64,000 nucleotides of DNA from Rossellomorea sp. y25 (GTDB lineage Bacteria > Bacillota > Bacilli > Bacillales > Bacillaceae_B), in NCBI RefSeq assembly GCF_038049935.1, contig NZ_CP145886.1, forward strand, positions 2,178,501-2,242,500, in the 5' to 3' direction. A model generated the notes under the pieces. It was not told the DNA's origin and did no database searches. It was given only the letters and a program-made list of their open reading frames with translations. The position numbers and the translations under genes were made by a program. Of the stretch, positions 1 through 64,000 are shown piece by piece; positions within the stretch are counted from its first letter, which is position 1; the number at the start of each line of letters is the position of its first letter.

Positions 1-1423
1 CTTCTTTGATAAGAGGGTCTTCTCCGAAGAAAGCATCATAATCTGCCGCATGTGGCCGTGCTGAAACAATTTCACTGCCTACTGCCAAATCGTATGTTCC
101 CCATGAAGGATGGAATAAAACGTGTTCACCCAAAGTCACCATACATTCATCAATTGATATGAGAACAAGATGATGATGGTGAAAGACGAGATTCGTCACA
201 TGTCCAGAGACTTCAATTCCACCATCAAATGTGATTTGCATTATTTTATTCATCTCAATGCCAAGCTTCCTTAAAACCGCTTCGGTCTGATTCTCAAGAA
301 TGGTACCATCCTGAAGGATACCAATAGGTGCACCGAAGCCATCAGCATGATGATCTGTCCCGTGATGATCCAGTTGCTCGTTTTGGATGGAAAGTGAAGT
401 AGGTCCTGCGGTTTTGACGTAGATAGCTTCACCATGCTCATTTTTTATGACTTCTTTGAAGATACCGGTGACTTGTAATCCTGAATTGTATTCGATATGA
501 GCAAGTTGATTAGAATGAATCGCTTTCTCTATAGCTTCTGTTCCACCTTTACGGAAAGCCATGGTCTCTCCGAATTTCTCGACTTCTTCAATGAGTTGTT
601 CGAAACTTTCACAAACAAATAATTGAGTTTGCATGGAGGTAACATCATAGCTAGTATGGATGGCATCTTCGATGGTGAATGGCCTTTTGATCACTTCACT
701 TGATAAACAGTGCTTGCTTTCTCCAACCGATGAAAGCAGTCCTGCACCGAAGATCTTCGGTTGATGAAAATTACCAATTAAACCGAATTCCACTGTCCAC
801 CAAAAGATTCGTGAAATTTGTTCTGCTTCAGATAGACCGGAAACGGCCTCTTGCTTTTTAATTAACATCTGCTTTGCTTCTTCAATTTCTTTCTCAGTGG
901 AGCTTGGATCCTCCATTACAATGGATAAATGCCTGGTTGCTTCAAATGCTTCGTGTTCTTCTTCAGAGGCAAAAGCGTTTGCTCCTATATTGCCGATTAT
1001 CTTTACAAATCGGGAATAGGTTTCATCAAACAGAATGGGAGCGTGTCCGGCTGCTTCATGCAATATATCAGGAGCAGGGGTGTATTCGATATTCGATTTT
1101 TGACGAATATCTGTAGCTATCGGAAGAATACCGTGAGCTTGGAAATCAAAGAACGCTGTGCCAGGGATCAAACCGTCTACAATTGCAGCCCCCCAGCCAA
1201 TTTTCCCTAAGTGCCTGTTCATATCACTTACCTTAGGAATTTCGTCTATGTTAATACCGGAGGCTTTTAATCCTTCAGTGAAAGCTTCATGTGCGGTATC
1301 TTCAAGAAAGTGATGATTCTGTCTCATCACATAACGCCACACGGCGTGATCGATAGGAGTGTATGAATGATAATGCTGTTCAGCTACAAATTGGCGTAAA
1401 TGACTTGGAATGGTTTGGTTCAT
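1..1423 (-). CDS. phhA: Aromatic amino acid (phenylalanine 4-) hydroxylase, C-terminus cut by window edge
   Basis: Predicted cytoplasmic, pterin- and iron-dependent enzyme that turns phenylalanine into tyrosine. The first 474 codons are in the window. The catalytic domain is in the N-terminal half: PDILHEAAGH gives the two iron ligands His122 and His127, and WWTVEFGLI gives the third, Glu212, the 2-His-1-Glu set of the biopterin-dependent hydroxylase family. From about residue 290 there is a further domain with no motif I recognise; bacterial enzymes of the short type end near 300 residues, so this belongs to the long form found in Bacillus. ATG at 1423 is preceded by AAGGAG. The gene is transcribed alone behind a tyrosine T-box leader, which fits: low tyrosine would switch on its own synthesis from phenylalanine. 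Confidence 0.88.
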   Translation of the reverse strand, partial: MNQTIPSHLRQFVAEQHYHSYTPIDHAVWRYVMRQNHHFLEDTAHEAFTEGLKASGINIDEIPKVSDMNRHLGKIGWGAAIVDGLIPGTAFFDFQAHGILPIATDIRQKSNIEYTPAPDILHEAAGHAPILFDETYSRFVKIIGNIGANAFASEEEHEAFEATRHLSIVMEDPSSTEKEIEEAKQMLIKKQEAVSGLSEAEQISRIFWWTVEFGLIGNFHQPKIFGAGLLSSVGESKHCLSSEVIKRPFTIEDAIHTSYDVTSMQTQLFVCESFEQLIEEVEKFGETMAFRKGGTEAIEKAIHSNQLAHIEYNSGLQVTGIFKEVIKNEHGEAIYVKTAGPTSLSIQNEQLDHHGTDHHADGFGAPIGILQDGTILENQTEAVLRKLGIEMNKIMQITFDGGIEVSGHVTNLVFHHHHLVLISIDECMVTLGEHVLFHPSWGTYDLAVGSEIVSARPHAADYDAFFGEDPLIKE

Positions 1424-1458
1424 ATTAAATTCTCCTTATTTCAAGATGTTATTTAGCG

Positions 1459-1471
1459 CTTAAACGCTTTT
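1459..1471 (-). promoter_or_regulatory. Second copy of a 13-bp operator-like motif, between T-box terminator and phhA start
   Basis: On the minus strand this reads AAAAGCGTTTAAG, identical to 13 bases inside the promoter spacer at 1756-1768. It continues into CGCT, giving an imperfect palindrome AGCGTTTAAGCGCT. Two copies of a palindromic motif, one between -35 and -10 and one just before the ribosome binding site, suggest a DNA-binding regulator acting on phhA in addition to the T-box. The regulator is unknown. Confidence 0.45.
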
Positions 1472-1495
1472 ATGCGCGAAAGTGGATACATACAA

Positions 1496-1750
1496 AAAAT
1501 CCCTGCTGAATAAATCAGCAGGGACGAAAAAGATCGCGGTACCACCCTTGTTGTAAGCAAATTGCCTACCACTCGAATTGATAACGGACAATAACCGTCT
1601 TGTTCCACTACAGAACAAGAAGCTCAAGAAACGTAATTCATGATTTTCCTATGTACTAGTTCCCAGCACCACTAGCTCTCTATAACAGGGAGGAGATCAC
1701 TACTTCAAATCCATCACAGCTCTTCACAAATATGTATGATCAAGATGCTT
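1496..1750 (-). ncRNA. Tyrosine T-box leader of phhA
   Basis: The antiterminator signature AAGGGTGGTACCGCG lies at 1549-1535 (minus strand). It is followed by a terminator hairpin whose arms are TCCCTGCTGA and TCAGCAGGGA with a run of T at 1500-1496. In Stem I the specifier loop reads GAA-T-TAC, with TAC at 1635-1633; the tyrS leader near 38991 has the same GAATTAC context, and both have AGTAGTGA on the opposite side of the loop. TAC is a tyrosine codon, so uncharged tRNA-Tyr is the expected ligand. The specifier was assigned by alignment by eye of the two leaders, not by folding. Confidence 0.85.
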
Positions 1751-1753
1751 TAT

Positions 1754-1783
1754 ATCTTAAACGCTTTTAAGCGTTAAAGTCAA
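1754..1783 (-). promoter_or_regulatory. phhA promoter with a palindromic operator filling the spacer
   Basis: Minus-strand -35 TTGACT (1783-1778) and -10 TAAGAT (1759-1754) are 18 bp apart. The spacer holds AACGCTTAAAAGCGTT (1775-1760), 7-bp arms AACGCTT/AAGCGTT around AA. A protein bound there would block RNA polymerase, so a repressor site is likely. Confidence 0.55.
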
Positions 1784-1849
1784 GCGGCATTTTTAAGGAG
1801 TATAAATAATATAACTCAAGTGGCCTTGAATCAATAATGCCAGATAGAT

Positions 1850-1877
1850 AAAAACGCCAGGAAATACTGGCGTTTTT
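1850..1877. terminator. Bidirectional terminator
   Basis: AAAAACGCCAG and CTGGCGTTTTT form a stem with A/T tracts on both sides, placed just after the stop of the minus-strand gene at 1881. Confidence 0.8.
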
Positions 1878-1880
1878 AAT

Positions 1881-2105
1881 TTATAGAATTTGCGTTTTTT
1901 CCTTCGGGTCCTGAAGTTTCATTTGTTCTAATTCGAGTCTCATTTTCTGCGTTTCAATCACAAAATTTTCGTGTTTCAGTTTTTCCAGTTCGAGTTGGTC
2001 TTCTATCATTTTTTGTTTTAGCTTGGATTGTTTTTGGAAATGATCCGTTATGATTCCGAGGATGGGTATTGAAAAGATCATGATAACAGCAATGGTTCCA
2101 GTCAT
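1881..2105 (-). CDS. Small membrane protein with coiled coil, unknown function
   Basis: A 74-residue protein: one hydrophobic segment at about residues 3-20 (TGTIAVIMIFSIPILGIIT), then a charged helix from 25 to 65 rich in Gln, Lys, Glu and Leu with heptad-like spacing, which would be a cytoplasmic coiled coil. A good AGGAGG-like site (aaaaggagg) precedes ATG, and a terminator follows directly. I do not recognise a named family; one-helix proteins of this shape occur next to regulatory genes in Bacillus, but no role can be given. It stands alone, with a divergent pseudogene upstream. Confidence 0.6.
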   Translation of the reverse strand: MTGTIAVIMIFSIPILGIITDHFQKQSKLKQKMIEDQLELEKLKHENFVIETQKMRLELEQMKLQDPKEKTQIL

Positions 2106-2276
2106 GACAATCCTCCTTTTTCTCCTAATCGTTTTCGTTACTTAATAGTTAAATTATAACAAAACACGAGGTGGATTAGTATATAGTGTGGTAATGTTAA
2201 GATAGAATCTTTATACAAGAATATACGAATATAAACCTGAAAGAGTTTCATCATTTTATATAAAAGAAGGATTAGA

Positions 2277-2813
2277 GTGAGACATTTTCCTGATTTGGAA
2301 ACAAGCCGTTTATCTTTAAATGAACTTCACTTAAAAGATGCACCTTTTATCTTGGATTTGTATTCTAATGAAACGTATGTAAGTATCCCTATGACGAGGA
2401 GTTGTTTTATAGAGCAACCAAGAACTATATAGAGTGGAATACATATGATGATGAAAACAAAAACCATAATCGCTGGGGGATCATAAGAAAAGTGGATGGA
2501 GGTTATAGTGGGAACCGTGGGATTTCATTTATGGGATCACTATAATCATATTGCTGAAATCGGGTACGATTTGGCTGAGGAATTTCTGGGGGGCAGGGTA
2601 TATGAGTAAAGCCGTTGGAAAATGTTTAAAACATGGCTTTCTTTACGACTTAATCGAATTCACGCTTATGGAGCACCGAAAAATCATTCCTCCATCGGTT
2701 TACTTGAGAAGCTCAGATTTGAAAAATAGGGAATATTCAGGGAAAAGCATTATTTCATGGGAGAGTACTACGATCTTTACTGTTACTGGTTGTTAAAGAG
2801 AGAATTGAAATAA
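2277..2813 (+). pseudogene. GNAT (RimJ/RimL-like) acetyltransferase, broken by frameshifts
   Basis: Starting at GTG 2277, the frame gives a typical acetyltransferase N-terminus (RHFPDLETSRLSLNELHLKD), then runs into a stop near 2432 after a frame change around 2395. Another frame resumes with GTVGFHLWDHYNHIAEIGYDL (about 2513-2575). The conserved W-GAGYMSKAVGK segment follows only after a further shift at the G-run near 2589. The last stretch ends YYDLYWLLKREL at TAA 2811-2813. At least two, probably three, indels are needed to restore a protein of about 175 residues, so this is a dead gene. A sequencing error could explain one shift but hardly all. Confidence 0.75.
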
Positions 2814-3290
2814 TTATAAATCCCATTTCTTCTGAACGAATGTAAGCATAGACTCACGGTATCTTCTAACGATGGAATTCATGACCAAATAGGTAAAGGT
2901 ACCAAATAAAGGAATATTAATGAACATCCCAATAAAGAACGCCTTCCCAATTTGCAGACCATAGCCTACTGCTTCACTTGCGGAGTCAACAGTTTCAACA
3001 GAAGGAACGACTACATTAATAGGGTAGAATAGATGGCCTACAAGAAAATTCAGATAGAAAAATAAAGGGAACGCCCAAATCAAGGAGACTCCACCTACTA
3101 ATCCAGCGAATGGATTTCCTTTAAAAATCTTTGCACACGCCGTTGATATGACTGGACCTATACCAAAGGAAGGAACAAAATTCACTAATAAACCGACCGT
3201 GAATCCTAATGCAATACTGTGAGCATTATCTTTTAGACGTAAAAGTTTTAAAGTAAGGCATTTGAATTCTCTAAGCTTTTTTCTAATCAT
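2814..3290 (-). CDS. DUF2062 membrane protein
   Basis: The 158-residue product has the DUF2062 pattern: a short basic N-terminus followed by HSIALGFTVGLLVNFVPSFGIGP, a Gly/Pro-rich re-entrant-looking segment, and two further hydrophobic segments (around 75-100 and 125-148). DUF2062 proteins are integral membrane proteins of unknown function, sometimes linked to glycosyltransferases and cell-envelope genes. The stop codon directly abuts the stop of the convergent pseudogene. It is monocistronic, divergent from pssA. Confidence 0.75.
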   Translation of the reverse strand: MIRKKLREFKCLTLKLLRLKDNAHSIALGFTVGLLVNFVPSFGIGPVISTACAKIFKGNPFAGLVGGVSLIWAFPLFFYLNFLVGHLFYPINVVVPSVETVDSASEAVGYGLQIGKAFFIGMFINIPLFGTFTYLVMNSIVRRYRESMLTFVQKKWDL

Positions 3291-3434
3291 GAAATCATCA
3301 CCAGTAATCGTTTACTTTGTTACTCATTTTATAGTATGGCTTAATTAGCAAGATTGTAAATGGAAAAAAGTACTTTTATAAAAAGTTTTAATCAATTTTT
3401 TAAGACAATCCTTTATGATTTTGAGGAACATGAT

Positions 3435-3473
3435 ATGCTAGTAGTAACAGAATTTTTGGCAGAGCGAGGATAA
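3435..3473 (+). other. Possible 12-codon upstream ORF before pssA
   Basis: ATG at 3435 is preceded by TTGAGGAAC (a plausible ribosome binding site) and encodes a 12-residue peptide that stops 3 bases before the pssA ATG. The pssA ribosome binding site (GCGAGGA) lies inside it, so translation of the two would be coupled. It may be chance. Confidence 0.25.
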
Positions 3474-3476
3474 AAG

Positions 3477-4151
3477 ATGAAACTAACGAAAAAAATACCC
3501 AATATGGTCACGTTGGGAAATCTGTATTGCGGTTTCTTATCAATTGGGTTTGCCGCAAGCGGACAATTTAAAAACGCAGCAATACTAATTATCATTGGCA
3601 TGATGCTAGATAGTATGGACGGCAGATTGGCGAGAATGCTGCAAGCTGATAGTGTACTAGGAAAGGAATTAGATTCATTAGCTGATATTGTCACGTTTGG
3701 AGTCGCACCTTCCTTTCTTGTGTATTATACATATTTCTTTCAATTTGGATTATTAGGGTTTATCGTAGCAGGGTTATTTCCATTATTCGGTGCTTATCGA
3801 CTGGCGAGATTTAATACCAGTCCGCCGAAATCTTCTCTTCATTATTTCGTAGGTGTCCCGATTACGGCAGCAGGTGGAATCCTTGCGATTCTCACCCTTT
3901 TTGGAAACTTTATTCCAAATATCGTGACAACGGTCATTTTCACAGCAATGTGTTTTCTCATGGTGAGCCGTATACGAATCCCCAGTCTCAAGGAAGTGCC
4001 TTTACCTAAATACGGAACAATCGTGACGCTCTTCATTGGAGCATTACTATTCGTCATTTACAAAGGGACTTATGAGGAGTTTCCCTATTTGATTTACATC
4101 GCCACACCACTGTATATCGCATATCTGACGTATCGATTTATTAAGAGATAA
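3477..4151 (+). CDS. pssA: CDP-diacylglycerol--serine O-phosphatidyltransferase
   Basis: Membrane enzyme that joins serine to CDP-diacylglycerol to make phosphatidylserine, the precursor of phosphatidylethanolamine. The CDP-alcohol phosphotransferase signature is complete at about residues 48-71: DGRLAR, eight residues, G, three, D, three, D (DGRLARMLQADSVLGKELD then SLAD). The 224 residues contain six or so hydrophobic segments, normal for the small Bacillus-type PssA. ATG 3477 follows GCGAGGATAAAAG. In B. subtilis pssA is followed by ybfM and psd; here a strong terminator comes straight after, so psd is not linked. Confidence in family is high, and serine as substrate is inferred from similarity to Bacillus PssA. 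Confidence 0.88.
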   Translation: MKLTKKIPNMVTLGNLYCGFLSIGFAASGQFKNAAILIIIGMMLDSMDGRLARMLQADSVLGKELDSLADIVTFGVAPSFLVYYTYFFQFGLLGFIVAGLFPLFGAYRLARFNTSPPKSSLHYFVGVPITAAGGILAILTLFGNFIPNIVTTVIFTAMCFLMVSRIRIPSLKEVPLPKYGTIVTLFIGALLFVIYKGTYEEFPYLIYIATPLYIAYLTYRFIKR

Positions 4152-4191
4152 AAAAATGATCCAGGCATTCATTGCCTGGATCATTTTTTAT
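4151..4191. terminator. Bidirectional terminator between pssA and chrA
   Basis: Stem AATGATCCAGGCA / TGCCTGGATCATT with A-run on one side and T-run on the other; serves both convergent genes. Confidence 0.88.
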
Positions 4192-4240
4192 TTACCACTG
4201 TGCAAAACCGTTTCCTTAAAACCATAATATCAAAATGCTA

Positions 4241-4252
4241 GGACCAGGTCCC
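4241..4252. repeat. Short palindromic GGGACC element
   Basis: GGACCAGGTCCC lies between pssA and chrA. It resembles the dispersed GGGACGGACCTC motifs at 15365, 19135 and 30614; see findings. Confidence 0.3.
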
Positions 4253-4273
4253 TTACAAAATCAACTTAATGAA

Positions 4274-5458
4274 TTATATAAAACCCATAACGAGTCCACC
4301 CACTGCTCCTGTCACCACGACGATCCAAGGTGGAAGTTTCCAAAAGACCAGCATGCTAAACAAAACCGCAGCAAAGGCAAAGTCTTGGGGAGCAAGAATG
4401 GAGGAAGTCCATATCGGATGGTAGAAGGCTGCAATCAGGATTCCAACAACAGCAGCGTTCACTCCCATAAGAGCTCCTTTTATCTTAGGATTCCTACGGA
4501 GAGAATCCCAGAATGGGAGAGTCCCTAAAATGAGTAGGAAAGCCGGTAGAAAAATAGCGAAAGTAGCAAGTATTCCGCCTTTCCATCCATTAATTACAGC
4601 ACCAATATAAGCTGCAAAGGTGAAGAGAGGACCTGGAACCGCCTGGGCTGCACCATACCCTGCCAAAAACGCTTCTTCCGTTAACCATCCGGTAGGAACA
4701 AACTCCCGTTCAAGCAGAGGCAAGACAACATGACCTCCACCAAAAACCAATGACCCGGAACGATAGAAGCTATCGAATAAAGCGATCCATTCAAGGGAGG
4801 TCAATTCCCTTAAGAACGGAAGAAGAAATAGTAATCCGAAGAATATAACTAAACAAATCACTGCGAATCTACGAGTAATCGGGAAGTCAATTCCGGCTTC
4901 TTCGTCGGGTTTATGTTGTTTAAAGAGTAAAAATCCAATGAAAGCTGAAAGAAGAATGACCCCGATTTGTGAAAACGCTGTCTGCCATAATAAAATAACC
5001 ACTAAAGTAAACAATGCAATCGCTTTTCGTTTTAAATCAGGCGTCAACTTTTTTGCCATTCCTAAAATAGCATGAGCAACGACTGCAACTGCGACAATCT
5101 TTAACCCGTGTATCCACCCGGCATCTGCCACATCCAATTCTCGAAGAATGATGGCGAATAGAATCAATGCAATGACAGAAGGGAGTGTAAAGCCTAAAAA
5201 TGAAACAATTCCTCCAAGCACTCCTGCCCGCATGATACCAATGCCCATTCCAACTTGAGAGCTAGCAGGACCCGGGAGAAATTGGCAAAGAGCGACCAGA
5301 TCTGCGTAACTTTTTTCATCCATCCATTTTCGTCTGCGAACATATTCTTCATGAAAGTATCCTAAGTGGGCAACCGGCCCACCAAATGAAGTAAGGCCCA
5401 GTCTTGTTGAAATAATCAGTATTTCAATCAGGGTCTTTAAACTTCTAGATGTTTTCAT
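4274..5458 (-). CDS. chrA: Chromate transporter (two-domain ChrA)
   Basis: A 394-residue membrane protein made of two homologous halves, the long form of the CHR family. The first half carries TRLGLTSFGGPVAHLGYFHEEYV and LCQFLPGPASSQVGMGIG; the second carries GSLVFGGGHVVLPLLEREFV and AAQAVPGPLFTFAAYIGA, the repeated FGGP/PGP signatures of ChrA. It exports chromate, with sulfate-like anions as possible alternatives. I take ATG 5458, 8 nt after AAGGTG, over the upstream codons that would overlap padR. It follows padR by 19 bases on the same strand, so the PadR-type repressor very probably controls it. Confidence 0.85.
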   Translation of the reverse strand: MKTSRSLKTLIEILIISTRLGLTSFGGPVAHLGYFHEEYVRRRKWMDEKSYADLVALCQFLPGPASSQVGMGIGIMRAGVLGGIVSFLGFTLPSVIALILFAIILRELDVADAGWIHGLKIVAVAVVAHAILGMAKKLTPDLKRKAIALFTLVVILLWQTAFSQIGVILLSAFIGFLLFKQHKPDEEAGIDFPITRRFAVICLVIFFGLLFLLPFLRELTSLEWIALFDSFYRSGSLVFGGGHVVLPLLEREFVPTGWLTEEAFLAGYGAAQAVPGPLFTFAAYIGAVINGWKGGILATFAIFLPAFLLILGTLPFWDSLRRNPKIKGALMGVNAAVVGILIAAFYHPIWTSSILAPQDFAFAAVLFSMLVFWKLPPWIVVVTGAVGGLVMGFI

Positions 5459-5477
5459 TATCATTTCACCTTCTTTG

Positions 5478-5786
5478 TTAGTCTTTAATTTCTTTAAATA
5501 GCTCATAAGCTTTATCTCGTGCTTCACTGAGTACTTTATTGCCTCTATCTGTAGTGGAATAATACTTCCTGATCTTTCCCTCCACGTTTTTCTCTTCTTT
5601 TGTTAGTAGTCCGTCAGTCTCCATTGAGTGAAGAATAGGGTACAGTGTACCGGAGCTTATGCTATATCCATGTTCTCTTAATTCTTCTAACATCCACGTC
5701 CCATAAATAGGCTCTTCTTTGGCATGATGGAGTATATGGATCTGGATAAACCCTAGAAAGAGTTTCCGTAATACTTTGTCTTCCAA
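5478..5786 (-). CDS. PadR-family transcriptional regulator
   Basis: A 102-residue winged-helix protein. PadR features: ILHHAKEEPIYGTWMLEELREHGYSISSGTLYPILHSMETDGLLTKEEK (residues about 17-66) covers helix 2, the recognition helix and the wing, followed by RKYYSTTDRGNKVL and a C-terminal dimerisation helix. It sits directly upstream of chrA in the same transcript. Members of this family repress their own operon and are released by a small effector; chromate or oxidative stress is a reasonable guess. A perfect inverted repeat in the promoter region (5820-5836) is the candidate operator. Confidence 0.85.
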   Translation of the reverse strand: MEDKVLRKLFLGFIQIHILHHAKEEPIYGTWMLEELREHGYSISSGTLYPILHSMETDGLLTKEEKNVEGKIRKYYSTTDRGNKVLSEARDKAYELFKEIKD

Positions 5787-5819
5787 GTAAACACCTCCTA
5801 CTATTCAAATCGAAATTCA

Positions 5820-5836
5820 ATATCGAAAGTCGATAT
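5820..5836. promoter_or_regulatory. Candidate PadR operator
   Basis: ATATCGA-AAG-TCGATAT, perfect 7-bp arms with 3-bp centre, about 35 bp upstream of the padR start. Its position is right for autorepression. Confidence 0.5.
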
Positions 5837-5933
5837 CAAAATTCTACACAAAGACTGTAACATAAAAAGCGTGCTGATTCAAAGGTTTGACGGCAAATTT
5901 ACAAACTCTTAACAAAAGGTATTTACGAATATA

Positions 5934-5962
5934 AAAAGCCATATCCGCAATGGATACAGCTA
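5934..5962 (-). terminator. Terminator of the DHODH-like fusion gene
   Basis: Minus strand: AGC-TATCC, loop ATTGC, GGATA-GCT then TTTTTAT, overlapping the stop codon region of the gene that starts at 7735. Confidence 0.65.
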
Positions 5963-7735
5963 ACGTTCACCAATATCTCTATCATGATAAAAAAATGAAT
6001 AGGTCTTGACTAAGCCAATCAAAAATAAGCCAATGGCAAAGTAGGCGGGCAGAAGATGGGTAAACGAGGTGTACCCGATAGCAAAATGAATATATATGCC
6101 CGAAATAAAGGCAGGAAGCCCCCCTATCAGAAGGGTCTGCCAAACCCACTTATTTCCTTGCTGAAAGCCCCAAAGTGAGAGAGTTAAGACTAGTAATCCC
6201 ACACTTAGTAAAGCACTGCCGAATCCCGCTCGATCATGTGCAATAACGGGAATGAGGTTCTGATTGAACTCATGAAGAATCTCCGGTGGCATACAGAGGT
6301 AAAGAAGATCCGTGGGAACAAAAACAGAAGTAACCCCAAAGTAAGAAATGACAAGACCACCAAGAACAAAAGAAAATCCAAGTACGACAAATGCAAGCTG
6401 ACCATACAGGGATTGCATCCATATATTATGATTTCTTCGATTTCGGGATGAGGGAGTTCCATTTATCCCCCTTGTATGAATCCAGCCATATACGTAAAAA
6501 GGTAGCAAAACGAACCAAAATAAAAGGTGAAGCCAGTCAAAATAGCCATACCCTATAAATAGGAAAATTCCCAGAAATCCTGTAATGGCAGCAATGTCTA
6601 TTGATCGTTTGGCCCATAGGAGACCTCTTTTAACACCATGGAAGGAGAGCTGCATATACACTATCCCTCCAGAAATCATTGTACCTGCTAACGTCATCCG
6701 ATCATGAGCCATAAATTTTACAATCCGGTCGTTGAATCCAGCAATCGATTCCCTCTTCATCCCCAAATAATGTTCATCATAGGGCAGAATCACTGAAGTT
6801 AAACTAAATAGGAAGGCTAAGAGTCCTCCTATAAAAATAAATAAACCAAAATACCAGTAAGATTTCCATCCCTTTTGAGGGGGGATCTGATCGTTCAAAT
6901 CATCCAGCAATGCTTCGTTAATGCGTTTGGTCAAGCCCGGACCTGAAAAGACATATCCATCTGAAAGAAGAAGGAGGCTTGCCCCTGCATCCAGTAGAGA
7001 TAGCGCCTGACCTGGTTCATGAACTCCACCTGAAGTGATGATTGAGAGAGTTGGGATTGCCTTTTTATACGTACGAATAGTTGAGAGGAGAGTCTTGAAT
7101 TCATCTTCTTCCACAACGATTCCTGAAATATCTTCAACGCTCAATTTATAGAGAAGATCTAAAGTTGGATTTGAGATGAAAATCGGTTTGTTACTTTGTA
7201 TTGTAGGGTGAATTTCATCACCTTCGACAATATAACCATCTGCCAATACATCTAATTGTTCCATCATAATGGTTATTTCTTGAGGTGTCCCCGACAAGCG
7301 TAAGATGAATGGCTGTCTTTTTCTAATCTTCCTTAATTTCTCTATAGTCTTCTTTAATCCAATGGATTCGGGGGGATCCGAAAACTGAATACGCTGCTCA
7401 TTATGATTCGTAATGGGATGGTACGATTCTGTTGGCTGTATCGTTACCGGACCAACCTCAATAAAGCCAAATCCCAAATGGGTAAATGCAGATGTACCGG
7501 TTAGTAACGGGTCAATTTTACCGGATAGACCAACAGGATTGGCAAACTCTATCCCATTAAATTGTATTTTAAGTTGAGGGGGGCACTCTTCTCGTCCCAA
7601 AAAATTGATAATGTGAGGACCAAGGGGGAGAGAAGCGATTGTACTCATTCCTCTATGTATAAACTCTCTCGACATATGAGCAGGGAGTTTGGATAAAACG
7701 GGTTTGAATATTCTGTGATAGGACCAATCAGGCAT
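5960..7735 (-). CDS. Dihydroorotate dehydrogenase-like domain fused to a duplicated membrane module
   Basis: A 591-residue fusion. Residues 1-280 follow class 2 (quinone-type) dihydroorotate dehydrogenase: FANPVGLSGKIDPL at 64-77, LGFGFIEVGPVTIQP at 87-101, and the FMN phosphate site SGGVHEPGQALSLLDAGASL at 235-254, GYVFSGPGL at 260-268. Key residues are changed: the usual AAGFDKN is SGKIDPL and no NxSSPNT segment with the catalytic serine is visible, so dehydrogenase activity is doubtful. Residues 292-580 hold about eight membrane helices in two copies: TSV-LP-D-YLGM (313-326) with FMAHDR (341-346), repeated as TSVFVPTDLLYLCM (469-482) with VIAHDR (497-502), each followed by a GY-F-HLL segment. 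A flavin protein coupled to a membrane electron or redox-sensing unit is possible. ATG 7735 follows CGAGGAATGTGTT. It is monocistronic. Confidence 0.75.
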   Translation of the reverse strand: MPDWSYHRIFKPVLSKLPAHMSREFIHRGMSTIASLPLGPHIINFLGREECPPQLKIQFNGIEFANPVGLSGKIDPLLTGTSAFTHLGFGFIEVGPVTIQPTESYHPITNHNEQRIQFSDPPESIGLKKTIEKLRKIRKRQPFILRLSGTPQEITIMMEQLDVLADGYIVEGDEIHPTIQSNKPIFISNPTLDLLYKLSVEDISGIVVEEDEFKTLLSTIRTYKKAIPTLSIITSGGVHEPGQALSLLDAGASLLLLSDGYVFSGPGLTKRINEALLDDLNDQIPPQKGWKSYWYFGLFIFIGGLLAFLFSLTSVILPYDEHYLGMKRESIAGFNDRIVKFMAHDRMTLAGTMISGGIVYMQLSFHGVKRGLLWAKRSIDIAAITGFLGIFLFIGYGYFDWLHLLFWFVLLPFYVYGWIHTRGINGTPSSRNRRNHNIWMQSLYGQLAFVVLGFSFVLGGLVISYFGVTSVFVPTDLLYLCMPPEILHEFNQNLIPVIAHDRAGFGSALLSVGLLVLTLSLWGFQQGNKWVWQTLLIGGLPAFISGIYIHFAIGYTSFTHLLPAYFAIGLFLIGLVKTYSFFYHDRDIGER

Positions 7736-8055
7736 AACACATTCCTCGCAATTTATTGTAATACCATCATTTTAACAGGGATTTTCATAGAGTGGGGGGG
7801 ATTTAGAGAAGAAGTTGGTTACGTGGACATACGAATTACTATTATGATTCAAATATTGGTGAAAGCTATTGGAAGGAAATAGCGTGATATAGAAATGACT
7901 AAGATTCAGGATCTTAATCATGATTGTTTATGTGAAAAAACAGACTCGTGAACATATTTTAGTTCTTTCTTCCCGAATTCTGTTACATCAGTTATATCTT
8001 CTAGATTCCGTCGATATACTTTACAGGTTTATTTCAATGGAAAAGGAGAGAGTGT
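7736..8055. other. Divergent intergenic region, 320 bp, no gene seen
   Basis: AT-rich spacer between the DHODH-like fusion and the lipase. It contains an imperfect repeat AAGATTCAGGATCTT near 7903 and the lipase ribosome binding site AAAAGGAGAG at 8040. No confident promoter, RNA or ORF. Confidence 0.4.
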
Positions 8056-9537
8056 ATGATTAAAAAGATTTGTATGAGCGTTTTTGCACTATTTTTATTG
8101 CTGCCGTCCTGGAGCCAGGCAGGTTCATTCGGGGGTGATGATCCTTCTGGAGTTCCCGGACAGTGGTATGTAGGTACAACTCCCTCGTATGTGGCCCCTT
8201 CCAAGCATCCAATCCTCTTTGTTCACGGATTAAATAGCTCTTCTAACACATGGTGGAATGGAAATAATATGTATGACACAGCCTTTCAAAATGGTTATGA
8301 AACCGCTTTTATCGATCTGTATCCAACAAAGAATATGTGGGATAACGGTGCCCTCCTGGCCCAGAAAATACGCAACATATACGATTATTACGGTGAAAAG
8401 GTAGTAGTTGTGGCCCACAGTAAAGGGGGCATCGATACGCAATCAGCACTTGTACACTATGGCGCCTATCCGTATGTCTCAAGGGTGATCACCCTTTCCA
8501 CGCCACATTATGGTTCTCAACTGGCAGATCTTGCTTATAGCAGTTGGGCAGGATGGTTGACAGGTATTCTGGGAAGTAAGAATGACGCCACCTATTCACT
8601 GCAAACAGGATATATGAGTTATTTTCGCTCTGAAACGGATCATCGTCCTAATGTAAATAGAAATCCGATCTATACGTTTGGCGGGACAAAATGGGGAAGC
8701 TTCGGAAGCTCTCTTTATTGGGGTGGATTGTATCTTAGTGCTTATGGAAGCAACGATGGTGCCGTTACAGTAAATAGTTCGAGACTTCCCTATGGCACAG
8801 AATTGAGAGTTGGGGGCTGGGATCACTTCACTATCAAAGAAGGTTCCTCTACCTTTAATTTGTTCAAAGATTATTTGAATGAAGCGACCAAAACGTCAGG
8901 CTTTAACGCTCAAAGTGTTGTGGAGAGAAAAGGTGCAGAAAGCGCTGCCTCTTATATTAGGGGAGGCGAATATAGTGGAAAGAAACTAGAAAAGGTCTTA
9001 GTTGAACAGGGGGCTAAGTCCGTAACATTTGATTGGATAAGCAATAGCTCTTCATCACAATTAATCCTTAAAGATCCTGGTCAAAAAGCAAATTCAATCT
9101 TCAAGGTAAAAAAGGATGAAAGTGAATACTTTAACGGTGCGTATCATCATACTGTTACTGTTAAAGATCCGGCACCAGGGGAATGGACGGTTGACGCATC
9201 GTCGTCTTCAGCAGAAAAATATCTCTTACATGTGTCTTTTGAAAGCGTGATGAATGATGCTTTGAGTATCCATTTAGCACAGGATGAAATCAGCTTGAAA
9301 GCCAAGGAAAGTAAGCTAAACCTTAGACCAGTCATGACTATTGAATATTATAAGGATGGTAAGTTGAAGAAGAGTAAGGTGAAAACAAAGAACGACTCAT
9401 TAAAACTTCCGAAACTTGGAGAAGGAGTTTATAATGTGACCATTGATGTAAAAGGAAGCGGTGACAAAAATACGTTCCAAAGAACCTTCATTAAAACCAT
9501 TTACGTTGATGCTTCAGGGGCCGTTTATGGACAGTAG
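8056..9537 (+). CDS. Secreted alpha/beta-hydrolase (lipase/esterase)
   Basis: A 493-residue exported protein with a classical signal peptide (MIKKICMSVFALFLLLPSWSQA, cut after about residue 22). The hydrolase domain covers about 45-285: ILFVHGLNSSS (oxyanion region, His57-Gly58), VVVVAHSKGG with nucleophile Ser122 in the A-H-S-x-G form seen in Bacillus lipases, LSTPHYGSQLADLA after it, SNDGAVTVNSSRL and GGWDHFTI holding the likely acid and His. The remaining 200 residues look like beta-rich C-terminal domains, including a stretch resembling pre-peptidase C-terminal or Ig-like modules (WTVDASSSSAEKYLLHV, RTFIKTIYVD). Lipid esters are the probable substrate; triacylglycerol is not proven. ATG follows GGAGAGAGTGT. 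Terminator downstream. Confidence 0.82.
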   Translation: MIKKICMSVFALFLLLPSWSQAGSFGGDDPSGVPGQWYVGTTPSYVAPSKHPILFVHGLNSSSNTWWNGNNMYDTAFQNGYETAFIDLYPTKNMWDNGALLAQKIRNIYDYYGEKVVVVAHSKGGIDTQSALVHYGAYPYVSRVITLSTPHYGSQLADLAYSSWAGWLTGILGSKNDATYSLQTGYMSYFRSETDHRPNVNRNPIYTFGGTKWGSFGSSLYWGGLYLSAYGSNDGAVTVNSSRLPYGTELRVGGWDHFTIKEGSSTFNLFKDYLNEATKTSGFNAQSVVERKGAESAASYIRGGEYSGKKLEKVLVEQGAKSVTFDWISNSSSSQLILKDPGQKANSIFKVKKDESEYFNGAYHHTVTVKDPAPGEWTVDASSSSAEKYLLHVSFESVMNDALSIHLAQDEISLKAKESKLNLRPVMTIEYYKDGKLKKSKVKTKNDSLKLPKLGEGVYNVTIDVKGSGDKNTFQRTFIKTIYVDASGAVYGQ

Positions 9538-9560
9538 GATAGGTTGAAATACTTTAGGTG

Positions 9561-9591
9561 AGAAGCTGATGTTCCATTAGCTTCTTTTTTA
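9561..9591 (+). terminator. Lipase terminator
   Basis: AGAAGCT, loop, AGCTTCT followed by TTTTT. Confidence 0.75.
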
Positions 9592-9790
9592 ATGGAAAAG
9601 CGGGACTGAACAAATAGTCTCCCTCCATTAGTTTGACAAAAGTCAACAATTTCAGAAAAGTAATAGGAACTTTTATCCACACGCAGTTCCGTATTTCAGT
9701 TCTAATGTTTCATTTTTGCAAATGGAAAAGGGTTTCAATCCATTAATCTCTAAATAAATTAGGGAGTCGAAATAAAAGGAGGAATACATA

Positions 9791-10840
9791 ATGAAAAAGA
9801 AATTAATGGTTGGTGCACTTTCGGGTGTGTTAGTAGCATCAGGAATCGCTTTCTCTGCACCGGGCGCATCTGCACTTGCAAATGGTCCAGGATATAATGG
9901 GAACGAGACGATCAAAAACGAGCGACTTCATAATTATGAAGAAATGGTGAGCATGCTTCAACAATTAGATCAGAGATCAAATGCTCTATCATTAGAAGTG
10001 TATGGTCAATCCGTCAAAGGACGAGATCTTTATCTTGCGAAATTTGGAACCAATGATAACAACCCTACAATCCTTTACTTAACTCAGCAGCATGGGAACG
10101 AAACATTGACGACTGAAGGTGCCCTTCAGTTCATCAAGCATCTTACTTCGAACTCAAAAGAAGTAAAAGAAATGCTTGAGAACGTAAATATATTGGTTGC
10201 TCCGCGATTAAATGTGGATGGAGCAGAAGGGGACGTTAATTTCTCCTTGGAGGATTATGTATCGGGAACTCACACCCGCTACAATGCGAACGAAGTCGAT
10301 TTAAATCGTGATCATGTGGACCGGAAACAACCGGAAACACAAGCTCTTCATAAAAACGTTCTTCAAAAATACAAGCCTGATTATATGATCGATCTTCATC
10401 ATCAAGGAGCCGAAACAACGCTTGGAGATACAGATGAACTCGTATCAGGATCTATCCTTTATCCTACAAATGATGAAGTGGATCCTGAAGTAGTGGAGAA
10501 ATCAAAACAGCTTGGTACAGTCCTTTATAACACGGTGGAAAGCCGTGGATTCGGTACGTTATCAAAATACATCGGTGGCACAGCACCGACGATTAGCCGC
10601 AACGGACTGGCGGTAGAATATGGGATTGCAACCCTTCTTTTTGAAATGAGGGGAATGGCTGATCATTACCGCGATGATTATGTTCTGGGTCAAAAGAGTA
10701 ATGGTTACCTTATCAAGCAAGCTGTTATTAGTTTAGAAGCTACGGCAAAAGCCATTGCTGACGGGTCAATTGAAAATGCGGATACTTCTTTCTGGGATAC
10801 GCTTCCTGAAAGCTCATATAATCGTAGTGAAAGTGAATAA
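9791..10840 (+). CDS. Secreted M14-family zinc carboxypeptidase
   Basis: A 349-residue protein with a signal peptide (residues 1-29, ending APGASA-LA). The M14 zinc site is seen as HGNE (His101, Glu104) and DLHHQG (His203 or His204). Substrate-binding Asn-Arg is in VDLNRDH (172-173), and the catalytic Glu lies in LLFEMRGM near 283. It would remove C-terminal amino acids, or act on gamma-D-glutamyl peptides as some Bacillus M14 enzymes do, outside the cell. ATG 9791 has AAAGGAGGAATACATA in front. It is a single-gene unit ended by the hairpin at 10857, probably part of the exported hydrolase set (lipase, M4, S8) of this region. Confidence 0.85.
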   Translation: MKKKLMVGALSGVLVASGIAFSAPGASALANGPGYNGNETIKNERLHNYEEMVSMLQQLDQRSNALSLEVYGQSVKGRDLYLAKFGTNDNNPTILYLTQQHGNETLTTEGALQFIKHLTSNSKEVKEMLENVNILVAPRLNVDGAEGDVNFSLEDYVSGTHTRYNANEVDLNRDHVDRKQPETQALHKNVLQKYKPDYMIDLHHQGAETTLGDTDELVSGSILYPTNDEVDPEVVEKSKQLGTVLYNTVESRGFGTLSKYIGGTAPTISRNGLAVEYGIATLLFEMRGMADHYRDDYVLGQKSNGYLIKQAVISLEATAKAIADGSIENADTSFWDTLPESSYNRSESE

Positions 10841-10856
10841 AAATATAAATAAATAG

Positions 10857-10888
10857 AAAAAGACTTCCTATTAGGAAGTCTTTTTCTA
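10857..10888. terminator. Bidirectional terminator between carboxypeptidase and uspA
   Basis: AAAAAGACTTCCTA / TAGGAAGTCTTTTT, overlapping the stop codon of the convergent UspA gene. Confidence 0.85.
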
Positions 10889-11302
10889 TTTCACGATCAT
10901 CACGGGACATTTAGCCCTTTTAGCGACTTTATGGCTTACACTTCCCAAGACCATTTCTTGAAATACATTTAATCCACGGCTTCCAATCACTACTGCATCG
11001 AAGTTGTTTTTGTTCGCATGCTCAACAATGGCTGGACCTGGTTCTCCGTGTAAAAAGATAATCTCATAGTCGATGCCTTCACGTTTGGCTTTTTGTTCTA
11101 TCAATTGCAGTTTCTGCTTCCGTTTGTCTGTTGCATCCAGTCCCCAATGGTTAAGAACATCTTCCTTTGATTGCTTCCCGTCTACTACATAAACAATAGC
11201 TATTTTAGAGCCTTCATGGCATCTTGCGAGAGCGATCGCTTTTTCTCCTGCTCTTAAAGAGTGTTCAGACCCGTCTGTTGCGAGAAGAATGTGTTTGAAC
11301 AT
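10886..11302 (-). CDS. Universal stress protein (UspA family)
   Basis: A 138-residue cytoplasmic UspA protein. It begins HILLATDGSEHSLRAGEKAI, and the ATP-binding loop GSRGLNVFQEMVLGSVSHKVAKRAKCPVMIVK (about 107-138) is the G-2x-G-9x-G(S/T) signature of nucleotide-binding Usp proteins. It therefore probably binds ATP and helps survival under starvation or stress; the exact task is unknown. Upstream, 11319-11334 (ATGAAAGCGTTTCGTA) resembles a catabolite-response element with two mismatches, between the likely promoter and the start. Divergent from the SulP transporter gene, a frequent neighbour of Usp proteins. Confidence 0.85.
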   Translation of the reverse strand: MFKHILLATDGSEHSLRAGEKAIALARCHEGSKIAIVYVVDGKQSKEDVLNHWGLDATDKRKQKLQLIEQKAKREGIDYEIIFLHGEPGPAIVEHANKNNFDAVVIGSRGLNVFQEMVLGSVSHKVAKRAKCPVMIVK

Positions 11303-11571
11303 TGCATTTCCTCCATCCGATGAAAGCGTTTCGTATTAAGTTCTATATTTTTATTCAATTTCCTTTATAGATATCTAAGATATATTTTACACGTATTTGA
11401 ACTGGATCAGATTATGGATGAAATCCAGAGTAATAGGAAGATAAAACTGTATGATTGCGCTTTCATTATCATTTCACAAATCAAATGATCCATTATATAA
11501 TGTCCTTTGTGTTAAACGGCCCCGACTTTCATGAGAGTTGAAAGTCATAGATAATTAGGAAGAGGTGCATT

Positions 11572-13053
11572 ATGAGTTTAAGTAAAAAAATTAAATATGA
11601 ATGGTTTGGAAATGTTAGAGGAGATGTACTGTCCGGTATCGTCGTTGCGATGGCATTGATCCCGGAAGCGATTGCCTTCTCAATTATTGCAGGAGTAGAC
11701 CCGATGATAGGATTGTACGCTTCCTTCTGTATCGCAGTAGTCATTGCATTTGTGGGTGGACGTCCAGGAATGATTTCAGCTGCAACGGGTGCTACAGCCT
11801 TGCTTATGACGACTCTGGTAGCTGATCATGGTCTCCAGTATTTACTTGCTGCTACGATCCTGACGGGTGTGATTCAAATTGTCATGGGTGTCCTGAAGCT
11901 AGGGCGTTTAATGAAATTTGTACCACGCTCCGTTATGATAGGATTCGTCAACGCTTTGGCAATCCTTATTTTCTCGGCACAATTACCTCATTTTGTTGGT
12001 GAATCATGGATCATGTATGCAATGGTTGCAGCAGCACTTGGAGTCATTTACATCCTTCCACGTTTCACAAAAGCTGTGCCTTCAGCATTGGTGGCCATTA
12101 TCGCGGTTACGATTTTTGCTGTTGTAACAGGAAGTGGGGTTCGTACCGTGGGAGACATGGGTGAACTAACTCAAACATTGCCCATATTCTTGATTCCTGA
12201 CATCCCATTTACATTTGAAACTCTGCAAATCATCTTTCCTTATTCTTTATCGATCGCGATTGTTGGATTGGTCGAGTCACTCTTAACTGCGTCTATTGTA
12301 GATGACATGACTGATACAACGAGTAATAAAAATAAGGAGGCAAGAGGGCAAGGTATTGCCAACATTGTGTCAGGTTTCTTTGGTGGTATGGCAGGCTGTG
12401 CGATGATCGGACAATCCGTCATCAATGTAAAATCAGGCGGGCGAGGGAGATTGTCTGCTTTTGTTGCGGGAGTTTTCTTAATGATCCTTATTATCGTCCT
12501 GAATGATTTCTTAGTTCAAATTCCAATGGCTGCCCTTGTTGGGGTAATGTTTATGGTGTCATTTGGGACATTTGACTGGTCTTCTTTAAAGAATATTCAT
12601 AAAACACCAATAACCGATACGGTTGTAATGTTAGCGACCGTAATAACTGTCCTATTGACACATGATTTATCAAAAGGAGTTCTAGTGGGAATTATCTTGA
12701 GTGCCATCTTCTTTGCATCAAAAATTTCAAAAGTGAAGATTACGAGCATGATATCCGATGATAAGCATAAAAAAGTCTATCGTGTTTCAGGACAATTGTT
12801 CTTTGCTTCTGTAACAGAATTTGTTGAAAGCTTCAACTTCAATGAAGATGTAAAAGAAGTAACTCTAGATTTAACTCATGCACACTTATGGGATGACTCA
12901 GCGGTAGGGGCAATTGATAAAATCGTCATTAAATATCATCAAAATGGTGTAAGGGCAAATGTAACAGGTTTAAATGCTGAAAGTAATAGGCTAATAGAAA
13001 AACTGGCTGTGCATAACAAGCCGGGTGGACTAGGTAAAGTGGTTAATCATTAG
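11572..13053 (+). CDS. SulP-family anion transporter with STAS domain
   Basis: 493 residues: a membrane domain with about 10-12 helices (residues 20-390) beginning [35 protein letters not shown], the SulP signature, and a cytoplasmic STAS domain (about 400-490, [21 protein letters not shown]). Substrate is sulfate, bicarbonate or another small anion; BicA-type Na+/bicarbonate uptake and YbaR-type Bacillus proteins are the nearest relatives I know. ATG 11572 follows GGAAGAGGTGCATT. A good terminator follows. The divergent uspA gene shares the upstream region, suggesting linked stress or carbon-status control, which is inference. Confidence 0.85.
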
Positions 13054-13063
13054 TGGGATATTT

Positions 13064-13100
13064 AGAAAAACTCTTGGTCATTTTGATTAAGAGTTTTTCT
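13064..13100 (+). terminator. Terminator after the SulP gene
   Basis: AGAAAAACTCTT / AAGAGTTTTTCT, loop of 13 nt, T-rich 3' arm. Confidence 0.75.
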
Positions 13101-13144
13101 ACTTTACTAAACTTTCACTTGAAATAAGCATATAAGCATTTTAT

Positions 13145-13166
13145 TATATAAGAAACAACTTATATA
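13145..13166. promoter_or_regulatory. Candidate ArsR operator of the ars operon
   Basis: TATATAAG-AAACAA-CTTATATA, perfect 8-bp arms, about 85 bp before arsR. Extra ATATAAG half-sites occur near 13129 and 13199. Placement fits autorepression by the ArsR encoded next. Confidence 0.55.
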
Positions 13167-13250
13167 TGAACCTTTTAAATGGTTCTTATTGTCCTTAATA
13201 TAAGTAAATAATAATATGCTAATAATATTGGCACTTGAGGAGGTGTTTAC

Positions 13251-13595
13251 ATGCTTACATCAATGCTAGAAATAGAAAGGGCGGCAACAATGTTAAAGCT
13301 TCTAGGGGATAAAACCCGTCTTACTATGGTGAAACTATTAGAGTCCAATGACTGCTGCGTGTGTGAATTTGTCGAGATATTCAAAATGAGTCAGCCTGCC
13401 ATCTCACAGCATGTTCGTAAATTGAAAGATGCAGGACTTGTGAAGGAATTAAGAAGGGGTCAATGGGTCTTTTACTCTCTTAACAAAGAAAGTGAAGCGT
13501 ATCCGTTTGTTCAAAGCTTGTTAGAACACTTGCCTAATCAGGATGATCGATTAACAACTTTAGAAAAGCAAGGATTACGCATTTCTTGTCATTAG
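13251..13595 (+). CDS. arsR: ArsR-family arsenical-responsive repressor
   Basis: A 114-residue winged-helix regulator: [50 protein letters not shown]. The DCCVCE segment (about residues 41-46) has the cysteines of the ArsR metalloid site in the recognition-domain helix, as in the plasmid and B. subtilis ArsR type. It represses arsR-arsB-arsC until As(III) or Sb(III) binds. ATG 13251 lies 6 bases after GAGGAGGTG. It ends 14 bases before arsB, with the arsB ribosome binding site at its stop codon. Confidence 0.9.
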
Positions 13596-13609
13596 GAGGA
13601 GGGTTTCCC

Positions 13610-14908
13610 ATGTTTTCAGTATTTTTAGCTACCATGATTTTTATCGCCACATTGATACTTGTGATTTGGCAGCCAAAAGGATTGTCCATTGGCTGGTCTG
13701 CCTGTGGAGGAGCGGTTCTAGCCTTAATTGTAGGGGTTGTCGACTTCCAGGATGTTATGGCTGTGACAGGAATAGTATGGAATGCTACTTTAGCATTCAT
13801 TGCTATTATCATTATCTCTTTAATTTTAGATGAAATTGGATTCTTTGAATGGTCTGCTTTACATATGGCGAGGGCAGCAAAAGGGAATGGCGTCAAAATG
13901 TTTGTGTACGTTTCCCTATTAGGAGCGGTTGTCGCAGCATTTTTTGCGAATGATGGAGCTGCGTTGATATTGACTCCGATTGTTTTGGCAATGGTGAGAA
14001 ACTTGAATTTTGAAGAAAAAATGGTGTTTCCATTTATCATGGCAAGTGGATTCATTGCCGACACGACTTCATTGCCGCTTGTCGTCAGCAACCTTGTGAA
14101 CATCGTGTCGGCCGATTTCTTTGATATCGGGTTTGTGGAATATGCATCAAGAATGATCATTCCAAACTTCTTCTCATTGATTGCAAGCATCCTGGTGCTG
14201 TATCTGTTCTTTAGAAAAAGCATTCCAAAAAATTATGATTCCAGCCAGCTAAAAAAACCGGTTGAAGCGATTAAAGATCAGCGTATGTTTAAGCTATCCT
14301 GGATTGTGCTTGGTATCTTGCTTGTTGGTTACTTTATCAGTGAATCACTGCACATTCCAGTATCGATCATCGCAGGTATTGTGTCGTTTTTCTTCTTACT
14401 AATGGCTAGGAGAAGCTCAGCCGTCAACACGAAAGATGTCATTAAAGGTGCTCCATGGGCGATTGTATTCTTCTCGATTGGAATGTACGTGGTAGTGTAT
14501 GGTTTGCGCAATGTAGGACTGACGAATGTGTTAACGGACGTTATCCAAGTTGCAGCTGATCAAGGACTTTTCGTCGCTACGATTTCCATGGGCTTCATTG
14601 CAGCGATACTGTCATCGGTCATGAACAATATGCCGACCGTTATGATCGATGCGATTGCGATTATGGATACAGACACTACAGGAGTTATTCGTGAGTCCCT
14701 TATTTATTCCAATGTCATCGGTTCTGATCTTGGTCCGAAAATTACCCCGATCGGTTCACTGGCAACCCTCTTATGGTTACACGTTTTATCATTAAAAGGC
14801 GTAAAAATCTCATGGGGGCAATATTTTAAAACAGGAATTATTTTAACCGTACCAACATTACTCATTACCCTTATTGGTTTATATATCTGGTTAATGATCA
14901 TATCTTAA
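13610..14908 (+). CDS. arsB: Arsenite efflux pump ArsB
   Basis: A 432-residue integral membrane protein of the ArsB/NhaD superfamily with about 12 helices. ArsB hallmarks: [59 protein letters not shown] and the closing [24 protein letters not shown]. It extrudes arsenite and antimonite. The start ATG 13610 is placed by AGGAGG at 13594, while longer in-frame starts would overlap arsR. Middle gene of arsRBC; no ArsA ATPase is present, so it would run on membrane potential alone. Confidence 0.93.
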
Positions 14909-14936
14909 AACTTACAACAAAAGGAGCTCGATTATT

Positions 14937-15356
14937 ATGTCTAAAAAAACACTATACTTCTTATGTACAGGTAACTCATGCCGCAGCCAAATGGCAGAAG
15001 GTTGGGCAAAGCATCATTTAGGAGAAGAGTGGGATGTGAAAAGTGCAGGTATTGAAGCGCACGGATTAAATCCTAATGCAGTAAAAGCAATGAAAGAAGC
15101 GGGAATTGATATTTCAAACCAAACTTCTGACATTATCGATCCTGAAATTTTGAACAATGCGGATTTAGTCGTCACTCTTTGTGGTGATGCAGCTGATAAA
15201 TGTCCAATGACCCCTCCTCATGTCAAGCGTGAGCACTGGGGCTTTGATGACCCGGCAAAAGCGGAAGGAACGGATGAAGAGAAATGGGCATTCTTCCAAC
15301 GCGTTCGTGATGAAATCAGCGATCGCATCAAAACATTCGCTGAGACTGGGAAGTGA
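14937..15356 (+). CDS. arsC: Arsenate reductase, thioredoxin-coupled
   Basis: A 139-residue low-molecular-weight-phosphatase-fold enzyme that reduces As(V) to As(III) for export by ArsB. The P-loop CTGNSCRS gives nucleophile Cys10 and Cys15, and [10 protein letters not shown] gives Cys82 and Cys89, the three redox cysteines of the S. aureus/B. subtilis ArsC class; Asp105-like DP is in WGFDDPA. AAAGGAGC lies before ATG. Last gene of the ars operon, followed by a terminator. Confidence 0.95.
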
Positions 15357-15364
15357 ACAGAAAT

Positions 15365-15380
15365 AGAGGGACTGACCTCA
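15365..15380 (+). repeat. Dispersed GAGGGACNGACCTC element
   Basis: AGAGGGACTGACCTCA directly after arsC. Matches AGAGGGACGGACCTC at 30614 at 14 of 15 positions and GAGGAACGGACCTG at 19135 less exactly. Confidence 0.4.
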
Positions 15381-15446
15381 TGGCATTCTTTAATGACCTG
15401 CCCAATAGGAAATAGCGGCTGTTGTTAAGGTCTTCCTAAATAGAAT

Positions 15447-15491
15447 AAGCCTGTTCTGGGTGCTTTTTGTACTTAGTAACAGGCTTTTTTT
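15447..15491 (+). terminator. ars operon terminator
   Basis: AAGCCTGTT / AACAGGCTT with a 22-nt loop and TTTTT after it. Confidence 0.7.
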
Positions 15492-15520
15492 GATGATGAA
15501 TGAACAATTTCCAACGAAGA

Positions 15521-15549
15521 AAACCAGCAAAGGACAAAATCCCTGCTGG
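15521..15549 (-). terminator. Terminator of the M4 protease gene
   Basis: Minus strand: ACCAGCA, loop, TGCTGGT followed by TTTCTT. Confidence 0.6.
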
Positions 15550-15562
15550 TCTGGCAAACTCT

Positions 15563-17522
<1,960 letters not shown>

Positions 17523-17561
17523 TAAAACACCCCTCAACCAATAGGTTTAGGGGTGCTTTAC
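17523..17561 (-). terminator. Terminator of the subtilisin-type gene
   Basis: Minus strand: GCACCCCTAAACC, loop, GGTTGAGGGGTG then TTTTAC. Confidence 0.7.
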
Positions 17562-17567
17562 TACTTA

Positions 17568-18782
17568 TTAGTATCTTACAGCATCATAAGAGTTAATTCT
17601 TCCGTGCTGGAAGTAAGAACCTGTACCGCTGATCGGATCAGCCGTTTGTTCAATCGCTTGACGGATCTGAACATTGTTTCGTCCTTGCCCTGCAAGTAAT
17701 CCTGCTAAACCTGCAACGTGAGGGGAAGCCATCGATGTACCTGACATGTATGAGTAGCCATTGTTAGGTACGGTAGAAGCAATGTCAACTCCAGGTGCGG
17801 TTACATCCACCCATGTTCCATAGTTTGAGAAAGAAGCTTTACGGTCTCTGGAATCAACTGCTCCTACAGCAATTGCGTTAGGATAAGAAGCTGGCTCAAA
17901 CGTTGTTGATACTCCGTCATTTCCAGCAGCGGCAATGACGACGGATCCTTTGTTCCAAGCATAATCAACTGCACTTTTTAACGTTGTAGTATTACAGTCA
18001 CAACCCAGGGAAAGGTTCAGAACTTCTGCGCCTTGATCTGCAGCGTAGCGAATACCTGCCGCGATATCATCAAGCGATCCACTTCCGTTAGCGTCTAATA
18101 CACGAACGGCAAGTATCTTTGTATTAGGGGCCATACCGGCAACCCCGGTTCCGTTGTTCGTTTCAGCAGCAGCCGTACCAGCTACATGTGTACCATGTCC
18201 GTTTAAATCCATTGGATAATAATCATTGTCGACGAAATCATAACCACGAATCGTCTTACCATCTAAATCAGGGTGATTGTAATCTACACCTGTATCAAGA
18301 ACGGCGATTTCCTGTCCGCTGCTCCCGCGTGCAAGATCCCATGCACTAGGTGTATACGTGTTTTGGGGTCCGTATTGATAGCCTTGGTAGTAATAATCAT
18401 TTGGGGTCCAGGTAGCCGAGAAGGTATAGTTCGGTTCTGCGTATTCTACATTTGGGTTTTTGCTTAATGCTTTTACAGTTGCTTCAACATTTCCTACTTT
18501 TAATACCTCAAATGGCTTTTTCGAAGTATCTTTTTCCTTTACTGCAGATGCATTCACTTTTTTAAGGGTATTTCCTTTTTCAGACTTGGTCACACCATCT
18601 TTGAATTTAACAATAACTTCACCTTTTACATAACTGCCTTTTTCAAGGCTTTTATTGACAGATGTCTTCTGAGGAGCTTTCTCGAGAGGGTTTTGATCTT
18701 GTGCAAAGGCACTTCCTCCGAAGCTAGGGACTAGAGCAAGTGATGCAGCTAAAGATAAAGCAGCAATTTTTTTAAACTTCAT
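17568..18782 (-). CDS. Secreted subtilisin-type serine protease (S8), thermitase-like
   Basis: A 404-residue preproenzyme: signal peptide 1-27 (SFGGSAFA), inhibitor I9 propeptide about 48-122 (YVKGEVIVKFKDGV to NPNVEYAEPNYTFSA), mature domain from about 124. The triad is complete: Asp163 (VLDTGVDYNHPDL), His197 (NGHGTHVAG), Ser350 (SGTSMASPHVAG), with the oxyanion Asn288 in AAGNDG. Cys261 and Cys263 (LGCDCN) recall the disulfide of thermitase and Bacillus Ak.1 protease, so I place it nearer those than subtilisin Carlsberg. ATG 18782 follows GGAGGAATGCTATT; a 22-codon upstream extension is not used. Confidence 0.9.
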   Translation of the reverse strand: MKFKKIAALSLAASLALVPSFGGSAFAQDQNPLEKAPQKTSVNKSLEKGSYVKGEVIVKFKDGVTKSEKGNTLKKVNASAVKEKDTSKKPFEVLKVGNVEATVKALSKNPNVEYAEPNYTFSATWTPNDYYYQGYQYGPQNTYTPSAWDLARGSSGQEIAVLDTGVDYNHPDLDGKTIRGYDFVDNDYYPMDLNGHGTHVAGTAAAETNNGTGVAGMAPNTKILAVRVLDANGSGSLDDIAAGIRYAADQGAEVLNLSLGCDCNTTTLKSAVDYAWNKGSVVIAAAGNDGVSTTFEPASYPNAIAVGAVDSRDRKASFSNYGTWVDVTAPGVDIASTVPNNGYSYMSGTSMASPHVAGLAGLLAGQGRNNVQIRQAIEQTADPISGTGSYFQHGRINSYDAVRY

Positions 18783-19216
18783 AATAGCATTCCTCCGTTT
18801 TTCTTTTTTGAATGAATGTGGTTCAACGACAAATGAATTGAGTGTCAAAACGCCTGCTTGCGAAAATACCCCCTTTTATGAAATTTCACAAGAATTGTTA
18901 AGAATGTGTGAAAGAAAACTATGTATATGATTCTTGCTAACTAGGATTCTAGCAAACCCTTCAAAAAAAAAGAATAGGGCGAAAATTCAGTATTTGTAAA
19001 TATAAGGAAAGTGAATCAAAGCAAATACAAAAAACACCTGGAATCAAGAAAACTTTCCTCAATACTCCCTTAAAAACAAAAATGCCCATAGGAAAACAGT
19101 CACGTATTTTCCCAACATCAATTTTAAAATTATTGAGGAACGGACCTGTTTTTTAATGAAAATAGATGGAGGAGGATAGTCATCAAGAAGGAGGGGGCGG
19201 AGGGCAACATCATTAA
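18783..19216. other. Long intergenic region, no gene supported
   Basis: Carries the S8 protease upstream region and an imperfect inverted repeat around TTGCTA/TAGCAA near 18937-18955. A dispersed GAGGAACGGACCTG motif lies at 19135-19148. A 68-codon ORF on the minus strand has no ribosome binding site or recognisable content. Confidence 0.4.
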
Positions 19217-19248
19217 TATGAAAAGGACTTCGGTGAATGAAGTCCTTT
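19217..19248 (-). terminator. Terminator of the RsbR-like gene
   Basis: Minus strand: AAAGGACTTC / GAAGTCCTTTT with 9-nt loop. Confidence 0.7.
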
Positions 19249-19267
19249 CTTTCATGCATGATCATTT

Positions 19268-20083
19268 TTAATGAGCTTCTACTGCTTTATTTAATGATTG
19301 ATAGATTTTCATATTTGAAATATTTATACCCATCTGGACAAATTCGATACTCATTTCTGGGCGCATTCCCGATAAAATCGGCTCGATTCCAAGTAATTTA
19401 AGACTATCAATCAACTTCATGATACCTTGTTGAAACAAAGGATTCACTTCATACACACCGGATAAATCGATGATAAGTTTATGAATGGAAAGCTTTTTGC
19501 ACTCCAGAAGGACATGCTCTGCCATCATTTCTCCACGTACTTCATCCACTTGACCAATGAGAGGCAATACTGCCAAGTCGGAGAAGATGGGAACGACTGG
19601 AGTGGATAGGGACAAATACTTCTCTTCGGATATTTTCAGCTGCTCTTCCGCATACTCACTATAAGCTTCACAGAAAGCAGAAATCATTGTGGTGAATGTG
19701 TGATCGATATCATTCGTGATTTGAAGTAAGGTTTCTTTAGATATTGCTGCTTCATTGTTCAAAACGATATCTTCTAAAATAACTTTTTTATATAATGAAG
19801 ATTTACTTATGGACATCTGCAAAGGCACCCCTTGTCCTGAAGCAAGTCTTCCAACTTCTTTTCCCCACTGACTTGATTTATCTAAGTTATTTTCTCCCCT
19901 TAACAAGCCTTCACCTATAAGTTCGATAAGCTGCTCAAAGTAAGGAAGGCTTTCAGTTCTTCTTGCTTCTATGTAATGTGTTGGATAAGAAGCTATAAGA
20001 TCTGAGAAAATGGTATTGGCGACTTCATGTTTTCTCTCAATCAATTGATTACCAATTGATGTAGTAATTGTGTGGTGAGTCAT
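19268..20083 (-). CDS. RsbR-like STAS protein (stressosome paralogue)
   Basis: 271 residues: an N-terminal RsbRD-type sensor domain (about 10-145, helical, globin-like fold family) and a C-terminal STAS domain (about 160-270) with LIIDLSGVYEVNPLFQQGIMKLIDSLKLLGIEPILSGMRPEMSIEFVQMGI. It should join the stressosome that holds the RsbT kinase and feeds the sigma-B pathway. The two usual phospho-threonines of RsbR STAS domains, in D-T-M-V and in I-A-Q-T-I-V, are replaced here by Pro (NPLF) and Glu (SIEF), so RsbT cannot phosphorylate it at those positions. Single gene, ribosome binding site GGAGGAGAAAA before ATG. Confidence 0.82.
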   Translation of the reverse strand: MTHHTITTSIGNQLIERKHEVANTIFSDLIASYPTHYIEARRTESLPYFEQLIELIGEGLLRGENNLDKSSQWGKEVGRLASGQGVPLQMSISKSSLYKKVILEDIVLNNEAAISKETLLQITNDIDHTFTTMISAFCEAYSEYAEEQLKISEEKYLSLSTPVVPIFSDLAVLPLIGQVDEVRGEMMAEHVLLECKKLSIHKLIIDLSGVYEVNPLFQQGIMKLIDSLKLLGIEPILSGMRPEMSIEFVQMGINISNMKIYQSLNKAVEAH

Positions 20084-20229
20084 TTTTCTCCTCCAGGTGT
20101 ATGATTTTCCTTTATTATAAAGTATTATTAATTTTTAGTATAGGCTGGAAAGACTAGAGTAATAGTATACCAGGTATATTGACAATAAGATGTCATCACC
20201 TTATAATTTCATTAATTTAAAAATTTTCC

Positions 20230-20504
20230 AATTAGACGATGAAGAGAGAATCATAATGAAGAAATTGATGAACAGAGAGCTCTATTAGCTGAAAAAGGGC
20301 CATCATGATCATTATGGTAAAAGACTTGGAGTTATGTATGAAGCTATTTTACTCAGTGAATACATCGGGATCTCCCGTTATAGAGATAGGGTATACGTAT
20401 ATCCGAAAATGTTGGTATGGTGACATGTCAACGAACTGAGGTGGTACCGCGAAAGATATACTCTCGTCCTCAAGAATTATTTCTTGAGAATGAGAGTTTT
20501 TTAT
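20230..20504 (+). ncRNA. T-box leader upstream of an acetyltransferase gene
   Basis: GAGGTGGTACCGCG at 20438-20451 is the T-box antiterminator bulge sequence. A terminator follows at 20460-20504 with arms CTCTC...CTCAAGAA / TTCTTGAG...GAGAG and a T-run. Stem I elements are recognisable but worn: AGAGAGCT near 20274 and a CATAATGA/TCATTATG stem. I could not assign the specifier codon; GAC after the stem is one reading. The downstream gene is a GNAT acetyltransferase, an unusual T-box target. Confidence 0.75.
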
Positions 20505-20526
20505 TTTGATAAAAGGAGTGTTTTAT

Positions 20527-21084
20527 ATGAACCCTGTATTACTTGAAGTTCAACCAGTGTTAGAAACGGAAAGATTAGAACTACGAATGCCTCAGCCAGG
20601 TGACGGCAGAGCAGTGAATGCAGCCATCAAGGCTTCTCTATCTGAGTTGAAACCTTGGTTAGGATTTGCACAAAATGAGCCTTCAGTGGAAGATACGGAA
20701 ACAAACACCCGTGAAGCTCACGCGAAATTTTTAACAAGGGAAAGTCTGAGGTATCTCATCTTCCGAAAAGATACAAAGGAATTTGTCGGTTCAACAGGCT
20801 TTCATAACATCGATTGGAGTGTACCTAAATTCGAAATCGGTTATTGGATTGATACAAGATTGAGTGGGCATGGTTACATGGTGGAAGCGGTTGGGAAATT
20901 GACCGATTTTGCTTTAACCGAATTAAAGGGAAAGAGAGTAAAGATCAGATGTGAATCCACAAATGCGAGGAGCAGGGCGGTTCCTGAAAGGCTTGGTTAT
21001 ATGCTGGAAGGGATTCTGCGAAATGAGGATCTTTCGGTAGATGGGGAACGGTTAACGGATACGTGTGTTTATGGGAAAATATAA
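20527..21084 (+). CDS. GNAT acetyltransferase, RimJ/RimL-like, under T-box control
   Basis: 185 residues with the GNAT layout of the RimJ/RimL/SpeG-type group: VLETERLELRMPQPGDGRAVNAAI at the start, FRKDTKEFVGSTGFHNIDWSVPKFEIGYWID, then a degenerate acetyl-CoA loop RLSGHGYMVEAVGKLTDFA and KIRCESTNARSRAVPERLGYMLEGILRNED. It transfers acetyl to an amine, protein N-terminus or small molecule; the substrate is not deducible. AAGGAG lies 9 bases before ATG. The T-box leader means expression should rise when a particular tRNA is uncharged, so the substrate may be an amino acid or amino-acid analogue; that is inference. Confidence 0.8.
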   Translation: MNPVLLEVQPVLETERLELRMPQPGDGRAVNAAIKASLSELKPWLGFAQNEPSVEDTETNTREAHAKFLTRESLRYLIFRKDTKEFVGSTGFHNIDWSVPKFEIGYWIDTRLSGHGYMVEAVGKLTDFALTELKGKRVKIRCESTNARSRAVPERLGYMLEGILRNEDLSVDGERLTDTCVYGKI

Positions 21085-21127
21085 ATAGATGAAGCATGGT
21101 CTTCATTAAGACCATGCTTCATCTATT
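21084..21127. repeat. 20-bp perfect inverted repeat between convergent genes
   Basis: Arms AATAGATGAAGCATGGTCTT and its exact complement with a 4-nt CATT loop. It lacks a T-run, but its place between convergent stops suggests a bidirectional transcription barrier or mRNA 3'-end stabiliser. Confidence 0.7.
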
Positions 21128-21156
21128 GTAACCGTCTTTTTATCAACTACTTATAT

Positions 21157-22722
21157 TTAAGCAGCTTCGGATTCTTTAGAATGAACTTTTTTCATGAATT
21201 CGTTTACATCTCCAGGTACTCTGCGATCGATCTTTGAAACGATATACACAGAAAGGAATCCAACCGGCACCGTTATTAATCCGGGTACATTAAACTGTAG
21301 AAATTCAGGTAGGGTAGTTTTAAAGAAAATCATGTACATAGAAGCAATTAGACCTATAACAAGACCGGCAATTGCACCTTTCTCTGTCATACCCCTCCAC
21401 CATATACCCAGGATGAAGATTGGTGTAAACGTACTCGCTGCAACAGTAAATGCCAATGCCACCAGATGGCCGATGGAAGCTTCTTTTACCATTAGACCAA
21501 GAGCACCGTATAGAATACCAAGAATGATAATCGAAACCTTTCCGGCTAAAACACGTTCTTTCTCTGTAATGTTTTTTCGGAAGAATGTTGCATATAAATC
21601 ATGCGCCAATGCACCGGAGCTTGCAATGAATAAACCAGAAAGGTTTGAAAAGACGGCAGCAAATGCCCCTGCAATAACAAGACCAAGCAGCCACTCCCCA
21701 CCAAGGGCCTGGGCAGTAGAAGGAACAACCATATTGTTTCCTCCGGCTAAAAGGTCTTTCATAACACCTGGATCTGTGTCTCCGCTTAGAAAAATCGAGC
21801 GCCCGACCACTCCGAGATATACGGCAAAGAAAAAGAATACACTTGCAATACCTATTGCCATAAGAGCGGACTTACGAGCTGCTTTAGCACTAGGGTTTGT
21901 GTAGAAACGAAGCAAAATATGCGGAAGTCCAATCGTACCGAGTGAAAGTCCGATGGTCATTGATATGGTTTGCCAGAATGATGGAAAGTAATTACCGGTA
22001 CCTGTCCAAGCAGCACCATCAAAAGGTATATCCTTTCCATCAGTAGTAAAACCAGCAGTTCCTGAAATAACCCCTTTAAATTCATTAATCGAAGCCAGGA
22101 TTTCCTGGTAATGGAGTCCACCATAGATAGCAGCACCAACCATAAGAAGAAAGGCACCAAGACGAATCCATAGTTCGAGAGCCTGGTTAAGTGTAGTACC
22201 CTTCATACCACCGATTCCAACGTAAAAAATCATGACAGAACAAGTGAAAATGATACCAAATTCATAGCTTGTCCCAAAGAACATACTTAAAATTTGCGCA
22301 GCACCAAGTAACTGTGGGGCTGCATAGAAGCCTGAAATGGCTAAAACCACAGCAACAGCTGCGAGGCGTGCACGTTTGCTGTGAAAACGATACGCTAAAA
22401 AGTCTGCCACTGTATAGGCGCCGAATCGACGAAGTGGACCTGCTACGAAAATAGCCAAAAGAGTCAAACCGATAGAAAAGCAAAATGCATAATAAGCTCC
22501 ATCATACCCAAGCTGATAGGTTAAACCGGCAATACCAAGAAATGTGGCTGCGCTTAAATAGTCTCCACCTATAGCTGAACCGTTAGTAAACCAGCCAAAG
22601 CTTCTACCACCAACAAAATAATCAGAAGCGGTAGCATTTCTTTTTGATAAATAGGTGATATAAACAATCGTCCCCATTAAGAGGAGCGTTAATAGGAATT
22701 TTGGTTCTAGTAAAACACCCAT
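21157..22722 (-). CDS. actP: Acetate/cation symporter (sodium:solute symporter family)
   Basis: A 521-residue membrane protein with about 13 helices. SSS-family and ActP-type features: NATASDYFVGGRSFGWFTNGSAIGGDYLSAATFLGIAGLTYQLGYDG near the N-terminus, TAQALGGEWLLGLVIAGAFAAVFSNLSGL in the middle and a C-terminal VSKIDRRVPGDVNEFM. It imports acetate, or another short monocarboxylate such as pyruvate or propionate, with Na+ or H+. Its ATG (22722) overlaps the stop of the DUF485 gene as TGATG, the standard arrangement for yjcH-actP pairs. A divergent AraC-type regulator is the likely controller. Confidence 0.88.
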   Translation of the reverse strand: MGVLLEPKFLLTLLLMGTIVYITYLSKRNATASDYFVGGRSFGWFTNGSAIGGDYLSAATFLGIAGLTYQLGYDGAYYAFCFSIGLTLLAIFVAGPLRRFGAYTVADFLAYRFHSKRARLAAVAVVLAISGFYAAPQLLGAAQILSMFFGTSYEFGIIFTCSVMIFYVGIGGMKGTTLNQALELWIRLGAFLLMVGAAIYGGLHYQEILASINEFKGVISGTAGFTTDGKDIPFDGAAWTGTGNYFPSFWQTISMTIGLSLGTIGLPHILLRFYTNPSAKAARKSALMAIGIASVFFFFAVYLGVVGRSIFLSGDTDPGVMKDLLAGGNNMVVPSTAQALGGEWLLGLVIAGAFAAVFSNLSGLFIASSGALAHDLYATFFRKNITEKERVLAGKVSIIILGILYGALGLMVKEASIGHLVALAFTVAASTFTPIFILGIWWRGMTEKGAIAGLVIGLIASMYMIFFKTTLPEFLQFNVPGLITVPVGFLSVYIVSKIDRRVPGDVNEFMKKVHSKESEAA

Positions 22723-23090
22723 CAATTGATTCTCCTTTCCTCAGAAGATGTGCTGGAGTGAGTGGGAATGTGGCGATGATTCTTTAAACGTTTCTCATAA
22801 AGAGTAGTATGTACATAGGCAATGATGAAAGCCATCGCCATGGCCACGATACTTGTGAAAAACCAGCTATACGTCATACCACCCCACATACGTGAGAACA
22901 TAAAACCATCTGCATACCAATTCAATATCGGGATTGATAAGATAAAAACATAATAAAATAGCGTAAGTTTAATTCCAGTACTGAATTCACCCTTCATGAT
23001 TTTTCTTGTTTCCGGATCGAGTGGTTCAAGTTCGCTGACATCTATAGTGTCTGCAGCAACATAGTCATATTCTGAATACTCTCCAGCCAT
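22722..23090 (-). CDS. DUF485 membrane partner of the acetate symporter
   Basis: A 122-residue protein with two hydrophobic segments (about 45-65 and 82-104), preceded by a charged N-terminus (EPLDPETRKIMKGEFSTGIKLTLFYYVFIL), the DUF485/YjcH pattern. YjcH-type proteins are translationally coupled to ActP and assumed to be a subunit or assembly factor. The start ATG 23090 lies after TTAAGGAGGGGTCTTTA, better than any upstream in-frame codon. Stop and actP start overlap by one base. Confidence 0.85.
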   Translation of the reverse strand: MAGEYSEYDYVAADTIDVSELEPLDPETRKIMKGEFSTGIKLTLFYYVFILSIPILNWYADGFMFSRMWGGMTYSWFFTSIVAMAMAFIIAYVHTTLYEKRLKNHRHIPTHSSTSSEERRIN

Positions 23091-23320
23091 TAAAGACCCC
23101 TCCTTAAGGTTTGTGCTTTTGCTGATTATTGATAACTGATTACTGTCCTCCTTTACCAATAAGATAGTATAAAATTGATTTTACGATATAAGAAGAATAT
23201 ATACCTTACAATAAATTATCAGAAATATACAAATATTTAATATAATCTAATTTTTATTCTATAATTGAAACTAGAATAAGACATCATTATGTATCATAGA
23301 AAGGCAGGATATAAGCCAAA

Positions 23321-24559
23321 GTGTATTCAATGAAGCTAGTCGTAAAAGATCAAATGGAATATGAAAAGCTGGAAGACTGGATTACCGAAGAATTTATGGG
23401 AAGCATTGCACTGGTGGAGGAGGAAGTGAAACCGTCTCATATACATATAGCAATTTTTGAAGTAAGCACATGGCTTGATTGGGTAAAAATACATCGATTT
23501 CAAAAACGTCATAAAGAATGTAAAATCATTCCTTTACTGGAACCATCATTATTATATACTTCACCCCTTGCAATGGAGTTAAAATTAAGCAGTTTACTAG
23601 TCAAGGCTGTAAAAAAACATAAATTCATTCGAATGTTAAAGCAAGTTATAGGGGGTATTTCAAGTGAGGGTCATATATTGACTAGTGATAATGTCATGGG
23701 TCATCATCCGGAACCAAAGAAAGGGAACCACATGTTTCCTTTTCAAGAAGCATTTTTACGAAGATTACTTTCTGGGGAAATAAATTCTGAGGAGGAATTG
23801 ATTCAATCCCGACCTCTCTTTCCAATGGATGGGCTGCCAAATGTGGTGTGTTTTATTCAGGGGTTCACTAGATGCACATCCTGGAAAGAAGAGCATGAGT
23901 GGCAAGCATCTATGGTTATTCAAGGTCATTTAAGAAAGCGCTTTCAGGAAGAAGGGGTTTCTTTTCTATCATATCGTAAACACTTACTAATGCTCATTCG
24001 GATTCCTTCAAAGTACGGATCCTTAAAACACTGGAAACAAGGGGAAGCCAGAATACTTGATGCGATTGGGGAATTAGAAAGGGAGTATGGGATCCATCTT
24101 TATATTGGTGTAGGATCCATCTATCGAGAACCACTTCTCCTTCATCATTCATACAGGGAAGCATATAAAGCACGGCGTACGTCACCATATGAGAGACTAA
24201 CCCTTCGTTATTATGAAGAAATCACAAAGGACCAGCAGATTCAAAAATGTACGGACTATATAGCTCATTGTTGTACAGATAATCTTTCAATAAAACAAGT
24301 AGCTGAACAGATTAATTTTAGTGTACCGTATTTCAGCAGGATTTTTAAACAAGAAACAGGACGGAATTTTGTTGAATATGTCACCTTTGTTCGTCTTCAG
24401 CGTGCTGTGTGGCTTTTGCGTCATACCAACCATACAATTGAGTATATTGCTGAAGAGCTTGGTTTCAATACACCTAATTATTTTAGTGGTACGTTTAAAA
24501 AATATGTAGGGCTTTCTCCAAGAGAATACAGAGGGACGGAAGAAATTATTTTTATTTAA
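23321..24559 (+). CDS. AraC-family regulator with long sensor region
   Basis: 412 residues (GTG start; ATG 23330 is an alternative). The last 100 residues are an AraC/XylS double HTH: IQKCTDYIAHCCTDNLSIKQVAEQINFSVPYFSRIFKQETGRNFVEYV and VWLLRHTNHTIEYIAEELGFNTPNYFSGTFKKYVGLSPREYRG. The first 300 residues have the size and position of a YesN-type receiver plus linker, but no phospho-acceptor Asp pattern is visible in MKLVVKDQMEYEKLEDWI..., so it is probably not a classical response regulator. Divergent from the DUF485-actP operon by 230 bp, hence a likely activator of acetate uptake. No histidine kinase is nearby. Confidence 0.8.
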   Translation: MYSMKLVVKDQMEYEKLEDWITEEFMGSIALVEEEVKPSHIHIAIFEVSTWLDWVKIHRFQKRHKECKIIPLLEPSLLYTSPLAMELKLSSLLVKAVKKHKFIRMLKQVIGGISSEGHILTSDNVMGHHPEPKKGNHMFPFQEAFLRRLLSGEINSEEELIQSRPLFPMDGLPNVVCFIQGFTRCTSWKEEHEWQASMVIQGHLRKRFQEEGVSFLSYRKHLLMLIRIPSKYGSLKHWKQGEARILDAIGELEREYGIHLYIGVGSIYREPLLLHHSYREAYKARRTSPYERLTLRYYEEITKDQQIQKCTDYIAHCCTDNLSIKQVAEQINFSVPYFSRIFKQETGRNFVEYVTFVRLQRAVWLLRHTNHTIEYIAEELGFNTPNYFSGTFKKYVGLSPREYRGTEEIIFI

Positions 24560-24652
24560 TACGGCAGGGTAGGAATCGATCCATTCATATAAAGCTTTGA
24601 ATATGGGTGAGGCAATTTAGTCTTACCCTAGGTTGTGTGTGAAGATAATAGA

Positions 24653-24681
24653 AGGGCGATTTCAATGAGGAGTATCGCCCT
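24653..24681. terminator. Hairpin between convergent genes
   Basis: AGGGCGAT / ATCGCCCT with 13-nt loop; T-tract poor, so weak as an intrinsic terminator. Confidence 0.4.
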
Positions 24682-24697
24682 CGGAAAGATTGGCTCC

Positions 24698-25243
24698 TTA
24701 AGACTTAACCCAATCTCTCCTTAATAAACTATACGTTACAAGATCCTCATAATGATCATATAGCCATTGTCCATCTCTAGAGATTCCTTCTTTCGTAAAT
24801 CCTAATCGTTTCGGGATGTCGATGCTTTTCTTATTGTTGATGGCACATTGGATTTCTACCTTGTTGAGGCCCATTTCAATAAATAGATAGTTTAATAGAG
24901 AGGACACGGCTCGGGTAATGATCCCTTTTCCTTGTGCTTCTTCCGAAAGAAGGTAACCAATACTGGTGCTCTTGCTTTTCCAATCAATATAATGCAGCCC
25001 GATCATGCCGACTAATTCCCCTCGATAACGTATCCCGGCATCGAATCCGTTATTATCCGCGTAATTCCGAATCCAAAGGGGGATGATCGGTTCTAAATCC
25101 TGAGGAGACCGGCGTTTATCAACCCATAGAAGCCACTTGCGAAGATGATCCCGGTTTGAATCAATCAGTTCGTATAACTCCTCTTTGTGATGCTGTTGAA
25201 ATAGCTCGATCGAGATTTCTTGATCTACTGTGAATGAAAACAT
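24698..25243 (-). CDS. GNAT acetyltransferase (RimL/YdaF-like)
   Basis: 181 residues. The order of motifs is that of the RimL-type ribosomal-protein-serine acetyltransferase group: LYELIDSNRDHLRKWLLWVD, DAGIRYRGELVGMIGLHYIDWKSKSTSIGYLLSEEAQGKGIITRAVSSLLNYLF, NKVEIQCAINNKKSIDIPKRLGFTKEGISR. The acetyl-CoA loop is EEAQGKGI. Bacillus YdaF and YkkB belong here; the true acceptor is unknown. Good ribosome binding site (aaaggagttg) before ATG. Stands alone. Confidence 0.82.
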   Translation of the reverse strand: MFSFTVDQEISIELFQQHHKEELYELIDSNRDHLRKWLLWVDKRRSPQDLEPIIPLWIRNYADNNGFDAGIRYRGELVGMIGLHYIDWKSKSTSIGYLLSEEAQGKGIITRAVSSLLNYLFIEMGLNKVEIQCAINNKKSIDIPKRLGFTKEGISRDGQWLYDHYEDLVTYSLLRRDWVKS

Positions 25244-25393
25244 GGGAACAACTCCTTTAAGATATTTAGAAGATTATACCATATGTTGTGTTTTTAGGGA
25301 GGAGTCAAAGTAAGGCTGTTTATCATAATGTGATTCAACCGCATTTGTTTTATAATAGAATAAAATGAAGGAGACCTTAAAGGAGGTGGTGAC

Positions 25394-25498
25394 ATGGTAA
25401 TGAGAACAATCTTGCCAGAGTCCCAAGCGTCTCATGCAAAGCCTATTATTAGAAAGGCGATACTTTGCATGGGGTGGACGCTGACTGATCGCCCTTAA
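25394..25498 (+). CDS. 34-codon leader peptide ORF upstream of the CD3324-family gene
   Basis: ATG 25394 sits 6 bases after a near-perfect AAAGGAGGTGGTG ribosome binding site, stronger than that of most real genes here. It encodes a 34-residue basic peptide (starts MVMRTILPESQASHAKP, ends LTDRP). The DNA inside it forms one arm set of alternative hairpins with sequence downstream, and the next gene's ribosome binding site is masked by another hairpin. This is the layout of drug-inducible translational attenuators. No homologue is recalled, so the peptide is probably a sensor whose sequence matters for ribosome stalling. Confidence is for the ORF being translated. Confidence 0.6.
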   Translation: MVMRTILPESQASHAKPIIRKAILCMGWTLTDRP

Positions 25499-25559
25499 AG
25501 TACATTTCTAGTAAGTCGGCTTTGCACCTTATTTACTTTATTTATCAGAAAATAAGGGG
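25433..25559 (+). promoter_or_regulatory. Candidate translational attenuator with mutually exclusive hairpins
   Basis: Segment A, CATGCAAAGCC (25433-25443), can pair with B, CTTTGCATG (25463-25471, 9 bp), or with C, GGCTTTGCA (25518-25526, 9 bp), not both. Immediately after C, CCTTATTT (25527-25534) pairs with AAATAAGG (25550-25557), which contains the AAGGGG ribosome binding site of the next gene. A ribosome held on the leader ORF would cover A or B and change which pairing forms. Pairings were found by eye; energies not computed. Confidence 0.55.
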
Positions 25560-25568
25560 CTGACTGAA

Positions 25569-25835
25569 ATGAAATATGTAAAAGCGGAGAGTGTTTTACC
25601 ACAATCCCTTCTTGTTGAAATCCAGAAATATGTACAGGGGGAAACCCTTTATATACCTAAACCTAAGGTGAAATACCGAAAATGGGGCAGCCGTTCTGGT
25701 AGTAGAAAAGCAATTGATGAACGAAATGTTAAGATCCAAGAGGATTTTTTGAATGGAAAGACGATTCAAGAATTAGCCGCTCATCATTATCTTTCACCAG
25801 AAACAATTAAGAAAATCGTGTACAAAAAGCGCTGA
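25569..25835 (+). CDS. CD3324-family / Mor-like small DNA-binding protein
   Basis: 88 residues: KYVKAESVLPQSLLVEIQKYVQGETLYIPK, then KWGSRSGSRKAIDERNVKIQEDFLNGKTIQELAAHHYLSPETIKKIVYKKR, a C-terminal helix-turn-helix of the Mor transcription activator type. The CD3324 family is widespread in Firmicutes without a defined role. Here it lies behind a leader ORF and a ribosome-binding-site-masking hairpin, and before genes for a FusB-type EF-G-binding protein and an RlmN-type methyltransferase, so a regulator responding to ribosome inhibition is a plausible inference. A terminator overlaps its stop codon. Confidence 0.72.
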   Translation: MKYVKAESVLPQSLLVEIQKYVQGETLYIPKPKVKYRKWGSRSGSRKAIDERNVKIQEDFLNGKTIQELAAHHYLSPETIKKIVYKKR

Positions 25836-25857
25836 TGTTTATGTCAGTGCTTTTTTA
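25826..25857 (+). terminator. Terminator overlapping the CD3324-family stop codon
   Basis: AAGCGCTGA / TCAGTGCTT (one G-T pair) followed by TTTTTA. Confidence 0.65.
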
Positions 25858-25929
25858 TGTATTGTTTGATTCTGAACCAAACTCAACATATCTTTCTGCC
25901 ATGAATCGTTATATATTATTAATGAGGTT

Positions 25930-25985
25930 GCACGGAATACCCGTGCTCCTTGACTCATCTTGAACATACCATTTAAGATGATGAG
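25930..25985 (+). promoter_or_regulatory. Two hairpins in the fusB-like 5' leader
   Basis: GCACGG-AATAC-CCGTGC at 25930-25946, then CATCTT / AAGATG at 25956-25980 just before the ribosome binding site GGAG. There is no T-run, so they may affect translation or mRNA stability. A regulatory role is only suggested by the FusB context. Confidence 0.35.
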
Positions 25986-26010
25986 ACAAATGTTTCTAGG
26001 AGCGATTAAT

Positions 26011-26649
26011 ATGGAACCATTTATTCGAAATGATCAATATAATTTCATTGCGTATCAGACTCAGGTGCTGATCAATGGATATTCAACAGTGAATGATCTA
26101 GGTGTACTTCAAGCGTTGAAAGGACTTGTGAAAGATAAGGTGACAAATTTGTTTGATGGGTTGTCTCAAGCTCAACAGGACATACTTGATCCAATCGGGG
26201 ATATCAGTGATACTGACCACGCGGAGGATTTATTAATTGGATTAAAGCCTTATGTCATTCCATTTCCATCTGTTTCTGATGCCTCATTGAAAAAGTTATT
26301 CCCGAAAGTGAAAAAGCTAAAGACACCTGATTGGGCAAATATCGATTTCAGGGATCTCTCCTATTTAGGCTGGAATGATTACGGACAGGAGCGAAAATAT
26401 ATCGTTGCTGAGTATGAAGGTAAATTAAATGGATTCAAAGGTACCTTCAAAAGCAGCAGCAAAAAAGGAATTTGTACGATTTGCAATAGCTTCGGAAGCA
26501 TCGGGTTTTATATGTCTGAATCGAAAACGTCATCTCAAGGAACCTTTGTGAAGAAAGGAAATTACATCTGCCAGGATAGTGATGAGTGTAATGAAAAGCT
26601 CAAAGACAAAGAGAAATTGGATGATTTCATTCAAAGGATCAATCATTAG
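26011..26649 (+). CDS. FusB/FusC-family elongation factor G-binding protein
   Basis: 212 residues, the same length as FusB. FusB family features: an N-terminal helical domain (MEPFIRNDQYNFIAYQTQVLING), the linking YVIPFPSVSDASLKKLFPKVKKLKTPDW, YLGWNDYGQERKYIVAEYEGKLNGFKGTFKSSSKKGICTICN, and a four-cysteine zinc finger, Cys155, Cys158, Cys187 and Cys193 (CTIC...YICQDSDEC). FusB proteins bind EF-G and release it from the ribosome when fusidic acid has trapped it. The upstream codons of the frame are ignored because TAGGAGCGATTAAT places ATG 26011. Chromosomal Bacillus homologues give intrinsic low-level tolerance; whether this one does is untested. Confidence 0.85.
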   Translation: MEPFIRNDQYNFIAYQTQVLINGYSTVNDLGVLQALKGLVKDKVTNLFDGLSQAQQDILDPIGDISDTDHAEDLLIGLKPYVIPFPSVSDASLKKLFPKVKKLKTPDWANIDFRDLSYLGWNDYGQERKYIVAEYEGKLNGFKGTFKSSSKKGICTICNSFGSIGFYMSESKTSSQGTFVKKGNYICQDSDECNEKLKDKEKLDDFIQRINH

Positions 26650-26811
26650 AAGGATGCGCTGGGCAGAGTCTCGGCGTATTTTTTCATTGTATTTATACTA
26701 TATTACGGAATTCCAATTCTTCTCAACACTTATAAATCCCTTGAAACATTGCCATACTTTAAGTAGTATAGATAAGTAGAAAATTGTAGAGTTTCGAAAT
26801 GAGGGTTTTAA

Positions 26812-27882
26812 ATGGAAAAGAAATCCATATACGGATTAACATTAGATCAACTGACAACATGGCTGGTCGAGCACGGTCAAAAGAAGTTCCGTGCGGCTCA
26901 GGTATGGGATTGGTTATATAAAAAGAGAGTGACAAACTTTACCGATATGAAGAATCTGAACGCTGACTGTGTACAGTTGCTCGACGATCACTTCTATCTT
27001 CATACACTCACTCAAGAGGTTAAACAGGAATCTAAGGACGGCACAATCAAATTCTTGTTCAAACTTGAGGATGGTAACCTAATAGAAACAGTTCTTATGC
27101 GTTTCAATTACGGACTGAGTGTATGTGTGACGACTCAAGTCGGATGCAACATCGGTTGTACATTCTGTGCGAGTGGACTACTCAAGAAGAACCGGGACCT
27201 ATCAAGCGGTGAAATTGTTGAACAAATCATGAACGTCCAACATCACTTGGATGAAGCAGGAAATGGAGAACGAGTCAGTCATATCGTTGTAATGGGAATT
27301 GGTGAACCATTCGATAACTACGATAACATGATGGACTTCTTCCGGGTGGTGAATGACCAAAAAGGTCTTTCCATCGGAGCGCGTCATATCACCGTATCAA
27401 CAAGTGGTCTGGCAGATAAGATTTACAAATTTGCCGACGAAAACATTCAAATCAACCTGGCCGTTTCCTTGCACGCACCAAACAATGAATTGCGTACGAA
27501 GATTATGAAGATCAACCGTGCATACCCGTTAGAGAAATTAATGCCAGCTATTGATTACTATTTAGAAAAAACAAATCGACGCATTACCTTTGAGTATATC
27601 TTGTTAAGTGATGTGAATGATCATAAAGAAGAAGCCATTCAGCTGGCCAAACTGCTGAAAAACAAGCGTCACCTTTCTTATGTGAACTTGATACCTTATA
27701 ACCCGGTTGACGAACACAACCAATATCAAAGAAGTACGAAAGAAGCGATTGTCGAATTCTACGGTACATTACTTGAACATGGAATCAACTGTGGGGTCCG
27801 AGTGGAACAAGGAACGGACATTGATGCAGCTTGCGGTCAATTAAGAAGTAAGCAAATTAAAAAAGACAAAGTGAAATCTTAA
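26812..27882 (+). CDS. rlmN: RlmN-type 23S rRNA (A2503-C2) methyltransferase
   Basis: A 356-residue radical SAM enzyme. CNIGCTFC provides the 4Fe-4S cysteines (Cys112, Cys116, Cys119), and the C-terminal [10 protein letters not shown] holds the methyl-carrying Cys341. The whole sequence tracks B. subtilis RlmN ([52 protein letters not shown]). RlmN methylates A2503 of 23S rRNA and A37 of some tRNAs; the related Cfr methylates C8 and gives multidrug resistance, but this sequence is clearly closer to RlmN. The usual RlmN gene of Bacillus lies near prpC/prkC; this one does not, so it may be a second copy. The RlmN-typical CTIRREQG is CGVRVEQG here. Confidence 0.85.
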
Positions 27883-27896
27883 TACTTTTTTAAATG

Positions 27897-27936
27897 AAGC
27901 ACATGAATTCCTGAGTGGAATTTGTGTGTTTTTTTG
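27897..27936 (+). terminator. rlmN terminator
   Basis: CACATGAATTCC / GGAATTTGTGTG then TTTTTTT. Confidence 0.8.
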
Positions 27937-27983
27937 ATTGTTGAGACTGAATATGAGATTCTATTCCATATTTTGTTAAAACA

Positions 27984-28095
27984 CGCAATTAACCACTATT
28001 TTGGCGCAATTCCACTCGATCCTGACGCAATTTCCGTTTAATAGACGCAATAAAATTAATTTTGACGCAATTAAGAAAGAAAACGACGCAATTCT
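27984..28095 (+). repeat. Array 1: six degenerate units, period 20-21 nt, core GACGCAATT
   Basis: CGCAAT begins at 27984, 28005, 28026, 28046, 28066 and 28087 (steps 21, 21, 20, 20, 21). The core is [A/G]CGCAATT, and the 12 bases between cores are AT-rich and not conserved. It lies between the rlmN terminator and the next gene. An apparent 73-codon ORF across it is not credible because the period is not a multiple of three. Related to arrays at 39174 and 45391. Confidence 0.8.
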
Positions 28096-28327
28096 TCTAT
28101 CGAACGACTTTAATATTAATGAATGCCAGTACGAAAAGCCATATTTGGTAACAACAGCTAATAATCACATAAGATTTGAGTCATTTTATCCAATAAGCAC
28201 CGAAGAAACAATGTTTTATTAAAAATATGCTACTTTTCCAGAAAATATTCAATATATGTTGAATTTATCGTTCTATAAATATAGAATAAATGGTAGGAAG
28301 AAATTTTTGGGAATGAGGTGTTCCAAT

Positions 28328-29374
28328 TTGGATGTATTCCATACGACCAGCCGAAAAAGAGAGACATACGAAGTAAGAATTGAGGCTTCTCTTCTTTGGG
28401 AATGCGCTTTGGGGATTGCTGCCATCACAAATACAAGGCTTATCGATACGTTAGAAAAACCAAAAGAGTCATGGGACAAGTTAATGAGATCTTTATCTGA
28501 ACCGTTGATAGGGGATTTGAAATACGTTGAAAAGAATAATACCTGGAAATCCCTACTTCTCTTGTTGCATCAAAAAGAGTTTCGGGATTTATCTGAATTT
28601 ATCATGTTTCTGGATGGGTTGGAAGATAAAAGACTAAGATTCATCTGCATTCCATACATAGGGATGAAATTTCAAGAACTTCGAACGCATGCTTCAGAAG
28701 GAGATGAGTCATCAAGAAACAGATTGAAAAAGCAGACAGAGGATAACCCGTTTTTTCCGGATTATATTGAATTCATCTGCACCACAAATGTTCATGACCT
28801 TAGGAACCACCTGAAGAGTGTCATGACCGGGTGGTATAAAGAAGTGATCATTCCTCATAAAGAGACACTATCTCAAATACTGGAAAGGGATAAACAATCC
28901 AAGGAAAAGATGAGTGGAAATCTAAAGTCCGAAGCGTTAGTAGAATGGGCAACGGGAGGTATCACTTATTTGCCCGAGCCAAGAGTGCATACAGTTTTGT
29001 TGATCCCCCAATCGATTTATCGTCCTTGGAACGTAGAAGGAGATGTTGAAGGAGTCAAGGTGTTTTATTACCCCGTAGCCAATGAAAGCATTTATCCGGA
29101 TGATAAGGATATGCCAAGCTATTTTCTGGTCCAAAAGCATAAAGCCCTTGGGGATGAAGCGCGCCTCAGAATGGTGAAATTGCTGAAGGGGTCAGATCGT
29201 ACACTTCAGGAAATCACGAATGAGCTGAACATGGGGAAGTCGACGGTCCATCATCATTTGAAAATACTCAGGTCCGCAAGGCTGGTCGAAACTCTGGATG
29301 GGAAGTATCGCCTGAAGGAGAATGCGGTTCAATCTTTATCGAATGAATTAATGCAGTATTTAGCCGAGGATTAA
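28328..29374 (+). CDS. DUF5937/ArsR-type winged-helix regulator
   Basis: 348 residues from TTG 28328, chosen because GAGGTG lies 7 bases before it and the family starts MDVFHTTSRKRETYEV. The long N-terminal region (about 1-260; SLLWECALGIAAITN, WYKEVIIPHKETL) is the DUF5937 type with no enzyme motif seen. The C-terminus is an ArsR HTH: HKALGDEARLRMVKLLKGSDRTLQEITNELNMGKSTVHHHLKILRSARLVE. There is no metal-binding cysteine, so the effector is probably organic. It lies 14 bases before the MFS exporter gene and very likely controls it. Confidence 0.78.
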   Translation: MDVFHTTSRKRETYEVRIEASLLWECALGIAAITNTRLIDTLEKPKESWDKLMRSLSEPLIGDLKYVEKNNTWKSLLLLLHQKEFRDLSEFIMFLDGLEDKRLRFICIPYIGMKFQELRTHASEGDESSRNRLKKQTEDNPFFPDYIEFICTTNVHDLRNHLKSVMTGWYKEVIIPHKETLSQILERDKQSKEKMSGNLKSEALVEWATGGITYLPEPRVHTVLLIPQSIYRPWNVEGDVEGVKVFYYPVANESIYPDDKDMPSYFLVQKHKALGDEARLRMVKLLKGSDRTLQEITNELNMGKSTVHHHLKILRSARLVETLDGKYRLKENAVQSLSNELMQYLAED

Positions 29375-29388
29375 AAGGGGGAAATGAT

Positions 29389-30615
29389 ATGGGTGAGCGT
29401 GCGGTCAGACTAAATCAAGTGGAAGATTTCCCGCCCTTAAAGAAAAACTATCCTGTTTTCCGATTCATGGGTGGGAATCTGATTTCATTTTTCGGAGATC
29501 AAATCTATTTAATCGCAATTCCTCTAATGGTATTATCCCTCACTGGATCACCTGTGAGTATGGGTATTGTGGCGGCACTTGAGCGTCTGCCGATTCTATT
29601 GCAGCCCTTCGCCGGTATCATGTCCGATAAATTCAACCGGAAGCACCTCCTGCTTTTATGCGATCTAGGAAGATGTTTACTTGTCGGGATGATTGGGGTT
29701 CTATTTATCTTGAAGGTACTGGAGATGTGGATGGTATATCCCATTGTGTTTGGTATCGGATGTTTAAGCCAAATATACAATACATCTCAATTTGCTTCAG
29801 TCCCAAGCCTGGTGAGAAGAGAAGACCTTCAAGCTGTGAATTCACTAAATTCCGGGATATTTAATTTAGCGGTCTTTCTGGCACCAGGTTTGGGAGGGCT
29901 GATTATATCCTTTTTGAATCCAGGATATGCCCTGGTAGTGAACAGCGTCAGCTTCCTGGTATCTTTTCTTGCCATTGCGAGTCTCCGGATGAAGATAAAT
30001 GAGAGAGATTTATCAAGGCATTCCATATGGGGAGAGATCAGGGAGGGATTTGAATTCGTTGTAAAGACCAAGCCAATCTTGTACACCAATCTAGCCATGG
30101 TATCTTCTGTGTTCGGAACTACATTGTTTCTCACATTACTGGTATTTCACTTAAAAGATTCCATCAGTTTAAATACGGTCATGATTGGTGGGTTATTATC
30201 AATGGGTGGAGTAGGTGCCATTCTTGGCGCGGTTACGTCAAACCTTTTTCGGAAGCGGTTTTCTTATCGGAGCATATTATTTACGGCCTCTGTCATTGGA
30301 GGACTTTCGATTCTCTATTTCGGGCTGGCAGAAACCTATTTCTGGCTTGTGACCATGAACGCAATAGGGACCTTTTGTGCTTCAATGATGAGTCCTTGTA
30401 TCATCACAATCCGGCAAACGCTGACACCAGATCACTTATTGGGAAGGGTGCAGGCTACAAGCCGCCTCATGACTTGGGTATCCATGCCCCTCGCTGCATT
30501 CCTAGCAGGAATATTGGCTAAAGAAATAGGTACAGATCTGACCATCGTTCTAGCTGGAGCCATCTCGACACTTGCTTCCATTCCATACCTTCATCACAGT
30601 TTGAAAGATAAATAG
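29389..30615 (+). CDS. MFS efflux transporter
   Basis: A 408-residue major facilitator with 12 predicted helices. The loop 2-3 motif GIMSDKFNRKHLLLLCD (about 84-100) is MFS motif A, and the second half has the matching SNLFRKRFSYRSIL. The overall type (GNLISFFGDQIYLIAIPLMVLSLTGSPVSMG) is that of the MefA/enterobactin-exporter-like group, which includes macrolide exporters. It is co-transcribed with the DUF5937/ArsR regulator. Drug export is inference; no substrate is certain. Confidence 0.82.
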   Translation: MGERAVRLNQVEDFPPLKKNYPVFRFMGGNLISFFGDQIYLIAIPLMVLSLTGSPVSMGIVAALERLPILLQPFAGIMSDKFNRKHLLLLCDLGRCLLVGMIGVLFILKVLEMWMVYPIVFGIGCLSQIYNTSQFASVPSLVRREDLQAVNSLNSGIFNLAVFLAPGLGGLIISFLNPGYALVVNSVSFLVSFLAIASLRMKINERDLSRHSIWGEIREGFEFVVKTKPILYTNLAMVSSVFGTTLFLTLLVFHLKDSISLNTVMIGGLLSMGGVGAILGAVTSNLFRKRFSYRSILFTASVIGGLSILYFGLAETYFWLVTMNAIGTFCASMMSPCIITIRQTLTPDHLLGRVQATSRLMTWVSMPLAAFLAGILAKEIGTDLTIVLAGAISTLASIPYLHHSLKDK

Positions 30616-30628
30616 AGGGACGGACCTC
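30614..30628 (+). repeat. Dispersed GAGGGACGGACCTC element
   Basis: AGAGGGACGGACCTC starts one base after the MFS stop codon region, the same position relative to a gene end as the copy after arsC (15365). Confidence 0.4.
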
Positions 30629-30795
30629 CCACAACTCTGTTTTATGGTACGATGGAAATGGAAACCACATTGGTGGGGAGAATTCAGATAGAATCACTGA
30701 AAGTCAATTGAATGAGAAATTAAAAAAGATCGATTTTAACCGTTTTAATATAAAGTGGCATAAGCACGATTACAACTAAGAAAGGGGAGCAGAGG

Positions 30796-32160
30796 ATGCA
30801 ATCGAATCATTATGACATCACGATCATCGGAGCAGGAGTGAGCAGTGTGTTTCTCGCTTACACCTTGATGAAGCACAATGAACATATCTCCATCCACATG
30901 ATTGATCTCGGCAAAAAGCTGAGTGAACGTACATGCGGTTTAGATGATGGGCGCGTGTGTACGTGTGAAGGATTGTGCAGTAAATACATTGGGTTTGCGG
31001 GTCTTGGAAAATCAGAGGGGAAATTTAATTACACGAATGATTTCGGAGGAGAGCTCGGCAGGAAAATCGGAGACCAAACCACACTTGATTTGATGAAGGA
31101 AGTAGACGATATTCTCTGTGAGTTTGGCGGTGACATCATCCCGTCCTATAGCACGAAAAATGATACGCTTTCAAAACGAGCCAGTATGGTGGACGTGAAG
31201 GTTCTTTCAACTGAGGTCCGTCATTTAGGAACACGTTTAGCGAGTGATATTTTTCAAAGAATGTATGAAGTGCTCAAAAATCACATTACGTTTAGTTTTG
31301 AAACACGAGTTGAGACAATTTCAAAACATGATGCGGGCTTTCACTTGAAAGCTAATAGCGTTGACTTTACGACAGAGAAATTAGTGATCGGTACAGGAAT
31401 GAGCGGCAGCACGTGGATGAAAAAACAAGCAGCATCACTTGGACTTTTTCCAGGAAAGACACGTCTGGATATGGGGGTTCGGGTGGAAATGAAAGGTGAT
31501 CAGCTTCAATCGATATTAGAAGATACGTTTGAAACGAAGCTGAAAATCGAAAGGCATTCATTCAGCGCGACGACCTATTGTATGAATCCGCGAGGGAGGA
31601 TCATACGGAAGCACCAGCATGGCGTAGTGATGCCTGATGGACAAAATGCCCGTGAAGAAGATATACCAAGTGCAAATTTGAACTTCAGTTTGTTCGTTCC
31701 GCGTTATTTTCATTCCCATGGTGAGGCAATGGACTATGCAGTGAGCACTATAGGAGGGATCAATCAAGGAAAAGAGCGGATTGTCGTTCAGAGATTGGAA
31801 GATTTCAAATTACATAGGAATACAGAATCGCTAGAGGGGAATCTGGTAGATCCGTCCCTCAAAGCGGAATGTGGGAATCTTAGGGAAGAGGTTCCGGAAT
31901 TATATAGTATTGCGCTTAAGGAATTTTTTGCTTCTTTGGAAAGCCTTATTGGGGAACCGATACACCATGATACGCTTCTATACGGGTTGGATGCGAAGTA
32001 TTATGAACCGAAATTACCGACGGATAAGAACTTTGAAACAGATGTGTCAAATCTGTATCTTATTGGTGACTGCTCGGGGGAAACCCATTCCTTATCGCAG
32101 GCAGCTGCAAGTGGTATTTATTTGGGGAAACATCTGGGAGATAGGGTTTTTACCAGTTAA
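30796..32160 (+). CDS. FAD-dependent dehydrogenase (COG2509-like)
   Basis: 454 residues. A dinucleotide-binding fold at the N-terminus (DITIIGAGVSSVFLAYTL, GxGxxS), a second conserved patch LVIGTGMSGSTWMKKQAASLG (about 197-217), and the C-terminal FAD-contact segment LYLIGDCSGETHSLSQAAASGIYLGKHLG. A cysteine-rich stretch CGLDDGRVCTCEGLC (about 47-61) could hold a metal or Fe-S cluster. The family is annotated as uncharacterised NAD(P)/FAD-dependent dehydrogenases; substrate not known. Ribosome binding site AAAGGGGAGCAGAGG before ATG. Single gene. Confidence 0.75.
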   Translation: MQSNHYDITIIGAGVSSVFLAYTLMKHNEHISIHMIDLGKKLSERTCGLDDGRVCTCEGLCSKYIGFAGLGKSEGKFNYTNDFGGELGRKIGDQTTLDLMKEVDDILCEFGGDIIPSYSTKNDTLSKRASMVDVKVLSTEVRHLGTRLASDIFQRMYEVLKNHITFSFETRVETISKHDAGFHLKANSVDFTTEKLVIGTGMSGSTWMKKQAASLGLFPGKTRLDMGVRVEMKGDQLQSILEDTFETKLKIERHSFSATTYCMNPRGRIIRKHQHGVVMPDGQNAREEDIPSANLNFSLFVPRYFHSHGEAMDYAVSTIGGINQGKERIVVQRLEDFKLHRNTESLEGNLVDPSLKAECGNLREEVPELYSIALKEFFASLESLIGEPIHHDTLLYGLDAKYYEPKLPTDKNFETDVSNLYLIGDCSGETHSLSQAAASGIYLGKHLGDRVFTS

Positions 32161-32240
32161 TAATATATTTGGAATAATTTGAAACCTTTCTGTTTGTTTT
32201 TTCGTATTACTAGAAAAGAACAGGCAGAAAGGATTTTTTT

Positions 32241-32549
32241 ATGGGATTGCGAGTACAAAAAAACATTTTGGAATATGAATCGATTGTAGATAATCATCCA
32301 AAAAAGGAGATGAGTATGTACTCGCTCATTCGTTTATTGGGAATTTTTAATTTCGTTGGGTGGGGATTCATGTTCTTCTCTATCCATCTGGATCTCAATC
32401 ATAAATTTGAATGGGTTCGTGTGGAGGGCATTCATGTAGATGGGAAAATGATGGGAGAATTCTTTTTATGTCTGATCACGGTAGGATTCATATTTTTGGA
32501 TTGTTATATTTATATTTTAAAAAAATGTGGGGAAGAACGTTTTTACTGA
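32241..32549 (+). CDS. Small membrane protein, probably frameshifted near its end
   Basis: 102 residues with hydrophobic segments at about 30-48 and 72-90; no family recognised. The frame ends in a non-hydrophobic tail (KKCGEERFY) right after a run of seven A at 32519-32525. If one more A were present, translation would continue through a third hydrophobic segment (MWGRTFLLITLLSLGVINGI) to a stop at 32614, giving about 124 residues and three helices. So the intact gene is probably 32241-32614 with a one-base deletion, or slippage at the A-run makes both forms. ATG 32241 has AGAAAGGATTTTTT in front. Confidence 0.5.
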   Translation: MGLRVQKNILEYESIVDNHPKKEMSMYSLIRLLGIFNFVGWGFMFFSIHLDLNHKFEWVRVEGIHVDGKMMGEFFLCLITVGFIFLDCYIYILKKCGEERFY

Positions 32550-32713
32550 TCACTTTGTTAAGTCTGGGAGTAATCAATGGCATCTTATTTTTCCTTTCAC
32601 TTAAATCTTTCTAAGCTGAAATTGAGGGGATCATCTATGAATAGAGGCAAGCCCCTTTTAAGTTGGGGGGGCCATTTGGATGCGTATATTAAGAGGAAAT
32701 AAGGAGGGGTTTT

Positions 32714-32998
32714 TTGTCTGATTGGGGCGTCTTATTTCTGTTCTTCATGATCATTATGGCGATTTTAGCTTTCACCAACTTTATGGTTATGAAGCTGGCA
32801 GGGAAGAATAAAAAGAAGAGAATTTGGTATGGAGTCGTATGTTTACTTCTCACACCCGTGGTTTTTATCCTGACTGGTTTATCCGTAAGTCCATTTGATC
32901 CTTCTGGTTTTGTAACAGGCATGGTCATGATGATATACGGGACTTTTTTTGCATTGAATGCCATAGGAATCATTGTGGTTGGATTGTTCACTGAATAA
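32714..32998 (+). CDS. Small three-helix membrane protein, unknown
   Basis: 94 residues from TTG 32714, which lies 6 bases after AAGGAGGGG. Hydrophobic segments at about 5-24, 38-56 and 68-90 with a basic loop (KLAGKNKKKR) between the first two, so positive-inside puts that loop in the cytoplasm. No recognised family. It precedes a DinB gene by 50 bases on the same strand and may share its transcript. Confidence 0.55.
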   Translation: MSDWGVLFLFFMIIMAILAFTNFMVMKLAGKNKKKRIWYGVVCLLLTPVVFILTGLSVSPFDPSGFVTGMVMMIYGTFFALNAIGIIVVGLFTE

Positions 32999-33047
32999 GG
33001 AAGTACGGCTTTAAGAATTCTTAAAATACAAAGGAGAGGTTGAGGGC

Positions 33048-33509
33048 ATGTTAGAACTTTTTTCTTATAATTGGCAAATACGGGAAGAATGGTTTGATTG
33101 GTGCAGGGAAATTGATCCGGATGAACTGACGAAAGAGCGTATAGGCGGGATGGGGAGCATCCTGAAGAATCTCTTTCATGTAGCGGACTGTGAGCAAATT
33201 TGGATGAATCAATTACAAGGGAAACCCGTGATGAAAAAGGATTTACATACTATTTCGACACTTGACGAAGTCATTGAGTTTTCAGGAACGACCAGGCAGC
33301 AAACGGAAAACTTTCTGTCATTATGGACTCCCGCCTATGGAAAGAAAGAACTCAATATGACATCAAGGTCAGGTAAAACATACCTACTTACATACAAAAA
33401 AGTTATGCAGCATGTAGTGACCCATGAGATCCATCATATTGGTCAATTATCCGTGTGGGCAAGGGAAGTCGGAAAAATACCGGTGTCGAGTGATTTTATT
33501 TTCAGATGA
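33048..33509 (+). CDS. DinB-family four-helix protein
   Basis: 153 residues of the DinB/YfiT superfamily. The three metal-binding histidines are at HVADCE (about 45) and VTHEIHHIGQL (about 126 and 130). Members are thiol-dependent metalloenzymes (for example bacillithiol S-transferases) or have no known activity. ATG 33048 after GGAGAGG. A GNAT gene follows 35 bases later. Confidence 0.8.
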   Translation: MLELFSYNWQIREEWFDWCREIDPDELTKERIGGMGSILKNLFHVADCEQIWMNQLQGKPVMKKDLHTISTLDEVIEFSGTTRQQTENFLSLWTPAYGKKELNMTSRSGKTYLLTYKKVMQHVVTHEIHHIGQLSVWAREVGKIPVSSDFIFR

Positions 33510-33544
33510 TGAATATGTAGCAGATAGAAAAGGAGGACTATACA

Positions 33545-34279
33545 TTGAATAAACATCAAAAGCCATTCATCGAAAAAGTAAAAATCATTCAAGGTAACGA
33601 CTATGCGACCATTGAGAATACGAATGATTTGACCACTGTAGAACTGAAAGAACTCGTCAGTTACCTGGATCAGACACCGCCCTATCATTCCCTATCTAAC
33701 TTGAAGATTCTTGTGAATCAAACATTCTCCCGAGAAGTGGATGAGTATCTAGAGGGAAATGGATATGACCTGGTTGATGAATTTGTGACTGTGCATAAAA
33801 AGCTTGAGAAGTCGGAAATCAAACACTCTTTTACATTGAAAAATTTACATATGATTTCAGAAAAAGAGTTTGCTCATATTTGGATGCATTCTATGGAGGG
33901 CTCTCTTAATGCTCCATCTCGTTTAACTATGCCAGAACAAATGAAAAGTGTCGCAATCGAACTGGGTGACAGCTATAAGGATTCCTGTATTGCGATTTAT
34001 GAAGGTGATCAGCCAATTGGCGTCATGATACCACATATAGAACCGGGCACGGTAGATGAGGGAAGGCTGTTTTATTTCGGATTGATTCCTGATGAAAGAA
34101 GCAAGGGAAAGAGCAAGATTCTACATAAACTGGCACTTAGTCTGTTAGCTAGTGTGTTTCATGCAAAAAAATATATTGGGGGGACGAGTAAAAATAACGC
34201 TCCGATGATCCGGACATTTCTTGCCAATGGGTGTGAAGTGAAGGATGTGAACAGGGTATTCCTTAAGAAATCCCTTTAG
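33545..34279 (+). CDS. GNAT-family acetyltransferase with long N-terminal part
   Basis: 244 residues from TTG 33545 (AAAGGAGGACTATACA before it). The N-terminal 95 residues (VELKELVSYLDQTPPYHSLSNLKILVNQTF) are not a standard GNAT domain. The C-terminal 140 contain IAIYEGDQPIGVMIPHIEPGTVDEGRLFYFGLIPDERSKGKSKILHKLAL, the beta4-loop-helix3 acetyl-CoA site with RSKGKS, and GTSKNNAPMIRTFLANGCE. Two-part GNAT proteins of this length occur in Bacillus without known substrate. Confidence 0.72.
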   Translation: MNKHQKPFIEKVKIIQGNDYATIENTNDLTTVELKELVSYLDQTPPYHSLSNLKILVNQTFSREVDEYLEGNGYDLVDEFVTVHKKLEKSEIKHSFTLKNLHMISEKEFAHIWMHSMEGSLNAPSRLTMPEQMKSVAIELGDSYKDSCIAIYEGDQPIGVMIPHIEPGTVDEGRLFYFGLIPDERSKGKSKILHKLALSLLASVFHAKKYIGGTSKNNAPMIRTFLANGCEVKDVNRVFLKKSL

Positions 34280-34342
34280 TACTGTGATAAGCAATGTTAT
34301 ACTTGATGAATTGTTCAACTAGAAAAGGGGAGTTAAAGCCTT

Positions 34343-34534
34343 ATGAAATATATGAAATCACAAATGAAACTGTTAATCAAAGATAATAAAGAATTGCAAG
34401 CGCGCCTGAAAGTATTGATGGATGAGATGAATTTAGAGCGTACATTTGCTCTTAAAGCATTGTATCATTCAGAGGTTGCAGAAGGTGGAAAATACCAGGC
34501 TGCCTACCAAGCGTTAGACCAACCAAAGGAGTAA
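34343..34534 (+). CDS. Small helical protein, unknown
   Basis: 63 residues, charged and helical throughout (MKLLIKDNKELQARLKVLMDEMNLERTFALKALYH), with no membrane segment. AAAAGGGGAGTTAAAGCC precedes ATG, and a terminator follows 75 bases later, so it looks like a true short gene, possibly the last of the dinB-GNAT group. No family known to me. Confidence 0.55.
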   Translation: MKYMKSQMKLLIKDNKELQARLKVLMDEMNLERTFALKALYHSEVAEGGKYQAAYQALDQPKE

Positions 34535-34607
34535 GTCTTTTTCTGTGAAATTCCGTATGGTAAATTCACACAAATGACATAATTAGTGTTTTTATAGTGC
34601 ATATAGA

Positions 34608-34656
34608 CGGCAAGGTAAGAGAGGAGATTCCCTCATTACCTTGCCTTTTCCTTTTT
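34608..34656 (+). terminator. Terminator
   Basis: GGCAAGGTAA / TTACCTTGCC with 14-nt loop, then TTTTCCTTTTT. Confidence 0.75.
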
Positions 34657-34757
34657 CATTCAGAAAAAATCTCCTGTTTTAACTCATTTCAGACTTTCCG
34701 CATTTGTATGTAGGATTCCTTCAAAATCATTAGGGTTTTCTCCCAAGAACTATATGT

Positions 34758-34819
34758 TTGACTTATAAAACCTTATGTATTATATTAATTGACAGGTCAA
34801 TGATTGACCCCTCAATTAA
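34758..34819 (+). promoter_or_regulatory. Sigma-A promoter and 35-bp palindromic MarR operator
   Basis: -35 TTGACT (34758-34763), 17-bp spacer, -10 TATATT (34781-34786). A near-perfect palindrome TTAATTGACAGGTCAAT-g-ATTGACCCCTCAATTAA spans 34785-34819 (15 of 17 positions pair), covering the end of the -10 box and the transcription start. It should be the operator of the MarR-type repressor encoded 20 bases downstream. Confidence 0.75.
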
Positions 34820-34838
34820 AGTGGAGGAGGAGGATGCT

Positions 34839-35273
34839 TTGTCCAACTCGTGTCGTGAAGAAGAGAAGATAATCGTTCAATTAAATGATATATATAAGCA
34901 AATGAGTCCTAAGTTTGAGCGTTGTACCGGAATTAGTCAGTCTCGTTTGGATCTTTTGCACAAGTTGTTTGAAGTGGAAGAAATCAGTCAAACGGCTCTA
35001 CAAAGAGAAGTGAATATTGATAGTGCAGCCGTGACGAGACACTTAAAGCAGCTTGAAGGAAAAGGGATGGTCTCCCGCCGTAAAAATCCTGATGATAACA
35101 GGTTTACATTTGTCCGGCTGACAGAGGAAGGCCGTCAGAAAATAGAAGCTTATCGTGAAGAGAAAGAGATCTTTATCTCTAAAGTTTTTAAAAGCTTTAC
35201 AAAAGAAGAACGTTCGGTTTTATCCGACATGCTTAATCGTATTCAGGATAATGTTCAGGATATTGAATACTAA
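34839..35273 (+). CDS. MarR-family repressor (MhqR/OhrR-like)
   Basis: 144 residues from TTG 34839, preceded by GGAGGAGGAGGATGC. Winged helix: TGISQSRLDLLHKLFEVEEISQTALQREVNIDSAAVTRHLKQLEGKGMVSRRKNPDDNRFTFVRLTEEGRQ. It heads an operon with a nitroreductase and a small monooxygenase, the composition of the MhqR-type quinone/electrophile response in Bacillus. The effector is probably a quinone or other electrophile. Cys7 near the N-terminus and Cys30 might sense electrophiles directly. A 35-bp palindrome overlaps its own promoter. Confidence 0.85.
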   Translation: MSNSCREEEKIIVQLNDIYKQMSPKFERCTGISQSRLDLLHKLFEVEEISQTALQREVNIDSAAVTRHLKQLEGKGMVSRRKNPDDNRFTFVRLTEEGRQKIEAYREEKEIFISKVFKSFTKEERSVLSDMLNRIQDNVQDIEY

Positions 35274-35299
35274 ATTTTACTCATAAAGGAGAATGCATC

Positions 35300-35935
35300 A
35301 TGAATCAAACAAAAATCAATGATTTTAACCAAATCATCACAGGGCGCCGTTCCATCCGTAATTATGACCCGTCTGTGAAAATCAGTAAAGAAGAAATGAC
35401 AGAGATACTAACCGAAGCCACTCTTGCACCATCATCTGTAAACTTGCAGCCATGGCGTTTTGTAGTCATCGATAGTCCAGAAGGGAAAGAAAAACTTGCA
35501 CCACTTGCGAAATTCAATCAGACGCAAGTCCAAACTTCATCTGCAGTGATTGCGGTATTTGTAGATATGAACAGCCTTGACTATGCGGATGAGATTTACA
35601 ATAAAGCAGTAGAAGAAGGGTATATGCCTGCAGAAGTAAGAGACAGACAGCTACCATCTATTAAAGGATTACTACAAATGATGACAACTGAACAGTTCAG
35701 GGAAATGAACCTCATCGACGCAGGTTTAGTATCCATGCAGCTCATGCTTTCTGCACGTGCTCACGGATTTGATACAAATCCGATTGGTGGATATGAAAAA
35801 GATCAAATTGCTGAAGCATACGGTATGGACAAAGACCGTTACTATCCAGTCATGCTGATTTCAATCGGAAAAGCGGCAGATGCAGGCTACAAATCTGTTC
35901 GCCTGCCAGTAGAGTCCATCACAGAATGGAAATAA
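35300..35935 (+). CDS. Nitroreductase-family FMN oxidoreductase
   Basis: 211 residues. Features: ITGRRSIRNYDPSVKISKEEMTEIL (FMN-binding Arg-Arg-Ser), TLAPSSVNLQPWRFVVID, and the C-terminal GFDTNPIGGYEKDQI and PVMLISIGKAADAGYKSVRLP. It reduces nitro compounds or quinones with NAD(P)H. Second gene of the MarR operon, 26 bases after it, matching MhqN/YodC-type nitroreductases of the catechol-stress regulon. Confidence 0.88.
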   Translation: MNQTKINDFNQIITGRRSIRNYDPSVKISKEEMTEILTEATLAPSSVNLQPWRFVVIDSPEGKEKLAPLAKFNQTQVQTSSAVIAVFVDMNSLDYADEIYNKAVEEGYMPAEVRDRQLPSIKGLLQMMTTEQFREMNLIDAGLVSMQLMLSARAHGFDTNPIGGYEKDQIAEAYGMDKDRYYPVMLISIGKAADAGYKSVRLPVESITEWK

Positions 35936-35959
35936 AAATAAGAAAAGAGGAGAAAGTAT

Positions 35960-36256
35960 ATGATTATTATTCATGCAGAATTTCAAATTAATCCAACCAA
36001 AGAACAAGCATTTTTAGAAGAGATTCGCCCACTTGTAGCAGCATCGAGAGCAGAAGAGGGAAACATTTCATATGACTTGATGAAAGATACTGAAAGAGAA
36101 AGTGTCTATACAATGGTAGAGGTGTGGAGGGATGCTGCTGCCGTTGAGACTCACAATGCGAGTGAGCATTTCTCTTCATTTGTTGGGAGAGCACCGGAGT
36201 ATTTAGCGGCTCCTTTAGATGTGAAGATTTATGAAGGAAACAAGGCAGCGAAATAA
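35960..36256 (+). CDS. Antibiotic biosynthesis monooxygenase (ABM)-family protein, YgiN-like
   Basis: 98 residues with the ABM ferredoxin-like fold pattern: IIHAEFQINPTKEQAFLEEIRPLVAASRAEEGNISYDLMKD, VYTMVEVWRDAAAVETHNASEHFSSFVGRAPEYL. Cofactor-free quinol monooxygenases such as YgiN belong here and would act on the hydroquinone made by the nitroreductase upstream. Third and last gene of the operon, followed by a terminator. Confidence 0.85.
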   Translation: MIIIHAEFQINPTKEQAFLEEIRPLVAASRAEEGNISYDLMKDTERESVYTMVEVWRDAAAVETHNASEHFSSFVGRAPEYLAAPLDVKIYEGNKAAK

Positions 36257-36267
36257 TCGATCGGATA

Positions 36268-36297
36268 GCACCTGACTTTTGTTGGGTGCTTTTTTTA
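36268..36297 (+). terminator. Terminator of the marR operon
   Basis: AGCACC / GGGTGCT followed by TTTTTTT. Confidence 0.8.
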
Positions 36298-36336
36298 TTA
36301 AAAACTGCCAGGCAAATAAGCACCCGGCAGTTCCAA

Positions 36337-38010
36337 CTACACCTCAATAATGATTGGCAAAATCATTGGTTTCCTCTTCAAATGTTTGAATAGGTATTGA
36401 CCTACGTCTTTTTTGATTGCCTGTTTCATTTCTTTCCAGTCCCGAATATTTTCTGCAGACAATTCATCTACTACTTTCCTGACGAGATGGTTTACGTCCT
36501 TTAAGAGGTCTTCTGAGTTTCGTACAAACACGAATCCCCTTGAAATGGTATCAGGTCCAGAAATAATCGTGTGTTCCGATTTACTAAGGGTAATGACAAT
36601 GATAAGCATTCCATCTTCAGAAAGTTGTTTTCGATCCCGTAAAACTATGGATCCGATATCTCCGACGCTTAAGCCATCTACAAAGGTATCCCCTGCAGGA
36701 ATGGCACGGGTTTGGCGGGCAGTGGAATTCTGAATATCGACGACTTCACCGTTTTTTATTATAAAAGTATTTCCTGCTTCTACTCCTACCGATTCAGCGA
36801 GTATTCGATGATGATGCAGCATTCGGTATTCACCATGTATAGGAATGAAATAGGTCGGCTTCATTAATGTGAGCATGAGTTTTAAGTCTTCTTGATACCC
36901 GTGTCCTGATACATGCATGCCTGTTGTGCTTCCACTTCCGTAAATTACGTTGGCACCAAGTTGAAACAAATTATCCAGAATTCGAGATACGTCCTTTTCA
37001 TTTCCAGGTATAGGTGAAGCAGCCAGAATGATCGTATCACCTGGATAAACGTATACGTCCCGGAAGCTTCCAGTCGATAGGCGACCAAGTGCGGCCATAG
37101 GCTCACCTTGACTTCCTGTACATAAAATCGCTACCTTTTCGGGAGGTAATGCATCAATTTCACGGGCATCTATCAGCATCCCGTCAGGCACCGATAAATA
37201 CCCGCGTTCCATGGCTACTGAAACCACATTGATCATGCTTCTTCCTAATAATGCCAGCTTTCTGTTTGTCTTGATGGAAGCATCTACTACCTGCTGGACC
37301 CGGTTGACATTGGAAGCAAAGGTTGAGACGAAGATCTTTCCAGTGGCTTTCAAGAACGCTTCATCCATGTGGTTCCCCACCATTTGTTCAGAAGGGGTCA
37401 AGCCGCTGCGCTCCGCATTCGTGCTTTCAGAAAGCAAAACTAACACTCCTTCATCACCGATCCTCGCCATTTTATGAATGTCTGAGTATTGATGATTGGC
37501 AGGGGTTAAGTCGAACTTAAAGTCTCCAGTATGTACGACATTTCCTTCCGGTGTATGAAATACGATACCTAAACAATCCGGAATACTGTGACTGACCTTG
37601 AAGAACGAAACATCGATTGTTCCGAAATTCAGGTTTGAATTTGAGTCGATGGTTACAAGTTTTGTATCTCTTATCAGCCTATGCTCTTCTAATTTTAGTT
37701 CGATCAGTCCCAGGGTGAAATGTGTAGCATAAATAGGCATGTTCATTTTTTTTAGAAGATAAGGAATGCCGCCTATGTGGTCCTCGTGGCCATGCGTGAC
37801 GATTAACCCACGAATTTTATCTTTGTTTTTCTCCAAATAAGAGACATCAGGAATGATTAAGTCGATTCCCAAAAGACTTTCATCAGGAAACTTACCTCCA
37901 CAATCAATGATGACAATATCATCACGATGATGTATGACATACATATTTTTTCCGATTTCATTGATTCCACCAAGTGCAAAAATGGATAATGCCTGTTCAT
38001 TGGTATGCAA
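36337..38010 (-). CDS. Ribonuclease J-family enzyme
   Basis: 557 residues from TTG 38010, chosen because GGAGGG lies 7 bases upstream. Metallo-beta-lactamase/beta-CASP RNase J: FALGGINEIGKNMYV, motif 2 THGHEDHIGG (His, His, Asp, His for two zinc ions), HSIPDCLGI, HTGDFKFD, the beta-CASP part LLGRSMIN and CTGSQGEPMAALGRL, IPIHGEYRML and the C-terminal RRPMILPIIIEV-like end. It degrades and processes RNA 5'-3' and endonucleolytically. All metal ligands are intact, unlike B. subtilis RNase J2, and the sequence differs from RNase J1 at many positions (for example IDCGGKFPDESLLG), so it may be a third RNase J. Monocistronic, no gene in operon. Confidence 0.85.
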   Translation of the reverse strand: MHTNEQALSIFALGGINEIGKNMYVIHHRDDIVIIDCGGKFPDESLLGIDLIIPDVSYLEKNKDKIRGLIVTHGHEDHIGGIPYLLKKMNMPIYATHFTLGLIELKLEEHRLIRDTKLVTIDSNSNLNFGTIDVSFFKVSHSIPDCLGIVFHTPEGNVVHTGDFKFDLTPANHQYSDIHKMARIGDEGVLVLLSESTNAERSGLTPSEQMVGNHMDEAFLKATGKIFVSTFASNVNRVQQVVDASIKTNRKLALLGRSMINVVSVAMERGYLSVPDGMLIDAREIDALPPEKVAILCTGSQGEPMAALGRLSTGSFRDVYVYPGDTIILAASPIPGNEKDVSRILDNLFQLGANVIYGSGSTTGMHVSGHGYQEDLKLMLTLMKPTYFIPIHGEYRMLHHHRILAESVGVEAGNTFIIKNGEVVDIQNSTARQTRAIPAGDTFVDGLSVGDIGSIVLRDRKQLSEDGMLIIVITLSKSEHTIISGPDTISRGFVFVRNSEDLLKDVNHLVRKVVDELSAENIRDWKEMKQAIKKDVGQYLFKHLKRKPMILPIIIEV

Positions 38011-38172
38011 GAATGAACCCTCCAAGACAAATTGTTTTGGTTATTATGCCCGAATAGGATGATTTCATTAAGGTAAACTTTGTTTTGAGAGATAAAAAGT
38101 TACATGATATAAATATTTATATGGTAAATTATGCTATTATTATTTATGAATGATACATACTAAGGAGTGATG

Positions 38173-38835
38173 ATGTTGGCATCAACAAATGCATGGACAG
38201 AAGTAGATCAATATTTTACGAGTAAACTTCAAGTATCAGATCCACTTATGGACACGGTATTGAAAGCAAATAGTGAAGCAGAACTGCCTGCAATCGATGT
38301 TTCTCCGAATCAAGGGAAGTTTCTCTCATTGCTTGCACAGCTTAAAGGAGCGAAACGAATATTGGAAATCGGGACCCTTGGTGGCTATAGTACGATCTGG
38401 CTTGCCCGTGCACTGCCAGAGGACGGCCATCTTGTAACCTTGGAATATAGTGAAAAACATGCAAAAGTCGCTGCAAAAAACATACAAAACGCTGGAATGG
38501 ATCGAAAGGTGGAAATTAAGGTAGGTGCTGCCTTGGATACGTTGCCGACTATTGAAGGTGAATTTGATTTCATTTTTATTGATGCAGACAAACAAAACAA
38601 TGCAAATTATTTAAAATGGGCACTCGAGCTTTCTCAACCTGGAGCTGTGATCATTACAGATAATGTGGTACGAGATGGAAGAGTAATCGATGAAAACAGT
38701 GAAGATGAAAGTGTTCAAGGTGTTCGCCACTTTGTTGATATGTTGTCTAAAGAGCCCCGTATTGATTCAACGGTTGTTCAAACCGTCGGATCTAAAGGCT
38801 ACGACGGGTTTGTAATGGGTATTGTGAAGGGATAA
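38173..38835 (+). CDS. SAM-dependent O-methyltransferase (family 3)
   Basis: About 220 residues. Class I methyltransferase of the COMT/caffeoyl-CoA group: RILEIGTLGGYSTIWLARALP (SAM-binding motif I), VTLEYSEKHAKVAAKNIQNAG, FDFIFIDADKQNNANYLKWAL with metal-binding Asp, and AVIITDNVVRDGRV. It methylates a catechol-like or other hydroxyl substrate; in Bacillus the role is unknown, with a relative acting on tRNA hydroxyuridine (TrmR). AAGGAG places the start at ATG 38173, with 38170 possible. Confidence 0.83.
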   Translation: MLASTNAWTEVDQYFTSKLQVSDPLMDTVLKANSEAELPAIDVSPNQGKFLSLLAQLKGAKRILEIGTLGGYSTIWLARALPEDGHLVTLEYSEKHAKVAAKNIQNAGMDRKVEIKVGAALDTLPTIEGEFDFIFIDADKQNNANYLKWALELSQPGAVIITDNVVRDGRVIDENSEDESVQGVRHFVDMLSKEPRIDSTVVQTVGSKGYDGFVMGIVKG

Positions 38836-38852
38836 AAAATAAAAAATAATTA

Positions 38853-39127
38853 TTGTATTTTATGGCATTATTCTGTAAAATAAATGAAAATTCATAATCT
38901 TACATGTCATGATAGGAACGAGTAGTGACTTATCTCCCTGGTGAAGAGAGCTGATGGCTGGTGGGAATCAGTACAAAGATAAGCGCGAATTACCTCCTTA
39001 AACATTCTCTGTGAACCATTAGTAGCAGAGAACGGCCGGTCCGTTATCCGTATGAAGTGGAAGAGAAATCTTCAATTAGGGTGGTACCGCGTTAACCACG
39101 TCCCTTTTTTTAGGGGCGTGGTTTTTT
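38853..39127 (+). ncRNA. Tyrosine T-box leader of the tyrS-like gene, with promoter
   Basis: Promoter -35 TTGTAT (38853-38858), 17 bp, -10 TAAAAT (38876-38881). Stem I has AGTAGTGA, AGAGAGCTGATGG and GGTGGGAATC, and the specifier loop reads GAATTAC with TAC at 38991-38993 (tyrosine). The T-box AGGGTGGTACCGCG is at 39078-39091. Terminator ACGTCCC / GGGGCGT with T-run ends at 39127. The phhA leader shares the specifier context. Confidence 0.88.
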
Positions 39128-39173
39128 GGTGTGATTTTTAGTTGAGGAGAGTGGATAATGGCCACATGTGAAA

Positions 39174-39310
39174 AATAACGTAGAAATTCTCGTTTTAACG
39201 GCGAAATCGGAAATATAACGGCGAAGTCACAAATTAGTCGTCTGTAATCAGAATATATCAGCGGAATTTTCGTTTTATCAGCGAAATCCAGGATATATCA
39301 GCGAACTCGA
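39174..39310 (+). repeat. Array 2: seven degenerate units with exact 20-nt period in the tyrS leader
   Basis: The pentamers TAACG/TAACG/TAACG/AGTCG/TATCA/TATCA/TATCA start at 39176, 39196, 39216, 39236, 39256, 39276 and 39296, precisely 20 nt apart. The unit drifts from TAACGGCGAAATC (first half) to TATCAGCGAAATC (second half). Located between the T-box terminator and the tyrS start, so it is part of the mRNA. Same unit as array 3 (45391). Confidence 0.88.
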
Positions 39311-39352
39311 CCAAACTCACATTAATTCATTCAAACTCAAGGAGGAATGATC

Positions 39353-40423
39353 ATGCAACACAAATGGGACTCACTTTCACAAGAACAACAGGCAGAAGTA
39401 GGAAGGCAGTTAACCGTCTACAAAAATGGAGTGCATGAAATCATTCCAGAAGCAGAATTAAGGCAAAAACTAGTCAAGTCAATTGCAACAGGAGTACCAT
39501 TGAAAATCAAGCTGGGTCTAGACCCAACGGCTCCCGATGTTCACCTGGGTCATACGGTTGTTCTGAACAAATTAAGGCGGTTCCAAGAAAACGGTCATAT
39601 AATTCAGCTTATTATCGGGGATTTCACCGGTAAAATCGGTGATCCAACTGGCAAGTCTGTTGCAAGGAAGCAGCTGACTGATGAAGAGGTGAAGAGAAAT
39701 GCCCAAACTTACTTTGAGCAATTTAGTAAAGTCCTCGACAAAGAGAAGGTAGAGCTTCATTACAATTCCAAATGGCTGTCATCGTTGAATCTTGAAGATG
39801 TGATTCATTTATCATCGAAGATCACGGTTGCTCGATTAATTGAAAGAAACGATTTTTCTAATCGGTTGTCAATAGGGAAGCCAGTCTCTCTTCATGAGTT
39901 TTTCTACCCGTTAATGCAAGGATACGATTCCGTCGCATTAGAAAGTGATGTGGAGCTTGGCGGGACGGATCAACAATTTAATGTATTGATCATGAAATAC
40001 TTCAACCTGATCACGGATTTATCTTTAGATGAGAAATCGAAAATAGAGAAGGAATTATTCGAAGGGACACTCCACCCCAAAGATGCCAAAATACGTTTAG
40101 GAAAAACCATCGTGTCCATGTACCACGGCGAAGAAGCAGCCGGGCAAGCTGAAAACAATTTTAAGGAAATATTTCAAAAAGGAGCACTGCCTGATGATAT
40201 TCCAGAGATAAAGTGGACAGGTGAAAGTAGAGTGTCCATTATCGACTTACTTGTTGAGCTGAATATGCAAGCTTCAAAGAGTGAAGCGCGGCGGATGATT
40301 CAAAATGGAGGAATCAGAATCAATTCAGAAAAGGTACTGGATATGCATTTAGAAGTAGAGATTGAAGAAGGGATGATTGTGCAGGTAGGGAAGAGGAAGT
40401 ATAAAAAGCTGAGAATAATGTAA
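39353..40423 (+). CDS. tyrS: Tyrosyl-tRNA synthetase lacking the KMSKS segment
   Basis: 356 residues, against about 410-420 for bacterial TyrRS of this type. Present: N-terminal part, [24 protein letters not shown] (HIGH motif as HLGH), [32 protein letters not shown] and the C-terminal S4 RNA-binding domain ([26 protein letters not shown]). After FNVL the sequence jumps to [15 protein letters not shown], so about 60-65 residues normally between these points, including LEGLDG-KMSKS-GNYIG, are missing in frame (junction about 39986-39994). KMSKS is essential for tyrosine activation, so this protein should be inactive alone. A second tyrS is expected elsewhere. AAGGAGG places ATG 39353. Driven by a Tyr T-box. 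Confidence 0.8.
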
Positions 40424-40479
40424 CTCCGTATGAAAGTCGTCTAATCAGCAAGAATAGATGACTTTCAAATTTTTTAATA

Positions 40480-40557
40480 AATCAAATATATTTGATTTAT
40501 TAGTTGACTTAATGGAAGTTCTTGCATATAGTGAGGATATATCAAATAAATTTGATT
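40480..40557 (+). promoter_or_regulatory. Promoter flanked by two ArsR-type operators
   Basis: -35 TTGACT (40504-40509), 17-bp spacer, -10 TATAGT (40527-40532). Operators AATCAA-N6-TTGATT at 40480-40497 and TATCAA-N6-TTGATT at 40540-40557 flank it, 60 bp apart start to start. The same 18-bp palindrome recurs three times before the permease gene. Confidence 0.72.
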
Positions 40558-40574
40558 TAAAAGGAGCAGATAGC

Positions 40575-40895
40575 ATGAATAAACAAAGTCCATTAAAAAA
40601 TATATCACTGGATTCAACCTTCAGTAAATACGAAAAAAAATTCAAGGCACTTGCAGATCAAAAAAGGTTATTTATCCTGCACCAAATTACTGAAATGGGA
40701 GAAGTGTGCGTATGTGACTTATCGGATAAATTAGACTTACCCCAATCCAAACTTTCCTACCATCTGAAGGTTTTAATGGAAGCTGAGTTGATCTTGAAAG
40801 AAACGCGTGGCACGTGGAGTTACTATACATTAAATCACACTGAATTGAATCACTTGTTATCAGAACAACTTTGCTGTTTGTTTAGGAAGGAATAA
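40575..40895 (+). CDS. ArsR/SmtB-family repressor
   Basis: 106 residues from ATG 40575 (AAAAGGAGCAGATAGC). Winged helix: KKFKALADQKRLFILHQITEMGEVCVCDLSDKLDLPQSKLSYHLKVLMEAELILKETRGTWSYYTL. CVCDL in the first helix of the HTH is a metalloid-type Cys-x-Cys site, and C-terminal CC (EQLCCLF) adds two more thiols. It should bind the AATCAA-N6-TTGATT palindromes upstream of itself and of the following permease gene, and be released by an arsenical or similar thiophilic ion. Confidence 0.85.
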   Translation: MNKQSPLKNISLDSTFSKYEKKFKALADQKRLFILHQITEMGEVCVCDLSDKLDLPQSKLSYHLKVLMEAELILKETRGTWSYYTLNHTELNHLLSEQLCCLFRKE

Positions 40896-40921
40896 GATGC
40901 TCAATCTCTTTATGATTAATT

Positions 40922-41042
40922 AATCAAGAAAAATTGATTTAGGGTAAGGCAGATGTTTTGAGAAAGAGATTGTTTTAATTCGATTTATTAATCAAAAAAA
41001 GTTGATAAATAATATTCGATATTTAATCAAAAAAATTTGATT
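40922..41042 (+). promoter_or_regulatory. Three further ArsR-type operators before the permease gene
   Basis: AATCAA-N6-TTGATT at 40922-40939 and 41025-41042, and AATCAA-N6-TTGATA at 40990-41007. With the two sites before the repressor gene this makes five matching palindromes in 560 bp, implying the permease has its own repressed promoter. I could not fix its -35/-10 boxes. Confidence 0.68.
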
Positions 41043-41064
41043 AAACAAAATGGAGGTAGTCAAA

Positions 41065-41925
41065 ATGACTATATTAAAAGATTTCATCAGTATTGCCCTT
41101 GAACTAACTGTGCTGTTTGTCGGAATTTCCTTTGTTATTCATCTACTGCAAGGATTTGTTCCCTATAAAAGGATGGAGGTATTGATGGATAGAAGCCATC
41201 CTCTGTTGAGTGCTCTGATTGCTGTTGGTTTTGCGTTCGTCACACCATTTTGCTCCTGTTCAACAATCCCTATTGTCGCAAATCTATTGCGAAACAAAGT
41301 CCGATTTCCCATTGTGATGATTTTTCTTTTTGCCTCACCTGTTCTGGATTTAACGATATTGACCTTGATGACCTACCTACTGGGTTGGAAAGTAGCCATT
41401 GCCTATACGATTTTAACCACTTCTTTTTCTATTATCATCGGATTTGCGCTGAGTGCATTTGGATTTGAAAGACAACTAAAAAATGTCATGGTAGAAAATT
41501 TCTCAGCCCCTGAGAGTGGTATCGACATTAAGAAAGCAATAAGAGAAACACTCACACTTATGAGAAATGTCTATCCATTTCTTATTATCGGGGCAGGGAT
41601 CGGTTCGGTTATTCACGGTTCTGTTCCAACAGAATGGATTACAACCTATTTAGGAGGAGAGAATTGGTGGCTTGTGCCAATAGCTGCGATTATCGGAATT
41701 CCGTTATACATCCGACTTTCTACAATGATTCCCATTTCGCAAATTCTCGTTGCTAAAGGAATGGCACTGGGACCAGTAATGGCCCTAATGATTGCATCAG
41801 CTGGAGCTAGCCTTCCTGAGGTAACTTTACTCCATAGCATTTTTAAGAAAAAGCTTGTCTTCGCATTTATTGGCTCTGTCCTCATGATGTCTACTATGTC
41901 GGGATTCTTATTTTACTTTATATAA
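41065..41925 (+). CDS. ArsP/DUF318-family permease
   Basis: 286 residues with eight or more membrane helices, from ATG 41065 after GGAGGTAGTCAAA. The family signature AFVTPFCSCSTIPIVANLLRNKV gives the paired cysteines (FCSCS), and a second ASPVLDLTILTLM and GIPLYIRLSTMIPISQILVAKGMALG follow. ArsP-type members export trivalent organoarsenicals. The ArsR gene before it and the Cys-rich small protein after it support metalloid export. Distinct from the arsRBC operon at 13.2-15.4 kb, so the cell would have two arsenic-type systems. Confidence 0.82.
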   Translation: MTILKDFISIALELTVLFVGISFVIHLLQGFVPYKRMEVLMDRSHPLLSALIAVGFAFVTPFCSCSTIPIVANLLRNKVRFPIVMIFLFASPVLDLTILTLMTYLLGWKVAIAYTILTTSFSIIIGFALSAFGFERQLKNVMVENFSAPESGIDIKKAIRETLTLMRNVYPFLIIGAGIGSVIHGSVPTEWITTYLGGENWWLVPIAAIIGIPLYIRLSTMIPISQILVAKGMALGPVMALMIASAGASLPEVTLLHSIFKKKLVFAFIGSVLMMSTMSGFLFYFI

Positions 41926-41938
41926 GGAGGTGGTCAAT

Positions 41939-42049
41939 ATGAAATGGTTAAAGAGTTTGATGGGTCAGAAAGAACAGAAGGATTGCTGCAAAGTGAAGTT
42001 GGTTGAAGTAAAAGATGAAAATGTGAAAAAAGAATGTTGTCAAAAATAA
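41939..42049 (+). CDS. 36-residue protein with two CC pairs, co-transcribed with the permease
   Basis: ATG 41939 follows AAGGAGGTGGTCAAT, 13 bases after the permease stop. The product is MKWLKSLMGQKEQKDCCKVK followed by an acidic-basic stretch ending KKECCQK: an amphipathic start, then two Cys-Cys pairs 17 residues apart. Small CC-pair proteins are found with ArsP-type permeases and are likely metalloid carriers or chaperones; that is inference. It is shorter than most gene finders accept. Confidence 0.7.
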   Translation: MKWLKSLMGQKEQKDCCKVKLVEVKDENVKKECCQK

Positions 42050-42050
42050 A

Positions 42051-42083
42051 AATGAAGCCCTCGTTTTCTAACGCAGGGCTTAA
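42051..42083 (+). terminator. Terminator of the arsR2-permease operon
   Basis: AAGCCCTCG / CGCAGGGCTT with loop TTTTCTAA and T-rich tail. Confidence 0.65.
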
Positions 42084-42136
42084 ACTTCTTTTATTGATAT
42101 GGTAATAAAGAGAGTTTGCGAAGATCTACTTTCAAA

Positions 42137-42349
42137 TCAATGAGTCGGGGTTTCGGTTAAATGAAAGCCAATATACTTCAACGCAGATTCTAAATTGCGT
42201 ACCTTAACAATAGGTAGTTGAGATAATTGTCCGTTCTCCTCTTCATGAATCGCAATATTTAAGTTATAATTTTCCATATATTGAAATTCGAAGAGAAGAA
42301 ATGAAGGGGGCAATCCGTTATTTGAAAAACAATGCAGATCTGTTACCTA
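42137..42349 (-). pseudogene. Probable 5'-truncated gene remnant
   Basis: On the minus strand an open frame of about 70 codons without a start codon at its 5' end gives protein-like sequence (LPPSFLLFEFQYMENYNLNI, then HEEENGQLSQLPIVKVRNLE). An internal ATG at 42277 has no ribosome binding site. It looks like the end of a lost gene. No family recognised. Confidence 0.35.
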
Positions 42350-42385
42350 ATGACCAATTAATTTGAGATAAAGAGGAGAAACAAA

Positions 42386-43348
42386 ATGAGTACAATCACT
42401 ATAGAAAAAGCACGAATAGAAGATGCAGAAATCCTTACAGATATAAAGAGAAAAGTGTTCAATGCTGAAAAGGAAAGATGGCTTTCATATGCAGAGAATG
42501 TCGTCGATTACAATATTCAGCCACCTGGCTACGACTCCATAGAGATGGGAAAGTATATGATCCGTGAATTGGATTATTTCAAAATCCTATATCAAGAAGA
42601 GCTTGTGGGAGGCGTGATTGTCACATTGGCAGGAAAGCACCGTGCGAGAGTCGATCGGATTTTTGTCGATCCGGATTTCCAGGGGAAAGGAATTGGTTCT
42701 TCTACGATAAGATTAATAGAAGAGGAGTTTCCACAGGTAATATCGTGGGAACTTGAGACATCCAGTCGGCAGCTGAATAATCATGCCTTTTATGAGAAGA
42801 TGGGGTACAAGAAAATCTTTGAATCAGAAGATGAATTCTGTTATGAGAAATGTATCCAAGTCGATGCTACAGTAGAAGTTGATACGAGGGAGATTCTCAT
42901 TCAAGGTGATACATTGAGACAAGGGAACCTTTCTCGGCTGCAAGTAGAACAGAGCAATATGACGGAGACGGATTTCTATGGAATCAACGGCAGTCACTTA
43001 ACATTCAGCAACAGTAACCTAAAGGGAGCTCAATTTAGCAATTGCAATCTCAGTGAAACCCGCTTTCAAAATATTAATTTTAAAAAATCCCTGATTGCTG
43101 ATTTGAATTTTTCACATAGTGAATTCGCCCATGTGTCTTTAGGGGGCGTGTATGTTCATGACACGACTCTTGGAGAAGAAGGTGAACCTGTACGTTTTGA
43201 GCGCTGTGATCTTAAAGGAAGCCATTTTAAAAGTTGCAATCTGAATGATGTTAGGTTAATAGATTGTGAGACGGAGGGAATGAGGATCAATAATATTTTG
43301 GTGAAAGATCTTCTGGAGGCGTATGAAGTAGTACATAAGAAGAGGTAA
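42386..43348 (+). CDS. GNAT acetyltransferase fused to a pentapeptide-repeat domain
   Basis: 320 residues. Residues 1-150 are GNAT: DYFKILYQEELVGGVIVTLAGKHRARVDRIFVDPDFQGKGIGSSTIRLIEEEFP with the acetyl-CoA loop QGKGIG at 99-104 and NNHAFYEKMGYKKIFE. From about 165 to 310 there is a right-handed beta-helix of pentapeptide repeats (A/N-L/F-x-x): LSRLQ, MTETDF, LTFSNSNLKGAQFSNCNLSE, TRFQNINFKK, RFERCDLKGSHFKSCNLNDV. Pentapeptide proteins such as Qnr mimic DNA and protect gyrase, and here the repeat may serve as a binding platform for the acetyltransferase. Substrate unknown. ATG 42386 follows AAGAGGAGAAACAAA. Confidence 0.8.
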   Translation: MSTITIEKARIEDAEILTDIKRKVFNAEKERWLSYAENVVDYNIQPPGYDSIEMGKYMIRELDYFKILYQEELVGGVIVTLAGKHRARVDRIFVDPDFQGKGIGSSTIRLIEEEFPQVISWELETSSRQLNNHAFYEKMGYKKIFESEDEFCYEKCIQVDATVEVDTREILIQGDTLRQGNLSRLQVEQSNMTETDFYGINGSHLTFSNSNLKGAQFSNCNLSETRFQNINFKKSLIADLNFSHSEFAHVSLGGVYVHDTTLGEEGEPVRFERCDLKGSHFKSCNLNDVRLIDCETEGMRINNILVKDLLEAYEVVHKKR

Positions 43349-43429
43349 AGTGAAAATATCCAGACACCCGATTTAGGCTGAAGTCATAAGATACTTAATG
43401 ACAGACCGAAAAGAGAGGTGTCTTTCTAT

Positions 43430-44344
43430 ATGAATCCTTATCAATTTTATCGTCAATTCAAACCTTTTTATTTAGATGGTTACTCGCGGGTTCAGGAGAA
43501 TCATTCACTGATAAAAGATATACAAAAGGCAATTAACGGAGAATATAGTGCGATCGCTTGTTATAAAAAACTTGCTAAATTGGCGCCAACCGAAGAAGAG
43601 AAAAATCGCATTCGAGAAATCCGAAATGATGAAATGCGCCATTTCAAAGCTTTCAGTGATATCTATACGAATATAACAGGAGTCCCGCCCACTCCTCAAT
43701 TGCAAGAAGGTTGTCCTGATTCATACAAAAAAGGTCTTGAGTTTGCCATAAAAGACGAGCAAGAAACGGTTGATTTCTATTTAGAGATTGCCGATGGAGC
43801 CAAAGATACCTATATTAAGGAAACATTCCGTCGTGCTGCTGCCGATGAACAGAATCATGCCGTTTGGTTTTTGTTTTACTTTATCAAGAACCAAGGAAGC
43901 TGGAGACAGGAGAGGCAGATGAATTACGGCGCAAAAGGAGCACTTGAGGCAACTTCACTCACTGTTCCTCAAATGCTCGTTTATGCCTTGCAGGACGAAT
44001 ATCTCGCTCAGGCTAGATACGATCGAATCATACAGAATTTCGGTAATGTTCGAACCTTCTTAAGAATAAAGGAAGCCGAGCTGCGACATATTACAGCTTT
44101 GCAAACCCTATTCCAGCGCTATGGTGTGTCATTGCCTGAAGATCATTCTCAAGCTTATACTTTAACTCCAGATTCGATTAAGAGTGCATACGCAGCAGGA
44201 GTACAGGGTGAAATTGATAATATAGCTATGTATAATAAATTCCTGACTTACAATCTTCCTCAAGATGTAAGGTTTGTTTTTACACAATTGAGAGATGCTT
44301 CACAGAATCATTTAGCAGCTTTTGAGAGAGGGTTAGCCAGATGA
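43430..44344 (+). CDS. Ferritin-like protein with two tandem four-helix domains
   Basis: 304 residues from ATG 43430 (AGAGAGGTG upstream). First domain about 20-165: INGEYSAIACYKKLAKLAPTEEEKNRIREIRNDEMRHFKAF and KDEQETVDFYLEIADGA...RAAADEQNHAVWF, with the E-x-x-x...E-x-x-H pairs of rubrerythrin-type diiron sites. Second domain about 180-300: ALQDEYLAQARYDRIIQNFG...IKEAELRHITALQTLF and QGEIDNIAMYNKFL...LRDASQNHLAAF, again E...E-x-x-H but with one E-x-x-H changed to ASQNH. So one diiron centre is likely intact and the other partly lost. Possible roles: peroxide reduction or iron handling. Resembles DUF2202/YhjR-like Bacillus proteins. Confidence 0.75.
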   Translation: MNPYQFYRQFKPFYLDGYSRVQENHSLIKDIQKAINGEYSAIACYKKLAKLAPTEEEKNRIREIRNDEMRHFKAFSDIYTNITGVPPTPQLQEGCPDSYKKGLEFAIKDEQETVDFYLEIADGAKDTYIKETFRRAAADEQNHAVWFLFYFIKNQGSWRQERQMNYGAKGALEATSLTVPQMLVYALQDEYLAQARYDRIIQNFGNVRTFLRIKEAELRHITALQTLFQRYGVSLPEDHSQAYTLTPDSIKSAYAAGVQGEIDNIAMYNKFLTYNLPQDVRFVFTQLRDASQNHLAAFERGLAR

Positions 44345-44420
44345 AGTGACCGCCTGGATGGGTGTTTTTTTGTGGAGTGGGTTTGAGGAGGGAAAGGACC
44401 CACCATAAAAAAGCGAAGAT

Positions 44421-44543
44421 ATGGGCCATACGTATCATCGTATTTATCGATGGTTCAAAGAGAGCGAATACCAACCTTATAGAGAACCGAATGTTGAATA
44501 TTTCGATGATCTTCCCATCAAGCATGAAAGATACCCCCAGTGA
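44421..44543 (+). CDS. Possible 40-residue protein, unknown
   Basis: ATG 44421 to TGA 44543; the sequence is rich in Tyr, Arg and Glu (MGHTYHRIYRWFKESEYQPY...), which looks protein-like, but the ribosome binding site is weak (AAGCGAAGAT). A 78-codon frame in another register covers the same DNA, and I cannot decide between them. Confidence 0.28.
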   Translation: MGHTYHRIYRWFKESEYQPYREPNVEYFDDLPIKHERYPQ

Positions 44544-44600
44544 CCGGGATTTAGAGGAGCCTCATTTCGGCATCCTGATTCCCGTATTGAAAAAATAATG

Positions 44601-44641
44601 GAAAAAGAGATAGATGAGCATTTCATCTATCTCTTTTTCCA
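44601..44641. terminator. Strong bidirectional terminator
   Basis: GAAAAAGAGATAGATG / CATCTATCTCTTTTTC with 7-nt loop. Confidence 0.88.
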
Positions 44642-44642
44642 G

Positions 44643-45260
44643 TTACTTAAATATCCCGAATGGCTTTCCTACTGGAAGTGTTTCTCTCCCAAAGTGGGTG
44701 TTCAACACACTTGCAGCAGAGCCGTAAAAGCTGAATAATGCAATGAACAACTCAGAAATGGCCGCTAATTTATGCATGGCTTCAGGTGCAATTCCAAGTG
44801 TAGACAGCGAAAGCCCGATAAATAGGAAATCAATCAGGACAAAAATAATGAACAAGACCTTATGTGTTTCCATGGCGCCAACGGTCATGAAAATACTGAA
44901 AATCAGATAGCCGATATATGCAATCCCCAGTTGGCGTGGATCGACTGCAGCAGCCGCTGCATCTCCAAACACACCGAATGAAATTAACCAGGATGTTCCT
45001 ACTCCAAGCCAAAATAAGCCGAATGCTCCAAATGCAGTGAATCCGAATGTATTATTATGTTTTGCATCTCCAAAGCATGCAATCAGCTGTGCAATTCCAC
45101 CAAGGAAAATTGCCCATGGTAATACAAATGAAACTCCATCCGTCCATCCAAGTTTCGCTGAAGAAGCGACAAGAGTAACCATAGCTAGTCCAAAAAGTCC
45201 AATAGCAGATGGATCGGCTGATGCTATTTGAACTCGCTGAGTATTTTGTATTTGATTCAT
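44643..45260 (-). CDS. satP: Acetate uptake transporter (GPR1/FUN34/YaaH family, SatP-like)
   Basis: 205 residues with six membrane helices. Family start motif ADPSAIGLFGLAMVTL (the NPAPLGL-like signature), then FGGIAQLIACFGDAKHNNTFGFTAFGAFGLFWLGVG-type sequence (here FLGGIAQLI), ending SELFIALFSFYGSAASVLNTHFGRETLPVGKP. Members carry acetate or succinate with protons as hexameric channels. This is the second acetate uptake gene of the window beside actP. Single gene, ribosome binding site TAGGAGGTATCATC before ATG. Confidence 0.88.
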   Translation of the reverse strand: MNQIQNTQRVQIASADPSAIGLFGLAMVTLVASSAKLGWTDGVSFVLPWAIFLGGIAQLIACFGDAKHNNTFGFTAFGAFGLFWLGVGTSWLISFGVFGDAAAAAVDPRQLGIAYIGYLIFSIFMTVGAMETHKVLFIIFVLIDFLFIGLSLSTLGIAPEAMHKLAAISELFIALFSFYGSAASVLNTHFGRETLPVGKPFGIFK

Positions 45261-45390
45261 GATGATACCTCCTATTAAACATACTTGACTAATTTACATA
45301 AAAAAGTCTCCATATGCAATAGAAAATATTATGTAAGCATAACTTTCATTAAAAAGATGGTATTTTGGGTGTGGTTTAGGTATAAAATTG

Positions 45391-45470
45391 GGTTTCGCTG
45401 ATAAAATGAAGATTCCGCTGATATATTTTGGATTTCGCTGATAAAATGAAAATTTCGCTGATAAAATTTT
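45391..45470 (-). repeat. Array 3: four (perhaps five) units with exact 20-nt period, core TATCAGCGAAATC on minus strand
   Basis: Plus-strand CGCTG begins at 45396, 45416, 45436 and 45456, exactly 20 nt apart, each inside [GA]TTTCGCTGATAAAAT-like sequence; a worn fifth unit (CACTAATCC) sits at 45477. On the minus strand the unit is TTTTATCAGCGAAATC, the same as array 2 in the tyrS leader. A long minus-strand frame across it is not credible because the period is not a multiple of three. Confidence 0.85.
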
Positions 45471-45572
45471 CTCATTCACTAATCCAGCTAACAAAACTTC
45501 ATCAAAAGAGTCGATTTCAACAAGATTACGACTCATCCAATAAAAATTCATCAAAAACCTCCTAACTAATGA

Positions 45573-45609
45573 AAAAAATCCCGGATTATCCGTAAAAAGA
45601 TAATCCGGG
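45573..45609 (-). terminator. Orphan minus-strand intrinsic terminator
   Basis: Minus strand CCCGGATTATC, loop of 8, GATAATCCGGG then ATTTTTTTC. No minus-strand gene lies between here and 46 kb, so it probably ends an unannotated RNA, possibly antisense to the small toxin ORF at 45736. Confidence 0.65.
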
Positions 45610-45735
45610 AGTTCCTCCTTCTGACCGTATACCCAATTCACAACAAAAAAACGCATGAATTGAGTCTATCCTACATACATATCAACAGGGGACAAATATT
45701 TTACTCGAGCGTTCCTCTAGAAGGGGGTGAGGACG

Positions 45736-45816
45736 GTGGAGAACTACTTTATTTTCATGCTCATATTTCAAGCAGGAAGTTTCATCATTTCGTTGTTGAA
45801 TCATATTGAAAAGTAG
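45736..45816 (+). CDS. Tiny holin-like toxin candidate (type I toxin, 26 residues)
   Basis: GTG 45736 preceded by GAAGGGGGTGAGGAC, a very strong ribosome binding site. The 26-residue product is MENYFIFMLIFQAGSFIISL followed by LNHIEK: one hydrophobic helix ending in a short polar tail, the pattern of the putative holin-like toxin (TxpA-related) family of Bacillus type I toxin-antitoxin loci. A strong terminator follows 21 bases later. The antitoxin would be an antisense RNA; the orphan minus-strand terminator at 45573 would fit its end. No promoter for either RNA was identified with confidence. Confidence 0.5.
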   Translation: MENYFIFMLIFQAGSFIISLLNHIEK

Positions 45817-45836
45817 AGGGCTCCTTATAAGTTTTT

Positions 45837-45873
45837 CCGGACTATGACTGGCCTCATAGTTCGGTTTTTTTTT
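45837..45873 (+). terminator. Terminator after the small toxin ORF
   Basis: CCGGACTATG / CATAGTTCGG with 8-nt loop and TTTTTTTTT. Confidence 0.85.
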
Positions 45874-46050
45874 CTGTCGGATCGCTTCCCTTATAGTCTA
45901 TGTAGATCACCTCGGGAATATACGTTTCTATTAAAATAGCAATCGATGATGTACTGTTTCTAAATTTGCCTATTGTTGTTATCATAAGAATATTGAAGAA
46001 ATCCAATCAGGGAACATACATATAAACATTTCCAGGAAGGAACCAGACAA

Positions 46051-49000
46051 TTGAAGGTCATACAACAAAAACTCATAAAAGAACGATGCGGTACCGTTTC
46101 TTTCAAAAGGGGAGTGGGCTATTACCGTTCTAATAAAGTCAAGATAGTCGAGTTCAGTTCAAATTATTGTGGAGCGACCGTTATGGGAGAGGAAGATTTC
46201 CACGTAACCGTTACAGGGGGAGCTAATGGAGAAATCCAAGCAAAGTGCAGCTGCCCCAAACTGGCATCTTTCGATAAAGATTGTCAACATATCGCAGCTG
46301 TCCTACTCGCCATTCAATATAAGCAACGTAGTGGAAATAGCCAAGAACGGGCAGTAACAGAAGAATTTTTCACCTTGTTTCACGATGAACCCATACGATC
46401 CACTGGTCACCAGAGGCATTTTGAAAACAGACAAGTTTTGCAATGTGAAATAATGATTAAGCCTGTAACCTTAATAACAGGTGGAGCTATGATCGGGATT
46501 GAATTAACGATACACTCTATCATGGTTCAACAGGTTAGAGAGTTTCTTCAGAGCATTAAAGAAGGAGTTCCCTTTCATCTTTCAGAATCATTTATTTTCA
46601 ATCAACAACTTCATTGCTTTGCAATCGAAACCGATGATGTGATTCAACAGCTTATAAAAGTGTCCCAGGAAGAAACAATATACTCTTCGTCTGAAATGAA
46701 CAATAGTGAACAATTACTTATACCACCATCATCATGGGAGCGGCTTTTACCATTACTTATAAAGGCGCCAGGGGTCAAAGTAGAGCAAAGCCAGGACACA
46801 GTTGAGGGGATCAAACTATTGAGGACCCCGCTTCCATTAAAGTTCCAATTTGGTCAAATTGAGAATGGAAGCTATCGATTACACATAACCGGGTTAAACA
46901 ATATGGTCGTCCTGGATGAATATCAAGCCGTTCTTCATAAAGGAACATTGACCCAACTGGACACCAGGGATTGCAAGCGTCTATCCGAATTAAAGCGACT
47001 TCTCACCGAATCAGGAACAGACTCGATTCCCATTCCTCAAACCCAAATAGGCGTCTTTCTAGAGAAAGTAGCGATTGGATTAAAGAAATTGGGAGAGGTA
47101 ACAATCTCGGACGACATTTCCAGAAAGTTGGAAAGTGCACCGCTTGTTGCAAAGCTGTATCTTGACCGGGTGAAGAATCGCTTGCTCGCCGGACTTGAAT
47201 TTCATTACGAAAATGTAGTGATTTACCCGTTGGAAAATAGGGAACCCCCTTCAAGTTCTGTGTTAATCAGGGATGTTGAAAAAGAAGATGCCATCCTTGA
47301 ATTAATGGAAGAGTTCTCTTTTGGAAAAACAGAAGGCGGTTACTTTTTACACAATGAAGATTTAGAATATGAGTTTTTAACCTATGGTGTGGCGAAGGTT
47401 CAGAAGCTTGTCCAAATCTATGCAACTACAGCAGTGAGAAACCGTGTCTTTAAAGGAAATAAAGGTCCGAAAATCCAGGTCAAGGTGAAGAAAGAACGAA
47501 TGAACTGGCTGGAATTCAAGTTTGAAATGGATGGGATTCCTGACCGACAGATCATGGAGATCCTTGAGGCATTAGAAGAAAAACGTAAATATTACCGGAT
47601 GCGAAACGGGTCTCTTCTGTCACTGGAATCCAATGAGTTTCAAGACATCCAGCGATTTCTTCATACGTCACAAGCGGAAAAAAATGATTTAATCAAGGGA
47701 CTTGAGCTGCCATTGCATCAAAGTCTTCAACTACTGGATTCAGTTGATGTGAGCCACACGTTCAAATTAGGGGAATCATATAAAGAGTTCCTACAACATA
47801 TCATGAACCCCGGCAGTATGGAGTTTTCCGTTCCACCAAACTTGAACACACTTTTGAGGGATTATCAAAAAACCGGCTATCTATGGATGAAAACGCTGGC
47901 CTTTTATGGTTTGGGGGGGATATTAGCCGACGATATGGGGTTAGGGAAAACCATTCAAAGCATTTCTTATATCGTTTCGGAGTTAGAAGAGATTAGGACG
48001 CTGAAACTTCCGGTTCTGATTGTTTGTCCTTCGTCCCTCACGTATAACTGGCAAAGTGAATTTATGAAGTTTGCTCCTGAAATACAAGCAGTGATTCTGG
48101 ATGGAAATCAATCAGAACGAAGGAAGAAGCAGAAAGGGTTAAAGGATGTCGATGTGATCATCACTTCCTATCCGTTACTTCGAAGTGACATCAAGTGGTA
48201 CGAGCAACAGAAATTTCACACGGTGTTTTATGATGAGGCTCAGGCGTTCAAAAATCCAATAACGCAAACTGCAAGAAGTGTAAAGAAGATTATAGCCAAT
48301 CACCGTTTTGCATTAACCGGCACCCCTGTTGAGAATTCACTCGAAGAGTTGTGGTCAATCTTTCACGTAGTATTTCCGGGATTATTTCGAGGGCTTAAAG
48401 ATTATAGTCGTCTTACAAAAAAAGATATCGCCAAAAGAACACGCCCGTTTGTCCTGCGCAGGATGAAGGAGGATGTCTTGTCAGAACTTCCGGAAAAACA
48501 GGAGATCATGGAATCGGCGGAACTGCTGCCTCCTCAAAAGGAATTGTACGCTGCTTATTTAGCCAAGCTACGTCACGATACACTTAAGCATTTGGATAAA
48601 AATACTTTGAGGAAAAACAGAATCAAAATTCTGGCTGGTATTACGCGGCTTCGACAAATATGCTGTCATCCAGGTTTATTTGTCGAGGGCTACGAGGGAA
48701 CATCGGCTAAATTTATTCAGCTCATGGAGATTTTGGAAGAATCAAGGCTTTCAGGCAGAAGGGTATTGATTTTTTCACAGTTTACTAAAATGCTTGAGTT
48801 CATCGGTAGAGAGCTTTCGGAGAAGGGACAGACCTTCTTTTACCTTAATGGATCAACTCCTTCTGAAGAGCGGGTAGGCATGTGCAACAGATTTAATGAA
48901 GGCGAGCGCGACCTGTTCCTTATTTCGTTGAAAGCGGGAGGTACGGGACTTAACTTAACAAGTGCCGATACCGTCATCCTCTATGATACATGGTGGAATC

Positions 49001-49215
49001 CTGCTGTCGAAGAGCAAGCAGCCGATAGAGCCCACCGCATGGGTCAAAAAAATGAGGTGCAAGTCATCAAGCTCATCGCCCGCGGCACCATTGAAGAAAA
49101 AATGAATGAGCTGCAAGAAAAAAAGAGACACCTCATTCAAGAGGTGATCGATCCTGATAAAAAAATCGTTTCTTCCATCACGGAAGATGAGCTTAGAGGA
49201 ATATTATCAGTTTAA
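46051..49215 (+). CDS. SNF2-family helicase with N-terminal SWIM zinc finger
   Basis: 1054 residues from TTG 46051 (CCAGGAAGGAACCAGACAA before it). The SWIM finger is at about 70-85 (CSCPKLASFDKDCQH, CxCxnCxH). A bacterial SNF2-associated region (SNF2_assoc) follows. The helicase core starts about 600: LRDYQKTGYLWMKTLAFYGLGGILADDMGLGKTIQ (Walker A), VIVCPSSLTYNWQSEF, FYDEAQAFKN (Walker B as DEAQ), ALTGTPVENSLEELWSIF, and the second RecA domain with FSQFTKMLEFIG, LISLKAGGTGLNLTSADTVILYDTWWNPAVEEQAADRAHRMGQ. DNA translocase of the YwqA/RapA-like bacterial group, role unknown, probably repair or transcription related. Single gene with its own terminator. Confidence 0.9.
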   Translation: MKVIQQKLIKERCGTVSFKRGVGYYRSNKVKIVEFSSNYCGATVMGEEDFHVTVTGGANGEIQAKCSCPKLASFDKDCQHIAAVLLAIQYKQRSGNSQERAVTEEFFTLFHDEPIRSTGHQRHFENRQVLQCEIMIKPVTLITGGAMIGIELTIHSIMVQQVREFLQSIKEGVPFHLSESFIFNQQLHCFAIETDDVIQQLIKVSQEETIYSSSEMNNSEQLLIPPSSWERLLPLLIKAPGVKVEQSQDTVEGIKLLRTPLPLKFQFGQIENGSYRLHITGLNNMVVLDEYQAVLHKGTLTQLDTRDCKRLSELKRLLTESGTDSIPIPQTQIGVFLEKVAIGLKKLGEVTISDDISRKLESAPLVAKLYLDRVKNRLLAGLEFHYENVVIYPLENREPPSSSVLIRDVEKEDAILELMEEFSFGKTEGGYFLHNEDLEYEFLTYGVAKVQKLVQIYATTAVRNRVFKGNKGPKIQVKVKKERMNWLEFKFEMDGIPDRQIMEILEALEEKRKYYRMRNGSLLSLESNEFQDIQRFLHTSQAEKNDLIKGLELPLHQSLQLLDSVDVSHTFKLGESYKEFLQHIMNPGSMEFSVPPNLNTLLRDYQKTGYLWMKTLAFYGLGGILADDMGLGKTIQSISYIVSELEEIRTLKLPVLIVCPSSLTYNWQSEFMKFAPEIQAVILDGNQSERRKKQKGLKDVDVIITSYPLLRSDIKWYEQQKFHTVFYDEAQAFKNPITQTARSVKKIIANHRFALTGTPVENSLEELWSIFHVVFPGLFRGLKDYSRLTKKDIAKRTRPFVLRRMKEDVLSELPEKQEIMESAELLPPQKELYAAYLAKLRHDTLKHLDKNTLRKNRIKILAGITRLRQICCHPGLFVEGYEGTSAKFIQLMEILEESRLSGRRVLIFSQFTKMLEFIGRELSEKGQTFFYLNGSTPSEERVGMCNRFNEGERDLFLISLKAGGTGLNLTSADTVILYDTWWNPAVEEQAADRAHRMGQKNEVQVIKLIARGTIEEKMNELQEKKRHLIQEVIDPDKKIVSSITEDELRGILSV

Positions 49216-49230
49216 AACGTTGGATGATAA

Positions 49231-49263
49231 AGGTGGGGCTTCTATAATGAAGCCCCACCTTTT
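49231..49263 (+). terminator. Terminator after the SNF2 gene
   Basis: AGGTGGGGCTTC / GAAGCCCCACCT then TTTTAT. Confidence 0.85.
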
Positions 49264-49308
49264 ATATTTATACTCATGCTGAATTTTACAATGAGGGTAC
49301 GAGCATAC

Positions 49309-49337
49309 GAATAAATTAGAAATAAATAAGCATGATA
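49309..49337 (+). promoter_or_regulatory. Candidate sigma-G promoter of the ger operon
   Basis: GAATA (49309-49313), 17 bp, CATGATA (49331-49337), close to the forespore sigma-G consensus. It lies about 140 bp before the gerA-type start, which is rather far. Confidence 0.4.
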
Positions 49338-49477
49338 AATGGGAAAGAATAGAAAGTTTCATGCGATGAAGATATGGTTGTTTTTTTCAAAGTGCTTGTG
49401 ATTTATTAAGAGAAATGATGTAAGATTTTTCTTGCCGAAACATGTTGAAAATTTGTACATAAAGTCAGGTGTAATTC

Positions 49478-51058
49478 ATGCGACGCAGTTCAAAAACTAA
49501 TAAGGAAGAAAAGATAGATTCGACCTCCACAATAAACGAGGATTCCTCAAAAGTGAATCAATTACATGCAAACCTAGAAGAAAATCTACATTCCATCTCA
49601 AAAGCAATTGGAAATAGTGATGATGTAGTCATAAGGAAAATTAAAATAGGAAAAGAAAGATGTATGGATGCAGGAATCATTTATACAGATGGAATTGTTG
49701 ACACAAAATCAATCAATGATTTTATCTTAGAATCTCTTATGATCGATTTTGATTATGAAATAAATGATCATTCTGAGATGGATTTGGTGGATCGTTTGAG
49801 AGATTCTGTTGTTGCTGTTGGAAATATTCAAGATTTAAATGACTTTGAGACATTATATTCTTCACTCTTTTCTGGGCACGTCATCGTATTAATGAATGGA
49901 TTTAAGAGAGGAGTCACGATTGATTTAAGTGGAGGAAAGGACAGGGAGGTATCAGAAGCCACTCAGGAAACTGTTGTTAGAGGTCCGAGGGAAGCGTTCA
50001 CGGAGTCTTTACGGACGAATACAGCTTTGATAAGACGAAAAATCAATGATTATAATCTTTGGGTAGAGTCTAAAAGGATTGGTAAAGTCACAAAAACGCA
50101 GGTATCTGTTATGTACATTAAAGGGATCGTCAATGACAAAGTGCTGGAAGAGGTAAGAGAACGTCTTGATCGAATAGAGATCGATGGGATTTTAGAAAGC
50201 GGCTATATTGAAGAATTGATTGAAGATAAGACATTCTCTCCATTCCCTACAATATATAACACAGAACGCCCAGACGTAGTTGCCGCTTGCCTATTAGAAG
50301 GACGTGTAGCCATCTTGGTAAATGGTACTCCCTTTGTTTTAGTGGTGCCTTCATTATTCACACAGTTTTTCCAAGCTGCTGAAGACTATTATCAAAGGTG
50401 GGATTTTAGTACCCTCATACGTTTTCTTCGTTTAATTAGCTTTTTTATTGCTTTATTAGCTCCTTCAATTTTTATTGCTGTTACTACGTATCATCATGAA
50501 ATGATACCCACCCCACTCCTTATTAGTCTCGCATCTCAGCGTGAAGGTGTTCCATTTCCTGCTTTTGTGGAAGCACTAATGATGGAAGTGACGTTTGAAA
50601 TATTACGGGAAGGCGGTATAAGAATGCCGAGAGCCATCGGGCAAGCCGTCTCGATTGTTGGCACATTGGTCATTGGAACAGCAGCGGTAGAAGCGGGAAT
50701 CGTATCCGCTGCAATGGTCATTGTAGTATCTATTACAGCAATCGCGAGTTTCGTTGTACCATCTAACAATATGGGTATCTCCATCAGGATGATTCGTTTT
50801 ATATTTATGGGGCTGGCTGCGTCATTTGGTATTTTCGGGATTACCGCTGCATTTATAGCAATGATACTCCATTTATGCAGTTTACGTTCGTTCGGCGTTC
50901 CTTATATGAGTCCTTTTGGGCCGTTCAATGTTGAAGATCAAAAGGATTCCCTATTCAGATTCCCTCACTGGGGATTGGTTTCACGTCCACATTTAATGAA
51001 TCAGCAAAATGTGAATCGCGAAGATAGTCCGGCTCCAACCCCGCCAGATAATCAATAA
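49478..51058 (+). CDS. Spore germination receptor A subunit (GerA family)
   Basis: 526 residues. The hydrophilic N-terminal domain (about 1-300) includes LEENLHSISKAIGNSDDVVIRKIKIG and the GerA-type RGPREAFTESLRTNTALIRRKI, followed by four to five membrane helices (RFLRLISFFIALLAPSIFIAVTTYHHEMIPTPLLISLASQREGVPFPAFVEALMME) and a short Pro-rich tail. The A subunit sits in the spore inner membrane and takes part in nutrient sensing and ion release. First gene of an A-C-D-B-B operon. Nutrient not predictable. Confidence 0.9.
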   Translation: MRRSSKTNKEEKIDSTSTINEDSSKVNQLHANLEENLHSISKAIGNSDDVVIRKIKIGKERCMDAGIIYTDGIVDTKSINDFILESLMIDFDYEINDHSEMDLVDRLRDSVVAVGNIQDLNDFETLYSSLFSGHVIVLMNGFKRGVTIDLSGGKDREVSEATQETVVRGPREAFTESLRTNTALIRRKINDYNLWVESKRIGKVTKTQVSVMYIKGIVNDKVLEEVRERLDRIEIDGILESGYIEELIEDKTFSPFPTIYNTERPDVVAACLLEGRVAILVNGTPFVLVVPSLFTQFFQAAEDYYQRWDFSTLIRFLRLISFFIALLAPSIFIAVTTYHHEMIPTPLLISLASQREGVPFPAFVEALMMEVTFEILREGGIRMPRAIGQAVSIVGTLVIGTAAVEAGIVSAAMVIVVSITAIASFVVPSNNMGISIRMIRFIFMGLAASFGIFGITAAFIAMILHLCSLRSFGVPYMSPFGPFNVEDQKDSLFRFPHWGLVSRPHLMNQQNVNREDSPAPTPPDNQ

Positions 51059-51079
51059 ATGATAGATGGAGGTTGTTAG

Positions 51080-52282
51080 ATGATTGGGAAAACAATAACT
51101 CTCCTTTGCATTTGTCTTTTGATTCTTTTTACTACAGGTTGTTGGAACCGGGTTGAGTTAAATGAACTGGCCATAAGTGTAGGACAAGGAATCGATAAAG
51201 AGGATGATAAATACAAAGTATCTACACAAATTGTTATTCCAAGTGAAGTTGCTTTAAAAGCAGGTGCGACTTCTGGAATACCCGTAACCCTCTTTACAGG
51301 GACAGAAGAAACCGTATTTGAAGCAATGCGGGAAATAACGACCGTCAGTCCGAGAAAGATTTATCATTCTCATCTCCGAATCCTTGTCATCGGGGAAGAA
51401 CTGGCCAAAGAAGGAATAGGGAAAGTGTTGGATTTTTATGCAAGGGACCATGAATATCGGACGGATTTCTATATCGTCATTGCCAAGGACACGACTGCTG
51501 AGAATATATTATCTATGTTAACTACAATTGAGAAAATACCCTCAAATAATATGCTGTCTTCTCTGGAAACTTCAGAGAAGACATGGGCACCAACAACTTC
51601 CGTTACCTTACATGAACTTATCCGGAGCTTGGTGACAGAAGGAAAGAGTCCTATACTGACAGGTATTGAAATTATTGGTGATCCTTCTATTGGAGATAAT
51701 GTTCAGAACATTGAACAAATTGATCCTGCAGCCTATTTAAAATATTCCGGAATAGCGGTATTCAAGAGAGATCGAATGTTGGGATGGTTAAACGAGGAAC
51801 AGAGCAGAGGGTATAACATCATAATGGATAATGTAAAAAACACGGTGGCTAATGTCCAGTGTCCGAGTGAAGGGGAATTGAATTTCGAAGTTATACAGTC
51901 AAAAACGAAAGTGAAAGGAGACGTAGAAAATGGAATACCCAAGATTGATGTTTCGATCGAGGCAGAAGGAAATATAGGGGAAGTGAAATGTGCCATTGAT
52001 TTAACAAAACCTAAAACTATTTATGAGTTAGAGAAGCTAGCAGAGGAAAGTTTTATAAAACTTACTAAAGGAACAATCAAAACGGTTCAGGAAGATTTCG
52101 GAGTGGATATTTTCGGATTCGGGGATATCATTCATCGTTCTGACCCTGAATTATGGAAAAAGCTTAAAAAGGATTGGAATGAAAAACACTTCACAGACCT
52201 TGAAGTGAATGTGAAAGCTGATATAAAAATTCGCCGTTTAGGTAAGATAGGAAACTCATTTTTACCTGAAATGAAGGAGTGA
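51080..52282 (+). CDS. Spore germination receptor C subunit, lipoprotein (Ger(x)C)
   Basis: 400 residues with a lipoprotein signal (lipobox LFTTGC, lipidated Cys about residue 21) followed by WNRVELNELAISVGQGIDK, the signature of Ger(x)C proteins. Further conserved parts: SPRKIYHSHLRILVIGEELAKEGIGKVLDF and the C-terminal KLTKGTIKTVQEDFGVDIFGFGDIIHRSDPELWKKLKKDWNE. Peripheral on the outer face of the spore inner membrane. 21 bases after gerA. Confidence 0.9.
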   Translation: MIGKTITLLCICLLILFTTGCWNRVELNELAISVGQGIDKEDDKYKVSTQIVIPSEVALKAGATSGIPVTLFTGTEETVFEAMREITTVSPRKIYHSHLRILVIGEELAKEGIGKVLDFYARDHEYRTDFYIVIAKDTTAENILSMLTTIEKIPSNNMLSSLETSEKTWAPTTSVTLHELIRSLVTEGKSPILTGIEIIGDPSIGDNVQNIEQIDPAAYLKYSGIAVFKRDRMLGWLNEEQSRGYNIIMDNVKNTVANVQCPSEGELNFEVIQSKTKVKGDVENGIPKIDVSIEAEGNIGEVKCAIDLTKPKTIYELEKLAEESFIKLTKGTIKTVQEDFGVDIFGFGDIIHRSDPELWKKLKKDWNEKHFTDLEVNVKADIKIRRLGKIGNSFLPEMKE

Positions 52283-52287
52283 CCATA

Positions 52288-52524
52288 ATGTGGTCAACGC
52301 TGGGAATTGTTATTGTAGCTATCCTCATTATTATGGCTGAAGTACCTTCCCTTTTAAAAAATAAAGCTAAAAGAGAGCTATGGGTATTTTCTGTTCTACT
52401 CGTTATAGGAGTTGGATTAAGCATAGCAAGATGTTTAAATATCAGTATCCCAAATCCCTTGGACGTACTCAGCATTGTATATAAACCTTTCAGTGATTTG
52501 CTCACGTCGATGTTAAATTCATAG
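52288..52524 (+). CDS. Small two-helix germination D-subunit-like protein
   Basis: 78 residues from ATG 52288, which lies 6-7 bases after AAGGAGTG. Two hydrophobic segments (MWSTLGIVIVAILIIMAEV and ELWVFSVLLVIGVGLSIA) and a tail IPNPLDVLSIVYKPFSDLL. Such small two-helix proteins encoded inside ger operons (Ger(x)D) modulate germinant receptor function in Bacillus. Its start nearly overlaps the C-subunit stop, implying coupled translation. Confidence 0.78.
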   Translation: MWSTLGIVIVAILIIMAEVPSLLKNKAKRELWVFSVLLVIGVGLSIARCLNISIPNPLDVLSIVYKPFSDLLTSMLNS

Positions 52525-52544
52525 TAAATGAGGTGTAAATTCTT

Positions 52545-53648
52545 TTGGATAACAAAAAAATAGATCTTCCTCAGTTTACTATACTTGTAACACTCATTAC
52601 CATTGGAGATTCTATTCTGGTATTACCTGCAATACCAGCTGCATTAGCTAAACAAGACGCCTGGATATCAGCGATTCTCGGATTACTAATTGGTTTACTT
52701 GTCGTCTATTTATTGGGTACGGTAGGGAAACTATATCCTCATTTAACATTAGTGGAATATAACGAAAAAATCCTTGGAAAGTGGCCTGGAATTGTTGTTT
52801 CGATTCTATTTATTTTTTACCCGCTCCTTTCTGTTGCAGCACATGTAAGAGAAATCGGGGATTTTACAACAACACATATCATGACTAATACACCTGTGTT
52901 AATGGTTAACCTGTTATTTGTAGTCATTATCGTCATGGGGGCACGACTGGGTATCGAAGTGATTGCGAGATCAGGAGAAATTTTTTTCTTTTTCTTTACG
53001 CTCCTATTTGTAGTATTTGTTATAGCACTTGTTCCATTAATTGATTTGAAGAATGTGCAGCCTATTCTTGAGGGCGGGATAAAACCCGTCATTAACGGTG
53101 CCTTTACAGTGGTGGCCTTCCCTTTTATGGAGTTAGTAGTGTTTTTAATGGTATTACCCTATGTAAATCATCAAAAAAAGATCAGAAAAAGCTTTCTCAT
53201 AGGTTCTTTATGTGGGGGGCTTGTATTAGTCATTATCATTGCTTTTACGATTCTAATTCTGGGATACGATCTTACACAAAGGTCTTTTTATCCTACATTT
53301 GCTTTAGCCAAAATAATCAGGATTGGTGATTTTTTGGAAAGGATAGAAGTGATATTAGCCGTCATGTGGATTTTAACCACTTATTATAAGATTACGTTCT
53401 ATTTTTATATTTTGAACGTAGCATTAGCCCAAATTGTAAGAATAAAGGAATACAAGGTACTCCTCTATCCTATGGGTATGATTATCACTGTACTTTCAAT
53501 CGTCATTTCTCCAAATGCAGCCTATTTTAATGATACGATTTCAAAATACTGGCCTTTTTATGACAGTACATTTAGCGTATTATTACCTTTGCTTCTATTG
53601 ATTGTTGCATTCTTAAGAAAAAAACATGAAAAGATAGGTTATAACTAA
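52545..53648 (+). CDS. Spore germination receptor B subunit 1 (GerB-type endospore permease)
   Basis: 367 residues, about ten helices, APC-superfamily-like amino acid permease fold: LPQFTILVTLITIGDSILVLPAIPAALAKQDAWISAILGLLIG at the start, YNEKILGKWPGIVVSILFIFYPLLSVAAHVREIGDFTTTHIMTNTPV, and PVINGAFTVVAFPFMELVVFLMVLPYV. TTG 52545 follows ATGAGGTGTAAATTCT. The B subunit is thought to bind the germinant. First of two B genes in this operon. Confidence 0.88.
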   Translation: MDNKKIDLPQFTILVTLITIGDSILVLPAIPAALAKQDAWISAILGLLIGLLVVYLLGTVGKLYPHLTLVEYNEKILGKWPGIVVSILFIFYPLLSVAAHVREIGDFTTTHIMTNTPVLMVNLLFVVIIVMGARLGIEVIARSGEIFFFFFTLLFVVFVIALVPLIDLKNVQPILEGGIKPVINGAFTVVAFPFMELVVFLMVLPYVNHQKKIRKSFLIGSLCGGLVLVIIIAFTILILGYDLTQRSFYPTFALAKIIRIGDFLERIEVILAVMWILTTYYKITFYFYILNVALAQIVRIKEYKVLLYPMGMIITVLSIVISPNAAYFNDTISKYWPFYDSTFSVLLPLLLLIVAFLRKKHEKIGYN

Positions 53649-53740
53649 GAGAAGAGTAATACACATCATTGAACAAGGCGAAAGAAACGTTTAGTTATTG
53701 AGTAGTTGTAATCTTTTTACTGTGTGGGTGTAAGGGAGGG

Positions 53741-54860
53741 ATGTCATATCACAACATACAAAATAAATTCAACCCAGTTATTCGTATTGATTTTCTTGTT
53801 TGAATTGGGAAGTTCAATCATCGTCGGACTAGGATTTGATGCAAATCAGGATGCATGGTTGGTGATTCTATTGGCGATGATAGGGGGAATCATTCTTTTC
53901 CTTTTGTATGAATACCTTTTTAAACAGTATCCCAATCTTCCACTAACCGAATATGTGGAAAAGATAGTAGGGAAATACCCTGGAAAAGTTATTGCTTTTA
54001 TGTATATTCTTTATTTTTTCTACATTGCGGGAAGGGTATTGCGGGATTTCGGAGACCTCCTCATCACAACCACACTTAGTCAAACACCATTAATGGTGAT
54101 CAATTTACTCATGGTACTTTTGGTGGTATACGCTTACTACTTAGGAATCGAGGTTATTGCGAGAACAGGCAATATATTTTTCATTATCTTAACGATCCTC
54201 GCTTCATTGTTTTTTATATTCGTATTTATCGATCGCCTCCCGCAATTGGAGCATCTTCAGCCTGTACTTGAGCAAGGCTGGATTCCCGTTTTAAAAACAG
54301 CATTTCCCTTAACTTTAACATTCCCTTTCGGCGAAATAATCGTGTTTACAATGATTTTCCCATTCTTAAATCGAAAGGAAAAGGTATTGAAGACAGGGCT
54401 TTTTGCAGTAATATTTAGTGGTACAGTACTCATCGTAACCATGAGTGTCATCTTAGGTGTACTCGGGCCAACTATAGGAAAAAACACAGAATTCCCCCTT
54501 ATGGAAGCAATAGAAAAAGTGAATATTGCCCAAATAATCCAACGTTTAGATCCTATCGCCCTGGGGATTTTCATTATAGGTGTCTATTTTAAAATCACCC
54601 TTTTCTTTTTTGCAGGAATGTACGGGTTTGAGAGATTGTTTCGAATCAAGAAGCAAAAATTCTTTTTAGTGCTAACCGGTACAGCCCTTCTTTCAAGCTC
54701 GGTTTTTATGGCTGAAGGGTTTACACAGCATCTACAAATAGGACTGAAAGTTGTTCCGTTATATGTACATATGCCATTTCAGGTATATATTCCATTATTA
54801 TTATTTCTAATTTTGGTAGTGAAAAGAGCATACAAACAAAGGAGTCGTTCATTGCAATAG
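53741..54860 (+). CDS. Spore germination receptor B subunit 2, start possibly frameshifted
   Basis: A second GerB-type permease of about 370 residues: STQLFVLIFLFELGSSIIVGLGFDANQDAWLVILLAMIGGI, YVEKIVGKYPGKVIAFMYILYFFYIAGRVLRDFGDLLITTTLSQTP. It is closer to the common B type (FELGSSIIVG) than subunit 1. The start is odd: AAGGGAGGG with ATG at 53741 is perfectly placed, but that ATG is one frame away from the body; in the body frame only GTG 53724, lying upstream of that ribosome binding site, is available. Removing one A in the CACAAC of 53750-53755 would join ATG 53741 to the body (MSYHTYKINSTQLF). So either a one-base insertion damages this gene or an unusual start is used. Confidence 0.8.
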
Positions 54861-54942
54861 GTCAATGTAAGTTAATCCAAATCAAAAACATGAAAAGGTG
54901 TTAAGGTGAGCAGCAATAAACTCTATAGCAAGGAGTAAACAT

Positions 54943-56301
54943 ATGACGTTGTCGATGACTGAAAATGAAATCACACTTGCCATTATCCAAAGCCTCAAAG
55001 ACGGTAAAAAAAATGCGTTTCTCGAAATAATAGAAGAATTGCAGCCTTATGACATAGCTCAGCAATACTCAAATGTACCTTCTAAACACCAAAACAAATT
55101 CCTATTATTTTTAACATTAGAGCAATTAACTGAATTCATTCAGGAAATCGATAAAGAAAATCAATTAGTGGTGTTACAAAAGCTGGGAATTGAAAAATCA
55201 ACCAAAGTCCTGGACTTAATGGAAAACGATAATCTGGCTACTTTATTAACAGACCTTGAACCTGAGAAGATTGAAGAACTCTTGTCAGAGATGAATCAAG
55301 AGGAATCTCAAGTCGTTATGAATTTAATGAATTACCCCCCAGAAACGGCTGGTAGAATAATGAACAACCGCTATGTATGGATTCCAAAGGACTATACAGT
55401 CCGTGAGGCGGTTGATAAACTGAAGGATTTCGCCGAATTGGCTGAATACCTTAACTACCTGTATGTGATCGATGAAGAAAAGAAACTAATCGGCGTTATT
55501 TCTTACAAAGATTTGTTACTAGGGGAACTGCAGGATAAAATTGAAACGATTATGTACAGCAGAGTGGTAAAAGTAGATGTCTATACTGACCAGGAAGAAG
55601 TAGCAAAAATGATTAGTCGATATGATTTCATTACGATCCCGGTCATTGAGGAAGATGGGAAATTGGCTGGTGTCATTACCGTTGACGATATTATCGATGT
55701 GGTCATTCAAGAAGCAAATGAAGACATAGAAAAGTTATCAGCTTCAGGAAAATCAATTGACTTCAATACCAAACCATTAGTAGCTGCCTATCGTCGATTA
55801 CCCTGGTTGATTCTGTTATTATTCATTGGACTCGTTTCAGGAAGCATTATAAATATGTTTTCCGCAACACTAGAGCAAGTCGTGGCACTCGCTTTCTTTA
55901 TGCCCATGATTGCTGGTATGACGGGCAATACCGGAACTCAATCACTTGCTGTAGTCGTAAGGGGCCTGGTTTCAAATGACTTAGATTTCGGGCAAGTGCT
56001 GAAGCTGATCATCCGTGAGCTATCGGTTGGCATCATCATTGGAGTGACATGCGCGGTGATGATATCCATCATTGCATTTGTTTGGCAAGGAAATGTCATA
56101 TTGGGTGCAGTAGTAGGGAGCTCCTTACTCATCACACTAGTTATTGGAACGTTGGCAGGTACAATTATTCCACTGATTCTATACAAGTTTAATGTTGACC
56201 CTGCTGTAGCTTCCGGTCCTTTAATTACAACAATCAACGATATCTTGTCTCTTATGATCTATTTTGGGATTGCTACCATGTTTATTACGAGATTAATGTA
56301 A
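54943..56301 (+). CDS. mgtE: Magnesium transporter MgtE
   Basis: 452 residues in the order MgtE N-terminal domain (about 15-125; IIEELQPYDIAQQYSNVPSKHQNKFLLFLTLEQL), two CBS domains (about 135-255; MNNRYVWIPKDYTVREAVDKL, VAKMISRYDFITIPVIEEDGKLAGVITVDDIID) and five membrane helices (about 285-450) with PMIAGMTGNTGTQSLAVVVRGL, the ion-path signature. Mg2+ channel gated by Mg2+ binding to the cytoplasmic domains. No M-box riboswitch is seen in the short upstream region. Confidence 0.92.
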   Translation: MTLSMTENEITLAIIQSLKDGKKNAFLEIIEELQPYDIAQQYSNVPSKHQNKFLLFLTLEQLTEFIQEIDKENQLVVLQKLGIEKSTKVLDLMENDNLATLLTDLEPEKIEELLSEMNQEESQVVMNLMNYPPETAGRIMNNRYVWIPKDYTVREAVDKLKDFAELAEYLNYLYVIDEEKKLIGVISYKDLLLGELQDKIETIMYSRVVKVDVYTDQEEVAKMISRYDFITIPVIEEDGKLAGVITVDDIIDVVIQEANEDIEKLSASGKSIDFNTKPLVAAYRRLPWLILLLFIGLVSGSIINMFSATLEQVVALAFFMPMIAGMTGNTGTQSLAVVVRGLVSNDLDFGQVLKLIIRELSVGIIIGVTCAVMISIIAFVWQGNVILGAVVGSSLLITLVIGTLAGTIIPLILYKFNVDPAVASGPLITTINDILSLMIYFGIATMFITRLM

Positions 56302-56351
56302 GTTTTCTCAAATAGTTGAGAATCATCAAGAATTAGCACGTAACGATTACA

Positions 56352-56381
56352 AAAAGCTCTTAAATCATGAGCTTTTTTTTT
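56352..56381 (+). terminator. mgtE terminator
   Basis: AAAGCTC / GAGCTTT then TTTTTTT. Confidence 0.8.
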
Positions 56382-56464
56382 ATTTGAGGAGACTAATAAG
56401 GAATAGCTTCTCTAATTCTTCAAATGACCTTTTTTGAAAATGCTACTATTATACAAAAATAACA

Positions 56465-56515
56465 TTGACCAAATTGGTCAAAAATGGCTATAATGAAATT
56501 GACCAATATGGTCAA
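56465..56515 (+). promoter_or_regulatory. TetR operon promoter enclosed by two operators
   Basis: TTGACC-AAATT-GGTCAA (56465-56481) and TTGACC-AATAT-GGTCAA (56499-56515). The first contains the -35 TTGACC; the -10 TATAAT (56489-56494) lies between them at 18-bp spacing. Both are expected sites of the TetR repressor encoded downstream. Confidence 0.8.
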
Positions 56516-56548
56516 ACGCCTGTCCCTTTATAGGAGGATGAGAAAGTA

Positions 56549-57169
56549 TTGTTTAAAACATTGAACTTAGATCCTGAGAAAGAAGAAAGGATCATTAATG
56601 CAGCAACTCAAGTTTTTGCGAAGAATAGTTACCAAAATGCCTCAACAAACGAGATCGTCAAGGAAGCAAAGATATCAAAGGGAATTTTATTTCATTATTT
56701 TAATAGCAAAAAGGATTTGTATGTCTCACTGTATGAACATCTAGCTGACTTATTCACTGAGAAGATTTATGAGCGTATTGACTGGAACGAGCGCGATATT
56801 TTCGTTACGATTCGCGCAGTAACGTTGATAAAGTTTGAGCTTTTTGCCGTTTACCCACATCTGATAAATTTTCTTACTAGTGCATTTATCGAAGAAGCAC
56901 CGGAAGTAAAAGATGATATCGAACAGATTAAAGCCAAAATGGTGGAGAACAGCTTTGCAAAATTATTTTCGAACATAGATACAACTAAATTCAAAGAAGG
57001 CGTCGATGTGAAAAAAGCGATTCAAATTATTTATTGGACGTTTGAAGGAATTGCCAATCAACAACAGCAAAAAGCTAAGACACTATCCGTAGAAGAAATT
57101 AAACAAGAAGAAGTGCTGGCTGAAGTTGATTCCTACATCGAATTATTGAAGGCATCATTTTACAAATAG
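56549..57169 (+). CDS. TetR-family repressor
   Basis: 206 residues from TTG 56549 (TAGGAGGATGAGAAAGTA upstream). N-terminal HTH: EERIINAATQVFAKNSYQNASTNEIVKEAKISKGILFHYFNSKKDLYVSLYEHLADLF, then a ligand-binding helical domain to 206. First gene of a tetR-ABC operon. It should repress that operon through the twin TTGACC-N5-GGTCAA sites. The ligand is probably the compound exported by the ABC transporter. Confidence 0.88.
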   Translation: MFKTLNLDPEKEERIINAATQVFAKNSYQNASTNEIVKEAKISKGILFHYFNSKKDLYVSLYEHLADLFTEKIYERIDWNERDIFVTIRAVTLIKFELFAVYPHLINFLTSAFIEEAPEVKDDIEQIKAKMVENSFAKLFSNIDTTKFKEGVDVKKAIQIIYWTFEGIANQQQQKAKTLSVEEIKQEEVLAEVDSYIELLKASFYK

Positions 57170-57195
57170 ACAGTTGGAAAGTGAGGATGAGATTC

Positions 57196-58080
57196 ATGAA
57201 TGTGATTGAAATTAATGAATTAACGAAAACGTATGGAAAGTCGAGAGGGATTACGGATATCAGTTTCCAAGTAAAAGAAGGGGAAATCTTTGGCTTTATC
57301 GGTCCTAACGGGGCAGGGAAATCTACGACGATTCGAACCCTCCTTTCGCTGATTCATCCGACGAGCGGCAGTGCGAAAATATTTGGAAAAGATTGTGTTG
57401 AGTTCGCTCCAGAGATTGCGAAGGAAGTTGGATATCTACCATCTGAAGTATTCTATTACGACAATATGAAGGTGATGGACCTCCTCAAGTATTCTGCCAG
57501 TTTCTACAAGAAAGACTGCACGAAGAGGATTAAAGAATTGGCCGAAGTGCTGAACTTAGATTTAACGAAGAAGATTGATGATCTCTCACTTGGAAACAAA
57601 AAGAAAGTGGGAATCATTCAAGGGTTGCTTCATGAACCTAAACTCATTATCCTCGATGAGCCAACATCAGGACTGGATCCATTAATGCAGCAAAAATTCT
57701 TCGAACTGCTTCAAGCTGAAAATAAGAAGGGAGTCACCATTCTATTTTCTTCTCATATATTAAGTGAAGTTCAGCGACTATGCGATCGAGTAGCGATCAT
57801 TAAAGAAGGAAAAATCGTTCAAGTCGAAAAGATCAGTACGTTAAAAGAAAACAACCATAAAAAATTCAAACTTGAATTAAAAAGTGATGTAGATCAATCA
57901 TACTTCGAGCTTGAAGGCGTGAGCAATCTTGAAGTGAATCAAAATCATGTCAGCTTCCTGTTCAGGGGGGATATCAACTCGGTGATGAAGAAGATTTCCT
58001 CTATCCAAATTGCCAATCTATGGATAGAGGAGCCGGATTTAGAAGAAATCTTCATGCACTATTACGAAAAGGAGGCTTGA
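57196..58080 (+). CDS. ABC transporter ATP-binding protein
   Basis: 294 residues from ATG 57196 (GTGAGGATGAG upstream). Walker A GPNGAGKST (about 41-49), signature LSLGNKKKVG (in place of LSGGQ), Walker B LIILDEPTSGLDP, H-loop FSSHILSEVQRL. The type is CcmA/DrrA-like drug and lipid exporters of the ABC-2 class. It pairs with the two permeases that follow, 7 and 16 bases apart. Confidence 0.9.
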   Translation: MNVIEINELTKTYGKSRGITDISFQVKEGEIFGFIGPNGAGKSTTIRTLLSLIHPTSGSAKIFGKDCVEFAPEIAKEVGYLPSEVFYYDNMKVMDLLKYSASFYKKDCTKRIKELAEVLNLDLTKKIDDLSLGNKKKVGIIQGLLHEPKLIILDEPTSGLDPLMQQKFFELLQAENKKGVTILFSSHILSEVQRLCDRVAIIKEGKIVQVEKISTLKENNHKKFKLELKSDVDQSYFELEGVSNLEVNQNHVSFLFRGDINSVMKKISSIQIANLWIEEPDLEEIFMHYYEKEA

Positions 58081-58086
58081 TACTCT

Positions 58087-58878
58087 ATGAATATCTTTCT
58101 GTATGAACTGAAGGCTTATCGTAAGTCAACGTTTATTTGGACCGTTTCACTCGTTGTGTTAGTGATCCTGTTTATGGCGATGTTTCCTTCTATATCTAAA
58201 GAAATTGATGAATTTAAGAAACTCCTGGAAGGATTCCCAGAAGGAGTGAGAAAAGCGTTAGGTATTCAGGTCGACAGTATCGGTTCTCTAAATGGTTATT
58301 ATTCGTATATCTTTTTGTACATCACACTATGCGGTGCGATTCAAGCCATGAATCTTGGAATCTCAATTAGTTCTAAGGAAATTCGTGAAAAGACAGCCGA
58401 CTTTCTATTGACCAAACCAGTTACCCGGACGAAGATCCTTGCTTCTAAAATACTCGCAGCTTTAACATCGCTGCTTTTTACAAATATCGTGTATGTGGTT
58501 GCAGCAGTCATTGTGGCGAACGTGGTAAAAGTGGAGAATTTCAGTCTGTATGTATTCTTGCTGATTTCTCTAACTCTACTATTCACCCAATTGATTATGT
58601 TTGCCATCGGAATCATCATTGCCGTAGTATTTCCAAAGGTGAAATCGGTAATCAGCTTATCGCTTGGCGTCGTGTTTGCCTTTTTTCTAATTGGTATGGT
58701 TGCAGCTGCTGAGGAGACAACTCGTTATTTTTCTCCATTTAAATACTTTGACTATAGCTATATTTTGAACCAAGAGGGATATGAATGGTCATTCCTGATC
58801 TTAGGGATCTTCTTGATTGTCCTTTCACTGATCGGAAGCTTCGTTATTTACAACAAAAAAGATATCCATACGGTATAA
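58087..58878 (+). CDS. ABC-2 type permease 1
   Basis: 263 residues, six helices. Starts NIFLYELKAYRKSTFIWTVSLVVLVILFMAMFPSI, has an extracytoplasmic loop 1 (EFKKLLEGFPEGVRKALGI), and the conserved SSKEIREKTADFLLTKPVTRTKILASKILAAL on the cytoplasmic side. Probably forms a heterodimer with the next gene's product, as both share this plan. Confidence 0.85.
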   Translation: MNIFLYELKAYRKSTFIWTVSLVVLVILFMAMFPSISKEIDEFKKLLEGFPEGVRKALGIQVDSIGSLNGYYSYIFLYITLCGAIQAMNLGISISSKEIREKTADFLLTKPVTRTKILASKILAALTSLLFTNIVYVVAAVIVANVVKVENFSLYVFLLISLTLLFTQLIMFAIGIIIAVVFPKVKSVISLSLGVVFAFFLIGMVAAAEETTRYFSPFKYFDYSYILNQEGYEWSFLILGIFLIVLSLIGSFVIYNKKDIHTV

Positions 58879-58893
58879 GGGGAGGGGAACAAG

Positions 58894-59688
58894 ATGAACG
58901 TATATATTAGAGAAATGAAGGCTCACCGCAAATCCCTCATCATTTGGTGCATAGGGATGGTAGCGTTGATCGGTTCGGGGATGGGGAAGTTTGCAGGATT
59001 CTCTTCTTCAGGTCAATCCATGAATGAGCTAATGGCCCAAATGCCTAAATCACTCCAAGCATTTCTAGGCGTAGGTAGTCTCGATATGTCGACGGCCAGT
59101 GGATTTTATGGAGTACTCTTTCTGTATATAGTGTTGCTCTCTACCATTCATGCTGCAATGATTGGTGCAACAATCATCTCAAAGGAAGAAAGGGATAAAA
59201 CCGTAGAGTTTTTGTTCGTTAAACCCCTGCCCAGGAAGAAAATCATAGTGATTAAATTGTTGGCAGCTCTCACGCAAGTCGGGATTCTGTTGATCATCAC
59301 ATGGTCAGCTTCTTTATTCATAGTAGGAAGCTATAGTGATGGAGAGCACATCATCAGCGATATTGGAATGACCATGGTAGGAATGTTTATATTACAAGTA
59401 CTATTTTTAGTAATCGGAACAGCGATTGCAGCTTTGACCAAAATGCCTGGAAAAGCCGCTACATTAGCAACAGGTGTTTTATTAGCCACCTTCATCCTTT
59501 CCTTTGCCATAGACTTGAGCGGAAAACTCGAAGGCTTGAAATATCTCACACCATTCAAATACTTTGAAGCGAAGAATGTGATGGATGGTGGTTTGGAATC
59601 GGGATTCGTAGGAATATCAGTTGTTTTGATAGGCGTGCTGGCAGTATCTACGTTTGTGTTTTATGATAAGCGGGATTTGAATGTGTAG
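58894..59688 (+). CDS. ABC-2 type permease 2
   Basis: 264 residues, paralogous to the preceding permease: NVYIREMKAHRKSLIIWCIGMVALIGSGM, LMAQMPKSLQAFLGVGSLD, SKEERDKTVEFLFVKPLPRKKIIVIKLLAALTQ. Last gene of the tetR-ABC operon. GGGGAGGGGAACAAG precedes ATG. Confidence 0.85.
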   Translation: MNVYIREMKAHRKSLIIWCIGMVALIGSGMGKFAGFSSSGQSMNELMAQMPKSLQAFLGVGSLDMSTASGFYGVLFLYIVLLSTIHAAMIGATIISKEERDKTVEFLFVKPLPRKKIIVIKLLAALTQVGILLIITWSASLFIVGSYSDGEHIISDIGMTMVGMFILQVLFLVIGTAIAALTKMPGKAATLATGVLLATFILSFAIDLSGKLEGLKYLTPFKYFEAKNVMDGGLESGFVGISVVLIGVLAVSTFVFYDKRDLNV

Positions 59689-59692
59689 GCAA

Positions 59693-59727
59693 AGAAGCCC
59701 ATCCTTATTTAAAAGGATGGGCTTTTT
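59693..59727 (+). terminator. Terminator of the tetR-ABC operon
   Basis: AAGCCCATCCTT / AAGGATGGGCTT with TTTTTAT after it. Confidence 0.88.
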
Positions 59728-59911
59728 TATATAGTCTGAATTTGAAGTAGAGTCAACGTCACTGGTAAGAACCCACAAGTATAAAAACTTTTCGACTAAA
59801 GCTATAAATATATTTATACTAATAACCAAATTAACTAATTTGTATTATGTATCATCCCCCATTACAATTAACTTCGTAAGGTAAACAAATATAAATTTGG
59901 AGGGATAAATA

Positions 59912-60574
59912 ATGAGTAAAAATATATTAATGGTCGTTACAACGGCTGACAAGATGAATGAGGACCATAAAACAGGACTTTGGTTATCGGAATTTGGTGA
60001 AGCATATGTTGAATTTGCTCGTTTAGGGTATTCCGTTACAGTAGCAAGTCCACTGGGTGGAAAAGCACCGGTTGATGCCCGCAGCTTAGAGGGGGATACC
60101 CCTCAAGACATATTAGACACAGCGAAGTATCTGGAAAACACGTTGAAACTTGAAGATATCATAGATCATTCTCAATTTGATGCTATTTTCTTACCAGGTG
60201 GGCACGGGACGATGTTTGATCTGCCGGATAATTCAAAACTTCAAGATATCATTCGAGAATTATACGAAGGGGATAAAGTGGTAGCGGCTGTATGTCACGG
60301 ACCCGCTGGACTAGTCGGAGTGAAATTATCAGATGGAACCCCATTAGTAGCAGGGAAAGCAGTTACAGCTTTTACAGATGAAGAAGAGAAGGAAACGACA
60401 CTAGATCGCTTTATGCCTTTCCTTTTAGAAACACGATTGCGCGAGCTTGGAGCAGAATTTGTTGCTACAGCAAATTGGACCGATCATATCCAAGTGGCCG
60501 GAAACATTATCACAGGTCAAAATCCACAATCAACTGTGAGTGTAGCAAAAGAAGTTGTAAAGAGATTAAGCTAA
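59912..60574 (+). CDS. DJ-1/PfpI-family protein, Hsp31-like
   Basis: 220 residues. ILMVVTTADKMNEDHKTGLWLSEFGEAYVEFARLGYSVTVASPLGG carries the conserved Glu of the family. FDAIFLPGGHGTMFDLPD and VAAVCHGPAGLVGVKL carry the nucleophilic-elbow Cys and its His. The long insertion and GLWLSE place it with Hsp31/glyoxalase III-type proteins, which detoxify methylglyoxal or act as chaperones. Ribosome binding site GGAGGGATAAAT. A small monooxygenase-type gene follows. Confidence 0.87.
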   Translation: MSKNILMVVTTADKMNEDHKTGLWLSEFGEAYVEFARLGYSVTVASPLGGKAPVDARSLEGDTPQDILDTAKYLENTLKLEDIIDHSQFDAIFLPGGHGTMFDLPDNSKLQDIIRELYEGDKVVAAVCHGPAGLVGVKLSDGTPLVAGKAVTAFTDEEEKETTLDRFMPFLLETRLRELGAEFVATANWTDHIQVAGNIITGQNPQSTVSVAKEVVKRLS

Positions 60575-60639
60575 CAGGTATAGGTTCATTACTTTTACAA
60601 TAATACGTTGGTAGAATAATGATTGGCAGGAGGGCTAAA

Positions 60640-60933
60640 ATGTCATCAATTACGATTACCGCAATCCTGACTGCAAAGCCTGGTAGGGAAGAGCAACTAT
60701 ATCAAGAATTAATCCAAGTGATAACACCTTCTCGCCGGGAAGATGGATGCATCGAATATTCGCTTCATCAATCATTAGCAAATAACGCGACCTTTGTTTT
60801 TTATGAAACATGGGAGAGTGAAGAAGCTCTGGCATCTCATATTGAATCTGAGCATTACAATCGTTATCGACAAAACACAGTAACACTGGTTGAGAAACGA
60901 GAAGTATATCGGCTGCAGAAAGTAGATATATAA
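60640..60933 (+). CDS. ABM-family small monooxygenase
   Basis: 97 residues from ATG 60640 after GGCAGGAGGGCTAAA. Pattern TITAILTAKPGREEQLYQELIQVITPSRREDGCIEYSLHQSLANNATFVFYETWESEEALASHIESEHYNRY, a YgiN-type antibiotic biosynthesis monooxygenase fold. It pairs with the DJ-1-type protein, both likely dealing with reactive carbonyl or quinone compounds. The second such gene in this window (see 35960). Confidence 0.85.
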   Translation: MSSITITAILTAKPGREEQLYQELIQVITPSRREDGCIEYSLHQSLANNATFVFYETWESEEALASHIESEHYNRYRQNTVTLVEKREVYRLQKVDI

Positions 60934-60936
60934 GAT

Positions 60937-60963
60937 GAGCACCGTCCTTTTGTGGACGGTGCT
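60937..60963 (+). terminator. Terminator after the ABM gene
   Basis: AGCACCGTCC / GGACGGTGCT, loop TTTTGT, short T tail. Confidence 0.75.
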
Positions 60964-61043
60964 TTCAAATAAATTCTGTTATAGATATACTAAAAAAAGA
61001 ATTAGCTGAGGATATAAAAATTTTATCGAAGGGAGTGATCACT

Positions 61044-61919
61044 ATGATTGATTTTGAATGGTATCGCAGTTTTATTAGTATTTATAAGCATCGTTCCGTA
61101 TCCGCTGCAGCGAAAGCGCGTATTTTGACTCAGCCAGCGATGAGCCAGCATCTATCGGCATTAGAGTCTGAAGTGGGCGAACCACTGTTTATCCGTGCAC
61201 CACGTAAAATGATTCCCACGCTTAAGGGGAAAGAATTATATACGAAAATTGTGCCTCTCATTGAAAACCTAGAAAGCGCGACCCTTGAGATCAGACACGC
61301 TTATTCTAAAACGTCCCTTGCGCCCATCGTTCGGTTTGGTTCCCCTGCTGAATACTTCACGAAAGCAGTCATCCCTCAGTTGAAGGATATCGACATACGT
61401 TTTATCGTTCAATTTAGTACCGCCGGTTTATTATTGGAAAAGTTGGAGAAAGATGAACTCGACTTTACCATAACAACTCAAAAGCTGAACACGTCTTCGA
61501 TTGAGTATGTCAAGATAGTAGAAGAAGAATTTGTTGTTGTCACACCGGCAAGCTATTCTTCAAGTGCCGTTGAAATTTCAGATATTGAAGTGTGGTTAAT
61601 GGAACAGAAGTGGTTAAGCTATGGAGTCGAGCTCCCGATTGTTAGAAGATACTGGAGAGAACATTTCGGCAAGAGACCTGAAGTGCCACCGATTCACATT
61701 GTACCGGATCTTCGGACGATTCTAGAAGCGATTGAAAACGGTATGGGAGTAAGTATTCTTCCAACGTATTTATTAAAAGATAGTCTGGAGGCAAAGAGGT
61801 CAAAGGTAATGTTCCCTCATCTTTCCGTAAACAATACGATTTATGCTGCATATAAGATCGAACATCGGAGTAATCCAGTGATAGAGGGTATAGTCAAAAA
61901 GTTAAAGGGAGAAGAGTGA
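61044..61919 (+). CDS. LysR-family transcriptional regulator
   Basis: 291 residues from ATG 61044 (AAGGGAGTGATCACT before it). HTH: DFEWYRSFISIYKHRSVSAAAKARILTQPAMSQHLSALESEVGEPLFIRAPRKMIPTLKGKELY. Effector domain about 90-290 with APIVRFGSPAEYF and ENGMGVSILPTYLLKD. It lies after the DJ-1/ABM pair on the same strand but with its own terminators on both sides, so its target is not clear; that pair is the nearest candidate. Confidence 0.87.
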   Translation: MIDFEWYRSFISIYKHRSVSAAAKARILTQPAMSQHLSALESEVGEPLFIRAPRKMIPTLKGKELYTKIVPLIENLESATLEIRHAYSKTSLAPIVRFGSPAEYFTKAVIPQLKDIDIRFIVQFSTAGLLLEKLEKDELDFTITTQKLNTSSIEYVKIVEEEFVVVTPASYSSSAVEISDIEVWLMEQKWLSYGVELPIVRRYWREHFGKRPEVPPIHIVPDLRTILEAIENGMGVSILPTYLLKDSLEAKRSKVMFPHLSVNNTIYAAYKIEHRSNPVIEGIVKKLKGEE

Positions 61920-61920
61920 T

Positions 61921-61960
61921 GAAAAAGGATCTTTTCCATAAGGGAAAAGATCCTTTTTCG
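61921..61960. terminator. Bidirectional terminator between lysR and dinB-like gene
   Basis: GAAAAAGGATCTTTTCC / GGGAAAAGATCCTTTTTC, strong stem with T/A tracts on both sides. Confidence 0.88.
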
Positions 61961-61967
61961 AATAGAT

Positions 61968-62462
61968 TTATAATTTTCCCTTTAGTTCTTCAATCTGCTC
62001 TAAATGCCTCTTCTCATGATATCCAATAAACGGTACCCATTCATCTAAACGGATAAGTCCGAAAACGGGATGGGGATATGCTTTTTTTTGTAGAGCTTCT
62101 TTATGTGTTGTATCCAGAAATGTTAGAAGGTCTTTTCGTGATTCTTCAAGTTTGTCCTTCATTTCTTGAAGTGTAAGGTTTTCTTCAGTAGGAACGACAA
62201 ATGGAGGTGCATCTACTTTCGTCGACCGATTTACCGTATAGTGAATCGGCTTCGACGATACTTCCTGCTCTTCACCTCTAGCTAAAGTTGTTTGAATCGC
62301 TTTCGTCAACGATTTCTCCATTAGATACAGGTGATCAAGCACTTGCATGATTGTCCATCGGCCTTCTTCAATTCTTTTGTTCAATTCATCATTCGTTAAA
62401 TCGCTCACACTATTCAATAGGTCAGAACGGATGTCCTCAATCATGGTAATCTCTTTATCCAA
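61968..62462 (-). CDS. DinB-family (DinB_2) protein
   Basis: 164 residues from TTG 62462 (TGAGGAGGAACTTAT upstream). Four-helix DinB/YfiT fold with the metal-site histidines in VLDHLYLMEKSL (about 43) and FIGYHEKRHLEQIEEL (about 149 and 153). Possible thiol S-transferase or metal-dependent hydrolase; no substrate known. Second DinB protein of the window. Confidence 0.82.
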   Translation of the reverse strand: MDKEITMIEDIRSDLLNSVSDLTNDELNKRIEEGRWTIMQVLDHLYLMEKSLTKAIQTTLARGEEQEVSSKPIHYTVNRSTKVDAPPFVVPTEENLTLQEMKDKLEESRKDLLTFLDTTHKEALQKKAYPHPVFGLIRLDEWVPFIGYHEKRHLEQIEELKGKL

Positions 62463-62540
62463 ATAAGTTCCTCCTCATGGGTGGTTTCACCATCCATTTT
62501 ACTCTTTTAGAGAGATTAACGTACAGTAATAGCACTTTTT

Positions 62541-62567
62541 AAAAAAAGCTCAGGAATCTGAGCTTTT
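62541..62567 (-). terminator. Terminator of the DHA2-type exporter gene
   Basis: Minus strand AAAAGCTCAG / CTGAGCTTTTTTT, 4-nt loop. Confidence 0.82.
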
Positions 62568-62596
62568 CAGGTAATATGGTGTTTTGTTAACGTACT

Positions 62597-64000
62597 TTAA
62601 CTTTCACTTCCAGTCTTTTCTCCTTCTCCATCAAAATCAGGAGCAACAGCTTTCCGGATAAATAACGAAATAAAGAAAGCGACAGCAGCTAAGGCAAGAG
62701 CAAACCAATAAGCATGATGTACACCGTAGGTCATGGCCTTGTTTAAGACTCCTTCTGTTAACTCACCCGATTGCCCTTCAATATACCCGGCCTGACTTTG
62801 AGTCATGATGCTGACAAAGATTGAAACACCTAAAGCTCCAGCGACTGGCTGCAGGGTGTTTGCAATGGCGGTACCATGTGGATATAAATGTTTCGGTAGT
62901 TCATTTAAACCATTCGTTTGTGCAGGCATCATGATGGCTGAAATGGAAAGCATCAAAACCATATAAAAAAGAACGAATAACCAGATCGGTGTAGATGGGT
63001 TAATTGTGCTAAAGAATATCATTACCCCGACTAATGTTAAGGTTCCTGGAATGATCAGTTTTCTTGGGCCGTACTTATCAAAAAGCGATCCCATCGTTGG
63101 AGACATTAGCCCATTTAAAAGTGCCCCGGGAAGTAATAATAATCCGGCTGCTTTTGCAGAGTATCCGAGAGGTCCTTGTAAATACATAGGCATGACGATT
63201 TCCGATGCAAACATAGCCATGATGACGATGACGAAAATCGATACTCCTCTCGCATAGCTTTTATAACGGAAAACACGAACATCGAGAAGTGGTTCATCAA
63301 GCTTTAACTGCCGTAAGACGAATAGAATCAAGCTTATTATCGCAATTGAAATAATCACAATGATTTTCAGAGACGTAAACCCTGCAGATTCTTCTCCCGC
63401 CGAACTAAATCCGTAAACAATTCCTCCAATACCAATCGAAGAAAGGATAATGGACAAGATATCCACACTTGGTCGAGTGATTTCGCCGACATTTTGTAAA
63501 TATTTCAGAGCGAATAGAATAGAGAATACGGCGAAGGGAATGACCGTTATGAATAACCATCTCCACCCTAACAAGTCGACAATCACGCCAGAAAGAGTCG
63601 GTCCGATCGCTGGTGCAAACATAATCACCAGTCCAAACGTACCCATGATTTTACCACGGACTTCAGGCCTGTAAATAAGTAATAAGGCATTCATGATGAC
63701 AGGAATGAGTAAACCGGTACCAACGGCCTGGATCATCCGGCCAGCAAGTAACATAGGGAAATTCAGGGCACATGCAGCAATCACCGTGCCTAGAAGAAAC
63801 ACACTCATTACACCAATAAACATTTGACGAGTCGTGAACCATTGGATAAGAAGGGCGGAGATTGGCATCAGCACACCCATCACGAGCATGAATCCTGTTG
63901 CTAACCACTGAACCGTGGGAGCATCGACGTTAAATACGGCCATTAATTCGGTTAGGGCGATATTTAACAACGTTTCATTTAATATGGCAAAAAAAGCACC
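62597..64000 (-). CDS. DHA2-family MFS drug exporter (Lmr/EmrB-like), N-terminus cut by window edge
   Basis: 467 codons are in the window; the frame stays open to the right edge, adding GAFFAILNETL before LLNIALTELM, the usual start of helix 1 in EmrB/QacA-type 14-helix exporters, so only about 10-30 residues are missing. LNETLLNIALTELMAVFNVDAPTVQWLATGFMLVMGVLMPISALLIQWFTTRQMF and AGRMIQAVGTGLLIPVIMNAL, GPTLSGVIVDLLGWRWLFITVIPF (motif C region) are typical. Proton-driven export of hydrophobic drugs is the family role; in B. subtilis the nearest type is LmrB/MdtP. Acidic-basic C-terminal tail ends EGEKTGSES. Terminator downstream. Confidence 0.88.
   Translation of the reverse strand, partial: GAFFAILNETLLNIALTELMAVFNVDAPTVQWLATGFMLVMGVLMPISALLIQWFTTRQMFIGVMSVFLLGTVIAACALNFPMLLAGRMIQAVGTGLLIPVIMNALLLIYRPEVRGKIMGTFGLVIMFAPAIGPTLSGVIVDLLGWRWLFITVIPFAVFSILFALKYLQNVGEITRPSVDILSIILSSIGIGGIVYGFSSAGEESAGFTSLKIIVIISIAIISLILFVLRQLKLDEPLLDVRVFRYKSYARGVSIFVIVIMAMFASEIVMPMYLQGPLGYSAKAAGLLLLPGALLNGLMSPTMGSLFDKYGPRKLIIPGTLTLVGVMIFFSTINPSTPIWLFVLFYMVLMLSISAIMMPAQTNGLNELPKHLYPHGTAIANTLQPVAGALGVSIFVSIMTQSQAGYIEGQSGELTEGVLNKAMTYGVHHAYWFALALAAVAFFISLFIRKAVAPDFDGEGEKTGSES

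Follow-up and report, generated by a model that had tools for sequence, protein, structure and literature searches.

A covarying leader RNA in front of CD3324-family and FusB-type genes of Bacillales is probably a ribosome-responsive translational attenuator

A leader RNA was found in a stretch of 64,000 nucleotides from Rossellomorea sp. y25 (the window), in front of a small CD3324-family gene and a FusB/FBP-type EF-G-binding gene, and is likely to act as a ribosome-responsive translational attenuator. The leader element is real and was confirmed at the level of single bases. Covariation among related leaders, collected with R1, a covariance model built in this analysis for the leader, establishes four helices, two alternative partners for one strand (segment A) and a hidden ribosome binding site (RBS); the link between the position of ribosomes and opening of the RBS, like the inducer, is what we infer. 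The attenuator reading is supported by an open reading frame (ORF) led by a Shine-Dalgarno (SD) sequence that runs into A, by the co-occurrence of R1 with the FusB domain PF07299 and by joint decay of the whole unit at one locus (L312). Against it stand FusB-type genes without R1 in 68 of 158 genomes and a leader reading frame that is not universal.

The first-pass annotation had described a leader ORF followed by three complementary segments (A, B and C) that can pair only two at a time and by a hairpin over the RBS of the next gene, and all of these positions are exact in the sequence (Table 1). It had proposed RNA folding and conservation of the pairing in relatives as checks, with a lack of compensatory changes as one part of the refuting outcome. 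Folding of 25430-25580 gave a minimum free energy of -42.6 kcal/mol (z -3.33), which 1 of 200 shuffled sequences equalled, so that the region is more stable than chance, and compensatory changes were found in all four helices. The segments A, B and C are near-invariant in the first 30 sequences, so that covariation cannot be judged there, and their letters change with compensation in divergent members.

In an alignment of 100 rows from 99 sources picked for diversity (A3), cells changed on both sides of a pair were counted and compared with 500 shuffles, which ignore relatedness: A:B was paired in 98.2% with 37 double-change cells against a shuffled mean of 5.8, A:C in 98.9% (14 against 1.6), the RBS hairpin D:E in 95.2% (29 against 4.8) and H2, a helix of GGCGAT with ATCGCC that the earlier reading had missed, in 96.1% (27 against 3.5), with 0 of 500 shuffles as high for any of them; the model used for aligning has A:B and D:E in its structure, so that their counts lean towards that model, and A:C and H2 are absent from it. 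Controls with one strand slid along paired far less than the true helices. The A:C control slid by -2 gave 16 double-change cells, more than the 14 observed, yet was paired in 30.7% against 98.9%.

As A is common to both helices, A:B and A:C exclude each other. The proposed pairing of three segments two at a time thus held for A with B or with C, whereas B does not pair with C; the pairing part of the proposed erm/cat-type architecture, two mutually exclusive helices that both covary, and the hidden RBS, for which D:E covaries, were borne out. H2 is compatible with A:B, possibly as an H-type pseudoknot, and with A:C, which is nested around it, and the loops between the helices vary in both sequence and length. 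Two further pairings were tried and rejected: a B extension with the anti-RBS strand (79.4 vs 79.1% in shuffles) and, in the R1 class, a lower stem of C with the RBS flank (64.7% paired, the shuffled level).

Table 1. Leader, genes and signals of the locus in the window (positions count from the first nucleotide of the window).
Feature	Positions	Strand	Basis
Probable -10 of the leader promoter (TATAAT)	25351-25356	+	sequence; no good -35; absent from the promoter scan list
Leader ORF Shine-Dalgarno AAGGAGGTG	25380-25388	+	sequence
Leader ORF, 34 codons, HAKP frame across A	25394-25498	+	ORF list
Segment A CATGCAAAGCC	25433-25443	+	covarying helices A:B and A:C
H2 5' strand GGCGAT	25456-25461	+	covaries with 25488-25493
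Segment B CTTTGCATG	25463-25471	+	covaries with A
H2 3' strand ATCGCC	25488-25493	+	covaries with 25456-25461
Segment C GGCTTTGCA	25518-25526	+	covaries with A
D, anti-RBS strand CCTTATTT	25527-25534	+	covaries with E
E, CD3324 RBS AAATAAGGGG; first 8 bases (AAATAAGG, 25550-25557) pair with D	25550-25559	+	covariation
CD3324-family gene, small HTH protein, Mor-like C-terminus	25569-25835	+	NF040785 and weak Pfam Mor match
Intrinsic terminator-like hairpin in the CD3324-FusB gap	25824-25855	+	hairpin scan; conserved in relatives
FusB/FBP-type EF-G-binding gene (start taken from its own SD; listed ORF 25960-26649)	26011-26649	+	PF07299 95.1 bits, PF16571 37 bits
Terminator-like hairpin 3' of FusB and 5' of rlmN	26649-26684	+	hairpin scan
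rlmN	26812-27882		sole rlmN of the genome

Two terminator-like hairpins were found in the hairpin scan against 1.2 expected from shuffles, so that conservation of the terminator among relatives is the better evidence. The controlled gene had been placed next to FusB- and RlmN-type genes. This stands for the adjoining FusB-type gene, but rlmN is the sole copy in the genome (a second match is 25% identical) and has a terminator-like hairpin ahead of it, and it is therefore regarded as a neighbour outside the unit. An inverted repeat, GCACGGAATACCCGTGC, lies in 25836-26010 directly 5' of a promoter-like TTGACT-18-TAAGAT of FusB, and the nearest relatives are similar. A scan of the window against Rfam 15 gave no family over its gathering score at the leader and only two T-box leaders (RF00230) elsewhere, at 38900-39108 (+) and 1517-1726 (-); the segment 25250-25650 gave two matches, both far under the gathering score.

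The SD-led leader ORF was confirmed in the window, where its SD is near-perfect, and recurs in relatives: 221 of 235 leaders have such an ORF running into A and the other 14 lack a qualifying start, the start taken in each leader being the one with the best SD. A 9-base match of the SD to the 16S complement is present in 63 of the 221, and the distance from start to A is 33-42 nt in 191 and exactly 39 in 128 of them. Given the footprint size of a ribosome, 33-42 nt is just past one that is held on the first codons. Across A, 182 of the 235 leaders are read in the HAKP frame, 36 in an SCKA-type frame and 3 in the third frame, and for at least three of the 36 (L026, L034, L224) the HAKP frame offers a TTG start as well. 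The ORF of SCKA-frame leaders ends at A or at most 6 nt after it in 28 of 36, directly after A in 19. Segment B, downstream of A, is read in several frames or lies beyond the stop codon, and 46 of 212 classed leaders have an ORF that ends ahead of B, which a leader ribosome then cannot cover. Judged from the sequences, translation over A appears to be conserved, and one peptide is not. With two frames in use across A there is no single conserved stalling peptide, and both a universal HAKP arrest peptide and the proposed erm/cat-like conserved stalling peptide were given up; open-licence full text in PMC yielded no mention of a HAKP arrest peptide. Some erm/cat-like systems work without a conserved stalling peptide.

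Sequence searches indicate that the leader is a family and not a single locus. It is carried by 30 of 30 fetched CD3324 loci (49 places were listed), CD3324 being present in 32 of 61 genomes. R1 matched 139 of 397 genomes and 50 of 135 genera of the order, 97 of 398 genomes and 28 of 146 genera of the class and, at E <=0.01, 15 of 398 genomes of the phylum, comprising 10 of its own class, one outside the class at 5e-6 and four weak matches. Viral contigs gave no leader. A pattern scan of named genomes gave at least 118 stretches. The 80 pattern loci among the matches listed, 79 of them confirmed by R1, belong nearly all to Bacillales-type genera (Bacillus, Paenibacillus, Cohnella, Brevibacillus, Metabacillus, Sporosarcina and others), with one in a Clostridia-type MAG (L108) and one chance match (L073). 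Altogether 256 leaders were located, of which 242 were unique and 235 remained after seven had been set aside: the chance match, the weak phylum matches L219-L222, and L235 and L303, in which the locator missed a segment though R1 matches. One locus (L258) carries two leader copies, at 3001-3143 and 3766-3908, 765 nt apart. Upstream of CD3324 in L344 and L351 an R1-like arm layout in other letters (CTCCATGCAGAG with CTGCATGGAG) was seen by eye, together with a possible leader that reads HAES or HAKP; R1 lists no match in L344 and reaches E 0.11 in L351.

When the first gene is taken as the first one at most 330 nt from A, it is CD3324 behind 162 of the 235 leaders, a FusB-type EF-G-binding gene behind 60, a beta-lactamase-fold hydrolase behind five (fold assigned from L068) and another gene behind eight; CD3324 stands between the leader and a FusB-type gene in 115 of 235. 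Among 398 genomes of the class, 158 have PF07299 and 97 have R1, both being present in 90, R1 alone in seven and FusB alone in 68 (Fisher p 9e-37). At least 85 of the 97 leader-bearing genomes have a same-strand FusB no more than 2.5 kb downstream, and in 42 of these the leader match and the FusB domain match are less than 60 nt apart. On 20 fetched FusB regions that were R1-negative, R1 gave one weak match (L316, E 0.0044). The 16 of these that were examined (L330-L333 stand outside) include four with other SD-led short ORFs, one found by script (L328) and three by eye (L326, L327, L329), the start chosen being other than that of FusB in a few of the 16 (L314 and L316 at least). In L326-L329 these short ORFs upstream of FusB come with hairpins and are unrelated to R1. 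In L312 a deletion fuses the start of CD3324 to the remains of FusB and the leader ORF stops within A (by eye), with R1 at 143 bits. An intact rlmN lies behind this decayed leader-CD3324-FusB stretch (L312:700-1500).

The product of the next gene had been called a CD3324/Mor-like regulator. Membership in the CD3324 family is clear, with 107.8 bits against NF040785 (cut-off 65), but the match to Pfam Mor (PF08765), at 22 bits, is under the cut-off of 24.9, which makes CD3324 weakly similar to the Mor/C activators of Mu and its function a predicted one. A PDB search with the CD3324 family profile returned mainly HTH fragments (best E 1.5e-6, a chain named CAP REPEAT) and listed no Mor chain. By a strict scan, which was used instead of an earlier loose one that had been positive in 268 of 341 control windows, a terminator directly follows CD3324 in 92 of 115 leader-CD3324-FusB loci vs 2 of 456 control windows taken from FusB coding regions. 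CD3324 therefore probably acts on FusB in trans. Of 104 intergenic regions, 22 have the motif TTYTNANTCNTT behind the terminator, where shuffles average 0.4; the region upstream of the leader has it in 1 of 104 cases, and none of the 60 leader-FusB loci does. These counts are no independent test, since the motif was first spotted by eye in the same sequences; it is a candidate activator site in a minority of loci.

Eight CD3324 paralogs in relatives are without R1 but are preceded by a different leader ORF close to an A-like segment; this ORF is of the MGKYPNLKIFTR type in seven (three translated, the rest by eye) and reads MREPFTS in L305. In L304 and L306-L311, a second leader class, the stop of this ORF touches the A-like segment. 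The paralog leaders fold with C against the SD side in 6 of 8 and with C against A in L307 and L309, and in the three scanned the gene after CD3324 encodes a GNAT protein (L304, L308) or a beta-lactamase-fold protein (L305). More distant CD3324 genes adjoin those for an ABC-F protein (L335:1967-3244) and a Vat-like acetyltransferase (L344:806-1411; 235 bits, cut-off 300), both matches being under the equivalog cut-offs, a methyltransferase (L334) and a beta-lactamase-fold hydrolase (L338); the leaders of L335 and L344 are strongly folded (z -4.8 and -4.7). Distant CD3324 also adjoins unrelated genes, and of the 23 full-length loci that the phylum search gave for CD3324, most lie beside genes that do not resemble resistance genes, as judged mostly by eye and with Pfam for five. 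Regions upstream of CD3324 had z < -2 in 21 of 31 cases vs 17 of 155 control windows, or in 17 of 27 once four with R1 were removed; z was above -2 in 10 of 31. A description of this leader or of CD3324 was not found in the open-licence full text of PMC.

Opening of the RBS was computed for 95 of the 100 A3 rows, those gapped in A, B, C or the SD being dropped. The free RNA favours A:C (median pAC 1.00), and A:B is more stable in 8 of 95. The median cost of opening is 7.0 kcal/mol with A:C, 8.2 with A:B and 7.9 with A masked; between A:C and A:B the median difference is -0.87 kcal/mol, A:C being the cheaper in 59 of 95 rows and the costlier in 30. Strong opening was seen in none of the folds computed for these rows, including those with A or B masked.

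In the mechanism proposed here, leader ribosomes would decide whether A is free, and the fold would depend on ribosomes reaching A. Inhibitors that halt ribosomes early would alter the fold and allow more translation of CD3324 or FusB, and from the gene controlled an EF-G arrest of the fusidic acid kind would be the obvious candidate inducer. Under the polarity that we favour, steady traffic over A, or A:B, would leave C free and the RBS shut, and a failure of ribosomes to reach A would permit A:C, with which the RBS opens more easily. This polarity is suggested by the preference of the free RNA for A:C and by the somewhat lower opening cost, and its chances are about even. It needs pairing of C with the RBS flank, which is without covariation support in the R1 class (64.7%, as in shuffles), and A:B is without a clear job in it. 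The FusB promoter would in turn be activated by CD3324, which is followed by a terminator at most CD3324-FusB loci, and a FusB gene that comes first would be under direct control of the leader.

The classical polarity of erm, cat and pUB101 fusB would instead make A:C beside D:E the closed resting state, with a drug-stalled ribosome on A opening the RBS. A:C is indeed the preferred state of the free RNA, ribosomes would cross A in 221 of 235 leaders and many SCKA-frame ORFs end at or just after A (28 of 36), and the same logic is reported for plasmid fusB in the accessible part of PMC12493156. Masking A, however, leaves the RBS closed (7.9 against 7.0 kcal/mol with A:C), and no strand able to release the RBS emerged: the B extension pairs with the anti-RBS strand at the shuffled level. 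This leaves the classical polarity rather unlikely. It is improbable that control runs mainly through transcript stability or transcription and not through initiation at the CD3324 or FusB RBS: the RBS is open in no computed state and terminator-like leaders were seen by eye at some other CD3324 genes (L342, L352), but the hairpin scan gave no terminator-like hairpin between the leader promoter and CD3324 in the window, and the RBS hairpin D:E itself covaries. A ligand- or protein-binding structured RNA with an incidental ORF might be read from the very high conservation of A, B and C in the first 30 loci and from the possible pseudoknot. This is more improbable still, as the SD-led ORF is kept in 221 of 235 leaders at a narrow distance to A, the letters of A, B and C change with compensation, the loops vary in sequence and length, and no Rfam riboswitch matched.

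As far as the accessible parts of the publications go, fusidic acid induces fusB of S. aureus plasmids via leader attenuation (PMC12008383, PMC3352095, PMC12493156), with induction by leader ribosomes stalled by the drug (PMC12008383, PMC12493156), leader peptides have been used for typing (PMC12561750), and a 2025 review calls the regulation of FusB homologs unknown. The suggestion of a sensor not yet described is partly right: fusidic acid is already known to act through attenuation on the plasmid-borne fusB of S. aureus, but that leader has no match to R1. The pUB101-type fusB likewise has a short leader ORF with alternative hairpins and encodes a protein of the same family (the FusB of the window is 34.7% identical over 92% of the query); unlike R1 leaders, its leader peptide MLKDITYLKLLDLEYKMLCS has neither HAKP nor SCKA, and it is a resistance-plasmid gene without CD3324 in the stretch viewed. 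Homology of the two leaders was rejected: with filters off, the best R1 hit in the plasmid fusB locus (L180) has E 0.91 and lies inside fusB, and none lies in its leader. The leader attenuators of erm and cat and the bmrCD and yxjB leaders of B. subtilis share with the R1 leader a leader ORF, competing hairpins and genes for resistance to ribosome-targeting drugs. Unlike all of these, the R1 leader has no conserved stalling peptide, its target is often a regulator gene, and its segment A has two alternative partners next to a constant third helix.

The genes behind CD3324 (those for FusB, an ABC-F protein, a Vat-like acetyltransferase, GNAT, a methyltransferase and beta-lactamase-fold hydrolases) allow a tentative wider reading, possible though somewhat doubtful, in which CD3324 proteins are small Mor-type regulators found throughout the phylum behind interchangeable leader attenuators, the leader serving as sensor, CD3324 as amplifier and the next gene as effector. 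The swappable sensors would then be the HAKP/SCKA class, the KYPNLK class in paralogs and further classes elsewhere. If true, this would be a cascade from leader to activator that responds to failing ribosomes and has no dedicated stalling peptide. Against the wider reading stand the many full-length CD3324 loci beside genes unlike resistance genes and the 10 of 31 upstream regions with z above -2. The R1 leader itself gives many FusB homologs a concrete RNA element, carried by about a third of the genomes sampled in one order, and CD3324, a protein family for which open-licence PMC full text yielded no description, is now tied to ribosome-protection and drug-modifying genes.
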